Origin: Verrucomicrobiota bacterium
Lineage (GTDB): Bacteria > Verrucomicrobiota > Verrucomicrobiia > Limisphaerales > UBA1096
DNA length: 56,867 nucleotides
Direction: 5' to 3'
Assembly (NCBI GenBank): GCA_014382705.1
Contig: JACNJE010000129.1
Coordinates: 1-56,867 of the forward strand
Under the pieces are notes generated by a model. The model had not been told where the DNA came from and did not search any database. It worked only from the letters and a program-made list of their open reading frames with translations. Below, one piece after another: positions 1 to 56,867 of the stretch (its first letter is position 1; each line of letters starts with the position of its first letter). The position numbers and the translations under genes were made by a program.

Positions 1-67
1 GCTAACCACAGTCTAGCGCCTCCCCTTCGGTGTCCTTTCTTAATGAGTCAACAGGAACTGACTGTTT

Positions 68-87
68 CCGCGCTTGGCCAAGCGCGG
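68..87. repeat. 20-bp perfect copy of the iterated palindrome
   Basis: CCGCGCTTGGCCAAGCGCGG is one of the longest perfect copies. It lies in the left-edge intergenic stretch (1-167), where I see no gene. It sits about 80 bases beyond the stop of the serine hydrolase that ends at 168 on the minus strand. Confidence 0.9.
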
Positions 88-167
88 TGCCGGCAAACTG
101 AAATCCCCTGCCTCTGTACCCACTCGATGTCGAAGAACCCGCTTCTGGAGTGCTTAGCGGTTTCTGA

Positions 168-1307
168 TTAATCGGACGGCGTTGAAGATTGTGGCAGCAA
201 GATTTTCAGCAGCCGTTCGACGATGCGCTGGGGGTTGGCGTACTCCGAATTGCTCATGACCACGACGGCCTGCTGTTGTTCCGGCAACACCACCATCAAC
301 GTCTTGGTTTTTTCCTGTGCGCCGCCGTGACCTGCCGTCTCGACGCCGGTCCCGTCCGCTTTCCACGAGCGGAGTGCGCCATCCCGGTAATGCTTGCGGC
401 TGAAGCCAAGCGCGTAACTCATCCGCCTTCCGTCGTTGGTCTTTTGTGGCTCCCACATTGCTCGGCGCGTGGCCGGTTTGACGAAGCGATGATTCAGCAG
501 GCCGACGGCGAACTTGGCCATGTCGTCGATGCTCGAGATGAAGCCGCCGCCGCCCAGTTTCCAGCTCACATCGGTGTCGGTGGAGACGACGACCTTGCCG
601 TCCCGTTTGCGGTAGCCCACGGCACGATGCGGGAGGTCCACCCACTGGTAGTCCGGTTGCAGCGTCTGCATTTTCATCGGCTCGGCAATGCGGTCGCGCA
701 CTTGGTCGGCGAATTTCTGTTTGCCGGCCCGCTCCACGACCGCGCTGAGCAGGATGTAGCCGTGGGTGGTGTAGGAGAACTTCTCGCCCGGCGGGTTGAC
801 GAGCGGCGACTCCCTGAAGGTGTCCAGCGCAAAAATCACACTCTCAAACGGGTGCGCCACCGGGTAGTCGCGCTGGGTCCGGATGACCTTGCCGTTGGTG
901 TAGTGGACGATGCCGCCCAGGTGGCAGAACAGGTGCCGCACGTGAATCGGCGTGCCCTTGTCGGGGAATTCCGTCACGTACCGGCGCGGCTCACTCTCGA
1001 GGTCCAGGTCGCCGCGTTCCCAGAGTTGCATCGCCGCTACGGCGGTGACCGACTTGGAGATGGAGGCCCAGCGGAACATCGTCTGCCGCGTCACCGGCAC
1101 GCGCTGCTCACGGTCGGCCAAGCCGTAGCCTTTCAGGTGGGCGACCTGCCCATCCCGGATGACGCCGACGGCCAGGCCGACCAACTCCTGCCGGGCCATC
1201 TCGTCGTGCATGGCTTCGTCCACCCGCTTGGCCAAGGGCGGGGCGGCGGCCAAGCCCGGCAGCAGGGCAAGGTAGAAGATCGAAATGGTGAATCGAATTG
1301 ACGTCAT
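168..1307 (-). CDS. Exported beta-lactamase-family serine hydrolase
   Basis: The 379-residue protein belongs to the class C beta-lactamase/esterase-like serine hydrolase family (penicillin-binding-protein fold). An N-terminal hydrophobic signal peptide (about residues 5-22) indicates export. The catalytic S-x-x-K motif is S82-I-S-K85. The second motif reads Y-T-T rather than Y-x-N, and the third is H-G-G near the C-terminus. The start at 1307 was chosen because the signal peptide begins there; an upstream in-frame extension has no such character. The palindrome adds P-L-A-K-R directly after the signal peptide. The substrate cannot be predicted; members include esterases and D-aminopeptidases. 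Confidence 0.85.
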   Translation of the reverse strand: MTSIRFTISIFYLALLPGLAAAPPLAKRVDEAMHDEMARQELVGLAVGVIRDGQVAHLKGYGLADREQRVPVTRQTMFRWASISKSVTAVAAMQLWERGDLDLESEPRRYVTEFPDKGTPIHVRHLFCHLGGIVHYTNGKVIRTQRDYPVAHPFESVIFALDTFRESPLVNPPGEKFSYTTHGYILLSAVVERAGKQKFADQVRDRIAEPMKMQTLQPDYQWVDLPHRAVGYRKRDGKVVVSTDTDVSWKLGGGGFISSIDDMAKFAVGLLNHRFVKPATRRAMWEPQKTNDGRRMSYALGFSRKHYRDGALRSWKADGTGVETAGHGGAQEKTKTLMVVLPEQQQAVVVMSNSEYANPQRIVERLLKILLPQSSTPSD

Positions 1308-1340
1308 GGTGTTTGAACTGAATGCGGCGGCGAGAGCAGC

Positions 1341-1664
1341 ATGATCCGTCCGCCGTGTAAACTTTTTTCCGGGAGCCAAGCCGCCGCGCTTGGCCAAGCG
1401 GACGCCGCCGAATGGAGCGAGACCAAGCGGCCGTTCAATTGCCTTTCGATGCGCATGAGCATGACCCTGCCGGACGGAGCGATCTCCGCCATCGGCACCC
1501 GAGGCCACAAGGTGCTGGTCATCCCGAGATGGGATCTCGCCATCGTGCACCGCGCGAACACCCTCGAGGCGGAGGGCGGCGTCACTGCCACGGAGTTTGG
1601 CCAACGGCTGAAACGAATCCTCGCCGCTTGGCCAAGGGGGGTGAGTTTTAATTGGCGTTACTGA
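1341..1664 (+). pseudogene. C-terminal remnant of a second serine hydrolase
   Basis: The reading frame from about 1440 to the stop at 1662 encodes a tail typical of beta-lactamase-family hydrolases: an S-A-I-G-T-R-G-H stretch followed by V-I-P-R-W-D-L-A-I-V-H-R. The catalytic N-terminal two thirds are absent, and the upstream part does not look homologous. It faces the complete serine hydrolase ending at 168 and overlaps by 7 bases the end of the convergent nucleotidyltransferase gene. A palindrome copy lies at 1387-1400 and a partial one at about 1627. It is most likely a deletion relic, though a short expressed ORF cannot be excluded. Confidence 0.65.
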
Positions 1665-2134
1665 TTCCGGGCCTCGTATTCCAAGCGGAATAATTCCAGC
1701 AATTCCAAGTCCAGCCGGTCCTTCTTCCGGCCGGCGGCTTTTTTGCTGGCGATGATGTCCCGGAGGTTTGCGACGGGGAATTGCCCTTCCTGAACGGCCC
1801 GTGCCTTGGCTTCCTCAAAACTCTCGATGCCGTCCGGGGCGAACACCAAGTCGATATCGAACGGGCCGCTTTTCAACTGCACAAAATCTTTGCCCAGGAC
1901 AATTTCAGCCCGGGTGGTCTCACCGAGTTCAAAACCCAGCCCAGCCAAGGCGGTGACAATGCGGCGGCCATTCTCCTCGGACTTGGCAGGAAACAGGCCC
2001 ACATCCTGCGTGGTGCCGGGGAAGCCGAGAAGAATAGCGCCACCTTTGCCGATGAACAGGTACTCCACGCCGGCTTGGTTGAATGCCTCCGCAACTTCCT
2101 GCGCCTGCAGCGGGTTGAAGGGGGTGCGATCCAT
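1658..2134 (-). CDS. Nucleotidyltransferase-fold protein with an altered metal-site Asp
   Basis: This 158-residue protein resembles small stand-alone nucleotidyltransferases of the MNT/AbiEii-like superfamily. It has a G-K-G-G-A stretch, then T-T-Q-D-V-G-L-F, and a later D-I-D-L-V-F. Relatives usually carry D-V-D-L-F at the first site; here the second Asp is Gly (codon GGC, one base from GAC), so metal binding may be lost. The start at 2134 was chosen because it overlaps the upstream stop as TGATG, indicating translational coupling. The pair could be toxin-antitoxin-like, but that is not shown by sequence alone. Confidence 0.7.
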   Translation of the reverse strand: MDRTPFNPLQAQEVAEAFNQAGVEYLFIGKGGAILLGFPGTTQDVGLFPAKSEENGRRIVTALAGLGFELGETTRAEIVLGKDFVQLKSGPFDIDLVFAPDGIESFEEAKARAVQEGQFPVANLRDIIASKKAAGRKKDRLDLELLELFRLEYEARNQ

Positions 2135-2343
2135 CAGGCGGGCTGGAAGCCGAGATAGGCCGGCAAATTTTCCGCGCACCATTCGCGGTACTCCTTCATG
2201 GTGTCAAACACGCGAACACTGGCATCGTCCAACACGGGCCGATAGACGCAGCAGAAACCGTACCTCATCCTGCTCTCGAGCGGCCGGGCCATCTGGCGGC
2301 GGCATTGCTCGCGAAAAGCCTCGGTTTCGTCGCGTGCGTTCAT
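2134..2343 (-). CDS. Small conserved protein coupled to the nucleotidyltransferase
   Basis: A 69-residue protein with no recognised domain. Its C-terminal half (V-F-D-T-M-K-E-Y-R-E-W-C-A-E-N-L-P-A-Y-L) looks like a small family I recall next to nucleotidyltransferases of this type. Its stop overlaps the downstream start, so the two genes form one translational unit. A longer start 21 bases upstream is possible. Its function is unknown; it may be a regulatory or antitoxin-like partner. Confidence 0.6.
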   Translation of the reverse strand: MNARDETEAFREQCRRQMARPLESRMRYGFCCVYRPVLDDASVRVFDTMKEYREWCAENLPAYLGFQPA

Positions 2344-2388
2344 GTCCTCAAAACCGTGACCCAAGGAAGGATTGGGTTCAACCTTGAA

Positions 2389-3405
2389 CTACTTCAGCGA
2401 CCGGATGCCGAGGCCGGGTTCGTCGGGGAAGGTGAACCGGCCGTGGTGCAGTTGCACACCGTCGGCGGCGTCCCGGGCCAGGAGCAGCGCGCCGTCGAGG
2501 TCGGCGTAGTCGAGCAACGGCGTGAGTTGGGCGGCGGCGGAGATGCCGACGGAGCTTTCGGTCATGCAGCCGACCATCACCTTGAGCCCGTGGTCGCGCG
2601 CGGCGGCGATCATCCGGCGCGCCGGGGTGAGTCCGCCGCACTTGCAGAGCTTGATGTTGATGCCGTGGAAGCGGTCAACGCACCGCGGCACGTCAGCCTC
2701 GCCCACGCAGTTTTCGTCGGCGATGAGCGGCAGGGCCGAGTCGCGATACAGCCGCGCCTGCGCTTCGCGTGCCTCGGGCGGGAGCGGTTGCTCGACGAAC
2801 TCCACGCCGTGCCGCGCCATCTCGGCGGAGAGCTGCGCGGCCTCAGCCGGTGCCCAGCCGCAGTTGGCGTCGATGCGAAACACGGCGTCAGTTTGTCTGC
2901 GCAGGCACTGGATGATTTCCACGTCGTTCGCTGTGCCGAGCTTGATTTTGTACACCGGCCACCCCGGCTTCTCGGCGAGCTTGGCCTCCATTTCGTCCAC
3001 CCCGGCGATGCCGATGGTGAAGGAGGACAGCACGGCGTCCGCAGGGTCGAGTCCCCAGAGGCGATGCACCGGCGCGCCCTCGAGGCGTCCCCAAAGATCG
3101 TGCGCGGCGCAGTCGAGTGCGGACAACACAAACGACGCGTCGGCGAGGCGCCCGGCGCAGAGTTCCCAGAACGATTCCGTGTCGCGAAACGTCTCGCCGT
3201 GGAGCAGTGGCTGGACGGATTGCAGGCGCGCGCGCATCGAGTCCATCGGCGAGTCGTAGTAGGCGTTGGCGATGGCCTCGCCGTAGCCGCTCACGCCGTC
3301 CTGCCGCAGCTCGACGATCAACGTGCGCTGCGCCGTGGTGGTGCCGCGCGAGATCGTGAACGGATGCGTCAACGGCAACTCGTATTCGTGCAGCCGCAGT
3401 TCCAT
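2389..3405 (-). CDS. dgcA: Enolase-superfamily epimerase, probably N-acetyl-D-glutamate racemase
   Basis: The 338-residue protein belongs to the mandelate racemase/muconate lactonizing group and is annotated in relatives as dipeptide (L-Ala-D/L-Glu) epimerase. The K-I-K catalytic motif is at residues 153-155. It is followed by metal-ligand motifs D-A-N-C-G, E-Q-P-L-P and D-E-N-C, and the second catalytic Lys region I-K-L-C-K-C-G-G. It starts one base after the stop of a DUF1611 gene. The same pairing defines the DgcN-DgcA route, in which D-glutamate is N-acetylated and then racemised to N-acetyl-L-glutamate. The start at 3405 follows that coupling. An Ala-Glu epimerase in murein recycling is the alternative. 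Confidence 0.82.
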   Translation of the reverse strand: MELRLHEYELPLTHPFTISRGTTTAQRTLIVELRQDGVSGYGEAIANAYYDSPMDSMRARLQSVQPLLHGETFRDTESFWELCAGRLADASFVLSALDCAAHDLWGRLEGAPVHRLWGLDPADAVLSSFTIGIAGVDEMEAKLAEKPGWPVYKIKLGTANDVEIIQCLRRQTDAVFRIDANCGWAPAEAAQLSAEMARHGVEFVEQPLPPEAREAQARLYRDSALPLIADENCVGEADVPRCVDRFHGINIKLCKCGGLTPARRMIAAARDHGLKVMVGCMTESSVGISAAAQLTPLLDYADLDGALLLARDAADGVQLHHGRFTFPDEPGLGIRSLK

Positions 3406-3406
3406 T

Positions 3407-4435
3407 TCAGTTTTTCCGCATTTCCAGCACTGCGCTGACCAGCGGCCCGGCGTCCTCGCGGAACACGTCGCACGCCGGCAGGTTCCATTCCAACTGGATG
3501 CGGTCGCGCTCGGCGAGATAGGCCGTCTCGTCCGCGGTGCGGCTGTTGATGGCCACGCCGACGAACCGGCACGGGTGGGCGGCGTTGGCCATGGCGAGGT
3601 AGAGGTCGCGCTGCGACTCGATCGTGGGCAGCGCGACGGAGGCCGCGCCCTTGGCCATTTTGCGGCCCATCTCGTAACAGTAAATGAGGCCGTCCGGCAG
3701 GCAGCCGTGCAGCAGGCCAAGCGTCACGGCGGAATAGCACGGATGCGTGATGCTGCCCTGGCCCTCGATGACGAGCACCTCGTGGTGTTGGTGCGAGAGA
3801 ATTTGTTTTTCCACCGCGCCGCTGATGAAGTCAGCCACCACGGCATCGACCGGGCAGCCGTCGCCCTCGATCATCATGCCGGTCTGGCCGGTGGCGATGA
3901 CCTTGGCACCCGCGCCGCGCTTGGCCAAGCCGCGCGCCACCTCGATGGTCGTCACCATTTTCCCGACGCTGCAGTCGTGCCCGACGGTGTGGATGCGAAG
4001 GCAGTCGGCGGAGATATCCCGCCGCTTGGCCACGTCGCGCTCGCGGTTGCTGCGCAGGTCGCGGAGGGTCGAGCCGCTGGCGGCGGCGGCGGCGGCAAGT
4101 TCGGCGTCGTCATTCAAGAACTCGTGCAGCCCCGACACCACGTCCATCCCGCGCTCAATCGCGCCCAGCACCAGCGCGTGCATCGGCGCCGGCAGCGACC
4201 CGCCGGACGGCGCGATGCCGATGAGCAGCTCGTTGGCCTCCGGCAGGGCGTCGAGGGAGTTGACCACCGGCAGGTCGCCGCCGACCTCGAGCAGCGCCTG
4301 CGCCGGCTGCGGCGGCACGGTGGTGTCGAGCACGCCCACCACCTCGTCGCGCCGGTAGCGGATCACCCCGCAGGCGGTCTTGGCCGCGTGCGGCGAGGAG
4401 AGCCCCTCGGTGAGGATGAGAATCTTGCGCGCCAT
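3407..4435 (-). CDS. dgcN: DUF1611 protein, probable D-glutamate N-acetyltransferase
   Basis: The 342-residue cytoplasmic protein has the DUF1611 architecture: an N-terminal Rossmann-like part, then a P-loop-like G-H-D-C-S-V-G-K segment near the middle, and a later E-G-Q-G-S motif. Characterised relatives (DgcN) acetylate D-glutamate for the partner racemase encoded immediately downstream. A palindrome copy at 3919-3930 encodes G-L-A-K-R. The start at 4435 (M-A-R-K-I-L-I-L-T) fits the first beta strand; the upstream extension is not protein-like. The specific substrate is inferred from family and context. Confidence 0.8.
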   Translation of the reverse strand: MARKILILTEGLSSPHAAKTACGVIRYRRDEVVGVLDTTVPPQPAQALLEVGGDLPVVNSLDALPEANELLIGIAPSGGSLPAPMHALVLGAIERGMDVVSGLHEFLNDDAELAAAAAASGSTLRDLRSNRERDVAKRRDISADCLRIHTVGHDCSVGKMVTTIEVARGLAKRGAGAKVIATGQTGMMIEGDGCPVDAVVADFISGAVEKQILSHQHHEVLVIEGQGSITHPCYSAVTLGLLHGCLPDGLIYCYEMGRKMAKGAASVALPTIESQRDLYLAMANAAHPCRFVGVAINSRTADETAYLAERDRIQLEWNLPACDVFREDAGPLVSAVLEMRKN

Positions 4436-4533
4436 ACGGCGGCGGATGGTAGCAAACGGCTCCCGGCGACAAAGCAAAATGGCCCAGTTTCCACTTGCCG
4501 GCATCCCCCCAGCCGGTAGCCTGCCCGCACATC

Positions 4534-5670
4534 ATGAGACCGTTGTTACTTTTCGCGCTTGGCTTGGCGTGTGGGGTGTCCCCGATAGCCGCAGACAAAA
4601 AACCGGTGAAGGTGTTCCTCCTCGCCGGCCAGTCGAACATGGAGGGGAAGGGAAAGATCGACCCGCTGCTGAACCACCAGATTCGCGCGCCGGAGACAAA
4701 GATGTTTTTCGCGCATTTTCACAACGACGGGAAGTACATTGAGCGCGACGATGTCTGGATCAACTACCTCGAGCGCCGGGGCAGGCTGACCGTCGGCTAC
4801 GGTTCGCAGGGACGCATCGGGCTGGAACTGGAGTTCGGCCACGTGATGGGCAGCCACTTCGAGGAACCGGTGCTGCTTATCAAGACGGCTTGGGGCGGCA
4901 AAAGCATCGGGCGCGACTTCCGGCCACCCAGCTCCGGCCTGCAGTCGAACGAAAAAATCGACGAGTTCGTCGAGAACATGTGCCGACGCGACTACAACAA
5001 CCTCATCCGGCGAGAATGGGACGAGGCAAAAAAGGAGAACCCAAAAATCACCCGCAAGGAAATCGAGGCGAAAAGCGACGCCTCAATCGACGGCATCCGA
5101 TTGGCCAAGGGCGATGAGTATCGAAAGGAAGTCATCGAGAGTTACGGGCTGTACTATCGCCTGATGATGTCGGAAATCAAAACGACGTTGGCCGAGTTGA
5201 ACACGCGGTTCCCGGACTACGACGGGCGCGGCTACGAGATCGCCGGATTCGTCTGGTTCCAGGGCTGGAACGACATGTACAACGGCTTTCAGGACGAGTA
5301 CGCGGTGAACATGAAAAATTTCATCCGCGACGTACGGAACGACTTGGCCAAGCCGGATCTTCCGTTCGTCATCGGCATCATGGGGCAGAACGGCTTTGCG
5401 CCGGCCAAGGGCAACATGGCCATCGTCAAGGCCGCGCAGGCGTCGATGAACGACGTGCCCGAGTTCGCCGGCAACGTCCGCGCCATCCCGACCGACGTCC
5501 ACTGGGACAAGCGCGCTGATGCCGCCTTCCCGACGTGGCGCGACAACGTCGCCGAGTGGGAAAAACTCGGCTCCGACTTCCCGTACCACTACCTCGGCAG
5601 CACGATCACCTTTACCCGGATCGGCCGCGCGCTTGGCCAAGCGCTGCTGGAACTGCGCGGGGCCAAGTAA
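4534..5670 (+). CDS. Exported sialate O-acetylesterase-like (SASA domain) esterase
   Basis: The 378-residue protein has a signal peptide (about residues 1-20), then V-F-L-L-A-G-Q-S-N-M-E-G, the SGNH/SASA motif with catalytic Ser34. The late D-V-H-W-D segment probably supplies the Asp/His. SASA enzymes remove acetyl groups from sialic acid or plant polysaccharides. It is divergent from dgcN across a 98-base gap that presumably holds both promoters. A 16-bp palindrome at 5629-5644 adds A-L-G-Q-A-L near the C-terminus. The polysaccharide substrate is unknown. Confidence 0.82.
   Translation: MRPLLLFALGLACGVSPIAADKKPVKVFLLAGQSNMEGKGKIDPLLNHQIRAPETKMFFAHFHNDGKYIERDDVWINYLERRGRLTVGYGSQGRIGLELEFGHVMGSHFEEPVLLIKTAWGGKSIGRDFRPPSSGLQSNEKIDEFVENMCRRDYNNLIRREWDEAKKENPKITRKEIEAKSDASIDGIRLAKGDEYRKEVIESYGLYYRLMMSEIKTTLAELNTRFPDYDGRGYEIAGFVWFQGWNDMYNGFQDEYAVNMKNFIRDVRNDLAKPDLPFVIGIMGQNGFAPAKGNMAIVKAAQASMNDVPEFAGNVRAIPTDVHWDKRADAAFPTWRDNVAEWEKLGSDFPYHYLGSTITFTRIGRALGQALLELRGAK
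5629..5644. repeat. 16-bp palindrome copy at the 3' end of the esterase gene
   Basis: GCGCTTGGCCAAGCGC lies 26 bases before the stop codon and encodes A-L-G-Q-A within the C-terminal helix. Confidence 0.9.
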
Positions 5671-5693
5671 CCAAGCCCGGCCACGGTCGCTGC

Positions 5694-8099
5694 ATGAGAC
5701 CTTCGCGAAATATACCGACGTTCCGGCTGGCCCGGACAGGGGCAGCCGGCTTGCTGATGTTGGTTTGCGTGTCGACCACTTCGCAGCCGGTTGGCCGGGC
5801 CGCCACGGCTCGTTCGGCGATCGAGTTGCAGGGGCTGCACGCCTACGCGGATCGCGAGAGCGTGCCGGCCGGGGAGACCCTCCGGTTTCATGTCAGCAGC
5901 CAAGTGCCGTACCGATTCGGGGTCTCGCGGCTGGGATTGCGGGTGGATGACCGGGCGAGCGACGAAACCATTCTCCCGCCGAAAAAAGTGTTCCCCGCGC
6001 GCGTGCAGCCGATTCATCCGGGGTCGTATGTGCGGGTGAAAAACGGGTTGCCGGCCGACGCCGAGTTGACGGCGTTGACGCTTGAGTGCTGGGTGCGGCC
6101 TTGGAAACTTTCGCCGTGGCAGGGGATTCTCACCCAGCACGATTATCCCGACCGCTGCGGCTTTGGCCTGTTTTTGGATGCCGAGGGCCGGGCGGTGTTT
6201 TCGATCGGCTCGGGCGGTGCGTACGATGGCGAAAGCCTCGTCACCGGGACGAAGTTGAACCACCGTCAATGGCATTATCTTGTCGGAGTTTGGGACGGCG
6301 CAACCAAGACCGCCGCAGTCTGGGTGGACGGCAAACGCGCCGCCGAGTGGCGGGCACCGGACAACCTCCCGCCGCGACAGGCCGGGCCGGCCCAGTTGCA
6401 ACTCGGGGCGTACAGCGAACGCGGCGTGACCGGCCGTTTTTTCGACGGCGACATCGCGATGCCGGCGATCTACACGAGAGCGCTTTCGGGAGAGGAGATC
6501 GCCGCGCGCTTGGCCAAGCGCGGGCTGGTTGCGCCCATCGTGAACGACCCGGCGCTCGCCGCCTTTTGGCCGCTCGACGAGGAGCGCGGTGCAACCGTGG
6601 CGGACGCTTCCGGGCACGGCCGCGACGGCGAAATCGTCAATCTCGGGACGTGGATGATCGGTGGCCCGTCGTTCGACGGCGGCCGCGTCGGGCGTTACGA
6701 CACGGCTTACGATCCGCGAACCGACCCGAGCCGGGGACACGGCCTGCGCTTGGCCTCCGACGATCTTTACGACTGCGGCTGGGAGGCGACGGAGGTTTTT
6801 CGCGTTCCCCAAAACGCGGGAAGCGGGCTTTACGCGGCTTGGTTTCATTTTGAACTCGAGGGCAAACCGCATCGTTACCCCGTCACGTTTGTCGTCAACA
6901 AGGCCAAGCGCGCCGCCAAGGCGCCGCTCGCGCTGATGTGTTCCTCGACCACGTGGCGAGCCTACAGCGGAACGCCGTTTGCCAAAAATGTGCCGGACGA
7001 AACCCGAAACTGGCCCACCGGCGGGCAGGCCAACGACCCGGCGAATCCACCGGCGACCTGTTTTTACCGGGATCACGCGCACGGTCAGCCCACGTACAAA
7101 CTGGGGCTGCGGATGCCGTGGCCGGTGGCCGGGCCGGGCGTGCGTTACAGCGCGCCGGGTGTCGGGTATTCCCATCTCATGCGCGGCGAGCGGTTCACGC
7201 ACACTTGGTTGGAAAAACAGGGCTACGATTTTGACGTCATCACCAACCTCGACCTGCACCGCGACCCCGCGCTGCTCGACGGTTACAAGGCGCTCATTAT
7301 CAACGGCCACGACGAATATTGGTCCGCAAAAATGTACGACGGGCTGGATCGCTACCTGAAAAATGGCGGGGCGGCGGCGGTGCTGTCCGGCAACACCATG
7401 TTCTGGCGCATCTCGGTGGACGACGCGCTGGGCACGATCGAGTGCCGGAAATACGGCCCGAATATCGGCGGCCGGGCCTTGGCCAGCGTCGGCGAAATCT
7501 ACCACAGCGCCGACGGCAAACGCGGCAGTCTGATGCGCAACTGTGGCCATCCGCCGTGGCGAAACATCGGGCTGGAATGCAGCGGTTGGTGGGGCGGCGC
7601 AAACAATGGCGTTTACACCGTGGCAACACCGAAGCACTTTCTGTTTCAAAAACCGGAGCATGTCCGTTTCGCTGATCGTGTTGTGTTCGGCGGGGCGAAG
7701 AGCGGGCATCGTCGGGCCTGCGGGCACGAGGGCGACATTCGGCTCTCCTCCTACGCGCCGCCGACCGGCCCGATTCCGGCGGGGGCGTTTTTGCCAATCG
7801 AGCCGTCCGGCATCGAGACGATGGCAAGCCTCCAGCGCGACAACGCGCGTGTGCTCGATTATTTCGCCCGGTTCGGCCAGCAGAAAACCGGGACGCTGGT
7901 GGATATGATTTATTGGGAGCGCCCACAGGGCGGCAAGGTGTTCAACGCCGGTGCGATTGCCTTCGGTTGGGCGCTCGACGCCGACCCCAAGTTGGCGAAA
8001 CTGCTGCGCAATGTGCTGCACCACCTCGCCGGCGTGACCGCACGGACGCCGTACGATCCGCCATGGCTCGACCCGGACAATGAGACGAAAGGGCCTTGA
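5694..8099 (+). CDS. Exported LamG plus N,N-dimethylformamidase-like protein
   Basis: The 801-residue protein starts with a basic, hydrophobic leader (residues 1-38). A LamG/concanavalin-like domain spans about 110-280. The large C-terminal domain (about 330-790) resembles the beta-subunit catalytic domain of N,N-dimethylformamidase, including W-L-E-K-Q-G-Y-D-F-D-V-I-T, H-D-E-Y-W-S and S-G-N-T-M-F-W. Such fusions are found in environmental bacteria and their substrates are mostly unknown. An 18-bp palindrome at 6505-6522 encodes A-R-L-A-K-R-G at the LamG boundary. It follows the esterase by 23 bases, so co-transcription is likely. Confidence 0.75.
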   Translation: MRPSRNIPTFRLARTGAAGLLMLVCVSTTSQPVGRAATARSAIELQGLHAYADRESVPAGETLRFHVSSQVPYRFGVSRLGLRVDDRASDETILPPKKVFPARVQPIHPGSYVRVKNGLPADAELTALTLECWVRPWKLSPWQGILTQHDYPDRCGFGLFLDAEGRAVFSIGSGGAYDGESLVTGTKLNHRQWHYLVGVWDGATKTAAVWVDGKRAAEWRAPDNLPPRQAGPAQLQLGAYSERGVTGRFFDGDIAMPAIYTRALSGEEIAARLAKRGLVAPIVNDPALAAFWPLDEERGATVADASGHGRDGEIVNLGTWMIGGPSFDGGRVGRYDTAYDPRTDPSRGHGLRLASDDLYDCGWEATEVFRVPQNAGSGLYAAWFHFELEGKPHRYPVTFVVNKAKRAAKAPLALMCSSTTWRAYSGTPFAKNVPDETRNWPTGGQANDPANPPATCFYRDHAHGQPTYKLGLRMPWPVAGPGVRYSAPGVGYSHLMRGERFTHTWLEKQGYDFDVITNLDLHRDPALLDGYKALIINGHDEYWSAKMYDGLDRYLKNGGAAAVLSGNTMFWRISVDDALGTIECRKYGPNIGGRALASVGEIYHSADGKRGSLMRNCGHPPWRNIGLECSGWWGGANNGVYTVATPKHFLFQKPEHVRFADRVVFGGAKSGHRRACGHEGDIRLSSYAPPTGPIPAGAFLPIEPSGIETMASLQRDNARVLDYFARFGQQKTGTLVDMIYWERPQGGKVFNAGAIAFGWALDADPKLAKLLRNVLHHLAGVTARTPYDPPWLDPDNETKGP
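6505..6522. repeat. 18-bp in-frame palindrome copy
   Basis: CGCGCTTGGCCAAGCGCG encodes A-R-L-A-K-R at the end of the LamG domain, about residues 271-276 of the surrounding protein. Confidence 0.9.
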
Positions 8100-8151
8100 T
8101 GATCCGAGAGGCGGCTTTACCCTTCGTGGGCATCACTGAATATTGAATCCA

Positions 8152-9402
8152 ATGAAATCCCGGTTGCATTTCCTTCTGTTGTTCCTGTTGGCCACCGCGC
8201 GATTGGAAGCGGACTGGCCGCAGTTTCGTGGGCCGGACGGCCAGGGTCACTCCGACCAAAAGGACGTGCCGATCCGCTGGGCGGAAGGCAAAAACGTCAC
8301 TTGGAAATCAGCTGTGCCGGGGCAGGGTTGGTCTTCACCGGTGATCGCCGGCAACCAAGTCTGGATGACCAGCGCCAAGGCCGGGGGCAAGTCGCTCCAT
8401 GCGGTTTGCTTCGACAAGACCCGCGGCGCGTTGCTGCACGATGTCGAGGTATTGACGACGGAGGACGCCGGCCCGCGTCACCGCTTGAACGGCTACGCCT
8501 CGCCGACGCCGGTGCTGGACGGCGAGCGCGTGTACGTCCACTTCGGCCCGCGCGGTACTGTGTGTCTCGACACGGACGGCGGCATCCTCTGGAAAAACAC
8601 CGGGTTCGATTACAACGTGATTCAGGGGGCGGCCAGTTCGCCGATCCTTCACCGCGACCTGCTGATCCTCACGTGCGACGGCATCGACCACCAGTTCATT
8701 GTGGCGCTCGACAAGCGGACGGGAAAGGTCAGGTGGAAGCAGCCAAGGGCGCACCTCGAGGCCGCCGCCAAGAAACGGGCCATTGCGAAGATGGCCTACT
8801 CCACGCCGCTGGTTCAGCCGGTCGATGGCGTCACGCAACTGGTCTGCTCCGGGGCCGATCATGTTGCGGCTTACGACCTCAACACCGGAGCGGAACTGTG
8901 GTGGATGCCGTATGACGGCTTCTCCATCGTGGGCCGTCCCTCGTACAGGAACGGCCTGTTTTACGTCGTCGGCTCGATCCGGCAGGATCACTTTTGCGTT
9001 TACGCCGTGCGCCCCGGCAACGGCCGGCTGCGTGACGATCAGATTGTCTGGCAAAACTCGAAGGGTATTCCCCACGTCCCGTCACCGTTGCTGGTGGGCA
9101 AACGGCTCTTCGTCGTCCACGACGGCGGTGTGGCGAGTTGCCTCGACGCCTTGACCGGCAACGAGCATTGGCGCGAACGCCTTGGCGGCAATCACGACGC
9201 CTCGCCCGTCGAGATTCGCGGCCGCGTTTACTTCTGCAACCGCGAGGGGAAGAGCACCATCGTCGCCGCCTCGGACCAGTTCGAGGTCTTGGCCGTCAAC
9301 CAACTGGACGGCACGTTCAAGGCCTCCCCGGCCGTGACCGACGGCGCGCTCTTCCTGCGAAGCGACACCCACCTGTATCGCATCGAAAAGCCGGGACGGT
9401 GA
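8152..9402 (+). CDS. Exported PQQ-like beta-propeller repeat protein
   Basis: The 416-residue protein has a signal peptide (about residues 1-20) and then W-P-Q-F-R-G-P, a hallmark of secreted PQQ-like/BamB-like propellers in planctomycete and verrucomicrobial genomes. Repeated blades follow, each with an A-x-D-x-x-T-G-x-x-x-W-type motif (for example A-L-D-K-R-T-G-K-V-R-W). The start at 8152 (ATG) is preferred over an in-frame TTG at 8143. It is likely periplasmic, and there is no evidence of quinoprotein catalytic residues. A 14-bp palindrome lies 12 bases beyond its stop. Confidence 0.83.
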   Translation: MKSRLHFLLLFLLATARLEADWPQFRGPDGQGHSDQKDVPIRWAEGKNVTWKSAVPGQGWSSPVIAGNQVWMTSAKAGGKSLHAVCFDKTRGALLHDVEVLTTEDAGPRHRLNGYASPTPVLDGERVYVHFGPRGTVCLDTDGGILWKNTGFDYNVIQGAASSPILHRDLLILTCDGIDHQFIVALDKRTGKVRWKQPRAHLEAAAKKRAIAKMAYSTPLVQPVDGVTQLVCSGADHVAAYDLNTGAELWWMPYDGFSIVGRPSYRNGLFYVVGSIRQDHFCVYAVRPGNGRLRDDQIVWQNSKGIPHVPSPLLVGKRLFVVHDGGVASCLDALTGNEHWRERLGGNHDASPVEIRGRVYFCNREGKSTIVAASDQFEVLAVNQLDGTFKASPAVTDGALFLRSDTHLYRIEKPGR

Positions 9403-9414
9403 ACAGCCCGCATC

Positions 9415-9428
9415 CGCTTGGCCAAGCG
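9415..9428. repeat. 14-bp palindrome copy just after a stop codon
   Basis: CGCTTGGCCAAGCG lies between the stop of the beta-propeller gene (9402) and the end of the aldehyde dehydrogenase relic. It can form a 5-bp stem with a GGCC loop but has no T-tract. Confidence 0.9.
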
Positions 9429-9429
9429 A

Positions 9430-9675
9430 TCAGTGGATGATGACCATCTTGGTCTCGGTCATTTCCTCGATCGCGTACTTGGGGCCTTCCTTGCCCATGC
9501 CGCTGTCCTTGAAGCCGCCGTACGGCATCGTCTCGGCGCACTAGGCGGTGCCGAAGTTGATGTGCAAGTTGCCACTGTCGACCTCGCGGGCGAACCGGAT
9601 CGCCCGGTCGATGTCCTGCGTGAACACTGCCGCGCTGAGCCCGAAACGGGTGTCGTGTCCGCGCTTGGCCAAGCG
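9430..9675 (-). pseudogene. C-terminal relic of an aldehyde dehydrogenase with an internal amber codon
   Basis: Read on the minus strand, the frame gives G-L-S-A-A-V-F-T-Q-D-I-D-R-A, then S-G-N-L-H-I-N-F-G-T-A, a TAG stop (9541-9543), and [14 protein letters not shown], ending with a TGA at 9430-9432. This is the last roughly 80 residues of an NAD(P)-dependent aldehyde dehydrogenase (a normal enzyme has about 480). The rest is missing, and the relic begins exactly at a 16-bp palindrome. It is clearly non-functional as an enzyme. Confidence 0.85.
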
Positions 9676-9676
9676 C
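9661..9676. repeat. 16-bp palindrome copy at the relic boundary
   Basis: GCGCTTGGCCAAGCGC marks the 5' boundary of the aldehyde dehydrogenase relic and lies immediately beyond the T-tract of the nifJ terminator. Confidence 0.9.
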
Positions 9677-9708
9677 AATAAAAAAGCCCCCGAACGGGCG
9701 GGGGCTTT
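9677..9708 (-). terminator. Rho-independent terminator of nifJ
   Basis: On the minus strand AAAGCCCCC (9700-9708) pairs with GGGGGCTTT (9683-9691) around an 8-base loop and is followed by a run of T. It lies 22 bases beyond the nifJ stop. Confidence 0.9.
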
Positions 9709-9729
9709 GTGAAAGGGTTTGAGTGTCGG

Positions 9730-12700
9730 TTAAGCCTTGGCGGCTTCGACCTCCTCGTTAAGTAGTTCCCAGCCGCGGTTCAGGAGGTCGTCGCGGGTGA
9801 GTTCGCCTTTCTCGACTTTTTCGAGCAGCGCCTTTTGCGCGGAGTAATCCTTGTTTTCCACGCCGGCCTTGCTCTGCAGCATGCGCCACGCCTTGCGGCG
9901 TTCGACGGCGAAGAGGACCATCTGGCGGCTGACTGTGAAGTATTTGAACTTCCCGCCGACCTCGGCCTTGAAGTACACACCAAAGTCCGGGACGTACGCG
10001 ACGTGGTCTTCCTTGAACACATTGCGATAGGTGACGTCCTGCTGCGTGATGCAGGTAAGCATGTTGTCGATGTGAATGAACTCGGCAGCGCTGCTCTCGG
10101 GTATGGCCTTGAGATGCTTGCGGAAGCGCGCCTCGGTGATCGCCCAGTGCGCGACGGTGTAGTTGTATTTTTCGCCGGTGGACTTGTACTTGGTTTCCCA
10201 CCAGTCGCGCTTGATGGTCGGGTTGCCCTTGAGCTCGAGACATTCCTGCATCAACTCACCGGCACGCGGGTTGTACACGAACTCCGGCATGCCTCGGCTG
10301 TCGCGGATGAGTCTCGCCTGGTCGGCGGACAAGTGGTCTGCCACGCCGTGCTCGGGCTGGCAGGTTGTGTAGCATTGGAAGAACGCGGTGCCGCGATACT
10401 CAAGGCCGTCGAGCATGGCGCGGTAGGTCTTGGCGGAGTTGGCCATGGAAACCTGTGCCACATACGGCGAGCCGTGGCCGCTGATGAACGCCTCGGAGAC
10501 GCTCTTCTTCTCAACGAGCTTGCCCTGCGAGGCGGCGCCGAACTGGTTCATGTCGTAGCCACCTAGCATGTTGGAGCTGTCGGAGTTTTGGCCGCCGGTG
10601 TTCGAGTACACCTGCGTGTCGAGCATGAGCATCAACACGTTCGGGCGGTTCTGCAGCACCACTTTGGAGACATTTTGGAAGCCGATGTCGCCCATGGCAC
10701 CGTCGCCGCCGATGGCCCAGACCTTGGGCAGCTCGCGGATTTCCTGGTCGGTCATCAGCGTGTCGTCGAGGTGGGTCAGCTCAAAATATTCGCTGTGCGA
10801 ACTGACGTCGTCGTCGCGGGTGAGTAGCGCGTTGGTCAAGCGCTCCGGCACGACAGAGTGGCGCGCGTGGTCAAGTGTGGCCGACTCGCCAAACAGCCAA
10901 CTGATGGTTGCGCCGTCCTGAAAGAGAGAGTTCATCCACGGATACGGATGCGGGTTGGACGGCGGCGTGGAGCCGTACACGGTGTTGCAGCCAGTGTGCG
11001 CGCCCATGAACATGACGCTCATGCCGTTTGCGTGCCGGCCGTCGATCGCCTGCAGGTCGCGGTGGTTGAAGGCGTCCTGCCGCAGTACGGCGCAAAGGGC
11101 GTCGACGATTTCCTGATCGCTGATTTCGCCGTGCTTGGCCAAGCGCTTGGCTGTGTCGTCGTCGTTCTCGCCGCCCAGGCCCATGATCGAGTGGGCTACG
11201 GACCAGGTGTACCACTTGTACTCGTCCTCGCTCCGTGCCTTGAGCGATTGCAGCTTGGCCACGCCGTTGTTTTCCAACTCGGTGGCGACTTCGCGGAGGC
11301 GTTTGGCCTTCTTATGATAGAGCGGGCGCATGTACGCCTCGGTGACGGAGGCCACGGCGCGCAGCACGCTCTTCTCGCCGCAACCGGCACAGGCACCGTC
11401 GCCGCTGACGAGCGCTTCGTAGTTGCGCCGCACCATGAGGTGGTTGCGCAACGCTGCCTCGCGGGAGTCCTCCGGCGTGTCGTCGTTGTACAGGCCGAGA
11501 AACTTCTGGCTCGTGTCTGGCAATAGTCGGCTGAAGACCTGCGCGGTGGCCAGTTCGGCGTTGAGCTCTGGCGTCTCGCGGGTCATTCGCAGGGCGTCGT
11601 GGTCGCCGCAAACCTGTACGCACTCGCCGCAGCCCTTGCAGAGGTCGCTGACGAAAATGGAGAAGATGCCGCCGTTGCCGGGGTTCTTTTTCTCGACGCT
11701 GCGGAAGATGGCAGTGACGTCGTTGTACGCCAGCGGCAATTGATCGATGATTTGGGTGAACTCGCCGCGCGCCTTCTCGGAAATCGTGGCGAGTTGATCC
11801 ACCTCGGAGCGGAGAATGTCCTTGAACGGTTCTTTGCCCTTGTTCTTGGCGTTGTCGATCATGCGGGTGCGGCAACGATCCTCGAGGCCCTTGACCTCGT
11901 TGAGCAGATTTTTCTGTTGCTCCTTGTCGGTGACGTAGTTGCGGACGGCGGTGACGAGGATGGTGCTGAGGTCCTGCGCAGTGTTGGGCAGGGCGGTGTC
12001 GGGGCACGCGGTGATGCACTCCATGCACTGGGTGCAGTTCTCGGCAATGTAAACCGGCGTCTCGCGGCGGGCGACGTATTTGCTCTGCGTCGCGCCGATG
12101 CCCGCGCCCATCAGGCCCACGCTGGCCAGCGCGCCGGCCGGTTGATGGTAGCCCAGGTCATTGCGGAACTCGGAGTCAAACTTGGCCATGGTCTGGAACG
12201 GCGCGCGCTCCTGTCCCTCCGGCATGGAGCAGCTTGGGCAGCCGGTGCTTTCGCAGCCGGAGGTGGGAATCATCTCAATCCCGCCAGCGTCATTCGGCGC
12301 GAGCAGCGGGTTGCGCATGGTCGATGTGTCGGCATCCTCGATCTCGCCGATATTGATTTCCTGCACGCGCTCGAAGCCGCCGATCATCACTTTCATGTTC
12401 GACTCGACAACAGCCTCGCCGAAGCGGCCGAACTTTTTCTCGTACTGCTTGTGCACGATATCGTGGTACTGCTCCTCGCTGATTTCGTGATCCTTGAGGA
12501 AGGAGGACACCTTGAAGAATGCGCCGAGGAACGAGTTGCCCTGCATGCGCAGTTGCAAATCCTCGCGGCTGGTTGCCTCCCGGGCGACATCAAAACCGGG
12601 CAGGATGAAAATGCGAATGTTGTTGTCCTTGACGAACTGCCGGTGCTTGGCCGGGATGCGTTTCCATGCCTCCTCGGGCGAGTCGCTCGATTCCCATACG

Positions 12701-14430
12701 AGGCAGCCGCCCTTGTTGATGCCCTCGAGCGGGTTCGTGTGCGTGAACGCCTTGGGGTCACAGCACAGCACCACGTCCACGTGGTTCAGCTCGCAGTTCA
12801 CCTGGATGCACTCCGGCGCCACGGTCAGGTAATAGTTCGTCGGCGCGCCCTTTTTCTCCGAGCCATACTTCGGATTGGCCATGATGAACAGCTTGTCCTC
12901 CAGTTGGCCAAGGTCGTCATAGGTCGGGGTGCGCTCGGAAATAATCTGGCCAAAGTTGCCGATGATCTCGCCAAGGTTTTTGCCGGTGGTGATCATGCCC
13001 CAGCCGCCGATCGAGTGGAACCGCACCGCGATCGCGCCGCTTGGCAGTAGGGACGGTGTGTCCTTCGAGATGACTGCGTACGGGTGACTGATGCCCAGCG
13101 TGAAATAGGTCTCGCCGTCCGCGGCGCTTTTGCCGTCGGTGCGCTTGGTTTGGCCTGTAGCAAACTCGTACGCGCCGAGCGTGTGCTCCGGCCGGAAGTC
13201 GCGCGAGCCGATGCCGTAGCTGCCGCGGAAAATGCGCGGGGTTTCCTCGGGCGTGATGGCCGGCAATTCGCCGCCGAACTTGGCCGCTTCCTGCCCCTTG
13301 CCCAGCGCGGTGCGGATGTCGCGGGTCAACGGGTTGTCGCCGGCCATGCCCTCGTCGGTGCGCTCGAGAATGATGACGGTTTTCTTGCCGCGCAACGCCT
13401 CGATGACCGCCGCCTCTGGGAAGGGGCGTATGACGTTGACGTGGATCGATCCCACCTTGGCATTGCGCTGATCGCGCAAATAGTCGCAGGCGGCCTCAAT
13501 GTTCTCCGCCGCGCAGCCAAGCGAGACGAACACCGTGTCGGCGTCGCCGGTCTTGTACTCGTGCAGCAGTCCGTAACGTCGGCCGGTGAGTTGCGCGAAC
13601 TCCTCGCTGCACTGCTCGATGAAGCCAAGGATCGGCTCGTTGAAATTGTTGCGCCGGGCCACCACGCCGTTCATGTGGTGCTCCTGGTTTTGCACCGGGC
13701 CTATTAGCACCGGGTTTTTCAAATCCATCATCGCCGGCACCCGCCGCCGGGTTGGCCCGAACAATTCACGCTGCGCCTCGGTGGGGCAGTCGATCGTGTC
13801 GTCCGGCGCGCCGAGGAACTCGCGCAGCAACTCGGATTCCGGGGAGCGATAGGTTCGCTCCGAGTGGGTGGTGAGCATGCCGTCCTGGATGTTCATACCC
13901 GGGTTGAGCGCCAGTTCGTTGACCTTGCGTAGGATGATCGCCGCGTCCGCCGCGTGCTGGGCGTCGCGAGCCATCATCATCGTCCAGCCGACGTCGAGTG
14001 CGCCGTAAAAATCGTCGTGACCGCAATGCACATTGAGTGCCTGCTTGGTCAGCGCGCGGGCGCCGACCTCCACCACCATGGTGGAGAGCTTGCCCGGTGC
14101 GTGGTAGTACTGCTCCATCGCGTAGGCGATGCCCTGCCCGGAGGTGAAGTTGACCGCGCGCTTGCCGGTCACGGCGAAGGCCGTGGCACCGCCTTGGGCG
14201 GCGTGTTCGCCTTCGCACTCGATCGCGATCTTTGAGTTGCCCCAGGCATCCAGTTCGCCCATCGCGAAGGCTTCCTGGTACAGTTCACCGCCCTCGGTCG
14301 AGGGGGTGATGGGGTAAAAAATTCCGCCCTCGGTGACTCGAGTCTCCACGCACTTTGCAACCAGATAGTTGCCGTTTACGGTGACGGGAATGCCGGGGTA
14401 TTTTGGTTTTGAATCTGTCTGTTTCGACAT
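9730..14430 (-). CDS. nifJ: Pyruvate:ferredoxin/flavodoxin oxidoreductase, unusually long
   Basis: The single-chain enzyme converts pyruvate and CoA to acetyl-CoA and CO2 with reduced ferredoxin. Alpha, CoA-binding, gamma, ferredoxin-like and TPP domains occur in normal order. Cluster motifs are C799-x2-C802-x2-C805-x3-C809 and C931-x2-C934-x2-C937-x3-C941. The proximal cluster cysteines are C1014, C1017, C1148 and a later T-T-C. At 1566 residues it is about 350-390 longer than usual. Extra blocks sit between the two ferredoxin motifs (132 residues apart against 56 in the Desulfovibrio enzyme) and between C1017 and C1148, where a palindrome encodes K-R-L-A-K-H. The start at 14430 begins the first conserved block. 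It stands alone with its own terminator. Confidence 0.93.
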   Translation of the reverse strand: MSKQTDSKPKYPGIPVTVNGNYLVAKCVETRVTEGGIFYPITPSTEGGELYQEAFAMGELDAWGNSKIAIECEGEHAAQGGATAFAVTGKRAVNFTSGQGIAYAMEQYYHAPGKLSTMVVEVGARALTKQALNVHCGHDDFYGALDVGWTMMMARDAQHAADAAIILRKVNELALNPGMNIQDGMLTTHSERTYRSPESELLREFLGAPDDTIDCPTEAQRELFGPTRRRVPAMMDLKNPVLIGPVQNQEHHMNGVVARRNNFNEPILGFIEQCSEEFAQLTGRRYGLLHEYKTGDADTVFVSLGCAAENIEAACDYLRDQRNAKVGSIHVNVIRPFPEAAVIEALRGKKTVIILERTDEGMAGDNPLTRDIRTALGKGQEAAKFGGELPAITPEETPRIFRGSYGIGSRDFRPEHTLGAYEFATGQTKRTDGKSAADGETYFTLGISHPYAVISKDTPSLLPSGAIAVRFHSIGGWGMITTGKNLGEIIGNFGQIISERTPTYDDLGQLEDKLFIMANPKYGSEKKGAPTNYYLTVAPECIQVNCELNHVDVVLCCDPKAFTHTNPLEGINKGGCLVWESSDSPEEAWKRIPAKHRQFVKDNNIRIFILPGFDVAREATSREDLQLRMQGNSFLGAFFKVSSFLKDHEISEEQYHDIVHKQYEKKFGRFGEAVVESNMKVMIGGFERVQEINIGEIEDADTSTMRNPLLAPNDAGGIEMIPTSGCESTGCPSCSMPEGQERAPFQTMAKFDSEFRNDLGYHQPAGALASVGLMGAGIGATQSKYVARRETPVYIAENCTQCMECITACPDTALPNTAQDLSTILVTAVRNYVTDKEQQKNLLNEVKGLEDRCRTRMIDNAKNKGKEPFKDILRSEVDQLATISEKARGEFTQIIDQLPLAYNDVTAIFRSVEKKNPGNGGIFSIFVSDLCKGCGECVQVCGDHDALRMTRETPELNAELATAQVFSRLLPDTSQKFLGLYNDDTPEDSREAALRNHLMVRRNYEALVSGDGACAGCGEKSVLRAVASVTEAYMRPLYHKKAKRLREVATELENNGVAKLQSLKARSEDEYKWYTWSVAHSIMGLGGENDDDTAKRLAKHGEISDQEIVDALCAVLRQDAFNHRDLQAIDGRHANGMSVMFMGAHTGCNTVYGSTPPSNPHPYPWMNSLFQDGATISWLFGESATLDHARHSVVPERLTNALLTRDDDVSSHSEYFELTHLDDTLMTDQEIRELPKVWAIGGDGAMGDIGFQNVSKVVLQNRPNVLMLMLDTQVYSNTGGQNSDSSNMLGGYDMNQFGAASQGKLVEKKSVSEAFISGHGSPYVAQVSMANSAKTYRAMLDGLEYRGTAFFQCYTTCQPEHGVADHLSADQARLIRDSRGMPEFVYNPRAGELMQECLELKGNPTIKRDWWETKYKSTGEKYNYTVAHWAITEARFRKHLKAIPESSAAEFIHIDNMLTCITQQDVTYRNVFKEDHVAYVPDFGVYFKAEVGGKFKYFTVSRQMVLFAVERRKAWRMLQSKAGVENKDYSAQKALLEKVEKGELTRDDLLNRGWELLNEEVEAAKA

Positions 14431-14737
14431 GGTTATTTCTAAAAGAGTTCCTCCATTTGAGGCGTTGTCCGTGGGGAAACAGAGAACAAGACACAACCGC
14501 CGAGCTATGCCTTGGTCGGCTCAAGAGCCGTGAATTGGCGACAACGCACCCAAATGGAAACCATATCGCCTAAAGTATCCTCAAGCAACCTATTTTGGGG
14601 GTGGATTGACAAGCTAAAATATTTCTTATTATAAGGAAAGCTTATCGTTTCCTCACCTCGGTTCAGCGGTAAACAGGCGTTTTCCCTAGTTTTTAGCAAT
14701 AATCCGTGATTTGGCGATGCCTTCGCGGATGACACCG
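14431..14737. other. 307-base intergenic region upstream of nifJ
   Basis: No gene was found. The stretch is AT-richer than its surroundings and must contain the nifJ promoter (minus strand) as well as the 3' end of the downstream-lying epimerase gene. A GGAGG is present on the minus strand, but 19 bases before the nifJ start, too far for a normal ribosome binding site. A short inverted repeat CTTATTATAAG is at 14625-14635. Confidence 0.5.
14606..14634 (+). promoter_or_regulatory. Possible plus-strand sigma-70-like promoter
   Basis: TTGACA at 14606 is separated by 17 bases from TTATAA at 14629. No plus-strand gene follows; a transcript would run antisense into the epimerase gene. It could be chance or a small RNA/antisense promoter. 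Confidence 0.3.
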
Positions 14738-15718
14738 TCAGGCCAAGCCGGCGGTGCTTCGGATAATATCATCGAGCGGTGTCATCGGCCGGAACCCGGT
14801 GAACGCCTCCAGTTTGTCAACGACCGGCTTGCGGCGCTGCATGTCCTCGAAGCCGTTTTCGTACGCCTCGTCGTACGGCACGAGCTCGATTTTGGAGGCC
14901 GATCGGGTCAACTCGATCACCCGCTTGGCCAAGGCGAGGATGGTCACTTCCTCCGTCGAGCCGATGTTGAACACGCCGCCCGGCGCGCGGTCGCACTTGG
15001 CCAAGCGCAGCAGCGCCTCGACGGTGTCATTGACGTGGCAGAAGCAGCGCGACTGTTGCCCGTCGCCGAACACGCGCAGCGGCTCGCCCGCCTTGGCCGC
15101 CTCGACAAAGCGCGGCAGCACCATGCCGTACCGCCCGGTTTGCCGCGGGCCGACGGTGTTGAAAATGCGCGCCACGGTGACCGGCAACTGGCGCTCGGCG
15201 TGGTAGGCGAGCGCGAGAAATTCATCCATCAATTTTGAGCAGGCGTAGCTCCAGCGGCCGAGCGTCGGCGGGCCGATGAGCAGGTCGTCGGTTTCGGCAA
15301 AGCCCTCCCGCGAGCTTTTGCCGTACACTTCGGAGCTGGACGGCAGCAGCAGCGGCGTGCGGTTGGGCGCGGCGGCCTCGAGGATGGCCTCGGTGGCCTT
15401 GAGGTTGGTTTCGATGGTGCGGATCGGCGACTGCACGACGAGGTCCACTCCGACTGCGGCGGCGAGGTGAAACACGTGGCGCGATCCGGCGACGAGTGGG
15501 CCAAGCGATTCGCAGCCGGTGACGGTGCCTTCGATCACCGTGAGGTTGGGATCGTCGGCGACGGCAGCCAGATTGGCCCGCGAGCCGGTGGAGAAATCGT
15601 CGATCACGACGACGCGTTCGCCTTGGCCAAGCAGCCGCTCGGCGAGGTGCGATCCGATGAAGCCGGCGCCGCCGGTGATGAGGGTGTGTGGTGCGTCGGG
15701 CACGCCGCTTGGTGTCAT
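14738..15718 (-). CDS. NAD-dependent sugar-nucleotide epimerase/dehydratase
   Basis: The 326-residue extended SDR protein has the G-G-A-G-F-I-G-S nucleotide-binding motif near the N-terminus, an S-S-S-E-V-Y-G segment and the catalytic Y-A-C-S-K (Y-x3-K). The D-D-F-S-T-G and F-N-T-V-G-P-R-Q motifs place it near UDP-glucuronate decarboxylase and UDP-glucose 4-epimerase. Three palindrome copies give L-L-G-Q-G, R-L-A-K-C and A-L-A-K-R-V, the first just after the Rossmann motif. It is divergent from ubiX. The exact sugar cannot be assigned; a role in envelope polysaccharide synthesis fits the nearby flippase. Confidence 0.8.
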   Translation of the reverse strand: MTPSGVPDAPHTLITGGAGFIGSHLAERLLGQGERVVVIDDFSTGSRANLAAVADDPNLTVIEGTVTGCESLGPLVAGSRHVFHLAAAVGVDLVVQSPIRTIETNLKATEAILEAAAPNRTPLLLPSSSEVYGKSSREGFAETDDLLIGPPTLGRWSYACSKLMDEFLALAYHAERQLPVTVARIFNTVGPRQTGRYGMVLPRFVEAAKAGEPLRVFGDGQQSRCFCHVNDTVEALLRLAKCDRAPGGVFNIGSTEEVTILALAKRVIELTRSASKIELVPYDEAYENGFEDMQRRKPVVDKLEAFTGFRPMTPLDDIIRSTAGLA

Positions 15719-15820
15719 CCGGCGGCGCGGCTGTCAAGTGGCACGCGCCACGTTGGCTCGACAAGACGGCTTGGCCTGTCGCATTGTTGACGCGCCTTGA
15801 GGGGAGGCGTTTACGTCCAG

Positions 15821-16375
15821 TTGAGAACAGTCGTCGCCATAACCGGAGCCAGCGGGATGCTCTATGCCCAGCGCCTGCTTGACCGTCTGGTGGTGTCCGG
15901 GCACGAGACACACGTCGTGCTCAGCGCCTACGCAAAAACCGTCATTCAGCAGGAACTGCCGGACGGCTTGCGCTTGGCCAAAGGCGTCGAGACGCACGGG
16001 CTCAAGAGCATGAACGCGCCGTTTGCCAGCGGCTCGAACGCCGCCGACGCGATGGTCGTAATCCCGTGCACAATGGGCACGATGGGCCGGATCGCCAACG
16101 GCCATGCCGACAATGTGCTGTTGCGTGCCGCAGACGTGGCGCTGAAGGAAAACCGGAAACTGATCCTTGTGCCGCGCGAGACGCCGCTGAACCTGATACA
16201 CCTCAGGAACATGGAGCTGCTGTTGCAAGCTGGCGCGACGATCCTGCCGGCGAACCCGCATTTTTATTTCAACCCACAGACCGTCGAGGAGGTGGCCGAC
16301 ACGGTGGTGTCGCGGGTGCTTGACCACTTGGGCGTGGAGAATGAGGCGTCGCCGCGCTGGCAGGAGGAGGAATGA
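15821..16375 (+). CDS. ubiX: UbiX-family flavin prenyltransferase
   Basis: The 184-residue flavoprotein begins V-V-A-I-T-G-A-S-G-M, the UbiX signature. It also carries I-P-C-T-M-G-T-M-G-R-I-A and the late P-R-E-T-P-L-N-L-I-H-L motif. UbiX makes prenylated FMN for UbiD-type decarboxylases, here presumably the decarboxylation step of futalosine-route menaquinone synthesis. The TTG start at 15821 places the first beta strand normally; GGGGAGG lies 13 bases upstream, and an in-frame TTG at 15797 is possible. It overlaps mqnP by ATGA and is the first gene of the operon. Confidence 0.9.
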   Translation: MRTVVAITGASGMLYAQRLLDRLVVSGHETHVVLSAYAKTVIQQELPDGLRLAKGVETHGLKSMNAPFASGSNAADAMVVIPCTMGTMGRIANGHADNVLLRAADVALKENRKLILVPRETPLNLIHLRNMELLLQAGATILPANPHFYFNPQTVEEVADTVVSRVLDHLGVENEASPRWQEEE

Positions 16376-17391
16376 TCGAGACGGAATTGGTCAACGCCCC
16401 GAAGCCGAGGCGGCGCGGCCCGCTAGGCCTGCTGATTCGTTGGGGCGGGTTCGTGAAGTTTTCCCACACGCTGTTTGCGATGCCGTTCGCCCTGGCCTCG
16501 ATGATGGTCGCCTCGCGGGAACATTATTTCTACATGGAGAAGGCCAAGGCCGCGCTGCCGGCTGATGCGGTCAGGTACGGCTTTCCCGGCGTGGGGCTGT
16601 TCCTGCTGATCGTCGTTTGTTTGGTCTGCGCCCGGACGTGCGCGATGGCGTTCAACCGGATTGTCGACCGCCAGTTCGACGCGAAAAACCCGCGCACCGC
16701 TGACCGCCATCTGCCGACTGGCGAAATCAGTTTGTTCAGCGCGTGGTCGCTGTGCGTCTTGAGCGGCACCGGCTTTCTCGTGGCGGCTGGCTTCATCAAC
16801 ACCGCCTGCCTGGTGCTGGGGCCGGTGGCGTTGTTTCTCATCTGCTTCTACTCGCTCACAAAACGCTTCACCGACTACACGCACGTCTGGCTCGGCGTCG
16901 CGCTGGCGTTGGCACCGGTCGGCGCGTGGATCGCGGTGAAGGGGGGTTCGATGGCAGAGTTGTTTCAACTGTGGCCGCTTGGCCAAAGCCTCCTGCCGCC
17001 GCTGGTGCTCGGCACCGCCGTGGTGTTTTGGCTGATCGGCTTCGACATCATTTACGCGACACAGGATTTCGAGTTCGACCGGCAACACGGCCTGCGCTCG
17101 CTCGTGACGGCGTGGGGGCCGCGCAACGCCCTCACGGCGGCGTTCCTCTCGCACGTGGTTATGATCGGGCTGTTGTTGATTTACGGGCTGCTGCTCCAGT
17201 TTCGGGTCGCCTTTATCATCGGCTGGCTGATCATCCTGCTCTGCCTGGCCTTCGAGCATTGGATCGCCCGCAAGCGCAGCCTGAAATGGATCAACACGGC
17301 CTTCTTCAAGCTCAACGCCGTGATCAGCTCGGTCTTTTTCGCGGTCGTGGCCGCCGAGGTTCTGTTCCCGTTCTTCCGCCGAATCCAGTGA
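16372..17391 (+). CDS. mqnP: UbiA-family prenyltransferase of menaquinone synthesis
   Basis: The 339-residue multi-spanning membrane protein carries the two Asp-rich prenyl-diphosphate sites: N95-R-I-V-D99-R-Q-F-D103, and a second D-I-I-Y-A-T-Q-D-F-E-F-D. It attaches a polyprenyl chain to the aromatic futalosine-pathway intermediate (MqnP role, inferred from context); sequence alone also allows 4-hydroxybenzoate prenyltransferase. It overlaps ubiX at the start (ATGA) and mqnE at the end (GTGA), so the operon is translationally coupled. Confidence 0.9.
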   Translation: MIETELVNAPKPRRRGPLGLLIRWGGFVKFSHTLFAMPFALASMMVASREHYFYMEKAKAALPADAVRYGFPGVGLFLLIVVCLVCARTCAMAFNRIVDRQFDAKNPRTADRHLPTGEISLFSAWSLCVLSGTGFLVAAGFINTACLVLGPVALFLICFYSLTKRFTDYTHVWLGVALALAPVGAWIAVKGGSMAELFQLWPLGQSLLPPLVLGTAVVFWLIGFDIIYATQDFEFDRQHGLRSLVTAWGPRNALTAAFLSHVVMIGLLLIYGLLLQFRVAFIIGWLIILLCLAFEHWIARKRSLKWINTAFFKLNAVISSVFFAVVAAEVLFPFFRRIQ

Positions 17392-18500
17392 CTGTTTTCA
17401 TTCCAGATGAACTGCGGGGCATCCGCGAAAAAACCGCGCTTGGCCAACGGCTTGACGAGGCCGAGGCGCTGCAGCTCCTTGAGTGCGGCGACCTCAACAC
17501 GCTTGGCCAACTGGCCGACGAGGCCAACCGCCGCAAGAACGGCGACCGCGCCAGCTACATCCTCAACCGCTATTTTAACTACTCGAACTACTGCATTCTG
17601 AGCTGCCAGTTCTGCGCCTTCTCGCGCAAGAAACGCGACGCCGACGGCTTCGAGCTGGCGATTCCCGACATGGTGCAAAAGGCGAGGGAGGCGCTCTCGA
17701 TCGGCATCACCGAACTGCACATCGTCGGCGGGCTGCACCCGTCGCTGCCGTTCAGCTATTACACGGAAATGATCCGCGAGTTGAAGGCGGTCGATGCGCG
17801 GTTGCAGCTCAAGTGCTTCACGGCGATCGAGATTTTGCACCTCGCCTGGCTGGCCAAAAAACCGGTGCCGGAGGTGCTCGCCGAGTTTCGGTTGCTTGGC
17901 CTCGACTCGCTGACCGGCGGCGGCGCGGAGATTTTTCGCAAAGAGGTTCGCGACCGCATCGCCCGCGGCAAGGAGACCGCGGAGGAGTACCTCGACGTGC
18001 ACCGCACGTGGCACATGCTCGGCGGCCGGAGCACTTGCACAATGTTGTTCGGCCACCTCGAGACGCTTGCGGATCGCGTCGATCACATGCGGCAGTTGCG
18101 CGAGTTGCAGGACGAGACCGGCGGCTTTACCGGGTTCATTCCGCTGCCGTACCAGCCGGACAACAACGAGATCCCGGTCGAGCATTCGCCGACTGGTTTC
18201 GACATGCTGCGCACGCTTGCCGTCGCACGGCTTTACCTCGACAACATCGACCACATCACCGCGTACTGGGTCGGCATGGGAATGAAGCTCGCGCAGGTCG
18301 CTCTAAACTACGGCGCTGACGATTTGCACGGCACGATCCTCGAGGAGAAAATTTTTCACATGGCCGGCGCCGACACACCGCAACTCCAAACGGAGACCGA
18401 CATGATCCGCGCCATCCGCGAGGCCGGCCGCGTGCCGGTTCAGCGCGACACGTTTTACGAGCCAATCCGCGAACGGGCCGGGGAGGAGGCCATGGCCTGA
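17388..18500 (+). CDS. mqnE: Aminofutalosine synthase, radical SAM
   Basis: The 370-residue enzyme joins the chorismate-derived enolpyruvyl benzoate to adenosine (from SAM) to make aminofutalosine. The radical-SAM cysteines are C69-x3-C73-x2-C76 (C-I-L-S-C-Q-F-C), followed by H-I-V-G-G-L-H-P and the family motif P-L-P-Y-Q-P-D-N-N. The GTG start at 17388 overlaps the mqnP stop. Near-match palindromes at about 17430 and 17502 encode A-L-G-Q and L-G-Q. Gene order and motifs make MqnE rather than MqnC the right name. Confidence 0.93.
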   Translation: MTVFIPDELRGIREKTALGQRLDEAEALQLLECGDLNTLGQLADEANRRKNGDRASYILNRYFNYSNYCILSCQFCAFSRKKRDADGFELAIPDMVQKAREALSIGITELHIVGGLHPSLPFSYYTEMIRELKAVDARLQLKCFTAIEILHLAWLAKKPVPEVLAEFRLLGLDSLTGGGAEIFRKEVRDRIARGKETAEEYLDVHRTWHMLGGRSTCTMLFGHLETLADRVDHMRQLRELQDETGGFTGFIPLPYQPDNNEIPVEHSPTGFDMLRTLAVARLYLDNIDHITAYWVGMGMKLAQVALNYGADDLHGTILEEKIFHMAGADTPQLQTETDMIRAIREAGRVPVQRDTFYEPIRERAGEEAMA

Positions 18501-18503
18501 GCG

Positions 18504-19277
18504 ATGGGGGAATCGACGGCCAAGCGCATCGGCTCCGTGCCGTATCTCAATGCCGCGCCGCTCACCTGCGGCATTGAGGCCGAGACCGAGTTTTTGCCGC
18601 CGAGCCACTTGGCCAAGCGGCTGCGGGCCGGGGAGTTGGCCGCCGGACTGGTTAGCCTCACCGAGGTGTTGCTCAACAATCTTTACGACATTCTCGACGG
18701 GGCGGCGGTGGCGTCCGACGGGGCAGTGAAAAGCGTTTTCGTCGCGCACAAAAAACCACTCGATCAGGTCGAGGTTATCCATTGCGACACGGCGTCGCTC
18801 TCGAGCCTCAATCTGCTCAAGGTGATCTTGGCCAAGCGCGGGCTCTCGCCCCGGCTTGAGACGTTTGGCGACTACGGCCGTGCCGCCGAGTTGGACGCCG
18901 TGCTGCTGATCGGCAACCCGGGCCTCGAGTTTCTGCGGTCGCCGCACGAGCACAAAATCTTCGATCTTGGCCGAGCGTGGCGCGACGACACCGGCCTGCC
19001 GTTTGTTTACGCCGTGTGGGCGATTCGCCGCGACCAGCGACCGCCCGGCCTTGGCCAAGCGCTGCTGCAGGCCAAGCAGGACGGCTTGGCCAAGCTTGGC
19101 GAGATCATCGCCACGCATCCCGAGTTCGACGCCGAGCTGCGAGCTGCCTATCTGCGCGAGCACATCCGTTTCGATCTGGGTGACCGCGAAAAACAGGGCA
19201 TCGCCCGCTTCGTCGCTGACCTGCGAACCGTCCTCGGCGAGACCATTTACGAGCCGAGCTACATCGCCGGCTTTTAG
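18504..19277 (+). CDS. mqnA: Chorismate dehydratase of the futalosine pathway
   Basis: The 257-residue periplasmic-binding-fold enzyme converts chorismate to 3-enolpyruvyl benzoate, the first committed step. The start R-I-G-S-V-P-Y-L-N-A-A-P-L is diagnostic of MqnA. It follows mqnE by 3 bases. Four palindrome cores fall in frame and give H-L-A-K-R-L, I-L-A-K-R-G, G-L-G-Q-A-L and G-L-A-K-L-G, one of the highest densities in the window. mqnB, mqnC and mqnD are not in this window. Confidence 0.92.
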   Translation: MGESTAKRIGSVPYLNAAPLTCGIEAETEFLPPSHLAKRLRAGELAAGLVSLTEVLLNNLYDILDGAAVASDGAVKSVFVAHKKPLDQVEVIHCDTASLSSLNLLKVILAKRGLSPRLETFGDYGRAAELDAVLLIGNPGLEFLRSPHEHKIFDLGRAWRDDTGLPFVYAVWAIRRDQRPPGLGQALLQAKQDGLAKLGEIIATHPEFDAELRAAYLREHIRFDLGDREKQGIARFVADLRTVLGETIYEPSYIAGF

Positions 19278-19317
19278 GTGGCTCGCTGTCGGTCTTTTGC
19301 TACTGTCCCGCGCAGCG

Positions 19318-20604
19318 ATGGGAACCCCCCGCCAAGGCAGTGCAGCGAACGATCTGTTCAAGGCCAAACTGTTTCGCGACTTCTCCGGCACGATGCTGTG
19401 GCAGGTGTTGGGCAAACTGTTTCAGGTCGTCGGTATGGTGTACGCCACCCGCTGCCTTGGGCCGGACAACATCGGCGTGTCGCGCACGATCATCACGCTG
19501 GCGATGACACTGCAGTTGTGCCTCGCGTTCGGGCTGGACGCCGTCGCGGTGCGGCACGTGGCCAAGGGCTTGGCCAACGCGGGCGAGATCGCCCCGCCGA
19601 TTTTCACGTTCCGCCTTCTGCTCGGCCTCGTTGCTGCCGTGTTGTGGGCGGCAGGTGTCTGGCTGAGTCCGCTCGACGGTTTGGAGCGGTGGACGTGGCT
19701 GGCCGGCGCGCTGTTCCTGCTGGTGCTGAGCCTCGACTACAGTTGGCTTTTTCAGGCCACGGAACAGATGCCGCGCGCATCGCGGTTTCAACTGGCCTCG
19801 TCGTTCATGGCGAGCCTTTGGTTCATCCTGTTTTTTGAAAAAGGCCAGGCGCTTGGCAGCGACTTGTTTGTGCTGCTCGGGGTGAACGTGCTGGTCGTCG
19901 GCTTCGTGTGGTCGCGGATGTCGGGTGAGCTGGGCTTTCGCTGCCTGAGCCTCGAGCGCTTGGCCAAGGCCGGCGCGTTATTCCGCGAGGCGAGGCTGAT
20001 TTGGGCGTTCAACTTGAGCTACTTCCTGTTGGCCAATATGGCGCTGCCGATGACTTATTTTCTCCTCGGCAAAACCGACAGCGGCCTGTTCGGGTCGGCG
20101 CAGCAACTGGTGGTCGCGTTGCAAATGTTTCTGCATTACTTCGGCATCATCATGGCGCCGCGCCTCGTCGTGTGGCGGCAGGCCGACGTGGCGATGTTCC
20201 GGCGGCGCGTGCTGCTGCTGGCCGGGGGCGCGGCGGCGGCGGGACTGCTGTTTTCCGGCGGACTGTGGCTGATTGTCGAGTGGCTTTACCCGCTGATTTT
20301 CGGAGAGGCTTTCGCGACTGCGTCGAGCCTGTTGCCGGTGCTGGTGTTGGGCAAGTTTTTCGCGGTCGGCACGGCGATGTTTACCTGGGCGTTGTGGGCG
20401 GAACATCGCGACAAGCTGCCGGTGCTGTGCTGTCTTCCGTGTTGTTTGATTTCCGGCGCGCTCTATTTCTGGCTGCTGCCGATCCACGGCAACGCCGCCG
20501 CCGCCTGGCTCACCCTCGGCGCAGAGTCGACGCTGATGGGGCTCTCGGCGCTGGCATTCGCCTGGGCAGCGAGGCAGTCGCGGCTCAAGCCGACCAGCCT
20601 GTGA
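19318..20604 (+). CDS. Polysaccharide flippase (MOP superfamily, Wzx-like)
   Basis: The 428-residue protein has about 12 hydrophobic segments and the profile of O-antigen/polysaccharide flippases that move lipid-linked oligosaccharides across the inner membrane. The conserved early L-W-Q-V-L-G-K-L-F-Q and G-P-D-N-I-G-V blocks support this. It lies 40 bases beyond mqnA and may be read through from that operon. A palindrome near 19959 encodes L-E-R-L-A-K-A. The lipid-linked substrate is unknown. Confidence 0.82.
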   Translation: MGTPRQGSAANDLFKAKLFRDFSGTMLWQVLGKLFQVVGMVYATRCLGPDNIGVSRTIITLAMTLQLCLAFGLDAVAVRHVAKGLANAGEIAPPIFTFRLLLGLVAAVLWAAGVWLSPLDGLERWTWLAGALFLLVLSLDYSWLFQATEQMPRASRFQLASSFMASLWFILFFEKGQALGSDLFVLLGVNVLVVGFVWSRMSGELGFRCLSLERLAKAGALFREARLIWAFNLSYFLLANMALPMTYFLLGKTDSGLFGSAQQLVVALQMFLHYFGIIMAPRLVVWRQADVAMFRRRVLLLAGGAAAAGLLFSGGLWLIVEWLYPLIFGEAFATASSLLPVLVLGKFFAVGTAMFTWALWAEHRDKLPVLCCLPCCLISGALYFWLLPIHGNAAAAWLTLGAESTLMGLSALAFAWAARQSRLKPTSL

Positions 20605-20627
20605 TACGTTGGGATGTGCGTGAGAAT

Positions 20628-20672
20628 CCAAGGGCGTTGCCCTTGGCTATGTAAAATCAGGCTTACAGCCTG
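20628..20672. repeat. Double hairpin, REP-like element
   Basis: Two adjacent stem-loops occur in the intergenic region after the flippase gene: CCAAGGGC-gtt-GCCCTTGG (20628-20646) and CAGGCT-tac-AGCCTG (20658-20672). The combination resembles short dispersed repeats I recall from planctomycete and verrucomicrobial genomes. Only one copy is in this window. Confidence 0.6.
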
Positions 20673-20689
20673 CCCGCGCAACTCACGCC

Positions 20690-20703
20690 CGCTTGGCCAA
20701 GCG
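20690..20703. repeat. 14-bp intergenic palindrome copy
   Basis: CGCTTGGCCAAGCG sits between the convergent flippase and serine hydrolase genes, 15 bases beyond the stop of the latter. Confidence 0.9.
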
Positions 20704-20718
20704 CACACGATGCCGGCG

Positions 20719-21948
20719 CTATTGCGCGTAAACTACCTTTCGCAACCCAACACCGACTTCCCAATTGAACGCCCGAGCGCGGCTCATGAAGAGTCCGAAT
20801 TGGCGGTTCGTTGGATCGATCCAAAAGTGGGTGTTGTGATAACCAACCCAGCCGTAAATGCCCTTGGGCACGTTGTGCTCGTGAACCGATGGATCATCCA
20901 ACACGAACAACGAAAAGCCGTTGGTGTAACCGCGAATGGGCGGGAAGGAATTGGGCTCTTGCGGGTAGCCGTCCGACCAACGGGCGGTCATGGTGTCGAT
21001 GCTTTTTTGTGAGAGAATCCGTTTGCCACGGAAAACCCCTCCGTGGGTGAGCATTTCACAGAATCGGGCGTAATCCTCCATCGTCGAAACGAGTCCCCCA
21101 TCACCAAAGTGCGCTTGGCTTTTCGGGCTGTACGATAGCTCATCGAGCAGATGGGTGTATCCCTTGAGATGCCCGGCGTTAATCCAGAGTGGTTGAAATC
21201 GGGATCGCTGCTCGGAGGTCATGCTGAACCCGGTGTCGTTCATGCCGAGGGGTTCGAGAAGTGTCTTGCGCAGATACGCCTCGAACGTCACCCCTGTGAT
21301 GATTTCGACGATTCGGCCTTGGATAGCTTGGCTGATGCCGTAGAGATACCGGGTGCCGGGTTCGAATGCGAGGGGGTGTTTCGCGCACGCTTCGACGTAC
21401 GACTGAAGATCGTCGAATCGAGACTGGCTGGGGTAAATCGAGTCGAACGCGATGTTCGGCGAGTATACCGTCTTGTAACCGGGCCGCACATCGTAATCCC
21501 AGCCGGAACGATGCGTCATTAGGTGGATGATGCGCAGCGGCTTGGTGCAAGGCTTGATTTCGTCGCCGTCGCGCCATGTGAGATTTGCCATGCAGGGGAT
21601 GTACTTGGAGACTTCATCGTTCCAGTCGAACTTGCCCTGCTCATGCAGGATCATCATAGCGACTGTCGTGATGGGTTTTGTCATCGACCAGATGGGGAAC
21701 AGGGTGTTGGAATCGATATCCCGGTCACCTGTTTTTCCTGACTGCACGGCTTCGTGGTAGACCCGTTTTCCGTCACGATAAATCATCACGACGTTGCTGC
21801 CGGTGATTTCGTTTTCAATCAGAGACTGCTGATATTTCCGGATGGCATCGGCCGTGTCCGCAGCGCGACTCATCGACGGCAATGCGGTGGCGAAAAAGCA
21901 GGAAAACAAACTAGCCGTAATTTGGTTTGCTCCTTTTTTGAGGCTCAT
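20719..21948 (-). CDS. Exported beta-lactamase-family serine hydrolase
   Basis: The 409-residue protein has a signal peptide (about residues 8-29) and the catalytic S88-M-T-K91. The second motif is Y-G-I-S (Y-x-x-S) and the C-terminal W-V-G-Y-H-N-T part replaces the usual H-x-G. It is similar to secreted esterase/CubicO-type proteins. The DNA looks less GC-rich than neighbouring genes and lacks exact palindrome cores, which may indicate recent acquisition. It is the second of three complete family members in the window. Confidence 0.85.
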   Translation of the reverse strand: MSLKKGANQITASLFSCFFATALPSMSRAADTADAIRKYQQSLIENEITGSNVVMIYRDGKRVYHEAVQSGKTGDRDIDSNTLFPIWSMTKPITTVAMMILHEQGKFDWNDEVSKYIPCMANLTWRDGDEIKPCTKPLRIIHLMTHRSGWDYDVRPGYKTVYSPNIAFDSIYPSQSRFDDLQSYVEACAKHPLAFEPGTRYLYGISQAIQGRIVEIITGVTFEAYLRKTLLEPLGMNDTGFSMTSEQRSRFQPLWINAGHLKGYTHLLDELSYSPKSQAHFGDGGLVSTMEDYARFCEMLTHGGVFRGKRILSQKSIDTMTARWSDGYPQEPNSFPPIRGYTNGFSLFVLDDPSVHEHNVPKGIYGWVGYHNTHFWIDPTNRQFGLFMSRARAFNWEVGVGLRKVVYAQ

Positions 21949-22005
21949 TGGTTTATTGGTTAAAGCGGCTATCGTAATGCGGCGCAGTCGCTTTGCAACC
22001 CTTTT

Positions 22006-23463
22006 TTATTCGATCGCCTTGGCGCGGTAGAAGCAGCGGGGGAGCCAGATGCGGCGGACGTCGCGGAAATGGCCCCGGCCGTTCTCGAGGGTCACTTGGC
22101 CAACGCGGCTCCACTGTTTCAAATCCAGTGACGCCTCGATGTCGCACCGCGTGCCGGCGATGCCGATCACCTCGAAGGTCATCTGCCCGTCGTGATTCGT
22201 TCGCACGATGCCGGGGAGGGACTGCCATTTCTTCAGCACGTTGGCGGCGGCGATGTGGCGCTTGGCCAAGGCGGCGACCATCGGCGTCCAGCCGGAGTAG
22301 TCGACCGCGCGCGGGTCGGCCCCGGCGCGGATGAGGGCTTCGATCACGGCCCCGTCGCCGCCCGCGGCGGCGTAATGGAGCGGCGTCCAGTTGCGCGGCG
22401 GGAGGTGCCAGTCGTCGCGCTTGGCCAAGTCGGCCCCGGCAGCGATCAACCGCCGCACCTTGGCCAAGTCACCGGAGAGGGCGGCGTGATGCAGTGTCGG
22501 CTTCGGCCCCGGCTTGGCCCCTTTGGCCACGAGCAGATTGGCGGTTTCGGTCCACAGGTTTTCTCGGGCGTGGTCGAGCGGCGTCCGGCCGCCGTCGTCC
22601 TCGGCGTTGATGCCAAGCCCGGCGTCGAGCAACTCGACGATCCATTCATCCATGCCGCTCGAGGCAGCGGCGTGCAGCAGAGTGCCGCCGGCGGCAGTGA
22701 CGATGTCGAGGGCCGCGCCGCTGTTGCGCAGGAATTGCGCCGGCCCCTTGTACTTGCCGACGAGCGCGGCGAAGAGCGGCGTCCAGCCGGCGTCGGTCTT
22801 TGGATTCACCTCCGCCTTGCGAACGAGCAGCGCGGCGACGGTCGAGGTGCGTCCGCGGGCGGCGGCGGCGGTGAGCGGCGTGGCGCCCCAGCCGGTCTTG
22901 GCCTCGATGTCGCCGCCGTGGTCGAGCAGCTTGGTCACCGAATCCGTGTGGCCGTCCAGCGCGGCAAGGTGCACCGGCGTCTGGCCGTGGGCGTCTTTTG
23001 CGTTGGGATCCGCCCCGGCCTCGAGCAGCAGCGCGAGGGTGACCCGGTAGTTGTGTTCGGCCGCGAGGTGCAGGGCGGTCTGATCCAAGTGCGCGGGGAC
23101 GTCCACCTTGGCCTCGTGGTCGAGCAGCCACCGGATCGACGGTGCGCGTCCGTTCCGCGCGGCCCAGTGCAGCGGTGTCCAGAGCTGGTTGCTTTGGCTG
23201 TTGAGATCGGCCCCGTGGTCGAGCAGCAGTTGCATCGCGGCGAGTTGGCTGTTCCACGCGGCGTGGTGCAGGGGGGAATTGCCGTCCGCGTCGCGGGCGT
23301 TCACCGGCTCGTCCGCGTCCAGCAATTCGGCCAGCCGGTCGAGGTCGCCCCGGGCCGCCGCCAACCAGATGTCGACCGGCTTGGTTTCCTGGGCGGCCGG
23401 TTGGGTGGCGCAAAGCCCGAACAAAACACAGATCGCGGCAACGCCGTGACTCGAAGGACTCAT
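22006..23463 (-). CDS. Exported ankyrin-repeat protein
   Basis: The 485-residue protein has a signal peptide (about residues 1-24) and about ten or eleven ankyrin repeats with the usual T-P-L-H-x-A-A and L-L-x-x-G-A-D-x-N patterns. The C-terminal module (D-I-E-A-S-L-D-L-K-Q-W ... C-F-Y-R-A-K) is of the type that ends many secreted verrucomicrobial proteins. Palindrome copies encode A-L-A-K-R-H, D-L-A-K-R-D and D-L-A-K-V-R, all in helices or loops of the repeats. It probably binds protein in the periplasm or outside the cell; the partner is unknown. Confidence 0.85.
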   Translation of the reverse strand: MSPSSHGVAAICVLFGLCATQPAAQETKPVDIWLAAARGDLDRLAELLDADEPVNARDADGNSPLHHAAWNSQLAAMQLLLDHGADLNSQSNQLWTPLHWAARNGRAPSIRWLLDHEAKVDVPAHLDQTALHLAAEHNYRVTLALLLEAGADPNAKDAHGQTPVHLAALDGHTDSVTKLLDHGGDIEAKTGWGATPLTAAAARGRTSTVAALLVRKAEVNPKTDAGWTPLFAALVGKYKGPAQFLRNSGAALDIVTAAGGTLLHAAASSGMDEWIVELLDAGLGINAEDDGGRTPLDHARENLWTETANLLVAKGAKPGPKPTLHHAALSGDLAKVRRLIAAGADLAKRDDWHLPPRNWTPLHYAAAGGDGAVIEALIRAGADPRAVDYSGWTPMVAALAKRHIAAANVLKKWQSLPGIVRTNHDGQMTFEVIGIAGTRCDIEASLDLKQWSRVGQVTLENGRGHFRDVRRIWLPRCFYRAKAIE

Positions 23464-23683
23464 TCGCAGGAGGATGCCGGAGGCGGTTGGCCAAGGCGAG
23501 CATCGAAAAAAAGCAAAAAACGGGTTGACTCAGCCGGGAGCCTGGATGGATGGTTCCCGAAACCCCTTCGAGTGAGGGGGTGACAGGGTGGGGCATAATT
23601 CCGTATGCAGTCTCGCCCTGTTTTTTTTTGAATCGACGGGTGGACACGTTGAACAGTCGGGGTGCGCCGGTGTCGAATGGGTT

Positions 23684-24628
23684 ATGAACTCCGTGAGGGC
23701 ATTGAAATCGAAAGTGACCCTGTTCGCCATGGGGTTGGTGGTGGCCTCTGCGATGGCCGCCGGTGAGGTGGCAACGAATGCAGGGGCCAAGGCCACATTC
23801 CTCGGTGTGAGCACCACCCCGGTTGATGCGGGACTGGCCGCTCACCTCGGGTTGAAGACCGGGTTTTACCTGACCGTGCAGTACGTGGCTCCCGAGAGCC
23901 CGGCGGCGAAGGCGGGACTCGAGGCGCATGACATCCTGCAAAACCTTGACGACCAGATCATCGTCAACTTCGCGCAACTCACGGCATTGATCCGCTCCAA
24001 GCAATCGGGCGACAAGGTTTCCTTGACCGTCCTGCGGCAAGGCAAGGCCAAGCAATTCGAGGCGACGCTTGGCGAGCAGGAGGTGGCAGTTGAGGTTCAC
24101 GACTTCGATGGGGGTCCGCTCAAGCATAACGATCACCCCCAGAGAACATTCAGATATCACACCGGCGCGGGCGTTCATGAAGACCTCCCGGAATCCATCC
24201 GCAAGCACATCCGGAAATTCAGTCAGGACAGGGACGATCCATTTTTCCGTCGCGAGAAAAAGGCGGGTCGTGACGAGGACAATCCGGAAGAGCTGAAGGG
24301 CAGCGGGGGCGGTGCCTCCGGTACCTCCTCCAACTCGAGCGTGACAGTTCACGCCGGGGGCAAAATCACCCGCGTCGTCAAGGACAGCAATCGCGGCGAG
24401 TTGCACTACTCGAAAGCCGATGGCAACGCCACGCTCAAGGCGGTCGGCCCGGACGGCAAGGTGTTGTTCGACGGCCCGATCAACACCGACGAGGAAAAGG
24501 CCAAGGCCCCCGCCGAGGTGCTGGAATGGCTGGATGAGGTGTCGGGAAACCAGCCGAACCAGCCCGGCATCAAACTGCAAAAACGCCTCCGGCGTTCCAT
24601 CCGTTCCAAGGACGCGACCGATGCCTGA
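23684..24628 (+). CDS. Exported PDZ-domain protein
   Basis: The 314-residue protein has a signal peptide (about residues 8-26) and one PDZ domain (about 32-130) with V-A-P-E-S-P-A-A-K-A-G-L and D-I-L. No protease domain is present. The remainder is hydrophilic, with a Gly/Ser linker (G-S-G-G-G-A-S-G-T-S-S) and a beta-rich tail. The start at 23684 was chosen because it begins the signal peptide. It is followed after 26 bases by a membrane-anchored coiled-coil gene and probably forms an envelope pair with it. I do not recognise the family. Confidence 0.75.
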   Translation: MNSVRALKSKVTLFAMGLVVASAMAAGEVATNAGAKATFLGVSTTPVDAGLAAHLGLKTGFYLTVQYVAPESPAAKAGLEAHDILQNLDDQIIVNFAQLTALIRSKQSGDKVSLTVLRQGKAKQFEATLGEQEVAVEVHDFDGGPLKHNDHPQRTFRYHTGAGVHEDLPESIRKHIRKFSQDRDDPFFRREKKAGRDEDNPEELKGSGGGASGTSSNSSVTVHAGGKITRVVKDSNRGELHYSKADGNATLKAVGPDGKVLFDGPINTDEEKAKAPAEVLEWLDEVSGNQPNQPGIKLQKRLRRSIRSKDATDA

Positions 24629-24654
24629 ACCCGTGTCCGCCCGGATTTCAACCG

Positions 24655-25530
24655 ATGAACACTAAAGTCACCGTAGGCGTGGTGTCGGGGCTGCTCGCCC
24701 TGATGCTGCTGGTCGTCGCGAGCCGAAGAAAGGGGGCTGAAATCGCCGCGCGACTTCAGTCCAGCGAGCAAACCGTCGAGGCACTGGAGCAGCAGTTGGG
24801 CGAGTTGAGTCAGACCGTCGGCCGCCAGTCGCGGCTGATCAACCAGCTCCGCGCCGAGCCGCTTGGCCAAGCGGAGGGTGAGCCGGCGCCGGTGCCGCCC
24901 GGGACCGACGATCTTTGGTTGGCCCTTGAGCCACTGGTCGAGCAGCACCTCGAGGATCGTGAAGCGCGCAAACGGGACGAGCAGCGCCAGCGCCACGAGG
25001 AGGCCATGGCCCGGTCGCACGAGCGGCGCAACCAGCAGTTGGCCAAGCAGCTTGGCCTCAACCCGTTTCAGTCGGAGCAACTGGCGAAGGTCCGTGACGA
25101 GTTTCAGTCAAAGCGCCGCGACGCCATGATGCCGGCGGACGGCGAGCCGCTTGACTCCAAGCGCATGAAAGAAATCCTCCAGCGACTGAAAGGGGAGGAG
25201 CGGACGCGTCTGGCCGGCTTCCTAACCCCGGAGCAGCTTGGCCAATACAACAACCGCTCCTCCCGCTCGGTTCAAGTCATGAGCACGAGCAGCGACGGCG
25301 ATATTTCCGGCGAAGCGTTCAACCTTTCGATCAAAATGACGCCGGGAGCCGTCGGAACGTCGTCGGTTCAAATGACCGTGGGTGACGATGTTAGCGAGGC
25401 GTTCGTCAGCGAGGATAGTGATTTTTTCCCGGAGGATGAAGTGTCGGGCGAGATCATCTTCGACAACGATGAACTGCCGCTCCCTCCGTTTCCGCCGCCG
25501 CCTTATCCCCTCCCACCGCCGCCGGAATAG
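24655..25530 (+). CDS. Membrane-anchored coiled-coil protein with a proline-rich tail
   Basis: The 291-residue protein has one N-terminal membrane segment (about residues 5-22), then a coiled coil (about 27-65), an Arg/Glu-rich helical part (about 95-200) recalling Spy/CpxP-type folding sensors, an acidic segment and a C-terminal stretch of Pro-Pro-Phe/Tyr repeats. The 16-bp palindrome at 24859-24874 encodes P-L-G-Q-A-E. It is likely co-transcribed with the upstream PDZ gene. A role in envelope stress is only inferred from shape. Confidence 0.65.
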   Translation: MNTKVTVGVVSGLLALMLLVVASRRKGAEIAARLQSSEQTVEALEQQLGELSQTVGRQSRLINQLRAEPLGQAEGEPAPVPPGTDDLWLALEPLVEQHLEDREARKRDEQRQRHEEAMARSHERRNQQLAKQLGLNPFQSEQLAKVRDEFQSKRRDAMMPADGEPLDSKRMKEILQRLKGEERTRLAGFLTPEQLGQYNNRSSRSVQVMSTSSDGDISGEAFNLSIKMTPGAVGTSSVQMTVGDDVSEAFVSEDSDFFPEDEVSGEIIFDNDELPLPPFPPPPYPLPPPPE

Positions 25531-25537
25531 CCCGCCT

Positions 25538-25553
25538 GCGCTTGGCCAAGCGC
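25538..25553. repeat. 16-bp palindrome 7 bases after a stop codon
   Basis: GCGCTTGGCCAAGCGC lies between the convergent coiled-coil gene (stop at 25530) and the sulfatase gene (stop at 25570). Confidence 0.9.
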
Positions 25554-25569
25554 TGGCCAACGCCCATCA

Positions 25570-26964
25570 TCATTTGCGCTGCCTGGCGTTGGGGGCGTTG
25601 GTCTTCGGCAGCCAGTTGGCCAGGCGTTTCTTCGTCTCGGCCAAGTCCGGGTGGTCGGCGAGGTTGCGCCACTCGTTGGGATCGGCCTTGTGGTCGTACA
25701 GTTCCTCGCCGCCGTCGGCGTAGCGGATGTACCGCCAGCGCGGGGTGCGCAGACCGTGGTTGTTCCGCCCGTGCGTGGTGAGGGCGGGGCGCGGCCACTC
25801 CGCCTTCTCGTCGGCGAGCAGCGGCACGAGGCTCCGGCCCTCGTTGGCCGGGTTGGCCGGCAGTCCGCACAATTCAAGCAGCGTCGGGTAAAGGTCAATC
25901 AACCCCACCGGCCGATCCACCCGCGAGCCGGCGCGGGTGCCGCCCGGCAGCGTCTTGGCCAGCCGCTTGGGCACGACAAACATCAGCGGCGTGCGGCTGG
26001 CCTCCTCCCACAGGGCGAACTTGCGCCAATGTTTCTTCTCACCGAGATGCCACCCGTGGTCGGTCCACAGCACGACGATCGTGTTGTCGGCCCGGCCGCT
26101 TTCTTCAAGCGCGGCAAGCACGCGGCCCACCTGCGCGTCGGCAAAGGCGGTTGAGGCGAGATACCCGTGCACCGCCTTGCGCCATTGGCCGTGCTTGAGC
26201 ACGCGAGCATGGTCGCCCTGTGGCTTGGCCATCTTCACGCCGGCGGCCGGGATGTCGCCGAGGTCGCCGTCCGGCACGTTGGGCAGAGTCAGTTTATCAA
26301 CATCGAACAGGTCAAAATATTTCTGTGGCACATACCACGGCAGGTGAGGCCGGTAGAGGCCACACGCCAGAAAGAACGGCTTGTCGTGTTTGCGGACGAG
26401 TTGCCCGGTCACCCAGTCGGCGACCTGGTGGTCACCCATTTTTTCATCCGGCACATCGAGCGGACCCCAGTCGAAATGCGCCGCCCTGGGGATGCCGTTG
26501 ACCGGGCGCTTGGCCGGTTGCGGGTCGTTTGGCCTGTTCTTCGTCGCGCTTGGCCAAAAGAGGTTCCACGATGCCGGGTCGGGAAACGGCCCGTGATAAA
26601 TCTTGCCCGCCCCTCCGGCCCAGTAGCCGTGCTTCATGAAATGCTGCGGCAGCGTCACCGCGTCCGGCAAGGCGGCGCGCCACGGTTGGCTGTTCAGGTA
26701 CACGCCGGAAGTCGACGGCAGGATGCCGGTCATCAGCGACACGCGCGACGGGTTGCACGCCGGGGCCTGGCAGTAGGCTCGAGTGAACAGCGTGCCGCGC
26801 TTGGCCAAGCGGTCGAGGTTCGGGGTCTTGGCCTGCGGATGCCCGCCCAGCGCGCCGATCCAGTCGTTCAAGTCATCGATGGCGATGAACAACACGTTCG
26901 GCTTGGCTTGAGCCTGAACAAAGCCAAGCAGGGCGACGGCGAGAATGGCAATGATACGTTTCAT
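25570..26964 (-). CDS. Exported sulfatase, iduronate-2-sulfatase-like
   Basis: The 464-residue type I sulfatase has a signal peptide (about 1-20), metal ligands D30-D31 and the formylglycine motif C70-N-P-S-R74, where C70 would be converted by a sulfatase-maturing enzyme. The later W-T-D-H-G-W-H-L-G supplies further metal and sulfate contacts. It resembles the iduronate-2-sulfatase-like S1 group and is expected to desulfate extracellular polysaccharides. The palindrome at 26798-26811 coincides with the naturally conserved D-R-L-A-K-R-G segment of sulfatases. Confidence 0.9.
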   Translation of the reverse strand: MKRIIAILAVALLGFVQAQAKPNVLFIAIDDLNDWIGALGGHPQAKTPNLDRLAKRGTLFTRAYCQAPACNPSRVSLMTGILPSTSGVYLNSQPWRAALPDAVTLPQHFMKHGYWAGGAGKIYHGPFPDPASWNLFWPSATKNRPNDPQPAKRPVNGIPRAAHFDWGPLDVPDEKMGDHQVADWVTGQLVRKHDKPFFLACGLYRPHLPWYVPQKYFDLFDVDKLTLPNVPDGDLGDIPAAGVKMAKPQGDHARVLKHGQWRKAVHGYLASTAFADAQVGRVLAALEESGRADNTIVVLWTDHGWHLGEKKHWRKFALWEEASRTPLMFVVPKRLAKTLPGGTRAGSRVDRPVGLIDLYPTLLELCGLPANPANEGRSLVPLLADEKAEWPRPALTTHGRNNHGLRTPRWRYIRYADGGEELYDHKADPNEWRNLADHPDLAETKKRLANWLPKTNAPNARQRK

Positions 26965-27063
26965 AGTTTAGCAGAGAAATCAGAGCCGGAAGCTAGCCCC
27001 GCCCCCCCCGGCTTGCAAGCACCGCTCACCTGTTGATGAACGACGGGCGTCGGGCAGCCAAGC

Positions 27064-27456
27064 TTACAGGAAGATTAACTTGGGGAGCACTTTTTTTCGG
27101 ATGAGATCAAAGTGTTTGTCACAGACGATGAGGGGAATTCCCGTGGAGGCGGCAACCGCTGCGATGAGAAGATCGGATGCAGGAACGGTGGCTCCCTTGG
27201 CCCGGAGATTCGCACCGTACTCGGCGGCGGCATCCCAGTGGGCCGGTGTTGCGGGGATTCGCCGTGCGTAACTTAACCCCTCCCTCAGAACATCCCGTTC
27301 AGCGCGGCGCGCCCCGATGAATAACTCGAAACGCACGGGGCAAGTGTAGGCGGCTGCGTTTTGATTGAGCGCTTCGGCCACCTGCGACTTGATGGCGGGG
27401 TTGCCGGCTGCCCGGAAAAACTCGATCCAGGCGGATGTGTCGATGAGAACGGTCAC
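27064..27456 (-). CDS. vapC: VapC-family PIN-domain toxin
   Basis: The 130-residue PIN ribonuclease begins M-T-V-L-I-D-T-S-A-W-I with the first acidic residue (D6). It has further acidic residues in F-E-L-F-I-G, S-D-L-L-I-A and C-D-K-H-F. Toxins of this family cleave tRNA or rRNA when the antitoxin is degraded. Its start overlaps the vapB stop by ATGA. Confidence 0.9.
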   Translation of the reverse strand: MTVLIDTSAWIEFFRAAGNPAIKSQVAEALNQNAAAYTCPVRFELFIGARRAERDVLREGLSYARRIPATPAHWDAAAEYGANLRAKGATVPASDLLIAAVAASTGIPLIVCDKHFDLIRKKVLPKLIFL

Positions 27457-27665
27457 GGCTCGATCCGTGCGAATGACTCGACCTCATCGTTGGTGGCTGC
27501 GTAGTCGGTTTGGCCGCTGAGAACCTTGTTCAAAAACGCCTGCCGCCTGCGATTCTTCAAGTATTCATCCAACGCTTGGGCAACGGCCGGCGATTTTTTC
27601 TTTTGCCGCGTAACCTTTAAAATCTCGCGCATCTTTTTTTCAGCAATATCAACTGTTATTCTCAT
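27453..27665 (-). CDS. vapB: VapB-family antitoxin
   Basis: The 70-residue protein has an N-terminal ribbon-helix-helix-like start (M-R-I-T-V-D-I-A) and a C-terminal segment that would wrap the toxin. The start at 27665 is supported by a GAGAGGG ribosome binding site 6 bases upstream and by a promoter further up. It is the first gene of the vapBC operon and normally represses it. The local DNA is AT-richer than the surroundings. Confidence 0.85.
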   Translation of the reverse strand: MRITVDIAEKKMREILKVTRQKKKSPAVAQALDEYLKNRRRQAFLNKVLSGQTDYAATNDEVESFARIEP

Positions 27666-27689
27666 AAAATACCCTCTCAAAAAGATGCA

Positions 27690-27717
27690 AATATAGACAA
27701 TAAAAACATGATTTCAA
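27690..27717 (-). promoter_or_regulatory. Probable vapBC promoter
   Basis: On the minus strand TTGAAA (27712-27717) and TATATT (27690-27695) are separated by 16 bases, 25 bases upstream of the vapB start. The region is markedly AT-rich. The remaining intergenic stretch up to 27921 shows only a palindrome core at 27888. Confidence 0.65.
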
Positions 27718-27921
27718 CTCAAAAATGAAGTCTCTGTTGTTTGGATGGTTGCGCTTGGCCGCCGGTTCCCCCTCCTCCCGGCGCAAGGCGCTTTCCTCTC
27801 GCTTGGGCCGAGCAGGCGATTTAGCTTTGTGGCGAGAGCGGCGAGGCCATCCAAATGCAGACTGGATTCCCTACCGGGGGTGTATTGCTTGGCCAAGAGT
27901 TTTGATCGATAGAATTAAAGG

Positions 27922-29109
27922 ATGATGGGCAAATTGATTAATCGGATTGTGCTGGCTGCCGTGTTTTCGATCGCGGCAGGTGTGTTTGCCAAGGAACCGG
28001 TGTCGCTGGTGCGGAAGACGATGCAGGGTTTTGTCGACCAAAACGTGATCTCCGGCAGCGTGACGATCGTGGCGAATAAGGACAAGCTGCTGCAACTGGA
28101 GACGGTGGGGGTCGCAAACTTGGCCAAGCGTGAGACGATGCGCGAGGATCATCTTTTTTGGATCGCCAGCATGACCAAACCGTTGGCCGGTGTATGCATT
28201 TTGATGCTGCAGGAGGAGGGCAAGTTGTCCGTGGAGGATGCGGTGGAAAAACACCTGCCGGAGTTCAAGGGTCAGTGGATGGTGCGGGAGCGGGCGAAGG
28301 ATCGCTTGGTTTTGGAGCGACCACCGAGGCCGATCACAATCCACGATTTACTGGCGCACACCTCCGGCTTGGCCAACGTTCGGTCACCGAGAGACGAGAG
28401 TACATTGGCCGGGTTGACATTGGCGGCCTCTAAGACGCCACTGAACCACGCGCCGGGAATTCGATGGCAGTACAGCAACACTGGTATCAATACGCTTGGC
28501 CGGATTGTGGAGGTTCTCAGCGGGGAGCGATTTGAGGATTTTTTGCAGAAGCGAATTTTGGATCCGTGCGGGATGAAGGACACGACGTTTTGGCCGGATA
28601 AAGCACAGGCCAAGCGCTTGGCCAAGACCTATCGACCGAATGAAAACGGCGCGTTAAAGGAAGCCGAGATTTATTTTTTCAAGAGTAGTTTGAGTAATCG
28701 CGATCGCACTCCGTTGCCGGCTGGCGGATTGTTTTCGACCGCCGGGGACATGATGCGTTTTTATCAAATGATGCTGAACGGTGGCGTGGTTGACGGGAAG
28801 CGTTTGTTGAAAAAGAAAACGGTGAAAGAATTGACGCGAACTCAAACCGGAGAGATCAAAACTGGGTTCGTGACCGGCATGAGTTGGGGGCTGGGTTTTC
28901 AGGTGGTGAAAGAGCCGTTGGGAGTGACCGCAATGCTTTCGCCCGGGACGTACGGGCACGGCGGTGCGTATGCCACACAAAGTTGGGCCGACCCGAAAAC
29001 CGGCTTGATTTACGTTATGATGATCCAACGGGCCGGCTTCCCGAACGGTGATAATTCGCCTGTGCGCAAGGCCTTTCAGCAAGCCGCCGCTGACCAGTTC
29101 GCCCGCTGA
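27922..29109 (+). CDS. Exported beta-lactamase-family serine hydrolase
   Basis: The 395-residue protein has a signal peptide (about 5-23), the catalytic S83-M-T-K86, a Y-S-N second motif and Y-G-H-G-G near the C-terminus, all canonical for class C-like hydrolases. An ATG three bases downstream is an equally possible start. In-frame palindromes encode A-N-L-A-K-R-E and A-K-R-L-A-K-T. Its stop overlaps the tcdA start as TGATG, an unexpected coupling of a secreted enzyme to a tRNA-modification gene. Confidence 0.87.
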   Translation: MMGKLINRIVLAAVFSIAAGVFAKEPVSLVRKTMQGFVDQNVISGSVTIVANKDKLLQLETVGVANLAKRETMREDHLFWIASMTKPLAGVCILMLQEEGKLSVEDAVEKHLPEFKGQWMVRERAKDRLVLERPPRPITIHDLLAHTSGLANVRSPRDESTLAGLTLAASKTPLNHAPGIRWQYSNTGINTLGRIVEVLSGERFEDFLQKRILDPCGMKDTTFWPDKAQAKRLAKTYRPNENGALKEAEIYFFKSSLSNRDRTPLPAGGLFSTAGDMMRFYQMMLNGGVVDGKRLLKKKTVKELTRTQTGEIKTGFVTGMSWGLGFQVVKEPLGVTAMLSPGTYGHGGAYATQSWADPKTGLIYVMMIQRAGFPNGDNSPVRKAFQQAAADQFAR

Positions 29110-29900
29110 TGTCGGATCCCATTGAACGCTTCGGCGGGATTGCGCGGCTTTATGGGGAGGCGGGACTGCGGGCGCTTGGCCAAGCGCGGGCTGGTTGCGC
29201 TGGCGTGGGGGGCGTGGGGGCGTGGACGGTGGAGGCGCTGGCCCGGGCGGGGGGCGGGGCGCTGGCGCTGGTGGATCTCGACGAGGGTTGCGTGACGGAC
29301 GGCCACCGGCAACTGCCCGCGCTGGTCGGCGGGCTTGGGGAGGTCCAAGGGGAGGAAATGGCCAAGCGCGTGAAACAGATTGCTCCGGACTGCGCGGTCG
29401 AGGCGCGGCCACAGTTTTTCAATTCCAAAACCTGCGAGGCAATCTTGTCGGGCGGCTTTGAGTTTGTTGTCGATGCGATCGACAATGTTCGCAACAAGGT
29501 GCTGCTGATCGCGGAATGTTGCCGCCGGGGAATCCCGGTGATCACCAGCGGCGCGGCGGGGGGGCGGCTGGACGGCACGCGCGTGCAGGTGGCGGACTTG
29601 GCCAAGTCGGTGCAGGATCCGTTGTTATCCAAGGTGCGCGCGAGTCTGCGGAAGGAGCACGGCTTTCCACGGGCGGGGAAGAGGATGGGCGTGCCGTGTG
29701 TGTTTTCGCCGGAGCCCCCGGTCTATCCGAAGCCGGACGGAACCGTCTGCGCCAGCCGCGCGGAGGCGGGCGGGCCGGAGGGCTCATTGAAGCTCAACTG
29801 CGAATGGGGGTTCGGCGCGGCGGCCTTTGTGACCGGGGCGTTTGGGTTTGCTGCAGCCGGGGAGGTCATCCGGCGGCTTGCTGGCGGGCAATCGGGGTGA
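29109..29900 (+). CDS. tcdA: tRNA threonylcarbamoyladenosine dehydratase
   Basis: The 263-residue ThiF/E1-like enzyme cyclises t6A37 of tRNA to ct6A in an ATP-dependent reaction. It starts with R-F-G-G-I-A-R-L-Y-G. The nucleotide-binding G-V-G-G-V-G-A-W, V-D-L-D and H-R-Q-L residues, and A-I-D-N-V-R-N-K follow. The palindrome at 29172-29187 encodes A-L-G-Q-A-R immediately before the first beta strand, where family members are variable. A second copy encodes D-L-A-K-S. Confidence 0.9.
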   Translation: MSDPIERFGGIARLYGEAGLRALGQARAGCAGVGGVGAWTVEALARAGGGALALVDLDEGCVTDGHRQLPALVGGLGEVQGEEMAKRVKQIAPDCAVEARPQFFNSKTCEAILSGGFEFVVDAIDNVRNKVLLIAECCRRGIPVITSGAAGGRLDGTRVQVADLAKSVQDPLLSKVRASLRKEHGFPRAGKRMGVPCVFSPEPPVYPKPDGTVCASRAEAGGPEGSLKLNCEWGFGAAAFVTGAFGFAAAGEVIRRLAGGQSG

Positions 29901-29956
29901 GTTTTCCGCCTGCGCCGGGCTTGTCTTTGGCTTGTGCCGTGCTAGCTTCATCGCTG

Positions 29957-30415
29957 ATGGGTCAGGACGCGATATCCGTTGAAGTGCGCGGGATACTTCC
30001 CGCGAACAGCGGTTGCGCCGTCTTCATCGGCAACGAGGAGAAGGTGTTCGTTATCCAGGTGGAGCACAACATGGGCGCGGTGATCGGCATGTTCCTCAAC
30101 GACACCCCGAAGGAGCGGCCACTGACCCACGACCTGATCGGGCACGTGCTGGACGGGTTCGGCATCAAGCTGCTGCGGGTGGTCATCACGGAGCTGAAAA
30201 ACTCCACCTATTTCGCCCGGCTGATCCTCGAGCAGGACAACGAGCTGGGCCGCAAGATCGTGGAGGTCGACGCCCGTCCAAGCGATTGCCTGGCGCTCGC
30301 CGCCCATTACAAGTCGCCCGTGTTCGTGGCGGCGGACCTGTTCGCCGAGGTTGAGGACATGTCCGAGGTGCTGGCGCAGATCCAGGAATCGGCCGGCGAC
30401 GAGGAGCAGGGCTGA
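29957..30415 (+). CDS. Bifunctional nuclease family protein (DUF151/BFN)
   Basis: The 152-residue protein has the BFN domain throughout: a beta-rich start, the R-P-L-T-H-D-L segment and the conserved D-A-R-P-S-D-C-L-A-L-A motif. Family members were reported to have RNase and DNase activity, but the biochemical role in bacteria is unsettled. The start at 29957 was chosen because the domain begins there. It precedes holA by 6 bases and is likely co-transcribed. Confidence 0.87.
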   Translation: MGQDAISVEVRGILPANSGCAVFIGNEEKVFVIQVEHNMGAVIGMFLNDTPKERPLTHDLIGHVLDGFGIKLLRVVITELKNSTYFARLILEQDNELGRKIVEVDARPSDCLALAAHYKSPVFVAADLFAEVEDMSEVLAQIQESAGDEEQG

Positions 30416-30421
30416 CGCCAC

Positions 30422-31546
30422 ATGCCCGCCGCCAAGCCACAGCTACCCACCGAACCGCTCTGCCTTATTTACGGCGACGAGGATTTTCTCGTGCGCGACC
30501 GTGCCCGCCAGGTTTACGACGGATGGTGCGCCGAGGCCGGCGGCGAGGATCACGAGATCATCGACGGCACCGCCCGCAACGCCGCCGAGGCGCTCGACGC
30601 CTTGGCCAAGCTCAATGAGGCGGTGCAGACGCTGCCGTTTTTCGGCGGGGCCAAGGTGGTCTGGCTGCGCGACACCAACTTTCTCGGCGACGAGCGCACC
30701 GCCTCGAGCCGCCACGTGACCGACCGGCTCAACAGCTTGGCCAAGGGCTGGGAGACGTTCGACTGGCAGGGGGTGCGCGTGCTGATCAGCTCCGGCAAGG
30801 TCGACAAGCGGAAGACTTTTTTCAAGACGGCGAAGAAGATCGGCGCGGTCGAGGACCTGTCCGTTGCCGACAAGGAACGTGGCAGCCGGGCGGCGTTGAT
30901 CGTGCGGCAGCGCTTGGCCGAGCTGGGCAAAAAAATCACCGCGCACGATGCCGACGAGCTGGTGCTCCTGGCCGGCACCAACCTTCAGCAACTGCACAGT
31001 GAGGCCGATAAACTCGCGGCCTTCGCCGGCGAGCGCGACGAGGTCACGCGGGAAGACGTGCACGCGATTGCCACCCGCACCAAGCAGGCGCAGGCGTTCG
31101 CGCTGGCCGACGCGCTGGGCGAGCGGAATCTGCCCAAGCTGCTGCGCGTACTCGACGAGGAATTGTGGGCGGTGAAACTCGACGCCAAAAAATCGCCCAT
31201 CGCGCTGCTGTACGGCCTGATCTCGAAGGTGCGCACGATGATTTTTCTCCGGGAAATGTTGCGGCTGAAATGGATCCGCACCGGCGGCGGCTACCCGCAG
31301 TTCAAGTCGCAACTCGAAGCCATCCCGGACGACCGCATGCCGGACGACCGGAAGTTCAACCCCAAGGCGATGCACCCGTACATGCTCTTCAACGCGCTTG
31401 GCCACGCGCGGCGCTATTCGGAGGAGGAACTCACCCGCGCGATGGATATTCTGCTGCGCTGCAACCGGCAGTTGGTCTCGTCGAGCACCGACGACACTCT
31501 GCTCCTGCAACAGGCGCTGGTGCAAATCGTCAGCAAAGCGGCGTAG
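30422..31546 (+). CDS. holA: DNA polymerase III delta subunit
   Basis: The 374-residue clamp-loader subunit opens the beta clamp. It has the usual early Y-G-D-E-D-F-L segment, an AAA+-like N-terminal half without a functional P-loop and a helical C-terminal collar domain. Palindromes encode A-L-A-K-L-N and S-L-A-K-G-W. A further 14-bp copy lies 6 bases beyond the stop. Confidence 0.9.
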   Translation: MPAAKPQLPTEPLCLIYGDEDFLVRDRARQVYDGWCAEAGGEDHEIIDGTARNAAEALDALAKLNEAVQTLPFFGGAKVVWLRDTNFLGDERTASSRHVTDRLNSLAKGWETFDWQGVRVLISSGKVDKRKTFFKTAKKIGAVEDLSVADKERGSRAALIVRQRLAELGKKITAHDADELVLLAGTNLQQLHSEADKLAAFAGERDEVTREDVHAIATRTKQAQAFALADALGERNLPKLLRVLDEELWAVKLDAKKSPIALLYGLISKVRTMIFLREMLRLKWIRTGGGYPQFKSQLEAIPDDRMPDDRKFNPKAMHPYMLFNALGHARRYSEEELTRAMDILLRCNRQLVSSSTDDTLLLQQALVQIVSKAA

Positions 31547-31552
31547 CTCCGG

Positions 31553-31566
31553 CGCTTGGCCAAGCG
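31553..31566. repeat. 14-bp palindrome just after the holA stop
   Basis: CGCTTGGCCAAGCG begins 7 bases after the last base of holA and 49 bases before the next gene. Confidence 0.9.
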
Positions 31567-31614
31567 GGGTTTTGAATGTTCATCGGGCCGGTTGTTCTTT
31601 ACGCTTCGCCGCGC

Positions 31615-32403
31615 ATGAATCAGGTGGCTCTCATCACGGGCGCGTCTCGCGGGATTGGCCGGGGCATCGCGCTGGAGCTGGCTGCGGAGGGATTTGACGT
31701 GGTGATCAACTATGCCGGAAACCAAGCCGCCGCCGCCGAGACGGCCAAGCGCTGCACCGAGCGTGCCGCCGCTGCCAAGCACACGATCCGCGCCGAGGTG
31801 TGCCAAGGCGACGTTGGCCAAGCGGCGGATCGCGAGCGGTTGATGGGCTTCACGCGCGACTCACTTGGCCGGCTCGATCTGCTCGTCAACAACGCCGGCA
31901 TCACCTCCATCGGCCGCGTCGACCTGCTCGATGCCACCGAGGAAAACTGGGATGCCCTCATGGCGATCAACTTGAAAGGGCCGTTTTTTCTCAGCCAACT
32001 CGCCGCCCGATGGATGATCGGGCAGACCGAGGCCGACGCCGCGCGTCGCCCAAAAATCGTCAGCATCTCCTCCGTTAGCGCTCACACCGTCTCGACCAAT
32101 CGCGGCGACTACTGCGTGGCCAAGGCCGGCCTCGGGATGGTGACCAAGTTGTTCGCCGCGCGCCTGGCCGATCACGGCATCAACGTGTACGAGGTCTGCC
32201 CCGGCGTGATCGCCTCCGACATGACCGCGCCGGTGCGCGAAAAATACGACAAGCTGATCGCCGACGGGCTGGCACCGATCCGCCGCTGGGGCGAGCCAAG
32301 CGATGTCGGCAAGGCAGTGGTTGCGTTGGCGCGTGATTATTTTCCGTTCACCACCGGCGAGGTGTTCAACGTGGACGGCGGCTTCAACGTCCGGAAACTT
32401 TAA
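31615..32403 (+). CDS. Short-chain dehydrogenase/reductase, FabG-like
   Basis: The 262-residue protein carries G-A-S-R-G-I-G for NAD(P), N-N-A-G, and the catalytic Ser with Y-C-V-A-K. The end V-D-G-G-F-N is typical of FabG-like SDRs. The start at 31615 begins the first beta strand; an upstream ATG would add an atypical 13 residues. It is the first of four genes with gaps of 3, 7 and 16 bases, so it likely acts on an intermediate of that pathway (for example a keto-uronate or a sugar) rather than in fatty acid synthesis. Confidence 0.82.
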
Positions 32404-32406
32404 CCC

Positions 32407-33786
32407 ATGGCCATCAAGATCGACCGCAAACTGACGCCGCAAAAACTCGTTCCCAAACTGGAACGATTCTTTGAGCTTTCCGGGCAAAAGATTTTGTCCA
32501 TCCAAAAAAAATGGCGTGCGGCCAACGGTACGCCGGTGTTCACCGTGAACGGCCAATACACCACGCGCGGCTGGACCGAGTGGACGCACGGCTTTCAGTT
32601 CGGCTCGGCCGTGCTGCAGTACGACGCCACCGGCGACGAGCGGTTTTTGAAGATCGGCCGGCGTGGCACGGTGAAGCACATGGCGTCGCACGTGTCGCAC
32701 ACCGGCGTGCACGATCACGGTTTCAATAACGTCTCGACTTACGGCAACCTCCGCCGCCTCATGCGCGAGGGAAAGATTGTCCACGACCCGCGAGAGATGG
32801 AGTTTTACGAACTGGCGCTCAAGGTCTCCGGCGCCGTACAGGCGGCGCGCTGGACCGATATTCCCGGCGGCGGCTACATTTATTCGTTTAACGGCCCGCA
32901 CTCGTTGTTCATCGACACGATTCGCTCGCTGCGCTCGCTCGCCGTGGCGCACCAGCTTGGCCACGCGCTGATGGGTGAGCGGGATCGGAAAATCTCACTG
33001 CTCGGCCGGCTCGTGCAGCACGCTGGGGCGACAGCGGCGCACGGTGTTTATTACGGCGAAGGCCGCGACGCATTCGACGTGCGCGGCCGCACGGCGCACG
33101 AGAGCATTTTCAACCTGAACGATGGCAGTTACCGCTGCCCGAACTCGCAGCAGGGCTACTCCCCGTTCAGCACGTGGACGCGCGGCTTGGCTTGGGCGGT
33201 CTGCGGCTATGCCGAGCAGCTCGAGTTGTTCCGCACGCTCACCGATGCCGCGCTCAAGCCGTTCGGGGGCAGGCACAAGTTGACGGCCATGCTGCTGAAG
33301 GCGGCCACTGCCACCGCCGATTTTTACGTCAGCAACAGTTGCACCGACGGCGTTCCCGCTTGGGACACCGGTGCACCGAAACTGCACCGTCTGGGCAACT
33401 ACTTGGCCAAGCGCTCGGAGCCGTGCAACGACTTCGAGCCGGTCGACTCTTCTGCAGCGGCGATCGCGGCGCAGGGGCTGGTCCGCTTGGGCAATTTCCT
33501 GAAAAATAGCGGCAAAAAAGCTGACGGCACGCGCTACCGGCAGGCCGGATTGACCATCGCCAACACCTTGCTGCAGGAACCGTATCTCTCCACGGATGCC
33601 AAACATCAGGGTCTGGTTTTGCACTCGGTTTATCATCGGCCCAACGGCTGGGATCACATCCCGCGCGGCCGCAAAATCCCGTGCGGCGAAAGCTCGATGT
33701 GGGGCGACTACCACGCGCGCGAACTGGCGCTGATGCTCCTCCGCGAGGCGCGCGGCGAATGCTACCTCACGTTTTTCGACTACTGA
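32407..33786 (+). CDS. GH88/GH105-like alpha/alpha-toroid glycoside hydrolase
   Basis: The 459-residue protein resembles unsaturated glucuronyl hydrolases. It has the C-terminal G-E-S-S-M-W-G-D-Y-H-A-R-E motif, V-P-A-W-D-T-G-A-P and repeated helical hairpins. It lacks a signal peptide and so is cytoplasmic. GH88 enzymes hydrate the unsaturated uronate at the end of oligosaccharides made by lyases. A palindrome encodes Y-L-A-K-R-S. The reductase next to it could process a released keto-sugar; this is inference. Confidence 0.75.
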   Translation: MAIKIDRKLTPQKLVPKLERFFELSGQKILSIQKKWRAANGTPVFTVNGQYTTRGWTEWTHGFQFGSAVLQYDATGDERFLKIGRRGTVKHMASHVSHTGVHDHGFNNVSTYGNLRRLMREGKIVHDPREMEFYELALKVSGAVQAARWTDIPGGGYIYSFNGPHSLFIDTIRSLRSLAVAHQLGHALMGERDRKISLLGRLVQHAGATAAHGVYYGEGRDAFDVRGRTAHESIFNLNDGSYRCPNSQQGYSPFSTWTRGLAWAVCGYAEQLELFRTLTDAALKPFGGRHKLTAMLLKAATATADFYVSNSCTDGVPAWDTGAPKLHRLGNYLAKRSEPCNDFEPVDSSAAAIAAQGLVRLGNFLKNSGKKADGTRYRQAGLTIANTLLQEPYLSTDAKHQGLVLHSVYHRPNGWDHIPRGRKIPCGESSMWGDYHARELALMLLREARGECYLTFFDY

Positions 33787-33793
33787 GCTGACT

Positions 33794-35275
33794 GTGCCCA
33801 AGCCGTTCAAACTCACGCGCGTCCCGTCGTTAAAAACTCCGGAAGCTTTCCGCGAACACGCAGCGACGCTTGGCCTCGACCTGCCGTGCGACGACACGAT
33901 CCTGCCCGCTGCCGAGTCGCCCTTGGCCAAGCCGCTCGAGCGCGTTACGCTTGGCGGCAAGACGCCCGGCAACCGCATCGCCATTCACCCGATGGAGGGC
34001 TGGGACGGCACGACGAGCGGCGGGGTCACCGACGAGATGACACGCCGCTGGCAACGCTTCGGCGAAAGCGGGGCCAAGCTGATCCTCGGCGGCGAGGCGA
34101 TGGCGGTGCGCCCCGACGGTCGAGCCAACCCGAACCAACTTATTCTCAACGAAGAAAACCAAGCCGGCATCGCCGGGTTGCGCGAGACGTCGATTGCGGC
34201 GCACGCCGCACGCTACGGCTCGACCGAGGACTTGGTGACCGGGTTTCAGTTGACGCATTCGGGACGCTTCTGCCGACCGAATGAGAAAACCAGATTCGAG
34301 CCGCGAGTCGCGTATCGGCATCCGATACTCGACGCGAAGTTCAACGTCACCAGCGACGACCAAACTTGGACCGATGACGAGATCGGCGAACTCATCGGCA
34401 GCTACGTCCGCGCTGCGCGGCTCGCCGCCGGGGCAGGGGCGGACTTCGTCGACCTCAAGCATTGCCACGGCTATCTGCTGCACGAATTTCTCAGCGCCCA
34501 CACGCGCCCCGGCCGGTACGGCGGCTCGTTCGAGAACCGCACCCGAATCCTGTGCGAAATCATCGACGGCATCCGCGCCGACGGGAACACCATCGATGTG
34601 ATCGTGCGAGTGAGCGCGTTCGACTTCGTGCCGTTCCGGGCTGATCCAACCCGGGCGCAGCCGGGCAAACTCGGCCCCGGCGTCCCGGAGGATTTCTCCC
34701 ACTGCCTTCCGTATCACTACGGTTTCGGGCTGAATCCCAATAACCCGCTCGAGGTCGATCTCACGGAGCCGCAGCAGTTTGTGAAACTGTGCGGCGCCTT
34801 GGGTGTCAAGCTCGTGAGTCTCAGTGCTGGGTCGCCGTATTACAATCCCCACATCCAGCGTCCCGCCGCATATCCGCCGTCGGACGGCTATCAGCCGGCG
34901 CACGATCCACTCATCGACGTCGAGCGGCAGGTTCAAGTTGTCCGCCAAATCCGCGAAGCCGCACCCGCCAACCTCGCGATCGCCGGGTGCGCCTACAGTT
35001 ATCTGCAGGATTATTTGCCGCACGTGACGCAGCGCCTCGTGCGGGAAGGGTGGGTCGATGTCGTCGGATTGGGTCGGATGGTTTTGAGTTATCCGGACAT
35101 GCTCCCCGACGCGATGGCCAACGGCGCGCTGACGCCCAAGCGCATCTGCCGCACATTCAGCGACTGCACCACCGCCCCGCGCAACGGCATCGTCAGCGGC
35201 TGCTACCCGCTGGACGACTACTACAAAAACCGTCCCGAGTCCGATCAGCTCAAGCAGATCAAAAAATCGTTTTAG
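33794..35275 (+). CDS. NADH:flavin oxidoreductase (Old Yellow Enzyme family)
   Basis: The 493-residue FMN-dependent TIM-barrel protein is recognised by I-A-I-H-P-M-E-G-W-D-G, L-T-H-S-G-R-F, and H-C-H-G-Y-L-L-H-E-F-L-S (the usual active-site strand). It is longer than typical single-domain members (about 360-400) by an N-terminal extension and internal loops. The GTG start at 33794 is 7 bases after the GH88-like stop. The palindrome encodes S-P-L-A-K-P. Its substrate is not predictable; reductions of activated C=C bonds or demethylation are family options. Confidence 0.82.
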   Translation: MPKPFKLTRVPSLKTPEAFREHAATLGLDLPCDDTILPAAESPLAKPLERVTLGGKTPGNRIAIHPMEGWDGTTSGGVTDEMTRRWQRFGESGAKLILGGEAMAVRPDGRANPNQLILNEENQAGIAGLRETSIAAHAARYGSTEDLVTGFQLTHSGRFCRPNEKTRFEPRVAYRHPILDAKFNVTSDDQTWTDDEIGELIGSYVRAARLAAGAGADFVDLKHCHGYLLHEFLSAHTRPGRYGGSFENRTRILCEIIDGIRADGNTIDVIVRVSAFDFVPFRADPTRAQPGKLGPGVPEDFSHCLPYHYGFGLNPNNPLEVDLTEPQQFVKLCGALGVKLVSLSAGSPYYNPHIQRPAAYPPSDGYQPAHDPLIDVERQVQVVRQIREAAPANLAIAGCAYSYLQDYLPHVTQRLVREGWVDVVGLGRMVLSYPDMLPDAMANGALTPKRICRTFSDCTTAPRNGIVSGCYPLDDYYKNRPESDQLKQIKKSF

Positions 35276-35291
35276 GCGACCGCCTGCAAAA

Positions 35292-36251
35292 GTGATCGTT
35301 CACCATAGCCAGTTCCCTGTCTCCGTGCAGCGGCAGTTGCTCGATGCGCTTCGGCTTGGCCAGGTGCCGCCCAGGTTTTTGTACGACGGCGATCGGCAAA
35401 CGCAAAAGTGGCTTGCGGTGCACCGGGCGCATTCGCCGTCGCGGATCGATGCCGGCGTGCAGTCGATTTACGAGCAAGCGTTTGACGCGTCGCTTGGCCA
35501 AGCAGCGGGCGAGTCGGCTTGTCTCGTTGGCCTGGGTTGCGGCGGCGGGCAAAAGGACACCCGCTACTTGGCCAAGCTGAAGTCGATTTATTCGACGATC
35601 GATTACGTGCCGTGCGATGTCAGCCAAGCGATGACGCGGGTGGCGCGAGAAGCGGCGGCGGCGGAGTTGCCGCTCGAACGAATCCACCCGTTCGTGTGCG
35701 ACTTGGCCAACGCGCCCGACCTTGGCCAAGCGCTCGACGGAATCGTGTCGCCGGAAACCAAGCGCGTGTTCACCTTCTTCGGGATGATCCCAAACCTCGA
35801 GCCGGCCGTGATCCTGCCGCGCTTGGCGGCGCTGCTACGGGAAGGCGACCGGTTGCTGCTCAGCGCCAACCTCGCGCCCGGCGACAATTATCGAAACGGC
35901 GTCGAGACGGTGCTGCCGCAATACGACAACACCGAGACGCGCGCTTGGCTGCTGTCGTTTCTCGAGGGAATGGGAGTGTCGCCGGCTGCGGGCCAACTGC
36001 GATTTGGCATCGAGGAGGTGGACGGATTGCTGCGGATCGTCGCCAACTTCAAGTTTTTGAACACGGTTCGATTGAGAGTCGCCGACGAGTCGGTCGAGTT
36101 TGCCGCCGGGCGTTCGTTGCGTCTCTTTTACTCCTACCGCCACACCGAGCAGACCTTGGCCAAGCGCTTGGCCAAGCACGGCCTTGCCGTCGCCGACTCG
36201 GAGATTGACGCTTCCGCCGAGGAGGGGGTGTTTCGCGTGGAGTGGGTTTAG
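35292..36251 (+). CDS. EgtD-like amino-acid N-methyltransferase
   Basis: The 319-residue protein has the EgtD fold signature: the SAM motif G80-L-G-C-G-G-G86, T-F-F-G-M-I-P-N168-L-E-P, and the C-terminal domain S-L-R-L-F279-Y-S281-Y-R. EgtD trimethylates histidine for ergothioneine. The EgtD Glu and Ser that contact the imidazole (E282, S284 in the mycobacterial enzyme) align by eye to Phe279 and Ser281, so the substrate may differ. No egtB or other ergothioneine gene is adjacent. Five palindrome cores fall in frame, the most of any gene. Its stop overlaps the convergent ClC stop by 4 bases. Confidence 0.75.
   Translation: MIVHHSQFPVSVQRQLLDALRLGQVPPRFLYDGDRQTQKWLAVHRAHSPSRIDAGVQSIYEQAFDASLGQAAGESACLVGLGCGGGQKDTRYLAKLKSIYSTIDYVPCDVSQAMTRVAREAAAAELPLERIHPFVCDLANAPDLGQALDGIVSPETKRVFTFFGMIPNLEPAVILPRLAALLREGDRLLLSANLAPGDNYRNGVETVLPQYDNTETRAWLLSFLEGMGVSPAAGQLRFGIEEVDGLLRIVANFKFLNTVRLRVADESVEFAAGRSLRLFYSYRHTEQTLAKRLAKHGLAVADSEIDASAEEGVFRVEWV
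36155..36176. repeat. Two palindrome cores fused into a 22-bp palindrome
   Basis: Two CTTGGCCAAG cores are joined by CG, giving a perfect 22-bp palindrome that encodes T-L-A-K-R-L-A-K-H in frame. Confidence 0.92.
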
Positions 36252-38068
36252 CTGTCGCCGTATTCCTCCTGGCGGATTTCGCCGATGGCGTCGGAGTAGG
36301 CCTTGAAGATGTTGCCCTCGGGGATGACGCCGACGAGCTTGAGGTGATCCTTGGCACTGACGACCGGGACGCTTTCGCCGACGAACTCCTCCACTTTCTT
36401 CATCGCCGCAAAAATCGAGGTCATGTCGGTGAGCGTGATCTGCTCGTGCTGCGCGAGGTCGCCGACGGCAGGATCGTCCTGCGCCGGGTTGCGTTGAATC
36501 TGCAGCAACTCGTTGAGGGTCACCTGGCCAAGGTAGGTGTCCGTTTCGCTGACGATATAGCCTTCCGTCTGGTCGGCGGCGAGCAGGCGGTCGAGCGCCT
36601 GGCTGCAGCGGGACTCGGGGGTAATCTTTACGAAGTCGTGGGTCACGTAGTCGTGGATGGTCTTTTGCTGAAGCACGACCTTGTCCTTGCCGAGCGAGAA
36701 GTCGAAGCCGCGCGCGAGTAGTTGCACGTCGAAGAGCGACCGGCCGAAGAGCCGCGAGCAGATGATGTTGGAAAACACGACGCTGATGAGCACCGCCTTG
36801 GCCAAGTCGTAGTTTTCCGTCAGCTCGAACACGACGAGGATGGTCGAGATTGGCGCGCCGATGACGGCGCTGGTTACCGCGCCCATGCCGCAGATCGCGT
36901 AAAACGAGAGGTTCAACGGGCCGGGCACCATCGCCTCGAGCGCGAGTCCGAACAGCGCGCCAAACGTTGCCCCGATAAACAGCGCCGGGCTGAACACGCC
37001 GCCGCCGAACCCCATCCCGAGGCAGAAGCCGGTCATCACCGACTTGCCGAGGCACAACACGGCGAGCAGCAACAGTGCCTTAAGCACAAACTCCTTCGCG
37101 CCGATGACCGAGTCCATCGTCGTCATGCCGATGATGTAATCGAGATTACCGCTGCGCACCTGCTCGATGTTGAGGGTGGCCTTGGTGGTTTCCAGTCCCG
37201 CCCCGAGCAACTCCGGCACGGCGAGGCAGACGAGGCCAAGCACCAGCCCAGCCAGCGGCGGCTTGGCCCAGAGCGGCAGCATGAGCTTGCCGGCGAGTTT
37301 GCCGGACAGGATCACGCCGCGCATGTAAAAGAGTGCCACCGCCGCGCCCACCACGCCAACCAGCAGGAACGCACCGTACTCATAAGCGTGCTGAACGCTG
37401 ACCTCCCCGACCTCGAGCAGTCGCGGTCTTGCGAACACCTCCGTGGCCATCACCTGGCTGACGTAGGCGGAGATGGTCACCGGTGCGAAGGCGCGGATGG
37501 AGTAGTGGCGCAGGATGACCTCGTGCGCGAAAATGACGCCGGCGATCGGCGCGTTGAACGCGGTTGAGATGGCCGATGACACGCCGCACGCGACCGCGAT
37601 CACGCCCAAGCGCCGGTGATCCGCCGTGACCTTGGCCAGGAGCGAGCCGACAAACGCGCCGAGGCTGGCCAACGGGCCATACATGCCGACCGACGCGCCG
37701 AAGCTGATCGAGGTGAAGTTGGTGAGCGTGGTTAACAGGCCGGTGCGAGCCGGGATTTTGCTGCTGCCGGTTTGCGCCGCGAAGATGATATCCGGAATGC
37801 CGTGCGGCCGGTTGCCCCGGAGGAGCATCAGCAGTCCTCCGACGATGAGTCCGCCCACGACCGGGGCCAGCACCGTGAACCACGGGAGCAGCTTGGCCAC
37901 GCCGTCGCCGGTGCGAGCGTGGGGCGCAATGAACAGCTTGTCGTTAATCCACGCGATGCCCTCGACGAATGCCTCCGACGCGATCGACGCCATCAGGCCA
38001 ATGAACGCCGCCAGCCCGAAGGAGATCAGGAAGCGTTGAGGGGAGTAGTTCTTGAGCCAGCGAGTCAT
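36248..38068 (-). CDS. ClC-family chloride channel/transporter with C-terminal CBS domains
   Basis: The 606-residue membrane protein has the ClC core (about residues 1-450) and two CBS-like domains (about 470-600). Selectivity motifs are P-H-G-I-P (first), G-M-Y130-G-P (second) and G-G-G-V-F-S-P (third). Most ClC transporters have a gating Glu where Tyr130 is, and an internal proton Glu where Val follows H-E here. This suggests a passive channel or altered coupling. A GxYGP subgroup is known to me in other bacteria. It is 29 bases downstream of moxR and may be co-transcribed. Confidence 0.87.
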   Translation of the reverse strand: MTRWLKNYSPQRFLISFGLAAFIGLMASIASEAFVEGIAWINDKLFIAPHARTGDGVAKLLPWFTVLAPVVGGLIVGGLLMLLRGNRPHGIPDIIFAAQTGSSKIPARTGLLTTLTNFTSISFGASVGMYGPLASLGAFVGSLLAKVTADHRRLGVIAVACGVSSAISTAFNAPIAGVIFAHEVILRHYSIRAFAPVTISAYVSQVMATEVFARPRLLEVGEVSVQHAYEYGAFLLVGVVGAAVALFYMRGVILSGKLAGKLMLPLWAKPPLAGLVLGLVCLAVPELLGAGLETTKATLNIEQVRSGNLDYIIGMTTMDSVIGAKEFVLKALLLLAVLCLGKSVMTGFCLGMGFGGGVFSPALFIGATFGALFGLALEAMVPGPLNLSFYAICGMGAVTSAVIGAPISTILVVFELTENYDLAKAVLISVVFSNIICSRLFGRSLFDVQLLARGFDFSLGKDKVVLQQKTIHDYVTHDFVKITPESRCSQALDRLLAADQTEGYIVSETDTYLGQVTLNELLQIQRNPAQDDPAVGDLAQHEQITLTDMTSIFAAMKKVEEFVGESVPVVSAKDHLKLVGVIPEGNIFKAYSDAIGEIRQEEYGDS

Positions 38069-38097
38069 CGGGACTGCGGCCGCAGCGGCGGGTTCGT

Positions 38098-39087
<990 letters not shown>

Positions 39088-39116
39088 GGGCGGCGGAGTA
39101 TTAAAAAAAATCGAAC

Positions 39117-40040
39117 TTAAAACAAGGTGCGGGCGCTCTCGATATCGCGTGCGATCTGCGCGGCCAACTCGCCGGCCGAGCCGAACCGCCGCTCGTCGCG
39201 CAGCCGGTCGACCAGCTCGAGCTCGAGCCGTTGGCCGTACAGGTCGCCGTCGAAGTCCAGCAGGTGCGCCTCGACCTGCGGCGTTGGGTTGGGCTTGGCC
39301 ACGGTGGGGCGCAGCCCGATGTTGAGCACGGCGCGGTGCGTCGCTTGGCCAAGCCGGGCGTGCGCGGCGTAGACGCCGTTCGGCGGCAGGGCCAGGCCGA
39401 GGGTGTCGAGGTTGGCGGTGGGGAACCCGATCCCGCGGCCGCGGCCGTCGCCTCGGACGACGATGCCCTCGATGGCGAAGGTGCGGCCGAGCATCTGCCC
39501 GGCGTCGTCGAGGCGTCCGTCGCGCACGGCGGCGCGGATGCGTGTGCTGCTCACCGGCTCGCCATCGAGGGCGACGGCCTGCAGGCCGTGCACGCGGAAG
39601 CCAAGCGCTTGGCCAAGCGTGCGGAGCAGCTTGACGTTGCCGTCGCGCCGGTGGCCAAAGGTGAAATTTGCCCCGACACAAATGCTGTGGATCGCTCCGA
39701 AGCCGGCGGCCAGATCGCGGACGAACTCCGCACCCGGTTTGCGGCAAAACTCCTCGTCAAACTCGATCACCAGCGCGGCATCGAGGCCAAGCGACTCGAT
39801 GGCGCGGAGCCGCTGGGCGCGGGTTTGCAGCAGGGCGGGGGCGCGGCCGGGCGCGATGACGGTGGCGGGATGCCGGTCGAACGTGACCGCGACGGACAGC
39901 GCCTCGTGCTGGTGGCTGTCCTCGATGGCCTGTCGCAGCACCTGCCGGTGGCCAAGGTGCACGCCGTCAAACATGCCGATCGCGAGGCACACTCTGCGGC
40001 TGCCGTTGGCCAGGTCGGCCGGTTGGTCGAGATGGTTCAC
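39117..40040 (-). CDS. ribF: Bifunctional riboflavin kinase/FAD synthetase
   Basis: The 307-residue protein has the adenylyltransferase domain (G-M-F-D-G-V-H-L-G-H near residue 22; S-S-T-R-I-R later) and the C-terminal riboflavin kinase domain (G-R-G-I-G-F-P-T-A-N and N-G-V-Y). It makes FMN and FAD. The start overlaps the truB stop by ATGA. Palindromes encode T-L-G-Q-A-L between the two domains' motifs and R-L-G-Q-A-T in the kinase domain. Confidence 0.93.
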   Translation of the reverse strand: MNHLDQPADLANGSRRVCLAIGMFDGVHLGHRQVLRQAIEDSHQHEALSVAVTFDRHPATVIAPGRAPALLQTRAQRLRAIESLGLDAALVIEFDEEFCRKPGAEFVRDLAAGFGAIHSICVGANFTFGHRRDGNVKLLRTLGQALGFRVHGLQAVALDGEPVSSTRIRAAVRDGRLDDAGQMLGRTFAIEGIVVRGDGRGRGIGFPTANLDTLGLALPPNGVYAAHARLGQATHRAVLNIGLRPTVAKPNPTPQVEAHLLDFDGDLYGQRLELELVDRLRDERRFGSAGELAAQIARDIESARTLF

Positions 40041-40765
40041 GGCTCGGCGGCGGCGGAGAGCTGGAGGAGCGGCACGACGCGCTTGGCCAGGTCGTCCAGC
40101 GAGAGGGTGGTCAACTCCTCGAGCCGCGTGGCGGCGCTGACCTTGAACCGTCCGGAGATCGTCCGGCGCAGCCCGGCCAGGTGCGCGCCGCAGCCCAGCG
40201 CCTGGCCGAGGTCATGCGCGAGCGAGCGCACGTAGGTGCCCTTGGTGCAGGCAATCTTGAACCAGGCGTACGGCGGCTCGTATGCGCTGATGAGAAACTT
40301 GTACAGGTGGATGAACCGCTCGCGCCGCTCGACCTCCAGTCCCTTACGGGCGAGCTTGTGCAGCGGTGTGCCGTTGATCTTGATGGCGCTGACCATCGGC
40401 GGCAGTTGCATCTGGTCGCCGAGGTAGGCGTTGGCCGCCTCCTGCAGCGCCTCAAGGGTGAGGTCGGGCACCGGCTTGGTTTCACCAATCTCGCCCTCGG
40501 CGTCGTAGGTGTTGGTGGTCTCGCCGAGTTTGAAGGAGCCGACGTAAACCTTGTCGTCGGCCATCATTTTTTCGGAGAGCTTGGTGGCCCGGCCGAGCAG
40601 GAGGATGAGCAGGCCGGTGGCGGCCGGGTCAAGCGTGCCGCAATGGCCGACCTTCTTGATGCGGTAACATTGCCGGACGGTGTCGACGATGTCGTGCGAG
40701 GTCGGGCCGGCCGGCTTGTCGATGAGGAGTGCGCCGTCCAGTGCGTTGAACTCCTTCATGCTCAT
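40037..40765 (-). CDS. truB: tRNA pseudouridine-55 synthase
   Basis: The 242-residue enzyme isomerises U55 in the tRNA T-loop. The catalytic Asp is D46 in G-H-C-G-T-L-D-P-A-A-T-G, and K-I-N-G is present. It is somewhat shorter than E. coli TruB (314 residues), lacking most of the C-terminal PUA extension. Its start overlaps the nrnA stop (ATGA) and it overlaps ribF, so nrnA-truB-ribF is translationally coupled. Confidence 0.93.
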   Translation of the reverse strand: MSMKEFNALDGALLIDKPAGPTSHDIVDTVRQCYRIKKVGHCGTLDPAATGLLILLLGRATKLSEKMMADDKVYVGSFKLGETTNTYDAEGEIGETKPVPDLTLEALQEAANAYLGDQMQLPPMVSAIKINGTPLHKLARKGLEVERRERFIHLYKFLISAYEPPYAWFKIACTKGTYVRSLAHDLGQALGCGAHLAGLRRTISGRFKVSAATRLEELTTLSLDDLAKRVVPLLQLSAAAEP

Positions 40766-41754
40766 GACGGGCGGGCGTCGAGTGCCCGGCGGATGGCGGC
40801 GACGACGCGGCGCTGCACCCCCATCGGCTTGCCGGCGATGCGCGCCCCGGCCGCAGCCTGATGGCCGCCGCCGCCGAATTGCCCGGCGATGTCGCTGACG
40901 TTTACGTTTTTGTCCTTGGAGCGAAGGCTGATGCGGGTCAGCTCCGGTTCCAGCTCCTCGAACACGCAGGCGACAACGACCGGCTCGACGGCGCGAATAT
41001 GGTCGATCAACCCCTCCGTGTCGCTGGCGGTGGCGCCGGTGCGGGCGAAGTCCTCCTCCTTCAGCCAAAAATAGGCGATCTGGTTGTCGTGCGTGAGGCG
41101 AAACTTGTTGTAGACGCGCCGCAGCAGCTTCACACGGGAGAGGGGGTACGACTGGTAAACCTCGTCGCAGACGGTGGCCAGGTCGGCGCCTTTTTTAACG
41201 AGGTCTCCGGCGGCGTAGTAGGTCTCCGGCAGGGTGGTGGGGTATTGGAACGAGCCGGTGTCGGTCGAGATGGCGGTGAACAGGCAGTCGGCGATTCGGG
41301 GCGTGACCTTCCAGCCGGCTTTTTTGATCAATTGATAGACCAGTTCCCCGCTCGACGGCTCCTTGCTGGCGATCCAGTTCACGTCGCCGAACCGGGTGTT
41401 GCTGGCGTGGTGGTCGATGTTGATGAGCCTCTTGCGGTTGGCGATGTGCTCCTGCGCGGTGCCGAGCCGGTCGATGCTGGCCGCGTCCACAGCAACGACG
41501 CAGTCGAACGGGCGCTTGATCGGCCGCGGCGCCTGGATGAGCTGGTCCGGGTCGAGGAACCGCAGCTTGGCCGGGACGGGATCCTGATTCCAACAGGTGA
41601 CCTCCTTGCCCTGCTCGAGTAGCGCCAGCGCGAGGCCAAGCGTCGAGCCGATGCAGTCGCCGTCCGGCCGCATGTGGCTGCAGACGGCGATGGTGTGGCT
41701 CTCGCCGAGGATCTCGAGGATCCGGTCAATCGTTTTCAGTCGGGCCTTTGTCAT
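40762..41754 (-). CDS. nrnA: DHH/DHHA1 phosphoesterase, oligoribonuclease/pAp phosphatase
   Basis: The 330-residue protein has M-R-P-D-G-D-C-I-G-S, the D-H-H-A-S motif and the terminal G-G-G-G-H of DHHA1 domains. NrnA-type enzymes degrade short RNA oligomers and 3'-phosphoadenosine 5'-phosphate. The ATG at 41754 overlaps the end of rbfA by 29 bases; an in-frame TTG at 41766 lies within a palindrome and would lengthen the overlap. The placement between rbfA and truB is common in bacteria. Confidence 0.9.
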   Translation of the reverse strand: MTKARLKTIDRILEILGESHTIAVCSHMRPDGDCIGSTLGLALALLEQGKEVTCWNQDPVPAKLRFLDPDQLIQAPRPIKRPFDCVVAVDAASIDRLGTAQEHIANRKRLINIDHHASNTRFGDVNWIASKEPSSGELVYQLIKKAGWKVTPRIADCLFTAISTDTGSFQYPTTLPETYYAAGDLVKKGADLATVCDEVYQSYPLSRVKLLRRVYNKFRLTHDNQIAYFWLKEEDFARTGATASDTEGLIDHIRAVEPVVVACVFEELEPELTRISLRSKDKNVNVSDIAGQFGGGGHQAAAGARIAGKPMGVQRRVVAAIRRALDARPS

Positions 41755-42112
41755 CGGCTTGGCCAAGCGGGGGTTCCTTCTCGATCTCGTCGAGGATGTG
41801 GAGCACCCGGTCGCCCCGGTTGCGGGCCTCGTCGAGGGTGAACTTCAGCCGGGGCGTGTAGCGCAGCTCGACCGCTTGGCCAAGCTGGGCCTGGATTTTC
41901 CCGGCCGCCTTGCGCACGGCGCGAAACGCCTTGCGCTGGGCCGGCTCGTCGCCGATGGAGGAGACGAAGACCGTGGCGGAATGGAGGTCATTCGAGACGC
42001 CGACCTCGCTGACACTGACCAGGCCAAGCTCCACCGGGAACTCGCGCCGGAAAATCTCGTTGAGTTCCCGCTTGAGCAGTTCGCGCACGCGCATGTGGCG
42101 CAAGTTGGGCAT
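41726..42112 (-). CDS. rbfA: Ribosome-binding factor A
   Basis: The 128-residue KH-like protein matures the 5' end of 16S rRNA. R-V-R-E-L-L-K-R-E-L-N-E-I near the start and the D-L-H-S-A-T-V-F-V-S strand are typical. Palindromes encode A-Q-L-G-Q-A-V and the C-terminal P-L-G-Q-A-D; the latter lies in the tail that overlaps nrnA. It follows infB by 18 bases. Confidence 0.9.
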   Translation of the reverse strand: MPNLRHMRVRELLKRELNEIFRREFPVELGLVSVSEVGVSNDLHSATVFVSSIGDEPAQRKAFRAVRKAAGKIQAQLGQAVELRYTPRLKFTLDEARNRGDRVLHILDEIEKEPPLGQADDKGPTEND

Positions 42113-42130
42113 GGCCGGACGGGCGGTGGG

Positions 42131-44485
42131 TTACAGTGACTGGGCGATCTTCTCCTGCGTGTAGCACTCGACGATGTCGCCTTCCTTAAAGTCGTCGAAG
42201 CCGTCGAGCCGGATGCCGCACTCCATGCCGGTGCGCACCTCGTTGACCTCGTCCTTGAACCGCTTGAGCGTGTGGGAGATGCCCTCGTACACGAGATCGC
42301 CCTTGCGGGTGACGCGCATCTTGCCGCGCACGATCTTGCCGCTGGTGACGGCGCAGCCGGCGACGTTGCCGCCCTTGCTGAGCTCGAAAATCTTGCGTAC
42401 CTCCGCCTGGCCGGTGACGACGTCCTTCATCAACGGGTCGAGCAGGCCGGCCATCGCCTCTTTCACCTCGTCGATCAACTCGTAGATGATGGCGTAAAGC
42501 TTGATCTGGACGCCCTCGCGCTTGGCCACGTCGCCGACGCCGGTGTCGATCTTGGCGTGGAAGCCCAGGATGACCGCATCCGAGGCGCTGGCCAGCGTGG
42601 CGTCGGACTCGGAGATGGCGCCAACCCCGGAGTGGATCACCTCGGCCTCCACCTTGGCCGAGTCGATCTTGTTGATGGAATCGACAATCGCCTCGACTGA
42701 GCCTTGCGTGTCGGCCTTGACGATGAGCTTGAGGGTCTTGTCCTCGTCCGCCTTGATTCGGTTGAACAGGGACTCGAGCGTCATCTTGCGCTTTTTGGTG
42801 ACGGCTTCGTCCCGCTCCTTGTCCTCGCGCTCCTCGCAGACGGTGCGGGCCTCTTTTTCACCGGGCAGGATGTTGAACTCGGCACCGGCTCCCGGCACAC
42901 CGTTCAGGCCGAGCACCTTCACGGCGGAGGAGGGGCCGGCCTGCTTGATGCGCTTGCCCTCGTGATCCACCAGTGCGCGCACCTTGCCAAAAAAGTTGCC
43001 GCAGACCATGACATCGCCGACCTTCAGCGTGCCTTTGCGGACGAGCAGCGTGGCGGTCGGGCCGCCGGCCTCCATGCCGGACTCGACAACGTTGCCGACC
43101 GCCTTGCGGTTCGGGTTGGCCTTCAACTCGAGCACCTCGGCCTGAAGCAGGACCATGCTGAGCAGCTTGTCGACGTTGGTGTTTTTCAACGCGGAGACAT
43201 CGACGAAAATGGTTTGCCCGCCCCACTCCTCGCAGACGACGCCTTTTTCCTGCAACTGGGTGCGGGCTTTCATCGGGTTGGCGCTGGGGTGGTCGATCTT
43301 GTTGACGGCCACGATGATCGGCACCTCGGCGGCCTGCGCGTGGCTGAGGGCCTCCATCGTCTGCGGCATGACACCGTCGTCCGCGCCGACGACGAGGATG
43401 ACGATGTCGGTCACGTTGGCCCCGCGGGCGCGCATGGCGCTGAAGGCGGCGTGGCCCGGCGTGTCGAGGAAGGTGATCTGCTCCAGTTGCTTCGGGTGCT
43501 CGGGGTGGGGGACGTCGATGGTGTACGCGCCGATGTGCTGGGTGATGCCGCCGGCCTCTCCGGCGGTGATGTTTGACTTTCGGATGACATCGAGCAGCGT
43601 GGTTTTGCCGTGGTCGACATGGCCCATGATGGTGACCACCGGGGCGCGGGGCTGCAAATCCTCCTCACTGTCCTCCGCGTCGAGCACGACCTTTTTCCGG
43701 GTCGAGACCTTGACGAGGCCGGCACCGCGCTCGCGGCGCTCGAGCCGGAAACGGAAACCGTTCTTGGCGCAGATTTCGCGGGCGACCGGCTCCTCGATGG
43801 ATTGGTTGATGTTGGCGAAGACGTTGAGCGACATCAGGTCGGCGATCAACTGGAACGGCTTGCGCTTCATCTCCTCGGCGAGGTCGCGGACGATGATCGG
43901 CGGCTTCATGGCGATCAGCGGGCCGTCGGCTGGCACCTCGAATCTCGGCTTGCCCGGTTCGCGCGCGGGGGCTGGAGCGCCCTGCTTGGCCTCGTCGGCC
44001 TTGGACGGTTTCTTGGCGGGCTTGTCTTTTTTCTTTTTGCGTTCCCGCACCGCCGGGCGCACCGGCATTTTGCCCAGCTCGATGAAGCCCACTTTTTTGC
44101 CGAGGTCGCTTGGTTCCTCTTCCTCCGGTTTCTCGGCGGTGTCCTGGGACTCTTCCGGCTCGGTTTCCTCTTCGGTTTCCTCCTCCACCTCCTCCGGTTC
44201 TTCCGGTTCTTCCACCTCCTCCGGTTCTTCCGGTTCTTCCGGTTCTTCCGGCTTCTCGGCGGGCGCGGTGATGATCACCGGCTCGGCCGCGGCCGGGGCC
44301 GCTTCGGGCTCGGGCTCGGGCTCCTGTGTGCCGGCGATCTGTTCCTCGAGGTACTCGGCGGTGATCTTGTCGAGGGTGCTCGAGGCGACCTTCGCGTTGG
44401 TGATCCCCAACTCCTTGGCCTTGGCCAGGACTTCCTTGCTGGGAATCCCCGCCTTTTTGGCAATCTCGTAAATGCGAACGGGCAT
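42131..44485 (-). CDS. infB: Translation initiation factor IF-2
   Basis: The 784-residue GTPase places initiator tRNA on the 30S subunit. It has an N-terminal IF2_N domain, a long acidic Glu/Pro linker (about residues 60-120), a Lys-rich segment, then the G domain starting with G288-H-V-D-H-G-K-T-T, D-T-P-G-H and N-K-I-D, and the C-terminal IF-2 domains. No exact palindrome core occurs in this 2.4-kb gene. Confidence 0.96.
44162..44252 (-). repeat. Low-complexity repeat encoding an E-E-P linker in IF-2
   Basis: Direct repeats of a GGTTCTTCC-like unit (plus strand) encode runs of E-E-P and E-E-V in the IF-2 linker. They are prone to length change by slippage. Confidence 0.8.
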
Positions 44486-44504
44486 AAAAAATCGTATTCT
44501 TGCG

Positions 44505-44539
44505 CTTGGCCAAGGGGAACGGCCGCTTGGCCAAGCGGC
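44505..44539. repeat. Two palindrome copies between nusA and infB
   Basis: A core at 44505-44514 is followed by the 18-bp copy GCCGCTTGGCCAAGCGGC at 44522-44539. They fill most of the 70-base gap between the nusA stop and the infB start. Confidence 0.9.
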
Positions 44540-44555
44540 GGGGCACTCTCCGCGG

Positions 44556-45926
44556 TTACTCGGCCTCCTTCGTCGGGTCGGCCTCTTCAGCGATCACGGG
44601 CTCGGGGGGGGTGTCCTCTTCAGGCTCGGCGGCGGCTTCGGGGGGAGCCTCCCCGGTCAGCGGGTTGGCGCTCAATCCTGCGCGGCGTTCTTTCTCCGCG
44701 ATGGCGGCGGCCTGGACCGACTCGGCATGATCCGCGAGGCCTGGGATATCCGCAAGGTCGCCTGCCTCGAGGCCGATCAAGGCATCCAGTGTCAGCAGAC
44801 CGGCGTGGACAAGGGCGTCGGCCTGCTCCTTTTCGATACCGGGGATGGCGGCCAGCGCCTCGACGGCTCCGGCGACCTGTTCCTCGAACCCGACGCGAAC
44901 CTCTTCCTCCGGGTCGATGTCGATCTGCCACCCGGTGAGGATGCTGGTGAGGCGGGCGTTCTGGCCGCGGCGCCCGATGGTTAGCGAGAGTTGATCGGGA
45001 TCCACCAGGATGTGGGCCCTTTTTTTGTCATGATCGATCTCCAGCCGCTTAAGCTGGGCTGGGGCGAGGGAGTTGGTCACGTAGGTCTCGATGTCGTCAT
45101 CCCAGCGGATGATGTCGATTTTCTCGTTGTTGAGTTCGCGGACGATGTTTTTCACCCGTTGTCCGCGGAGGCCGACGCAGGCACCAACGGGATCCACCTT
45201 TTCATCCCTCGAGTGCACCGCGAGCTTGGTTCGGAAGCCGGGCTCGCGGGCGATGCCCTTGACCTCGATCGTGCCGTCGTTGATCTCGGACACCTCGAGT
45301 TGAAACAGCTTGAGCACGAAGTCGGTGTCTCTCCGTGAGAGGATGATCTCGGAGTGGCTGTCCGAGCCTTGCACGGTTTTCACCAGGCACCGGATGCGTT
45401 CGCCCCGCTGGTATTCCTCGGTGGGCACACGCTCGCGGTTGGGCAGCAGAGCCTCGAATTTACCCAGGTCAACGAGGACATCCGATCGGTCGAAACCCCG
45501 AACCTCGCCGCTGACGATGTCGCCGACGCGATCTTTGAACTCGGAGTAAATCAACGCCTTCTCCGCCCGGCGAATGGCTTGCATCAGCGCCTGCTTGGCG
45601 TTTTGCGAGGCGATCCGGCCGAAGTTTTTTGGGGTGACCTCGACTTCCAGTTCCTCATCCAGTTGAGCGTCCGGCTTGTGGCGTCTTGCCGACTCAAGGC
45701 TGATTTCGTTTTGTTTGTCAGCGACGGTCTCCACCACGATCAGGGAGGCGAAGGCGCGGATGTCACCGTCCTTGCGGTCGATTTCACACCGCAACTCCCG
45801 GGCCGGGCCGACCGCTCGCTTGGCCGCGGAGACCATTGCGTCCTCGACAGCGCTGATAAGGATCTCCCGATCGAGCCCCTTTTCGCGCTCCCAATACTCC
45901 ATGCTGGCTATAAATTCCGCATTCAT
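44556..45926 (-). CDS. nusA: Transcription termination/antitermination factor NusA
   Basis: The 456-residue protein has the NusA N-terminal RNA polymerase-binding domain, S1, and two KH domains (D-P-V-G-A-C-V-G-L-R-G-Q-R and S-L-T-I-G-R-R-G-Q-N). A helix-hairpin-helix-like segment and an acidic Pro-rich tail follow. The start at 45926 (M-N-A-E-F-I-A-S-M-E) matches other NusA proteins. The usual upstream rimP is absent; the next gene upstream is divergent. Confidence 0.95.
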   Translation of the reverse strand: MNAEFIASMEYWEREKGLDREILISAVEDAMVSAAKRAVGPARELRCEIDRKDGDIRAFASLIVVETVADKQNEISLESARRHKPDAQLDEELEVEVTPKNFGRIASQNAKQALMQAIRRAEKALIYSEFKDRVGDIVSGEVRGFDRSDVLVDLGKFEALLPNRERVPTEEYQRGERIRCLVKTVQGSDSHSEIILSRRDTDFVLKLFQLEVSEINDGTIEVKGIAREPGFRTKLAVHSRDEKVDPVGACVGLRGQRVKNIVRELNNEKIDIIRWDDDIETYVTNSLAPAQLKRLEIDHDKKRAHILVDPDQLSLTIGRRGQNARLTSILTGWQIDIDPEEEVRVGFEEQVAGAVEALAAIPGIEKEQADALVHAGLLTLDALIGLEAGDLADIPGLADHAESVQAAAIAEKERRAGLSANPLTGEAPPEAAAEPEEDTPPEPVIAEEADPTKEAE

Positions 45927-46197
45927 CGTTATCCTCTTTCGACAAGCCCTAAACCGTTCGTGCCGAACAAAAAAGCCGGCAGATTGCTCTCCGACTTCAC
46001 TCACTCCCAACAGAGTTGACTGACTACGCTGACACCCAAGGGTGGCAACCGGCTTCAGGCTAGTCGTTCCGGCTGAGCAGCGTCAAGTGCAAAAGGCCGT
46101 CCGGATGGGCTGTTTTTTGGTTTTTTGACCAAAAACGACTGGCCGGACATGAATTTGGGTTTCCCGGCCGGTGGCCCACGGGTAGCGTGCGGGCGCA

Positions 46198-47064
46198 GTG
46201 GCGGATGATCGACCGAAGGAAGCTTGGCAGCCGTTGACGTTCGGAGGCGTGGCCCGGTTCGCCGTGGCCAGCCGCTGGCGGTTGCTGACGGTGGAACTCG
46301 TCTTTGCGCTGATGGTCGCCACGACGGGGGTGTGGTTCGTCCAGCAGGCCTGGGTGCCGGTGATTGACAAGTCGATCCGGCAAATGCCGCCGACCGGGGA
46401 GATCCGAGGCGGCCGGCTCGCTTGGCCAAGCGGGGCCGTGGTTCAGCAGGAGGGGCCGTTTATGCGGATCGACGTCCGTCCCGGTGGCTTCACCAATGTC
46501 GTGGAATCGGCCGATTTCGTACTGGCCTTCGGGCCGGATCAACTGAAGATCGGCAGCAGTCTTGGGCTTGGCCTGCTGCCGCTGCCGTATCCCAACGGCT
46601 GGATCTGGTCGTTCAACAAAACCGAGTTGGAGCCGTGGTGGGGGGCGCGTTCCCACATGGTGCTGGCCGGGCTTGGCCTGCTGGTCGTGGTGATGCTGCT
46701 GATCGCCTGGTCCGCGCTCGGTTTGCTGTACGCGTTTCCGGTCAAGGTCTTCTCCGTCAACCGGGTCGGTTGGGTTGGCGCCAGGAAGATCGCGGTTGCC
46801 GCCCAGCTGCCGGGCGCGTTGGTGATGAGCATCGGCATCGTGCTTTACGGCCTGAAGCAACTCGACTTGGTGGGCCTGCTCGTCGTGTGGGGTGTGCACT
46901 TGGTGTTGTCGTGGGTGTATTTGATGCTTTCTCCGATCCTCGCCCCCAAACCGCCCAAGCCCCAAAAGGCCAAGCCGAAGAAAACCAAGGCCAAGCGCGG
47001 TTCGGAAGACAATCCCTTTGACGATCCTTCAGAGAATCCGGGCAACCCTTTCGGCAGCGGTTGA
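46198..47064 (+). CDS. Integral membrane protein of unknown function
   Basis: The 288-residue protein has about four hydrophobic segments, one early (about 31-50) and the others at about 155-180, 200-220 and 225-245. A probably extracytoplasmic domain lies between the first two. The C-terminal tail is rich in Lys and Pro, then acidic. I recognise no family. The GTG start at 46198 is tentative. The palindrome at 46419-46432 is read here in the rare frame A-W-P-S. It is divergent from nusA across 271 bases, where I see no further gene. Confidence 0.6.
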   Translation: MADDRPKEAWQPLTFGGVARFAVASRWRLLTVELVFALMVATTGVWFVQQAWVPVIDKSIRQMPPTGEIRGGRLAWPSGAVVQQEGPFMRIDVRPGGFTNVVESADFVLAFGPDQLKIGSSLGLGLLPLPYPNGWIWSFNKTELEPWWGARSHMVLAGLGLLVVVMLLIAWSALGLLYAFPVKVFSVNRVGWVGARKIAVAAQLPGALVMSIGIVLYGLKQLDLVGLLVVWGVHLVLSWVYLMLSPILAPKPPKPQKAKPKKTKAKRGSEDNPFDDPSENPGNPFGSG

Positions 47065-47073
47065 GCGGCCCGG

Positions 47074-47087
47074 CGCTTGGCCAAGCG
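47074..47087. repeat. 14-bp palindrome just after a stop codon
   Basis: CGCTTGGCCAAGCG begins 10 bases after the last base of the membrane protein gene. Confidence 0.9.
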
Positions 47088-47280
47088 GGTGCGAAACCAA
47101 GCCCAATGCGGGACGCTTGCCAACCTCGGAAGCCAACGACTGAGACATTATGTCACATATGACCCGGTTTTATGGCTGTACTTCGTCAGGTTGTAAAACA
47201 CATAAGTAACTCAATTACAGTATTTTAACTCTCATTATTGGCGCTTGGCATCTGGGTTGCTCAAGGGTGTCGGTATTGTT
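47088..47280 (+). promoter_or_regulatory. AT-rich leader region of dnaK
   Basis: This stretch of about 190 bases is much more AT-rich than its surroundings and must drive the chaperone genes. I find no CIRCE element (TTAGCACTC/GAGTGCTAA) and no clear sigma-32 or sigma-70 pair. A short CATATG-centred inverted repeat lies at about 47153-47163. Confidence 0.45.
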
Positions 47281-49221
47281 ATGGGAAAAGTTTTAGGCAT
47301 CGATTTGGGAACGACGAACTGCTGCATGTCTGTCATGGACGGCGGGGAACCGCTCGTGCTTGAGAATTCAGAGGGCCGCCGGACGACGCCGTCGGTCGTG
47401 GCATTTGCCAAGGATGGCGAGCGACTGGTGGGCGATGCAGCCAAGCGCCAGGCCGTCACCAACCCCAGGAATACCATTTTCTCCATCAAGCGGTTCATGG
47501 GGCGCAAATTCGATGAAATCGGCTCGGAGGCCAAGCGGGTGCCATACAAGGTGGTGAAGGCGTCCAACGGGGATGCCGCCGTGGAGGTGGAGGTTGGCGG
47601 GGAGGCGAAACAGTACAGTCCGCCGGAGATTTCCGCGATGATTTTGAGCAAGCTCAAGGCGGACGCAGAGATGCGCTTGGGCGAAACGATCACCGAGGCC
47701 GTCGTCACAGTTCCCGCCTATTACAACGACACGCAGCGTCAGGCAACCAAGGACGCCGGCAAGATCGCCGGCTTGGACGTGCTGCGGATCATCAATGAGC
47801 CGACGGCCGCCTCGCTGGCGTACGGGCTCGACAAGAAGACGGATCAGAACATCGCCGTGTACGACCTTGGCGGCGGGACGTTTGACATCTCGGTGCTGGA
47901 GATCGGCGACGGGGTGTTCGAGGTGAAAGCCACAAACGGCGACACCCAACTCGGTGGCGACGACTGGGACAACGCTGTTATCGACTGGGTGCTCGACACG
48001 TTCAAGGAGGAGAACGGCATGGATCTGCGGACCCAGTCGGATGCATTGCAGCGCATCAAGGAGGAGGCCGAGAAGGCCAAGATTTCATTGTCCAGCTCCA
48101 CGAGCTACGACCTGAACCTGCCGTTCATTACGGCGGATGCCAGCGGCCCCAAGCACATCAACGTGCAGTTGTCGCGGGCCAAGCTGGAGCAGCTCTGCGA
48201 CGAGTTGTTTGAGCGCACCCTCGGGCCGGTGCAGTCCTGTTTAAAAGATGCAGAAGTCAGCACAAGCGACATCAAGGATCTCGTCCTGGTCGGCGGAATG
48301 ACCCGGATGCCCAAGGTGGTGGAGACCGCCGAGGTGGCTATCGGCAGGAAACCCAACCAGGGGGTCAACCCGGACGAGGTGGTCGCGGTCGGGGCCGCCA
48401 TTCAGGGCGGCGTCCTCAAGGGGGACGTGAAGGATGTGCTGCTGCTCGACGTCACGCCGCTCTCGCTTGGCATCGAGACCATGGGCGCGGTGATGACCAA
48501 GTTGATCGAGCGCAACACCACCATCCCGACCAAGAAATCAGAAATTTTCTCCACCGCCGCCGACAGCCAGCCGGCGGTGGACATCCACGTGCTGCAAGGC
48601 GAGCGCGAGTTCGCCAACGACAACAAGAGCATCGGCAAATTTCAATTGACGGAGATCCCGCCAGCGCCCCGGGGAACACCGCAGATTGAGGTGACGTTTG
48701 ACATTGACGCCAACGGCATTCTCAACGTCAACGCCAAGGATCTTGGCACCGGCAAGGAGCAGAAGATCACCATCACCGCCAGCAGCGGCCTCTCGGAGGA
48801 GGACATCGAGAACATGAAGCAGGATGCCGAGGCGCACGCCGACGACGACAAAAAACGCCGCGAGGAGGTCGACCTGCGTAACAACGCCGACAATCTGGCC
48901 TACCAGACGGAGAAGCTGCTCAAGGAGAACGGCGACAAGATTTCCGGTGACAAAAAAAGCGCGCTCGAGGCGGCCAACAACGAGTTGAAGGAGGCGGTGA
49001 AAGGCTCCGACTCCGACACGATCAAGGCCGCCACGGAGAAACTGCAACAAGTCGTGCAGGACGCCTCCGGTGACATTTACAAGGCCGCCCAGGAAGCCCA
49101 GGCCGCCGGCGGCGCGGAGCCGGGCGGCGACGCAGCCCCGGCCGACGAGGACGAACCGGCCAAGAAGGACGAGGGGCCCATCATCGACGCCGAGGTCGTG
49201 GAGGAAAAGGCCGACCGATAA
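47281..49221 (+). CDS. dnaK: Chaperone DnaK (Hsp70)
   Basis: The 646-residue Hsp70 has the ATPase domain (G-I-D-L-G-T-T-N at the start, [16 protein letters not shown]) and the substrate-binding domain. A C-terminal lid and an acidic E-D-E-P-rich tail follow. The start at 47281 gives the standard M-G-K-V-L-G-I-D. grpE and dnaJ are not adjacent. It is followed by groES-groEL after about 100 bases, an uncommon arrangement. No palindrome core occurs inside. Confidence 0.97.
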
Positions 49222-49275
49222 TTTAGCCGCGCTTGGCCGGGGCCGGGTGGCCCTGACTTTCCGGCGCGGCACACT

Positions 49276-49294
49276 TTCCCGCCCGAGGTGGGAA
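49276..49294 (+). promoter_or_regulatory. Inverted repeat upstream of groES
   Basis: TTCCCGCC pairs with GGTGGGAA (one G-T wobble) around a 3-base loop, 30 bases before the groES start. It could be an operator or an mRNA hairpin. It is not CIRCE. Confidence 0.45.
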
Positions 49295-49324
49295 CCAACA
49301 CAGCAAGTTAGATAAAAAACGAAC

Positions 49325-49621
49325 ATGGCACTAAAACTAAAACCGCTCGGCGATCGCATCATTGTGGAGCCGATCGAGGACAAGGAGCAGCAATCGGAGG
49401 GTGGCATTATCATCCCGGATTCTGCCAAGGAAAAACCGACTGAAGCCAAGGTCTTGGCTTTGGGCACTGGCAAGACTGACGACGACGGCAACAAAATTGC
49501 CTTCGAGGTCAAGAAGGGTGACAAGGTGTTGATCAGCAAGTATGGCGGCACCGAGATCAAGGTCGATGGCAAGGAACTCAAGATTTTGAACTCCGACGAC
49601 ATCCTTGCAATCGTTGAATAA
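49325..49621 (+). CDS. groES: Co-chaperonin GroES
   Basis: The 98-residue protein has the GroES fold. [12 protein letters not shown] starts the domain and the mobile loop contains S-E-G-G-I-I-I-P. It caps GroEL during folding. It precedes groEL by 24 bases. Confidence 0.97.
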
Positions 49622-49645
49622 CAATTTGGAAAGGAATAACGAAAC

Positions 49646-51274
49646 ATGTCAGCAAAACAACTGAAGTTTAACGAAGCGGCCCGGCAGGCCCTGCTCGCCG
49701 GTGTGACCACGCTGTCCAAGGCCGTGACCGCAACCCTCGGCCCCAAGGGCCGCAACGTCGTCCTCGACAAGAAGTTCGGCTCCCCCACGGTCACCAAGGA
49801 CGGTGTCACCGTGGCCAAGGAGATCGACCTGGAGGATCCGTACGAGAACATGGGCGCCCAGATGGTGCGCGAGGTCTCCAGCAAGACCAGCGACGCCGCC
49901 GGCGATGGCACCACCACAGCCACAGTCTTGGCTGAGGCGATTTTCCGCGGCGGCCTCAAGCACGTCACCGCGGGGGCCAGCCCGATCGCCATCCAGCGTG
50001 GCATTCAAAAGGCGGTGGAAGCCGCCGTTGGCGCGCTAGACAAGGCATCCAAGAAGGTCAAGGACAAGGAGGAGATCAATCAAGTTGCCACCGTGTCCGC
50101 CAACTGGGACGGGGAGATCGGTAACATTATCGCCGACGCCATGGACAAGGTCGGCAAGGATGGCACCATCACCGTCGAGGAGGCCAAGTCCATCGAGACC
50201 ACGCTCGATGTGGTCGAGGGCATGCAGTTCGACAAGGGCTACCTCTCGCCGTACTTCGTCACGGACACCGACTCCATGGAGTGCCGCCTCGAGGACGCTT
50301 ACATTCTCATTTTCGAGAAGAAGATCAGCAGCCTCAAGGACATGGTGCCGCTGCTCGAGAAGGTTGCCAAGACCGGCAAGCCGATGCTCATCATCGCCGA
50401 GGACGTCGAGGGCGAGGCCTTGGCCACCCTCGTGGTCAACCGCATCCGAGGCACGCTGAACATCGCCGCCGTCAAGGCGCCCGGCTTCGGCGACCGCCGC
50501 AAGGCCATGCTCGAGGACATCGCCATCCTGACCGGCGGCCGCTGCATCACCGAGGATCTCGGCATCAAGCTCGAGTCCGTCGAGTTGAGCGACCTGGGCC
50601 GAGCCAAGAGCATCGTGGTGGACAAGGAAAACACCACCATGGTCGAGGGCGGCGGCAAGTCATCCGAGATCCAGGGCCGCGTGAACCAGATCCGCCGGCA
50701 GATCGAGGAGACCACCTCCGACTACGATCGCGAGAAATTGCAAGAGCGCCTGGCCAAGCTGGCCGGCGGTGTTGCCGTCATCAATGTCGGCGCAGCCACC
50801 GAGACCGAGATGAAGGAAAAGAAGGCCCGTGTCGAGGATGCCCTGCACGCCACACGCGCCGCGGTGGAGGAAGGCATCGTTCCCGGCGGCGGTGTCGCTT
50901 TGCTGCGCACCCGCCCGGCGATCGAAAAGCTACAATTGGAGGGCGACCAGCAGATCGGGGTCACCATCATCCGCAACGCCGTCGAGGCACCGCTGCGCGC
51001 CTTGGCCGCCAACGCTGGCCTCGAGGGTGCCGTGATCGTACAGAACGTTCTGGACAGCAAGGGCAACCAAGGCTTCAACGTTGCGACCGAGAAGTACGAG
51101 GACCTCGTCAAGGCTGGTGTTGTCGACCCGAAAAAGGTCACCCGCACCGCGCTGCAGAACGCCGGCTCCATCGCCGGGTTGCTGCTCACCACCGAGTGCC
51201 TGATCACCGAGATTCCGGAGAAGGAGCCGCCCATGCCGGCGGGCGGCGGGGGCCACGACCACGGCATGATGTAA
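49646..51274 (+). CDS. groEL: Chaperonin GroEL
   Basis: The 542-residue chaperonin has the ATP site D-G-T-T-T-A-T and the canonical ending [15 protein letters not shown] precedes the start. It contains no palindrome core. A strong terminator follows. Confidence 0.97.
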
Positions 51275-51304
51275 TTCGCGCTGTTCCAATAACAACAGCA
51301 ATCC

Positions 51305-51335
51305 AAGGCGGGGCGTAAAATGCCCCGCCTTTTTT
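51305..51335 (+). terminator. Rho-independent terminator of the chaperone operon
   Basis: AAGGCGGGGC (51305-51314) pairs with GCCCCGCCTT (51322-51331) around a 7-base loop and is followed by a T-run to 51335. Confidence 0.93.
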
Positions 51336-51344
51336 CGTCCCGCG

Positions 51345-51358
51345 GCCAAGCGCTTGGC
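51345..51358. repeat. Inverted-order variant palindrome
   Basis: GCCAAGCGCTTGGC contains the two half-sites in reversed order. It is the sequence that arises between two adjacent copies, yet here it stands alone between the terminator and lptD. Confidence 0.8.
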
Positions 51359-51399
51359 TTGTCGCCAACCCCCGGCTCTGCTTAACTCAACGGCCGTTG

Positions 51400-53688
51400 A
51401 TGCATCTCCGTTGGGCTGGTCTAGTTTTCCCGCTGCTCGTCGCTTGGCCAAGCGACGGCCGGGCGGCCGAGCCGGTGCCGCCTGCCGGGCTGGTGTGGGA
51501 GATCGAGTCGCTCGAACCGGGCGAGTTCGACTACCACCTCGACGACGGCTTGGTCATCCTCAACGACCGATTCCGCATCACGTTCGAGGAGCAGGGCGAA
51601 CGCGCCTTCGTGATCGCCGACCGCGGCCGGCTCAACCAATCCACCGGCGAGATTTTTGCAGAGGGCAACGTCACGCTGCAAAACCGGGATCGCGTCTTCA
51701 CCGCCGAACGCCTGTTGTACAACTTCCAGACCCGCGCGATGCAGACCGACCATTTCCGCGCCGGTCAGGCGCCGTTTTTCGTCGAGGGCACCAACATCAA
51801 AGGCGACGCCACGAACAACCACTTCTCGGCCGACGACGCTTGGCTGACCACCGACGACCGCGCCGACCCGGTGCTGCGACTCCGCACACGGCGCTTGAGC
51901 ATCGTCCCCGGCAATTACATCGAGGCACGCGGCGCGACGCTCTACGCCGGCAAGGTTCCGGTGTTTTATTTTCCGTACTACCGCCACCGCCTCGATCGGC
52001 CGTCCAATCAATGGGGCCTCACGCCCGGTTACCGCAGCCGATACGGCCTGTTTTTTGAAGGCTCGTACAATTGGCAATTGAGCGACCGGCTGGGCGGCAA
52101 GGCGCACCTCGACTACCGCACGCGCCGGGGTTGGGCGGCCGGGCTGGACACGCGCTACGACCTTGGCCAAGCCGGCGCCGGCGAGGCGTCGGTCTACCTG
52201 CTGGACGACCGCGATCCCGCCGCCGGCGCGGACGACCGCTCCCGCAGCGCCGACTTTGCCGACCGCAACAACCGGCATCGGCTCAGCCTGTACCACACGG
52301 TCAACCTCCGGCCGGACTTCACGGCCAAGCTGCTGTTGCAGGAGCAGAGTGACGCGTTCGTGAACCGCGACTTTTTCGAGAGCCAATTTCGTCGCAATCC
52401 GCAGCCGGCGTCGCACATCGAGCTGGCCAAGCATTGGCGCAACTTCAGCGTCAGCCTGCTGGCCCAGCCGCGCATCGATGACTTTTACCAGGCGGTCGAG
52501 CGGCTGCCGGAGATTCGTCTGGCCGGCCTTCGCCAGCGGCTTGGCTCGTCGCCGGTTTTTTACGAGAGCGAAACCTCGGTCGGCCATTTCCGGTTTCGCC
52601 CGGCCGACACCGGCGTTGGCCTGCACGACTACGAGGCGTTCCGCGCCGACTCGCACCACCAACTGCTGCTGCCACGCACCTACTTCGGCTGGCTCAACGT
52701 CACACCACACGCCGGTGTCCGGCTGACGCATTACGGCGCGACGGCCGGCGGCGATCCCGCGCTTGGCCAAGCCGGCGGGATGGATCGCTCTGTGTTCAAC
52801 ACTGGCGTCGAGCTTTCGTTCAAGGCGTCGAGCACGTGGGCCAACGCCTCGAGCCGCCTGCTCGATGTCTACGGACTGCGACACATCGTGCAGCCGTTGG
52901 CCAATTACATTTACGTGTCGAAGCCGGACAAGCGCCCATGGGAGCTGCCGCAGTTCGACCGCGAACTGCAGACGCTGCGCCTGCGGCCGATCGATTTTCC
53001 CGACTACAACTCGATCGACAACATCGACTCGCGCAACGTCGTGCGCTTGGGCGTCCGGAATCGGCTGCAAACCAAGCGCAACGGCCAAGTCGATGACCTG
53101 CTCAACTGGGAACTGTTCACCGACTGGCGGCTGGAAACCGATGCGGGCGAGGCGCGCTTCAACGACGTTTACTCCGACTTGGAGCTCAAGCCGCGCTCGT
53201 GGCTCCTGCTTGGTTCGGAGGTGCGTTTCGACCCGAATGACAGCCGACTCAACGAGGCCAACCACACCCTTTCGCTGCTGCCCAACGACCGCTGGAGCTG
53301 GACACTTGGCCACCGTTATCTCCGCGATTTATCGCCGGACGAGTTGCGCGAGCGTTACCCGTACGACCCGTTTTTCCGGCAGCAACTCGACGCCGACTGG
53401 CGCTGGGGCAACGACCTGCTGTTCAGCCGCGTCTATTATCGCCTGAACGAGGAGTGGGGCTTCCGGATGCTTCACCAGTTCGAGGCCAGCGACGGCACGA
53501 TGGAGGAACAGAGCTACAGCCTCTACCGCGACTTCTCCAGCGCGACGGCGGCGCTGCGATTCAGCCTGCGTGATCACCGCGCCGGCAAAGACGACTTCAG
53601 CGTCAGCCTCGTCTTCTCGCTCAAAGCCATACCCAGCGTCGGCTTGGGCGACGACAGCAACCGCCTCGAGACCCGCCTCTTCCGCTGA
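51400..53688 (+). CDS. lptD: LptD/OstA-like outer-membrane LPS assembly protein
   Basis: The 762-residue protein has a signal peptide, an OstA-like periplasmic domain (about residues 35-170, with G-E-I-F-A-E-G-N-V-T-L) and a long C-terminal beta-barrel ending in aromatic/Arg residues. It would insert lipopolysaccharide at the cell surface, supporting a Gram-negative envelope. The ATG at 51400 is preferred over an in-frame TTG just before. Three palindromes fall in frame: A-W-P-S in the signal peptide, D-L-G-Q-A and A-L-G-Q-A in the barrel. No lptE is next to it. Confidence 0.85.
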   Translation: MHLRWAGLVFPLLVAWPSDGRAAEPVPPAGLVWEIESLEPGEFDYHLDDGLVILNDRFRITFEEQGERAFVIADRGRLNQSTGEIFAEGNVTLQNRDRVFTAERLLYNFQTRAMQTDHFRAGQAPFFVEGTNIKGDATNNHFSADDAWLTTDDRADPVLRLRTRRLSIVPGNYIEARGATLYAGKVPVFYFPYYRHRLDRPSNQWGLTPGYRSRYGLFFEGSYNWQLSDRLGGKAHLDYRTRRGWAAGLDTRYDLGQAGAGEASVYLLDDRDPAAGADDRSRSADFADRNNRHRLSLYHTVNLRPDFTAKLLLQEQSDAFVNRDFFESQFRRNPQPASHIELAKHWRNFSVSLLAQPRIDDFYQAVERLPEIRLAGLRQRLGSSPVFYESETSVGHFRFRPADTGVGLHDYEAFRADSHHQLLLPRTYFGWLNVTPHAGVRLTHYGATAGGDPALGQAGGMDRSVFNTGVELSFKASSTWANASSRLLDVYGLRHIVQPLANYIYVSKPDKRPWELPQFDRELQTLRLRPIDFPDYNSIDNIDSRNVVRLGVRNRLQTKRNGQVDDLLNWELFTDWRLETDAGEARFNDVYSDLELKPRSWLLLGSEVRFDPNDSRLNEANHTLSLLPNDRWSWTLGHRYLRDLSPDELRERYPYDPFFRQQLDADWRWGNDLLFSRVYYRLNEEWGFRMLHQFEASDGTMEEQSYSLYRDFSSATAALRFSLRDHRAGKDDFSVSLVFSLKAIPSVGLGDDSNRLETRLFR
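51438..51457. repeat. 20-bp palindrome within the lptD signal-peptide region
   Basis: CGTCGCTTGGCCAAGCGACG is a perfect 20-bp copy read as V-A-W-P-S-D, one of only two clear in-gene copies seen in that frame. Confidence 0.9.
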
Positions 53689-53713
53689 TCATCCCTCTCA
53701 ACCCGCGCTCGAC

Positions 53714-53731
53714 GCCGCTTGGCCAAGCGGC
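53714..53731. repeat. 18-bp intergenic palindrome
   Basis: GCCGCTTGGCCAAGCGGC lies 25 bases beyond the lptD stop and 13 before the next start. It could form a 7-bp stem with a GGCC loop. Confidence 0.9.
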
Positions 53732-53744
53732 TAGTTTCCCCGGC

Positions 53745-54686
53745 GTGAAAACCAAACTGCTTTGCTCACTCGCACTCACACTGTTGCTCACCGCCGTCGC
53801 AGCCAAGGCCGAGCGCCTGGTTTTGGTAAGCGCCTCGTACGGCAAAAACATCGTCGCGATTACGGACCGTGACGGCGACGTGATTTGGTCGCACAAGACC
53901 GCCGGGCCGCAGCGGGGCCACGCCGGTCACCACGACGTTCACCTCCTGCCCAACGGCAACATCCTCTACCACGATAGTTGGACCAAGCTCACCGAAATGA
54001 CGTTGGCCAAGGAAGTCGTCTGGACCTACGACTCCGCCACAATGAACGGCAACAAGGGCAAGCGGGTGGACGTGCACGCCTTTGCTCGGCTCAAAAACGG
54101 CAACACCTCGATCGTCGAGAGCGGGGTGGGGCGCATCATCGAGGTCGACAAAAACGGCAAGATCATCCATGAGATTCCGATGAAAAGAGACGGCCGCCAA
54201 AACACCCGCTGGGTGCGTTTTACACCGGAGGGCAACCCCCTCGTCACCTCCGAGAATCCGGGGGTCGTCACCGAGTACAACCGCAAGGGCGAGATCGTTT
54301 GGGAGTACCTCATCAACACCCGCTGCTACGGCGCAATACGCCTGAAAAACGGCAACACGTTGATCGCCTCTGGCAGCGGCCACAGCGTGGTCGAGGTGAC
54401 GCCCAAAAAAAAAGTCGTCTGGGAAATCAAGGACAACGTCCCCGGCACCGACATAAGCCTCGGATGGATGACCGCGTTGCAGGAACTCCGGAACGGCAAC
54501 TTCATCATCGGCAACTGCCACGCCGGCGAGGGCAATCCGCAAATCTTCGAGATCACCCGCGACAAAAAAGTCGTGTGGGAATTCGACGAATGGGAGTTGG
54601 TCGGCAACGGTCTGGCCGTCTGGCAAATCCTCAACGACAAACAATCCAAGCGCCTCCGCCGGCAACTGGCCAAGCTAAAAAAATGA
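53745..54686 (+). CDS. Exported beta-propeller protein (PQQ-like/arylsulfotransferase-like)
   Basis: The 313-residue protein has a signal peptide (about 1-22) and repeated blades with D-x-x-G-x-x-x-W and L-x-N-G-N-T-x-I motifs (for example K-N-G-N-T-L-I-A-S-G). This pattern occurs in secreted propellers related to PQQ-binding and aryl-sulfotransferase proteins, but I see no clear catalytic residues. The GTG start at 53745 gives the signal peptide. Function is unknown; it may bind ligand in the periplasm. Confidence 0.72.
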   Translation: MKTKLLCSLALTLLLTAVAAKAERLVLVSASYGKNIVAITDRDGDVIWSHKTAGPQRGHAGHHDVHLLPNGNILYHDSWTKLTEMTLAKEVVWTYDSATMNGNKGKRVDVHAFARLKNGNTSIVESGVGRIIEVDKNGKIIHEIPMKRDGRQNTRWVRFTPEGNPLVTSENPGVVTEYNRKGEIVWEYLINTRCYGAIRLKNGNTLIASGSGHSVVEVTPKKKVVWEIKDNVPGTDISLGWMTALQELRNGNFIIGNCHAGEGNPQIFEITRDKKVVWEFDEWELVGNGLAVWQILNDKQSKRLRRQLAKLKK

Positions 54687-54718
54687 CGGCGAGGCAGTGA
54701 CGACTGTCCCAGCCATCC

Positions 54719-54738
54719 GCCCGCTTGGCCAAGCGGGC
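54719..54738. repeat. 20-bp intergenic palindrome
   Basis: GCCCGCTTGGCCAAGCGGGC is one of the longest perfect copies, 32 bases beyond the preceding stop codon. Confidence 0.9.
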
Positions 54739-54751
54739 AGCGCAGACGCGG

Positions 54752-54870
54752 CTCCCTCTCCCAGCGGGAGAGGGCAGGGGAGAGGGAGAAAACATGGCTT
54801 TCGTAACAAAACCGTCCGGAAGTTTTTACCCTCATCCGGCCTGCGGCCACCTTCTCCCGGAGGGAGAAGG
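54752..54870. repeat. GC-rich paired-hairpin dispersed repeat
   Basis: CCCTCTCCC-agc-GGGAGAGGG (54754-54774) and CCTTCTCCC-gga-GGGAGAAGG (54850-54870) bracket about 75 bases. This layout matches widespread bacterial palindromic repeats often found near genome rearrangement points. The 307-base gap 54687-54993 also holds the 20-bp palindrome and no gene. Confidence 0.65.
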
Positions 54871-54993
54871 AATCAAGCCGAACGCGTCCTGCCAAGACGC
54901 TCCCGCGCAATCCAAAGGTCGCGAGGCAGGCACGGTTTTTCATGCCCCAAAAAACCGCTTGACTGTGTTGCGAATGCAACACATCTTGTCGGT

Positions 54994-55251
54994 GTGAAGA
55001 CTGCTGTTGTCCATAGCCGGATCGAGCCCAAGATCAAACGAAATGCGGAGAAGGTGTTGAAGCGTCTTGGCGTGACCCCCACGGAGGCGATTCGTTTGTT
55101 TTACACGCAGGTGGCGCTCCATGATGGGCTGCCGTTTCCGGTACGCATCCCCAACGAGACCACGAAAAAGGCGCTCCAGGAATCGAGGGCCGGGGAGAAT
55201 CTGGAGGCGTTCGATCACGTCGATGATCTCTTCAAGAGTTGGGAGGCGTGA
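54994..55251 (+). CDS. RelB/DinJ-family antitoxin
   Basis: The 85-residue protein begins V-K-T-A-V-V-H-S-R-I-E-P (ribbon-helix-helix). The T-P-T-E-A-I-R-L-F-Y-T-Q-V and G-L-P-F-P-V-R-I-P-N segments identify the DinJ/RelB family. The GTG start at 54994 gives the standard N-terminus. It neutralises the toxin encoded next and probably represses the operon. Confidence 0.88.
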   Translation: MKTAVVHSRIEPKIKRNAEKVLKRLGVTPTEAIRLFYTQVALHDGLPFPVRIPNETTKKALQESRAGENLEAFDHVDDLFKSWEA

Positions 55252-55517
55252 AAGCCGTCCTTCAGACGAGGCAGTTCAAGCGGGACATAAAACGACTGCA
55301 ACGCCGTGGAAAGGAGGTAGCCAAACTAAAGGGGGTCGTGCAGTGGCTCGTCGAGGGGCAGGCGCTGGATCGCCGTCTAAGGGATCACGCATTGGCTGGC
55401 GAATGGCCCGGCTCAAGAGATTGCCATCTTGAGCCGGACTGGGTGTTGATCTACCGCACGACGGCCGACTTAGTCGTGTTGGTACGCACCGGAACCCACA
55501 GTGATCTTTTCAAGTAA
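55248..55517 (+). CDS. RelE/YafQ-family mRNA interferase toxin
   Basis: The 89-residue protein has the YafQ pattern: T-R-Q-F-K-R-D-I-K-R near the start, R-D-C-H-L-E-P-D-W-V-L-I-Y and the final L-V-R-T-G-T-H-S-D-L-F. The late His is the usual catalytic candidate. It would cut mRNA on the ribosome. The GTG start overlaps the antitoxin stop. Confidence 0.88.
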   Translation: MKAVLQTRQFKRDIKRLQRRGKEVAKLKGVVQWLVEGQALDRRLRDHALAGEWPGSRDCHLEPDWVLIYRTTADLVVLVRTGTHSDLFK

Positions 55518-55539
55518 GCAAGCGCAACCGACAGCCACG

Positions 55540-56250
55540 CTATTTCCCTTTAGCCTTCAACTCTTTGCCCGTCTTCCCGCCGCGCTTACGGAGGAGATCG
55601 GCGGTCTCTTTTTTGGCGGCCTTGATTTTCGGTGAGTGGTATATTTCCACTTTTTCGGCCAAATTCAGTGGCGTTCTGCTTTCCCGGTTCATCGCGTTCA
55701 CATCGGCACCTTTTGATATGAACAATGTAACGACTGCCTTGCGGCCTCTATGAGCCGCCTGATGCAAGGGAGTCGATCCGTATAGGTCGTTCGCATTCAC
55801 GTCCGCACCTTTTGCGATGAGCAGTTCTACGAGTTCGTTGTCACCTATATTAGCTGCCTCGTGCAACGGCGTTGCGGCCAATGCATCCTTTACGTTCACG
55901 TTTGCACCGTTGTCGATGAGTAGTTCCGCAATTACCTCGCGACCTCTGCCAGCCGCCGCATGCAAAAGGGTCCTTCCCTTAAGTTTTGCGTTCACATCCA
56001 TGCCGGCCTCCAAGTATTGTTTGACGGTTTCGATGTCTCCTTTATTGGCAGCCTTAATAACCGAGATGTCTATTGCTTTGGCAGTCCGGGGTTTTGGGGG
56101 TGCCGCTTTGGGAACTGATGCAGATGGGTTCGCTTCTGCTGGTGTAGCCGATTGTTGCGCCTCCCCACACCCCGCCAACAGCGCGGCTGCGATCATTGCG
56201 ATAATTTGTTTCAAAAGCCTGAAGGGGGTAGAAGAACATTTATCATTCAT
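55540..56250 (-). CDS. Ankyrin-repeat lipoprotein
   Basis: The 236-residue protein has a lipobox L-L-A-G-C28, so it is membrane-anchored, then a Pro/Ala-rich linker and about four or five ankyrin repeats (A-T-P-L-H-E-A-A, L-L-I-A-K-G-A-D-V-N). A basic tail follows. Its DNA looks less GC-rich than its neighbours and has no palindrome, suggesting later acquisition. Its binding partner is unknown. Confidence 0.82.
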   Translation of the reverse strand: MNDKCSSTPFRLLKQIIAMIAAALLAGCGEAQQSATPAEANPSASVPKAAPPKPRTAKAIDISVIKAANKGDIETVKQYLEAGMDVNAKLKGRTLLHAAAGRGREVIAELLIDNGANVNVKDALAATPLHEAANIGDNELVELLIAKGADVNANDLYGSTPLHQAAHRGRKAVVTLFISKGADVNAMNRESRTPLNLAEKVEIYHSPKIKAAKKETADLLRKRGGKTGKELKAKGK

Positions 56251-56324
56251 ACTGTCAAGTGCAAGTTAACCGTCCCGGTCGGCGGTTGGCCAAATGCATT
56301 CGGCCATCCCCGCCGCGCCCGCGT

Positions 56325-56816
56325 TTATCTCCGGTTGTCGATCATGCTGAGCAGTGCAAAGACCGACACGTTGATCACCACGCCGCAGAAGCCGATGTCG
56401 GCGATTTGCTTGAGGCGGGCGAATAGGTTCACCGCCGCCGAGTCGCTTCCGGTGACGATTGCCAGCAACGGGCTGAACATCAGCACGACCAGCATTCCGG
56501 CGACGATCCCGGCGATCGCACCCTGCCTCGAGCCGCGGTTGAGGAACAGCACGTCGAAGGTCACCGGCAGCAGTTGGCTCGAGAAGGCGATGGCCAACAG
56601 GCTCATCGGCATGATCATTCCGATCGGGTCGAAACTCTCGCTGCTCCGACTGACGAACACCATGCCGAGTGCCAGCAGTGTCGCTGCCGCGATCACGCCG
56701 CGCCCGACCCACAGCCGGCTTTTCTCCGAGGCACCCGGCCGCAGGATACCGCTGTAAATGTCGCGGGTCAGCACGGCGCTCATCGCGTGCAGATTGCTGT
56801 CGGCGGTGTCATAGAT
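56325..56816 (-). pseudogene. 3' fragment of a sodium:solute symporter
   Basis: Read from 56816, the frame gives D-T-A-D-S-N-L-H-A-M-S-A-V-L-T-R-D-I-Y followed by about four membrane segments, the C-terminal third of an SSS/SLC5-type transporter. An in-frame TAA (56817-56819) precedes the homology, and the upstream sequence (to 56867) is AT-rich and not symporter-like. The gene is therefore cut at the expected S-T-A-D-S-N motif. It may be an insertion or deletion breakpoint, or an assembly edge. Confidence 0.75.
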
Positions 56817-56867
56817 TTAATGATGGGAGCTCATCATAAATCAGCTTTACTTGTGATGACCGATAGA
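56817..56867. other. AT-rich junction with an inverted repeat at the right edge
   Basis: ATTTAATGATG and CATCATAAAT flank a GAGCTC centre (56815-56841), an imperfect palindrome directly at the symporter break. It could be the end of a mobile element continuing beyond the window. Confidence 0.4.

Follow-up and report, generated by a model that had tools for sequence, protein, structure and literature searches.

The window, that is, the whole stretch of 56,867 nucleotides analysed here, belongs to a genome of 4.0 Mb (91% complete). At 35292-36251 it holds a frame open over 319 codons, from a GTG start at 35292 to a TAG stop ending at 36251, which encodes a stand-alone protein of 319 residues, the sole match to PF10017 in this genome (at E 0.001). 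Its nearest relatives in the genome collection are found in metagenome-assembled Verrucomicrobiota, including Pedosphaera sp., Limisphaerales and Verrucomicrobia subdivision 3 (22 loci). The gene and the three genes preceding it are as follows, with the counts referring to loci L001-L015:

31576-32403, forward strand: SDR-family reductase (PRK12745, 324.3 bits, cut-off 250); in 13 of 15 loci (L002 and L004 do not extend this far)
32407-33786, forward strand: weak GH88-like protein (PF07470, 20.4 bits, below the cut-off of 26.6); in 14 of 15 loci (L002 does not extend this far)
33794-35275, forward strand: NADH:flavin oxidoreductase of the old yellow enzyme family (PF00724, 93.4 bits), 16 bases upstream of the methyltransferase gene; in 15 of 15 loci (in L002 its end only)
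35292-36251, forward strand: EgtD-like SAM-dependent methyltransferase of the Phe-type clade, 319 aa

The order of these four genes is kept in the window's clade and the gaps between them in the window measure 3, 7 and 16 bases, so that the genes from the SDR to the methyltransferase are probably co-transcribed in this clade. A ClC chloride channel gene (36248-38068, reverse strand) adjoins the methyltransferase gene. By tblastn it is near full length in the window, L004, L005, L007, L008 and L011, and yields fragments or no match in L001, L002, L003, L006, L009 and L010; it looks as if it had been lost repeatedly at one place.

Residues 60-307 of the methyltransferase score 54.5 bits with PF10017 (Methyltransf_33), above the gathering cut-off of 23. 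The EgtD equivalog model TIGR03438 gives 50.7 bits against a curated cut-off of 290.9, a model with which eight EgtDs detected across the order and the phylum reach 383-421 bits. At the sequence level the protein resembles EgtD only distantly (phmmer E 3e-5), with approximately 23% identity over the structural alignment. The predicted structure (mean pLDDT 91.2, pTM 0.89, built with 17 sequences) retrieves EgtD chains at ranks 1 to 15 in Foldseek, with a best E of 2.7e-20, followed by CcbJ as the next family (E 5.7e-12). A second structural aligner places 297 of the 319 residues on 4uy6, the EgtD structure with bound histidine and SAH, with Z 30.9 and an rmsd of 2.5 Å; here AzeJ is the next family (Z 17.0). 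The match of the predicted model is thus full-length and includes the substrate-binding part. The complete EgtD architecture is therefore predicted, beyond the common SAM domain alone. The Phe-type enzymes are filed as an EgtD-like, non-EgtD clade inside PF10017. The initial annotation had described an EgtD homologue with one changed residue. The exchange itself and the lack of EgtB are borne out, but the low identity and the bit score far under the EgtD cut-off mark the protein as a distant relative.

The residues on which the comparison with EgtD is based are the following; row counts are taken from the alignments described below.

35382-35384, forward strand: Tyr31, equivalent to EgtD Tyr39 (Y in 66 of 67 Phe-type rows, the other reading X, and in 9 of 9 EgtDs)
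35409-35411, forward strand: Trp40, at the place of EgtD Phe47 (W in 67 of 67 Phe-type rows, F in 9 of 9 EgtDs)
35430-35432, forward strand: His47, at the place of the carboxylate contact Tyr56 of EgtD (H 32, Y 27, C 4, F 4, L 1, W 1 of 69 Phe-type rows)
35529-35549, forward strand: SAM-binding motif I, GLGCGGG, residues 80-86 (invariant in 17 aligned rows; pairs with EgtD Gly86 and Gly88)
35616-35618, forward strand: Asp109, equivalent to EgtD Asp113 (67 of 67 Phe-type rows, 9 of 9 EgtDs)
35781-35795, forward strand: GMIPN motif, residues 164-168, with Asn168 equivalent to EgtD Asn166 (N in 67 of 67 and 9 of 9)
35922-35924, forward strand: Tyr211, equivalent to the carboxylate contact Tyr206 of EgtD (67 of 67 Phe-type rows, 9 of 9 EgtDs)
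36042-36044, forward strand: Ala251, at the place of EgtD Met252, the second residue changed in 4pip (Ala in 55 and Met in 0 of 69 Phe-type rows; Met in 3 of 3 EgtDs)
36126-36128, forward strand: Phe279 (codon TTT), at the place of EgtD Glu282 (phmmer, profile search, two MAFFT alignments)
36132-36134, forward strand: Ser281, equivalent to the carboxylate contact Ser284 of EgtD (67 of 67 Phe-type rows, 9 of 9 EgtDs)

The central feature of the protein is Phe279. It pairs without a gap with Glu282 of EgtD, which we take to be the residue recognising the imidazole of histidine, in phmmer and in the family profile searched against the PDB as well as in two MAFFT alignments of 72 and 78 sequences, although the C-terminal phmmer segment that holds it is weak by itself (2.9-3.5 bits). 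The numbering is fixed by the column itself, where the chains of 4pim and of the M252V,E282A mutant 4pip differ as E versus A. The substitution goes beyond chance: phenylalanine occupies this place in all 69 Phe-type rows of the 72-sequence alignment and in all 67 of the 78-sequence alignment; 59 of the latter are distinct, since eight row pairs are identical over the compared core. In the close-relative alignment it is found in 22 of 23 rows, L014 stopping short of the position. Glutamate, in contrast, is present in 9 of 9 model-confirmed EgtDs of the 78-sequence alignment. The assignment made by eye in the initial annotation therefore holds, and the glutamate whose presence would have spoken against it appears in none of the Phe-type rows. 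A distant PF10017 protein elsewhere in the phylum (L109, 1489-2151, reverse strand), on a very long branch, carries alanine at this place and possibly represents a third pocket type.

These readings refer to the aligned rows rather than to every genome with a match, and L101-L105 lie outside them. The 72-sequence alignment omits L029-L032, L034 and L035, which are the same genes as L088, L089, L090, L095, L091 and L092, and L036-L039, the same genes as L093 and L094. The 78-sequence alignment additionally omits L027 (identical to the window), L093 and L094 (the genes of L107 and L106) and the Phe-type L089, which equals L095 in 310 of 321 aligned residues. Both are built without the close relatives L001-L011 (except L008) and L014.

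The part of the site that would hold the amino acid head group is well preserved. According to PMC8593015, M. tuberculosis EgtD binds the carboxylate through Tyr206, Ser284 and Tyr56 and the alpha-amino group through Asn166, with Tyr39 in contact with the alpha carbon. All 67 rows retain Asn166, Tyr206 and Ser284, as Asn168, Tyr211 and Ser281. Of the carboxylate contacts, Tyr56 is the one not preserved, being His47 in the window. The initial annotation was right that the serine is kept; since Ser284 contacts the carboxylate, a conserved Ser281 favours a retained amino acid head group, not a retained imidazole site. In the SAM motif, Gly82 is kept in 65 of 67 Phe-type rows of the 78-sequence alignment and Gly84 is kept too. 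PMC9103826 names Asn166 and Gly161 of EgtD as critical for successive methylations; a glycine is present as the counterpart of Gly161, with the adjoining one-residue gap placed differently in the two alignments.

The side-chain part of the pocket is remodelled. Besides Phe279, Trp40 and Ala251, the Phe-type enzymes have methionine (Met165 in the window, 57 of 67 rows) at the place of EgtD Thr163 (threonine in 9 of 9). Near Ala251 and Met165 the alignment is less sure than near Phe279, with a gap by Gly164 placed differently in the two alignments. The two types are also separated by the columns of Pro167/EgtD Gly165 (66 of 67 Phe-type rows) and Asp89/EgtD Thr93 (60 of 67), and those of Asn213/EgtD Asp208, Thr216/EgtD Asn217, Arg283/EgtD Lys286 and Glu311/EgtD Phe314 likewise separate Phe-type rows from the nine EgtDs. 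Judged from these residues, the side-chain side of the pocket looks uncharged, hydrophobic or aromatic, and such a pocket would select amino acids of the same character. A hydrophobic lining does not by itself fix the identity of the substrate.

Regarding ergothioneine, tblastn detects no EgtB in the window, and no match over the TIGR03440 cut-off is found in the window genome (91% complete), in line with the earlier observation that no partner gene lies nearby. Three weak matches in the genome (21-43 bits against a cut-off of 360) likely reflect a shared FGE-type domain, and a role in ergothioneine synthesis through a distant EgtB was rejected on the same values. Among 167 genomes of the order, 102 match TIGR03438 at E 0.001 and five do so over the cut-off (G391, G458, G488, G509 and G544); EgtB exceeds its cut-off in the same five. 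All five also match the Phe-type profile strongly (E 2.6e-138 or better), the residue reading covering one of them, G458, whose L064 is Phe-type. EgtB directly adjoins EgtD in 8 of 8 scanned loci, and a tblastn search with one of these EgtBs matches no Phe-type locus, the sole exception being L079, where the match is weak and partial (E 3e-5). Two enzymes are thus maintained in the order: EgtD, which is rare and accompanied by EgtB, and the Phe type, which is common and mostly occurs without EgtB. The occurrence of EgtD, EgtB and the Phe type together in five genomes provides the strongest indirect support for the Phe-type enzyme being a separate paralogue, distinct from the histidine methyltransferase that works with EgtB.

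It could still be supposed that the Phe-type enzyme methylates histidine and recognises the imidazole in some other way, given the EgtD-like fold and head-group residues, with hercynine going to an EgtB-less pathway such as that of EanB. This is improbable in view of the invariance of Glu282 in the EgtDs, the coexistence of EgtD with the Phe type in all five genomes of the order with an EgtD over the cut-off and the lack of an EgtB over the cut-off in the window genome. Moreover, E282 and M252 are, by the title of PDB entry 4pip, the residues changed in an EgtD variant crystallised with tryptophan; a tryptophan variant of EgtD is also mentioned in PMC9103826.

In an unrooted maximum-likelihood tree of 78 rows, the 67 Phe-type rows fall on one side of a branch with support 96/96, and the ten Glu-type rows (the nine EgtDs and a Streptomyces match) on one side of another (100/98); many inner forks of this tree are unsettled and several rows are long-branched. 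Of the 293 genomes sampled from the order, 194 contain a match to the Phe-type profile, in a few cases a weak one (down to E 4.6e-5); among the 154 better genomes the count is 104. Across the phylum sample, matches occur in 11 of 387 genomes, two of these weakly through an EgtD. Four gene pairs give dN of 0.108-0.126, dS of 0.47-0.59 and dN/dS of 0.21-0.25, a fifth pair being saturated; neutral decay of the gene is unlikely, because dN lies well below dS in these four pairs. A search of viral contigs returned 34 pattern matches and no confirmed relative. The single match in the plasmid search, on a Streptomyces replicon (26.8% identity), was rejected as a Phe-type relative since it carries glutamate at the Glu282 position, clusters with the EgtDs and lies close to an EgtB-like gene; a mobile or viral origin was set aside with it. 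In the literature search, no paper joining EgtD with Verrucomicrobia was found, and queries by Pfam and DUF names returned nothing on the Phe-type clade among the matches listed.

Outside the window's clade the gene surroundings are different. The flavoenzyme and GH88-like genes are found in 0 of 32 Phe-type loci there, some of which have short flanks. A DHPS-like paralogue is convergent with the Phe-type gene in 12 of these 32 loci, spanning at least seven families (in L070, at 6924-7856 on the reverse strand), and a SCO1-like gene is present in nine. In family f5 (L089, L090, L091, L092 and L095), the Phe-type gene and an SDR gene are transcribed divergently, the latter followed by riboflavin synthase, in 5 of 5 flanked loci; the SDR of L095 fits a dihydropteridine reductase model best, at 205.9 bits and under the cut-off of 325. 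The window genome has a DHPS-like paralogue on another contig (C169; L118, 8526-9410), which scores 119 bits, is 59% identical to the L070 neighbour and is distinct from the canonical FolP that is also present (335.5 bits). Neighbours vary by subclade and name no pathway, and a pterin link of the Phe-type enzyme is a weak lead.

These neighbours bear on the main rival explanation, according to which the acceptor is a larger or different amine (a peptide N-terminus, lipid head group, thiol, cofactor or pterin intermediate) in an EgtD-like cleft. The convergent DHPS-like genes and the f5 loci with riboflavin synthase and an SDR (which in L095 resembles dihydropteridine reductase below the cut-off) are compatible with it, as is the loss of Tyr56 in many rows (H 32, Y 27, other residues 10 of 69). 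The presence of the gene in most sampled genomes of the order would, furthermore, resemble housekeeping more than secondary metabolism. On the other hand, Asn168, Tyr211 and Ser281 are invariant in the aligned rows, the pterin-type neighbours lie on the opposite strand and may simply preserve an old gene order, and in the window genome the DHPS-like gene is located on another contig. On balance, a larger or different acceptor is considered doubtful, but it deserves more weight than histidine.

A further rival acceptor is the cysteine amine of bacillithiol. As stated in PMC6282198, NmbA is a SAM enzyme needed for methylation of this cysteine amine; the likeness of the Phe-type enzyme to NmbA/CT1040 as an N-methyl-bacillithiol synthase is one of description, not of sequence. 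BshC, which is required for bacillithiol, was detected in none of 167 genomes from the order, against 3 of 14 control genomes over the cut-off, and PMC6282198 also lists Verrucomicrobia as lacking a documented or predicted low-molecular-weight thiol. The relation was set aside on the absence of BshC, which makes bacillithiol methylation so unlikely that hardly any credence is given to it.

Collectively, the evidence somewhat favours a SAM-dependent N-methyltransferase for a non-histidine amino acid, or an amino-acid-like amine, whose head group is held as in EgtD. The gene would encode an active class I enzyme built throughout like EgtD. Its substrate, an alpha-amino acid or something closely mimicking one, would have its amine and carboxylate held EgtD-like by Asn168, Tyr211 and Ser281, with Tyr31 sitting near the alpha carbon, and methyl groups would move from SAM onto the held amine. 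Because Glu282 is replaced by phenylalanine and the pocket is remade by Trp40, Met165 and Ala251, the substrate is expected not to be histidine and would most likely be an amino acid whose side chain is uncharged, hydrophobic or aromatic. The product would then be an N-methylated amino acid or betaine; another amino-acid betaine, as the initial annotation had proposed, appears plausible from the residues of the site. From this same body of evidence we infer the activity, the amine as acceptor, the substrate class, the number of methyl groups and the physiological role.

On a broader level, it can be put forward tentatively that most bacteria of the order use a dedicated EgtD-fold enzyme to produce an N-methylated amino acid that has yet to be described (a betaine distinct from hercynine), with a role as a solute, in redox chemistry or in signalling. 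More boldly, the product could be part of a missing thiol, a role conceivable because of the thiol gap in Verrucomicrobia noted in PMC6282198, or of an undescribed pterin- or flavin-linked pathway if the pterin-type neighbours are meaningful. If the favoured reading is true, nature itself has altered both positions that were altered in engineered EgtD, and a methylated amino acid that has gone unrecognised is produced by an order known mainly from assembled genomes. Phe-type genes match EgtD models weakly, and similarity alone could mislabel them as ergothioneine genes; the Glu/Phe position offers a simple rule for sorting EgtD from the Phe type. The clade-wide evidence lifts the interest of the locus beyond that of a single changed residue.

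Among known systems, the EasF family (TIGR03439) gives a weak match of 15.5 bits (E 0.006), far below its cut-off of 205.55. Fungal methyltransferases forming aromatic amino-acid betaines (Vit et al. 2015) reportedly belong to the EgtD family too and act on aromatic rather than imidazole substrates; the Phe-type clade is bacterial and is likened to them by description only. It is the pocket residues that would point to N-methylation of Trp, Tyr or Phe. As for the engineered M252V,E282A EgtD of 4pip, which reportedly prefers tryptophan, the two altered positions are naturally Ala and Phe in the window enzyme. Phe279 is bulky where the engineered residue is a small alanine, and the specificity of the tryptophan variant is therefore not transferable. 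With EgtD itself (TIGR03438; 4pim, 4pio, 4uy6), the L-histidine N-alpha-methyltransferase, the Phe type shares the full-length fold, the SAM motif and the equivalents of Asn166, Tyr206, Ser284 and Tyr39. In contrast to EgtD, it has Phe for Glu282, Ala for Met252, Trp for Phe47, Met for Thr163 and Arg for Lys286, and the window enzyme is found without EgtB, scores far below the EgtD cut-off and represents a separate clade and paralogue.
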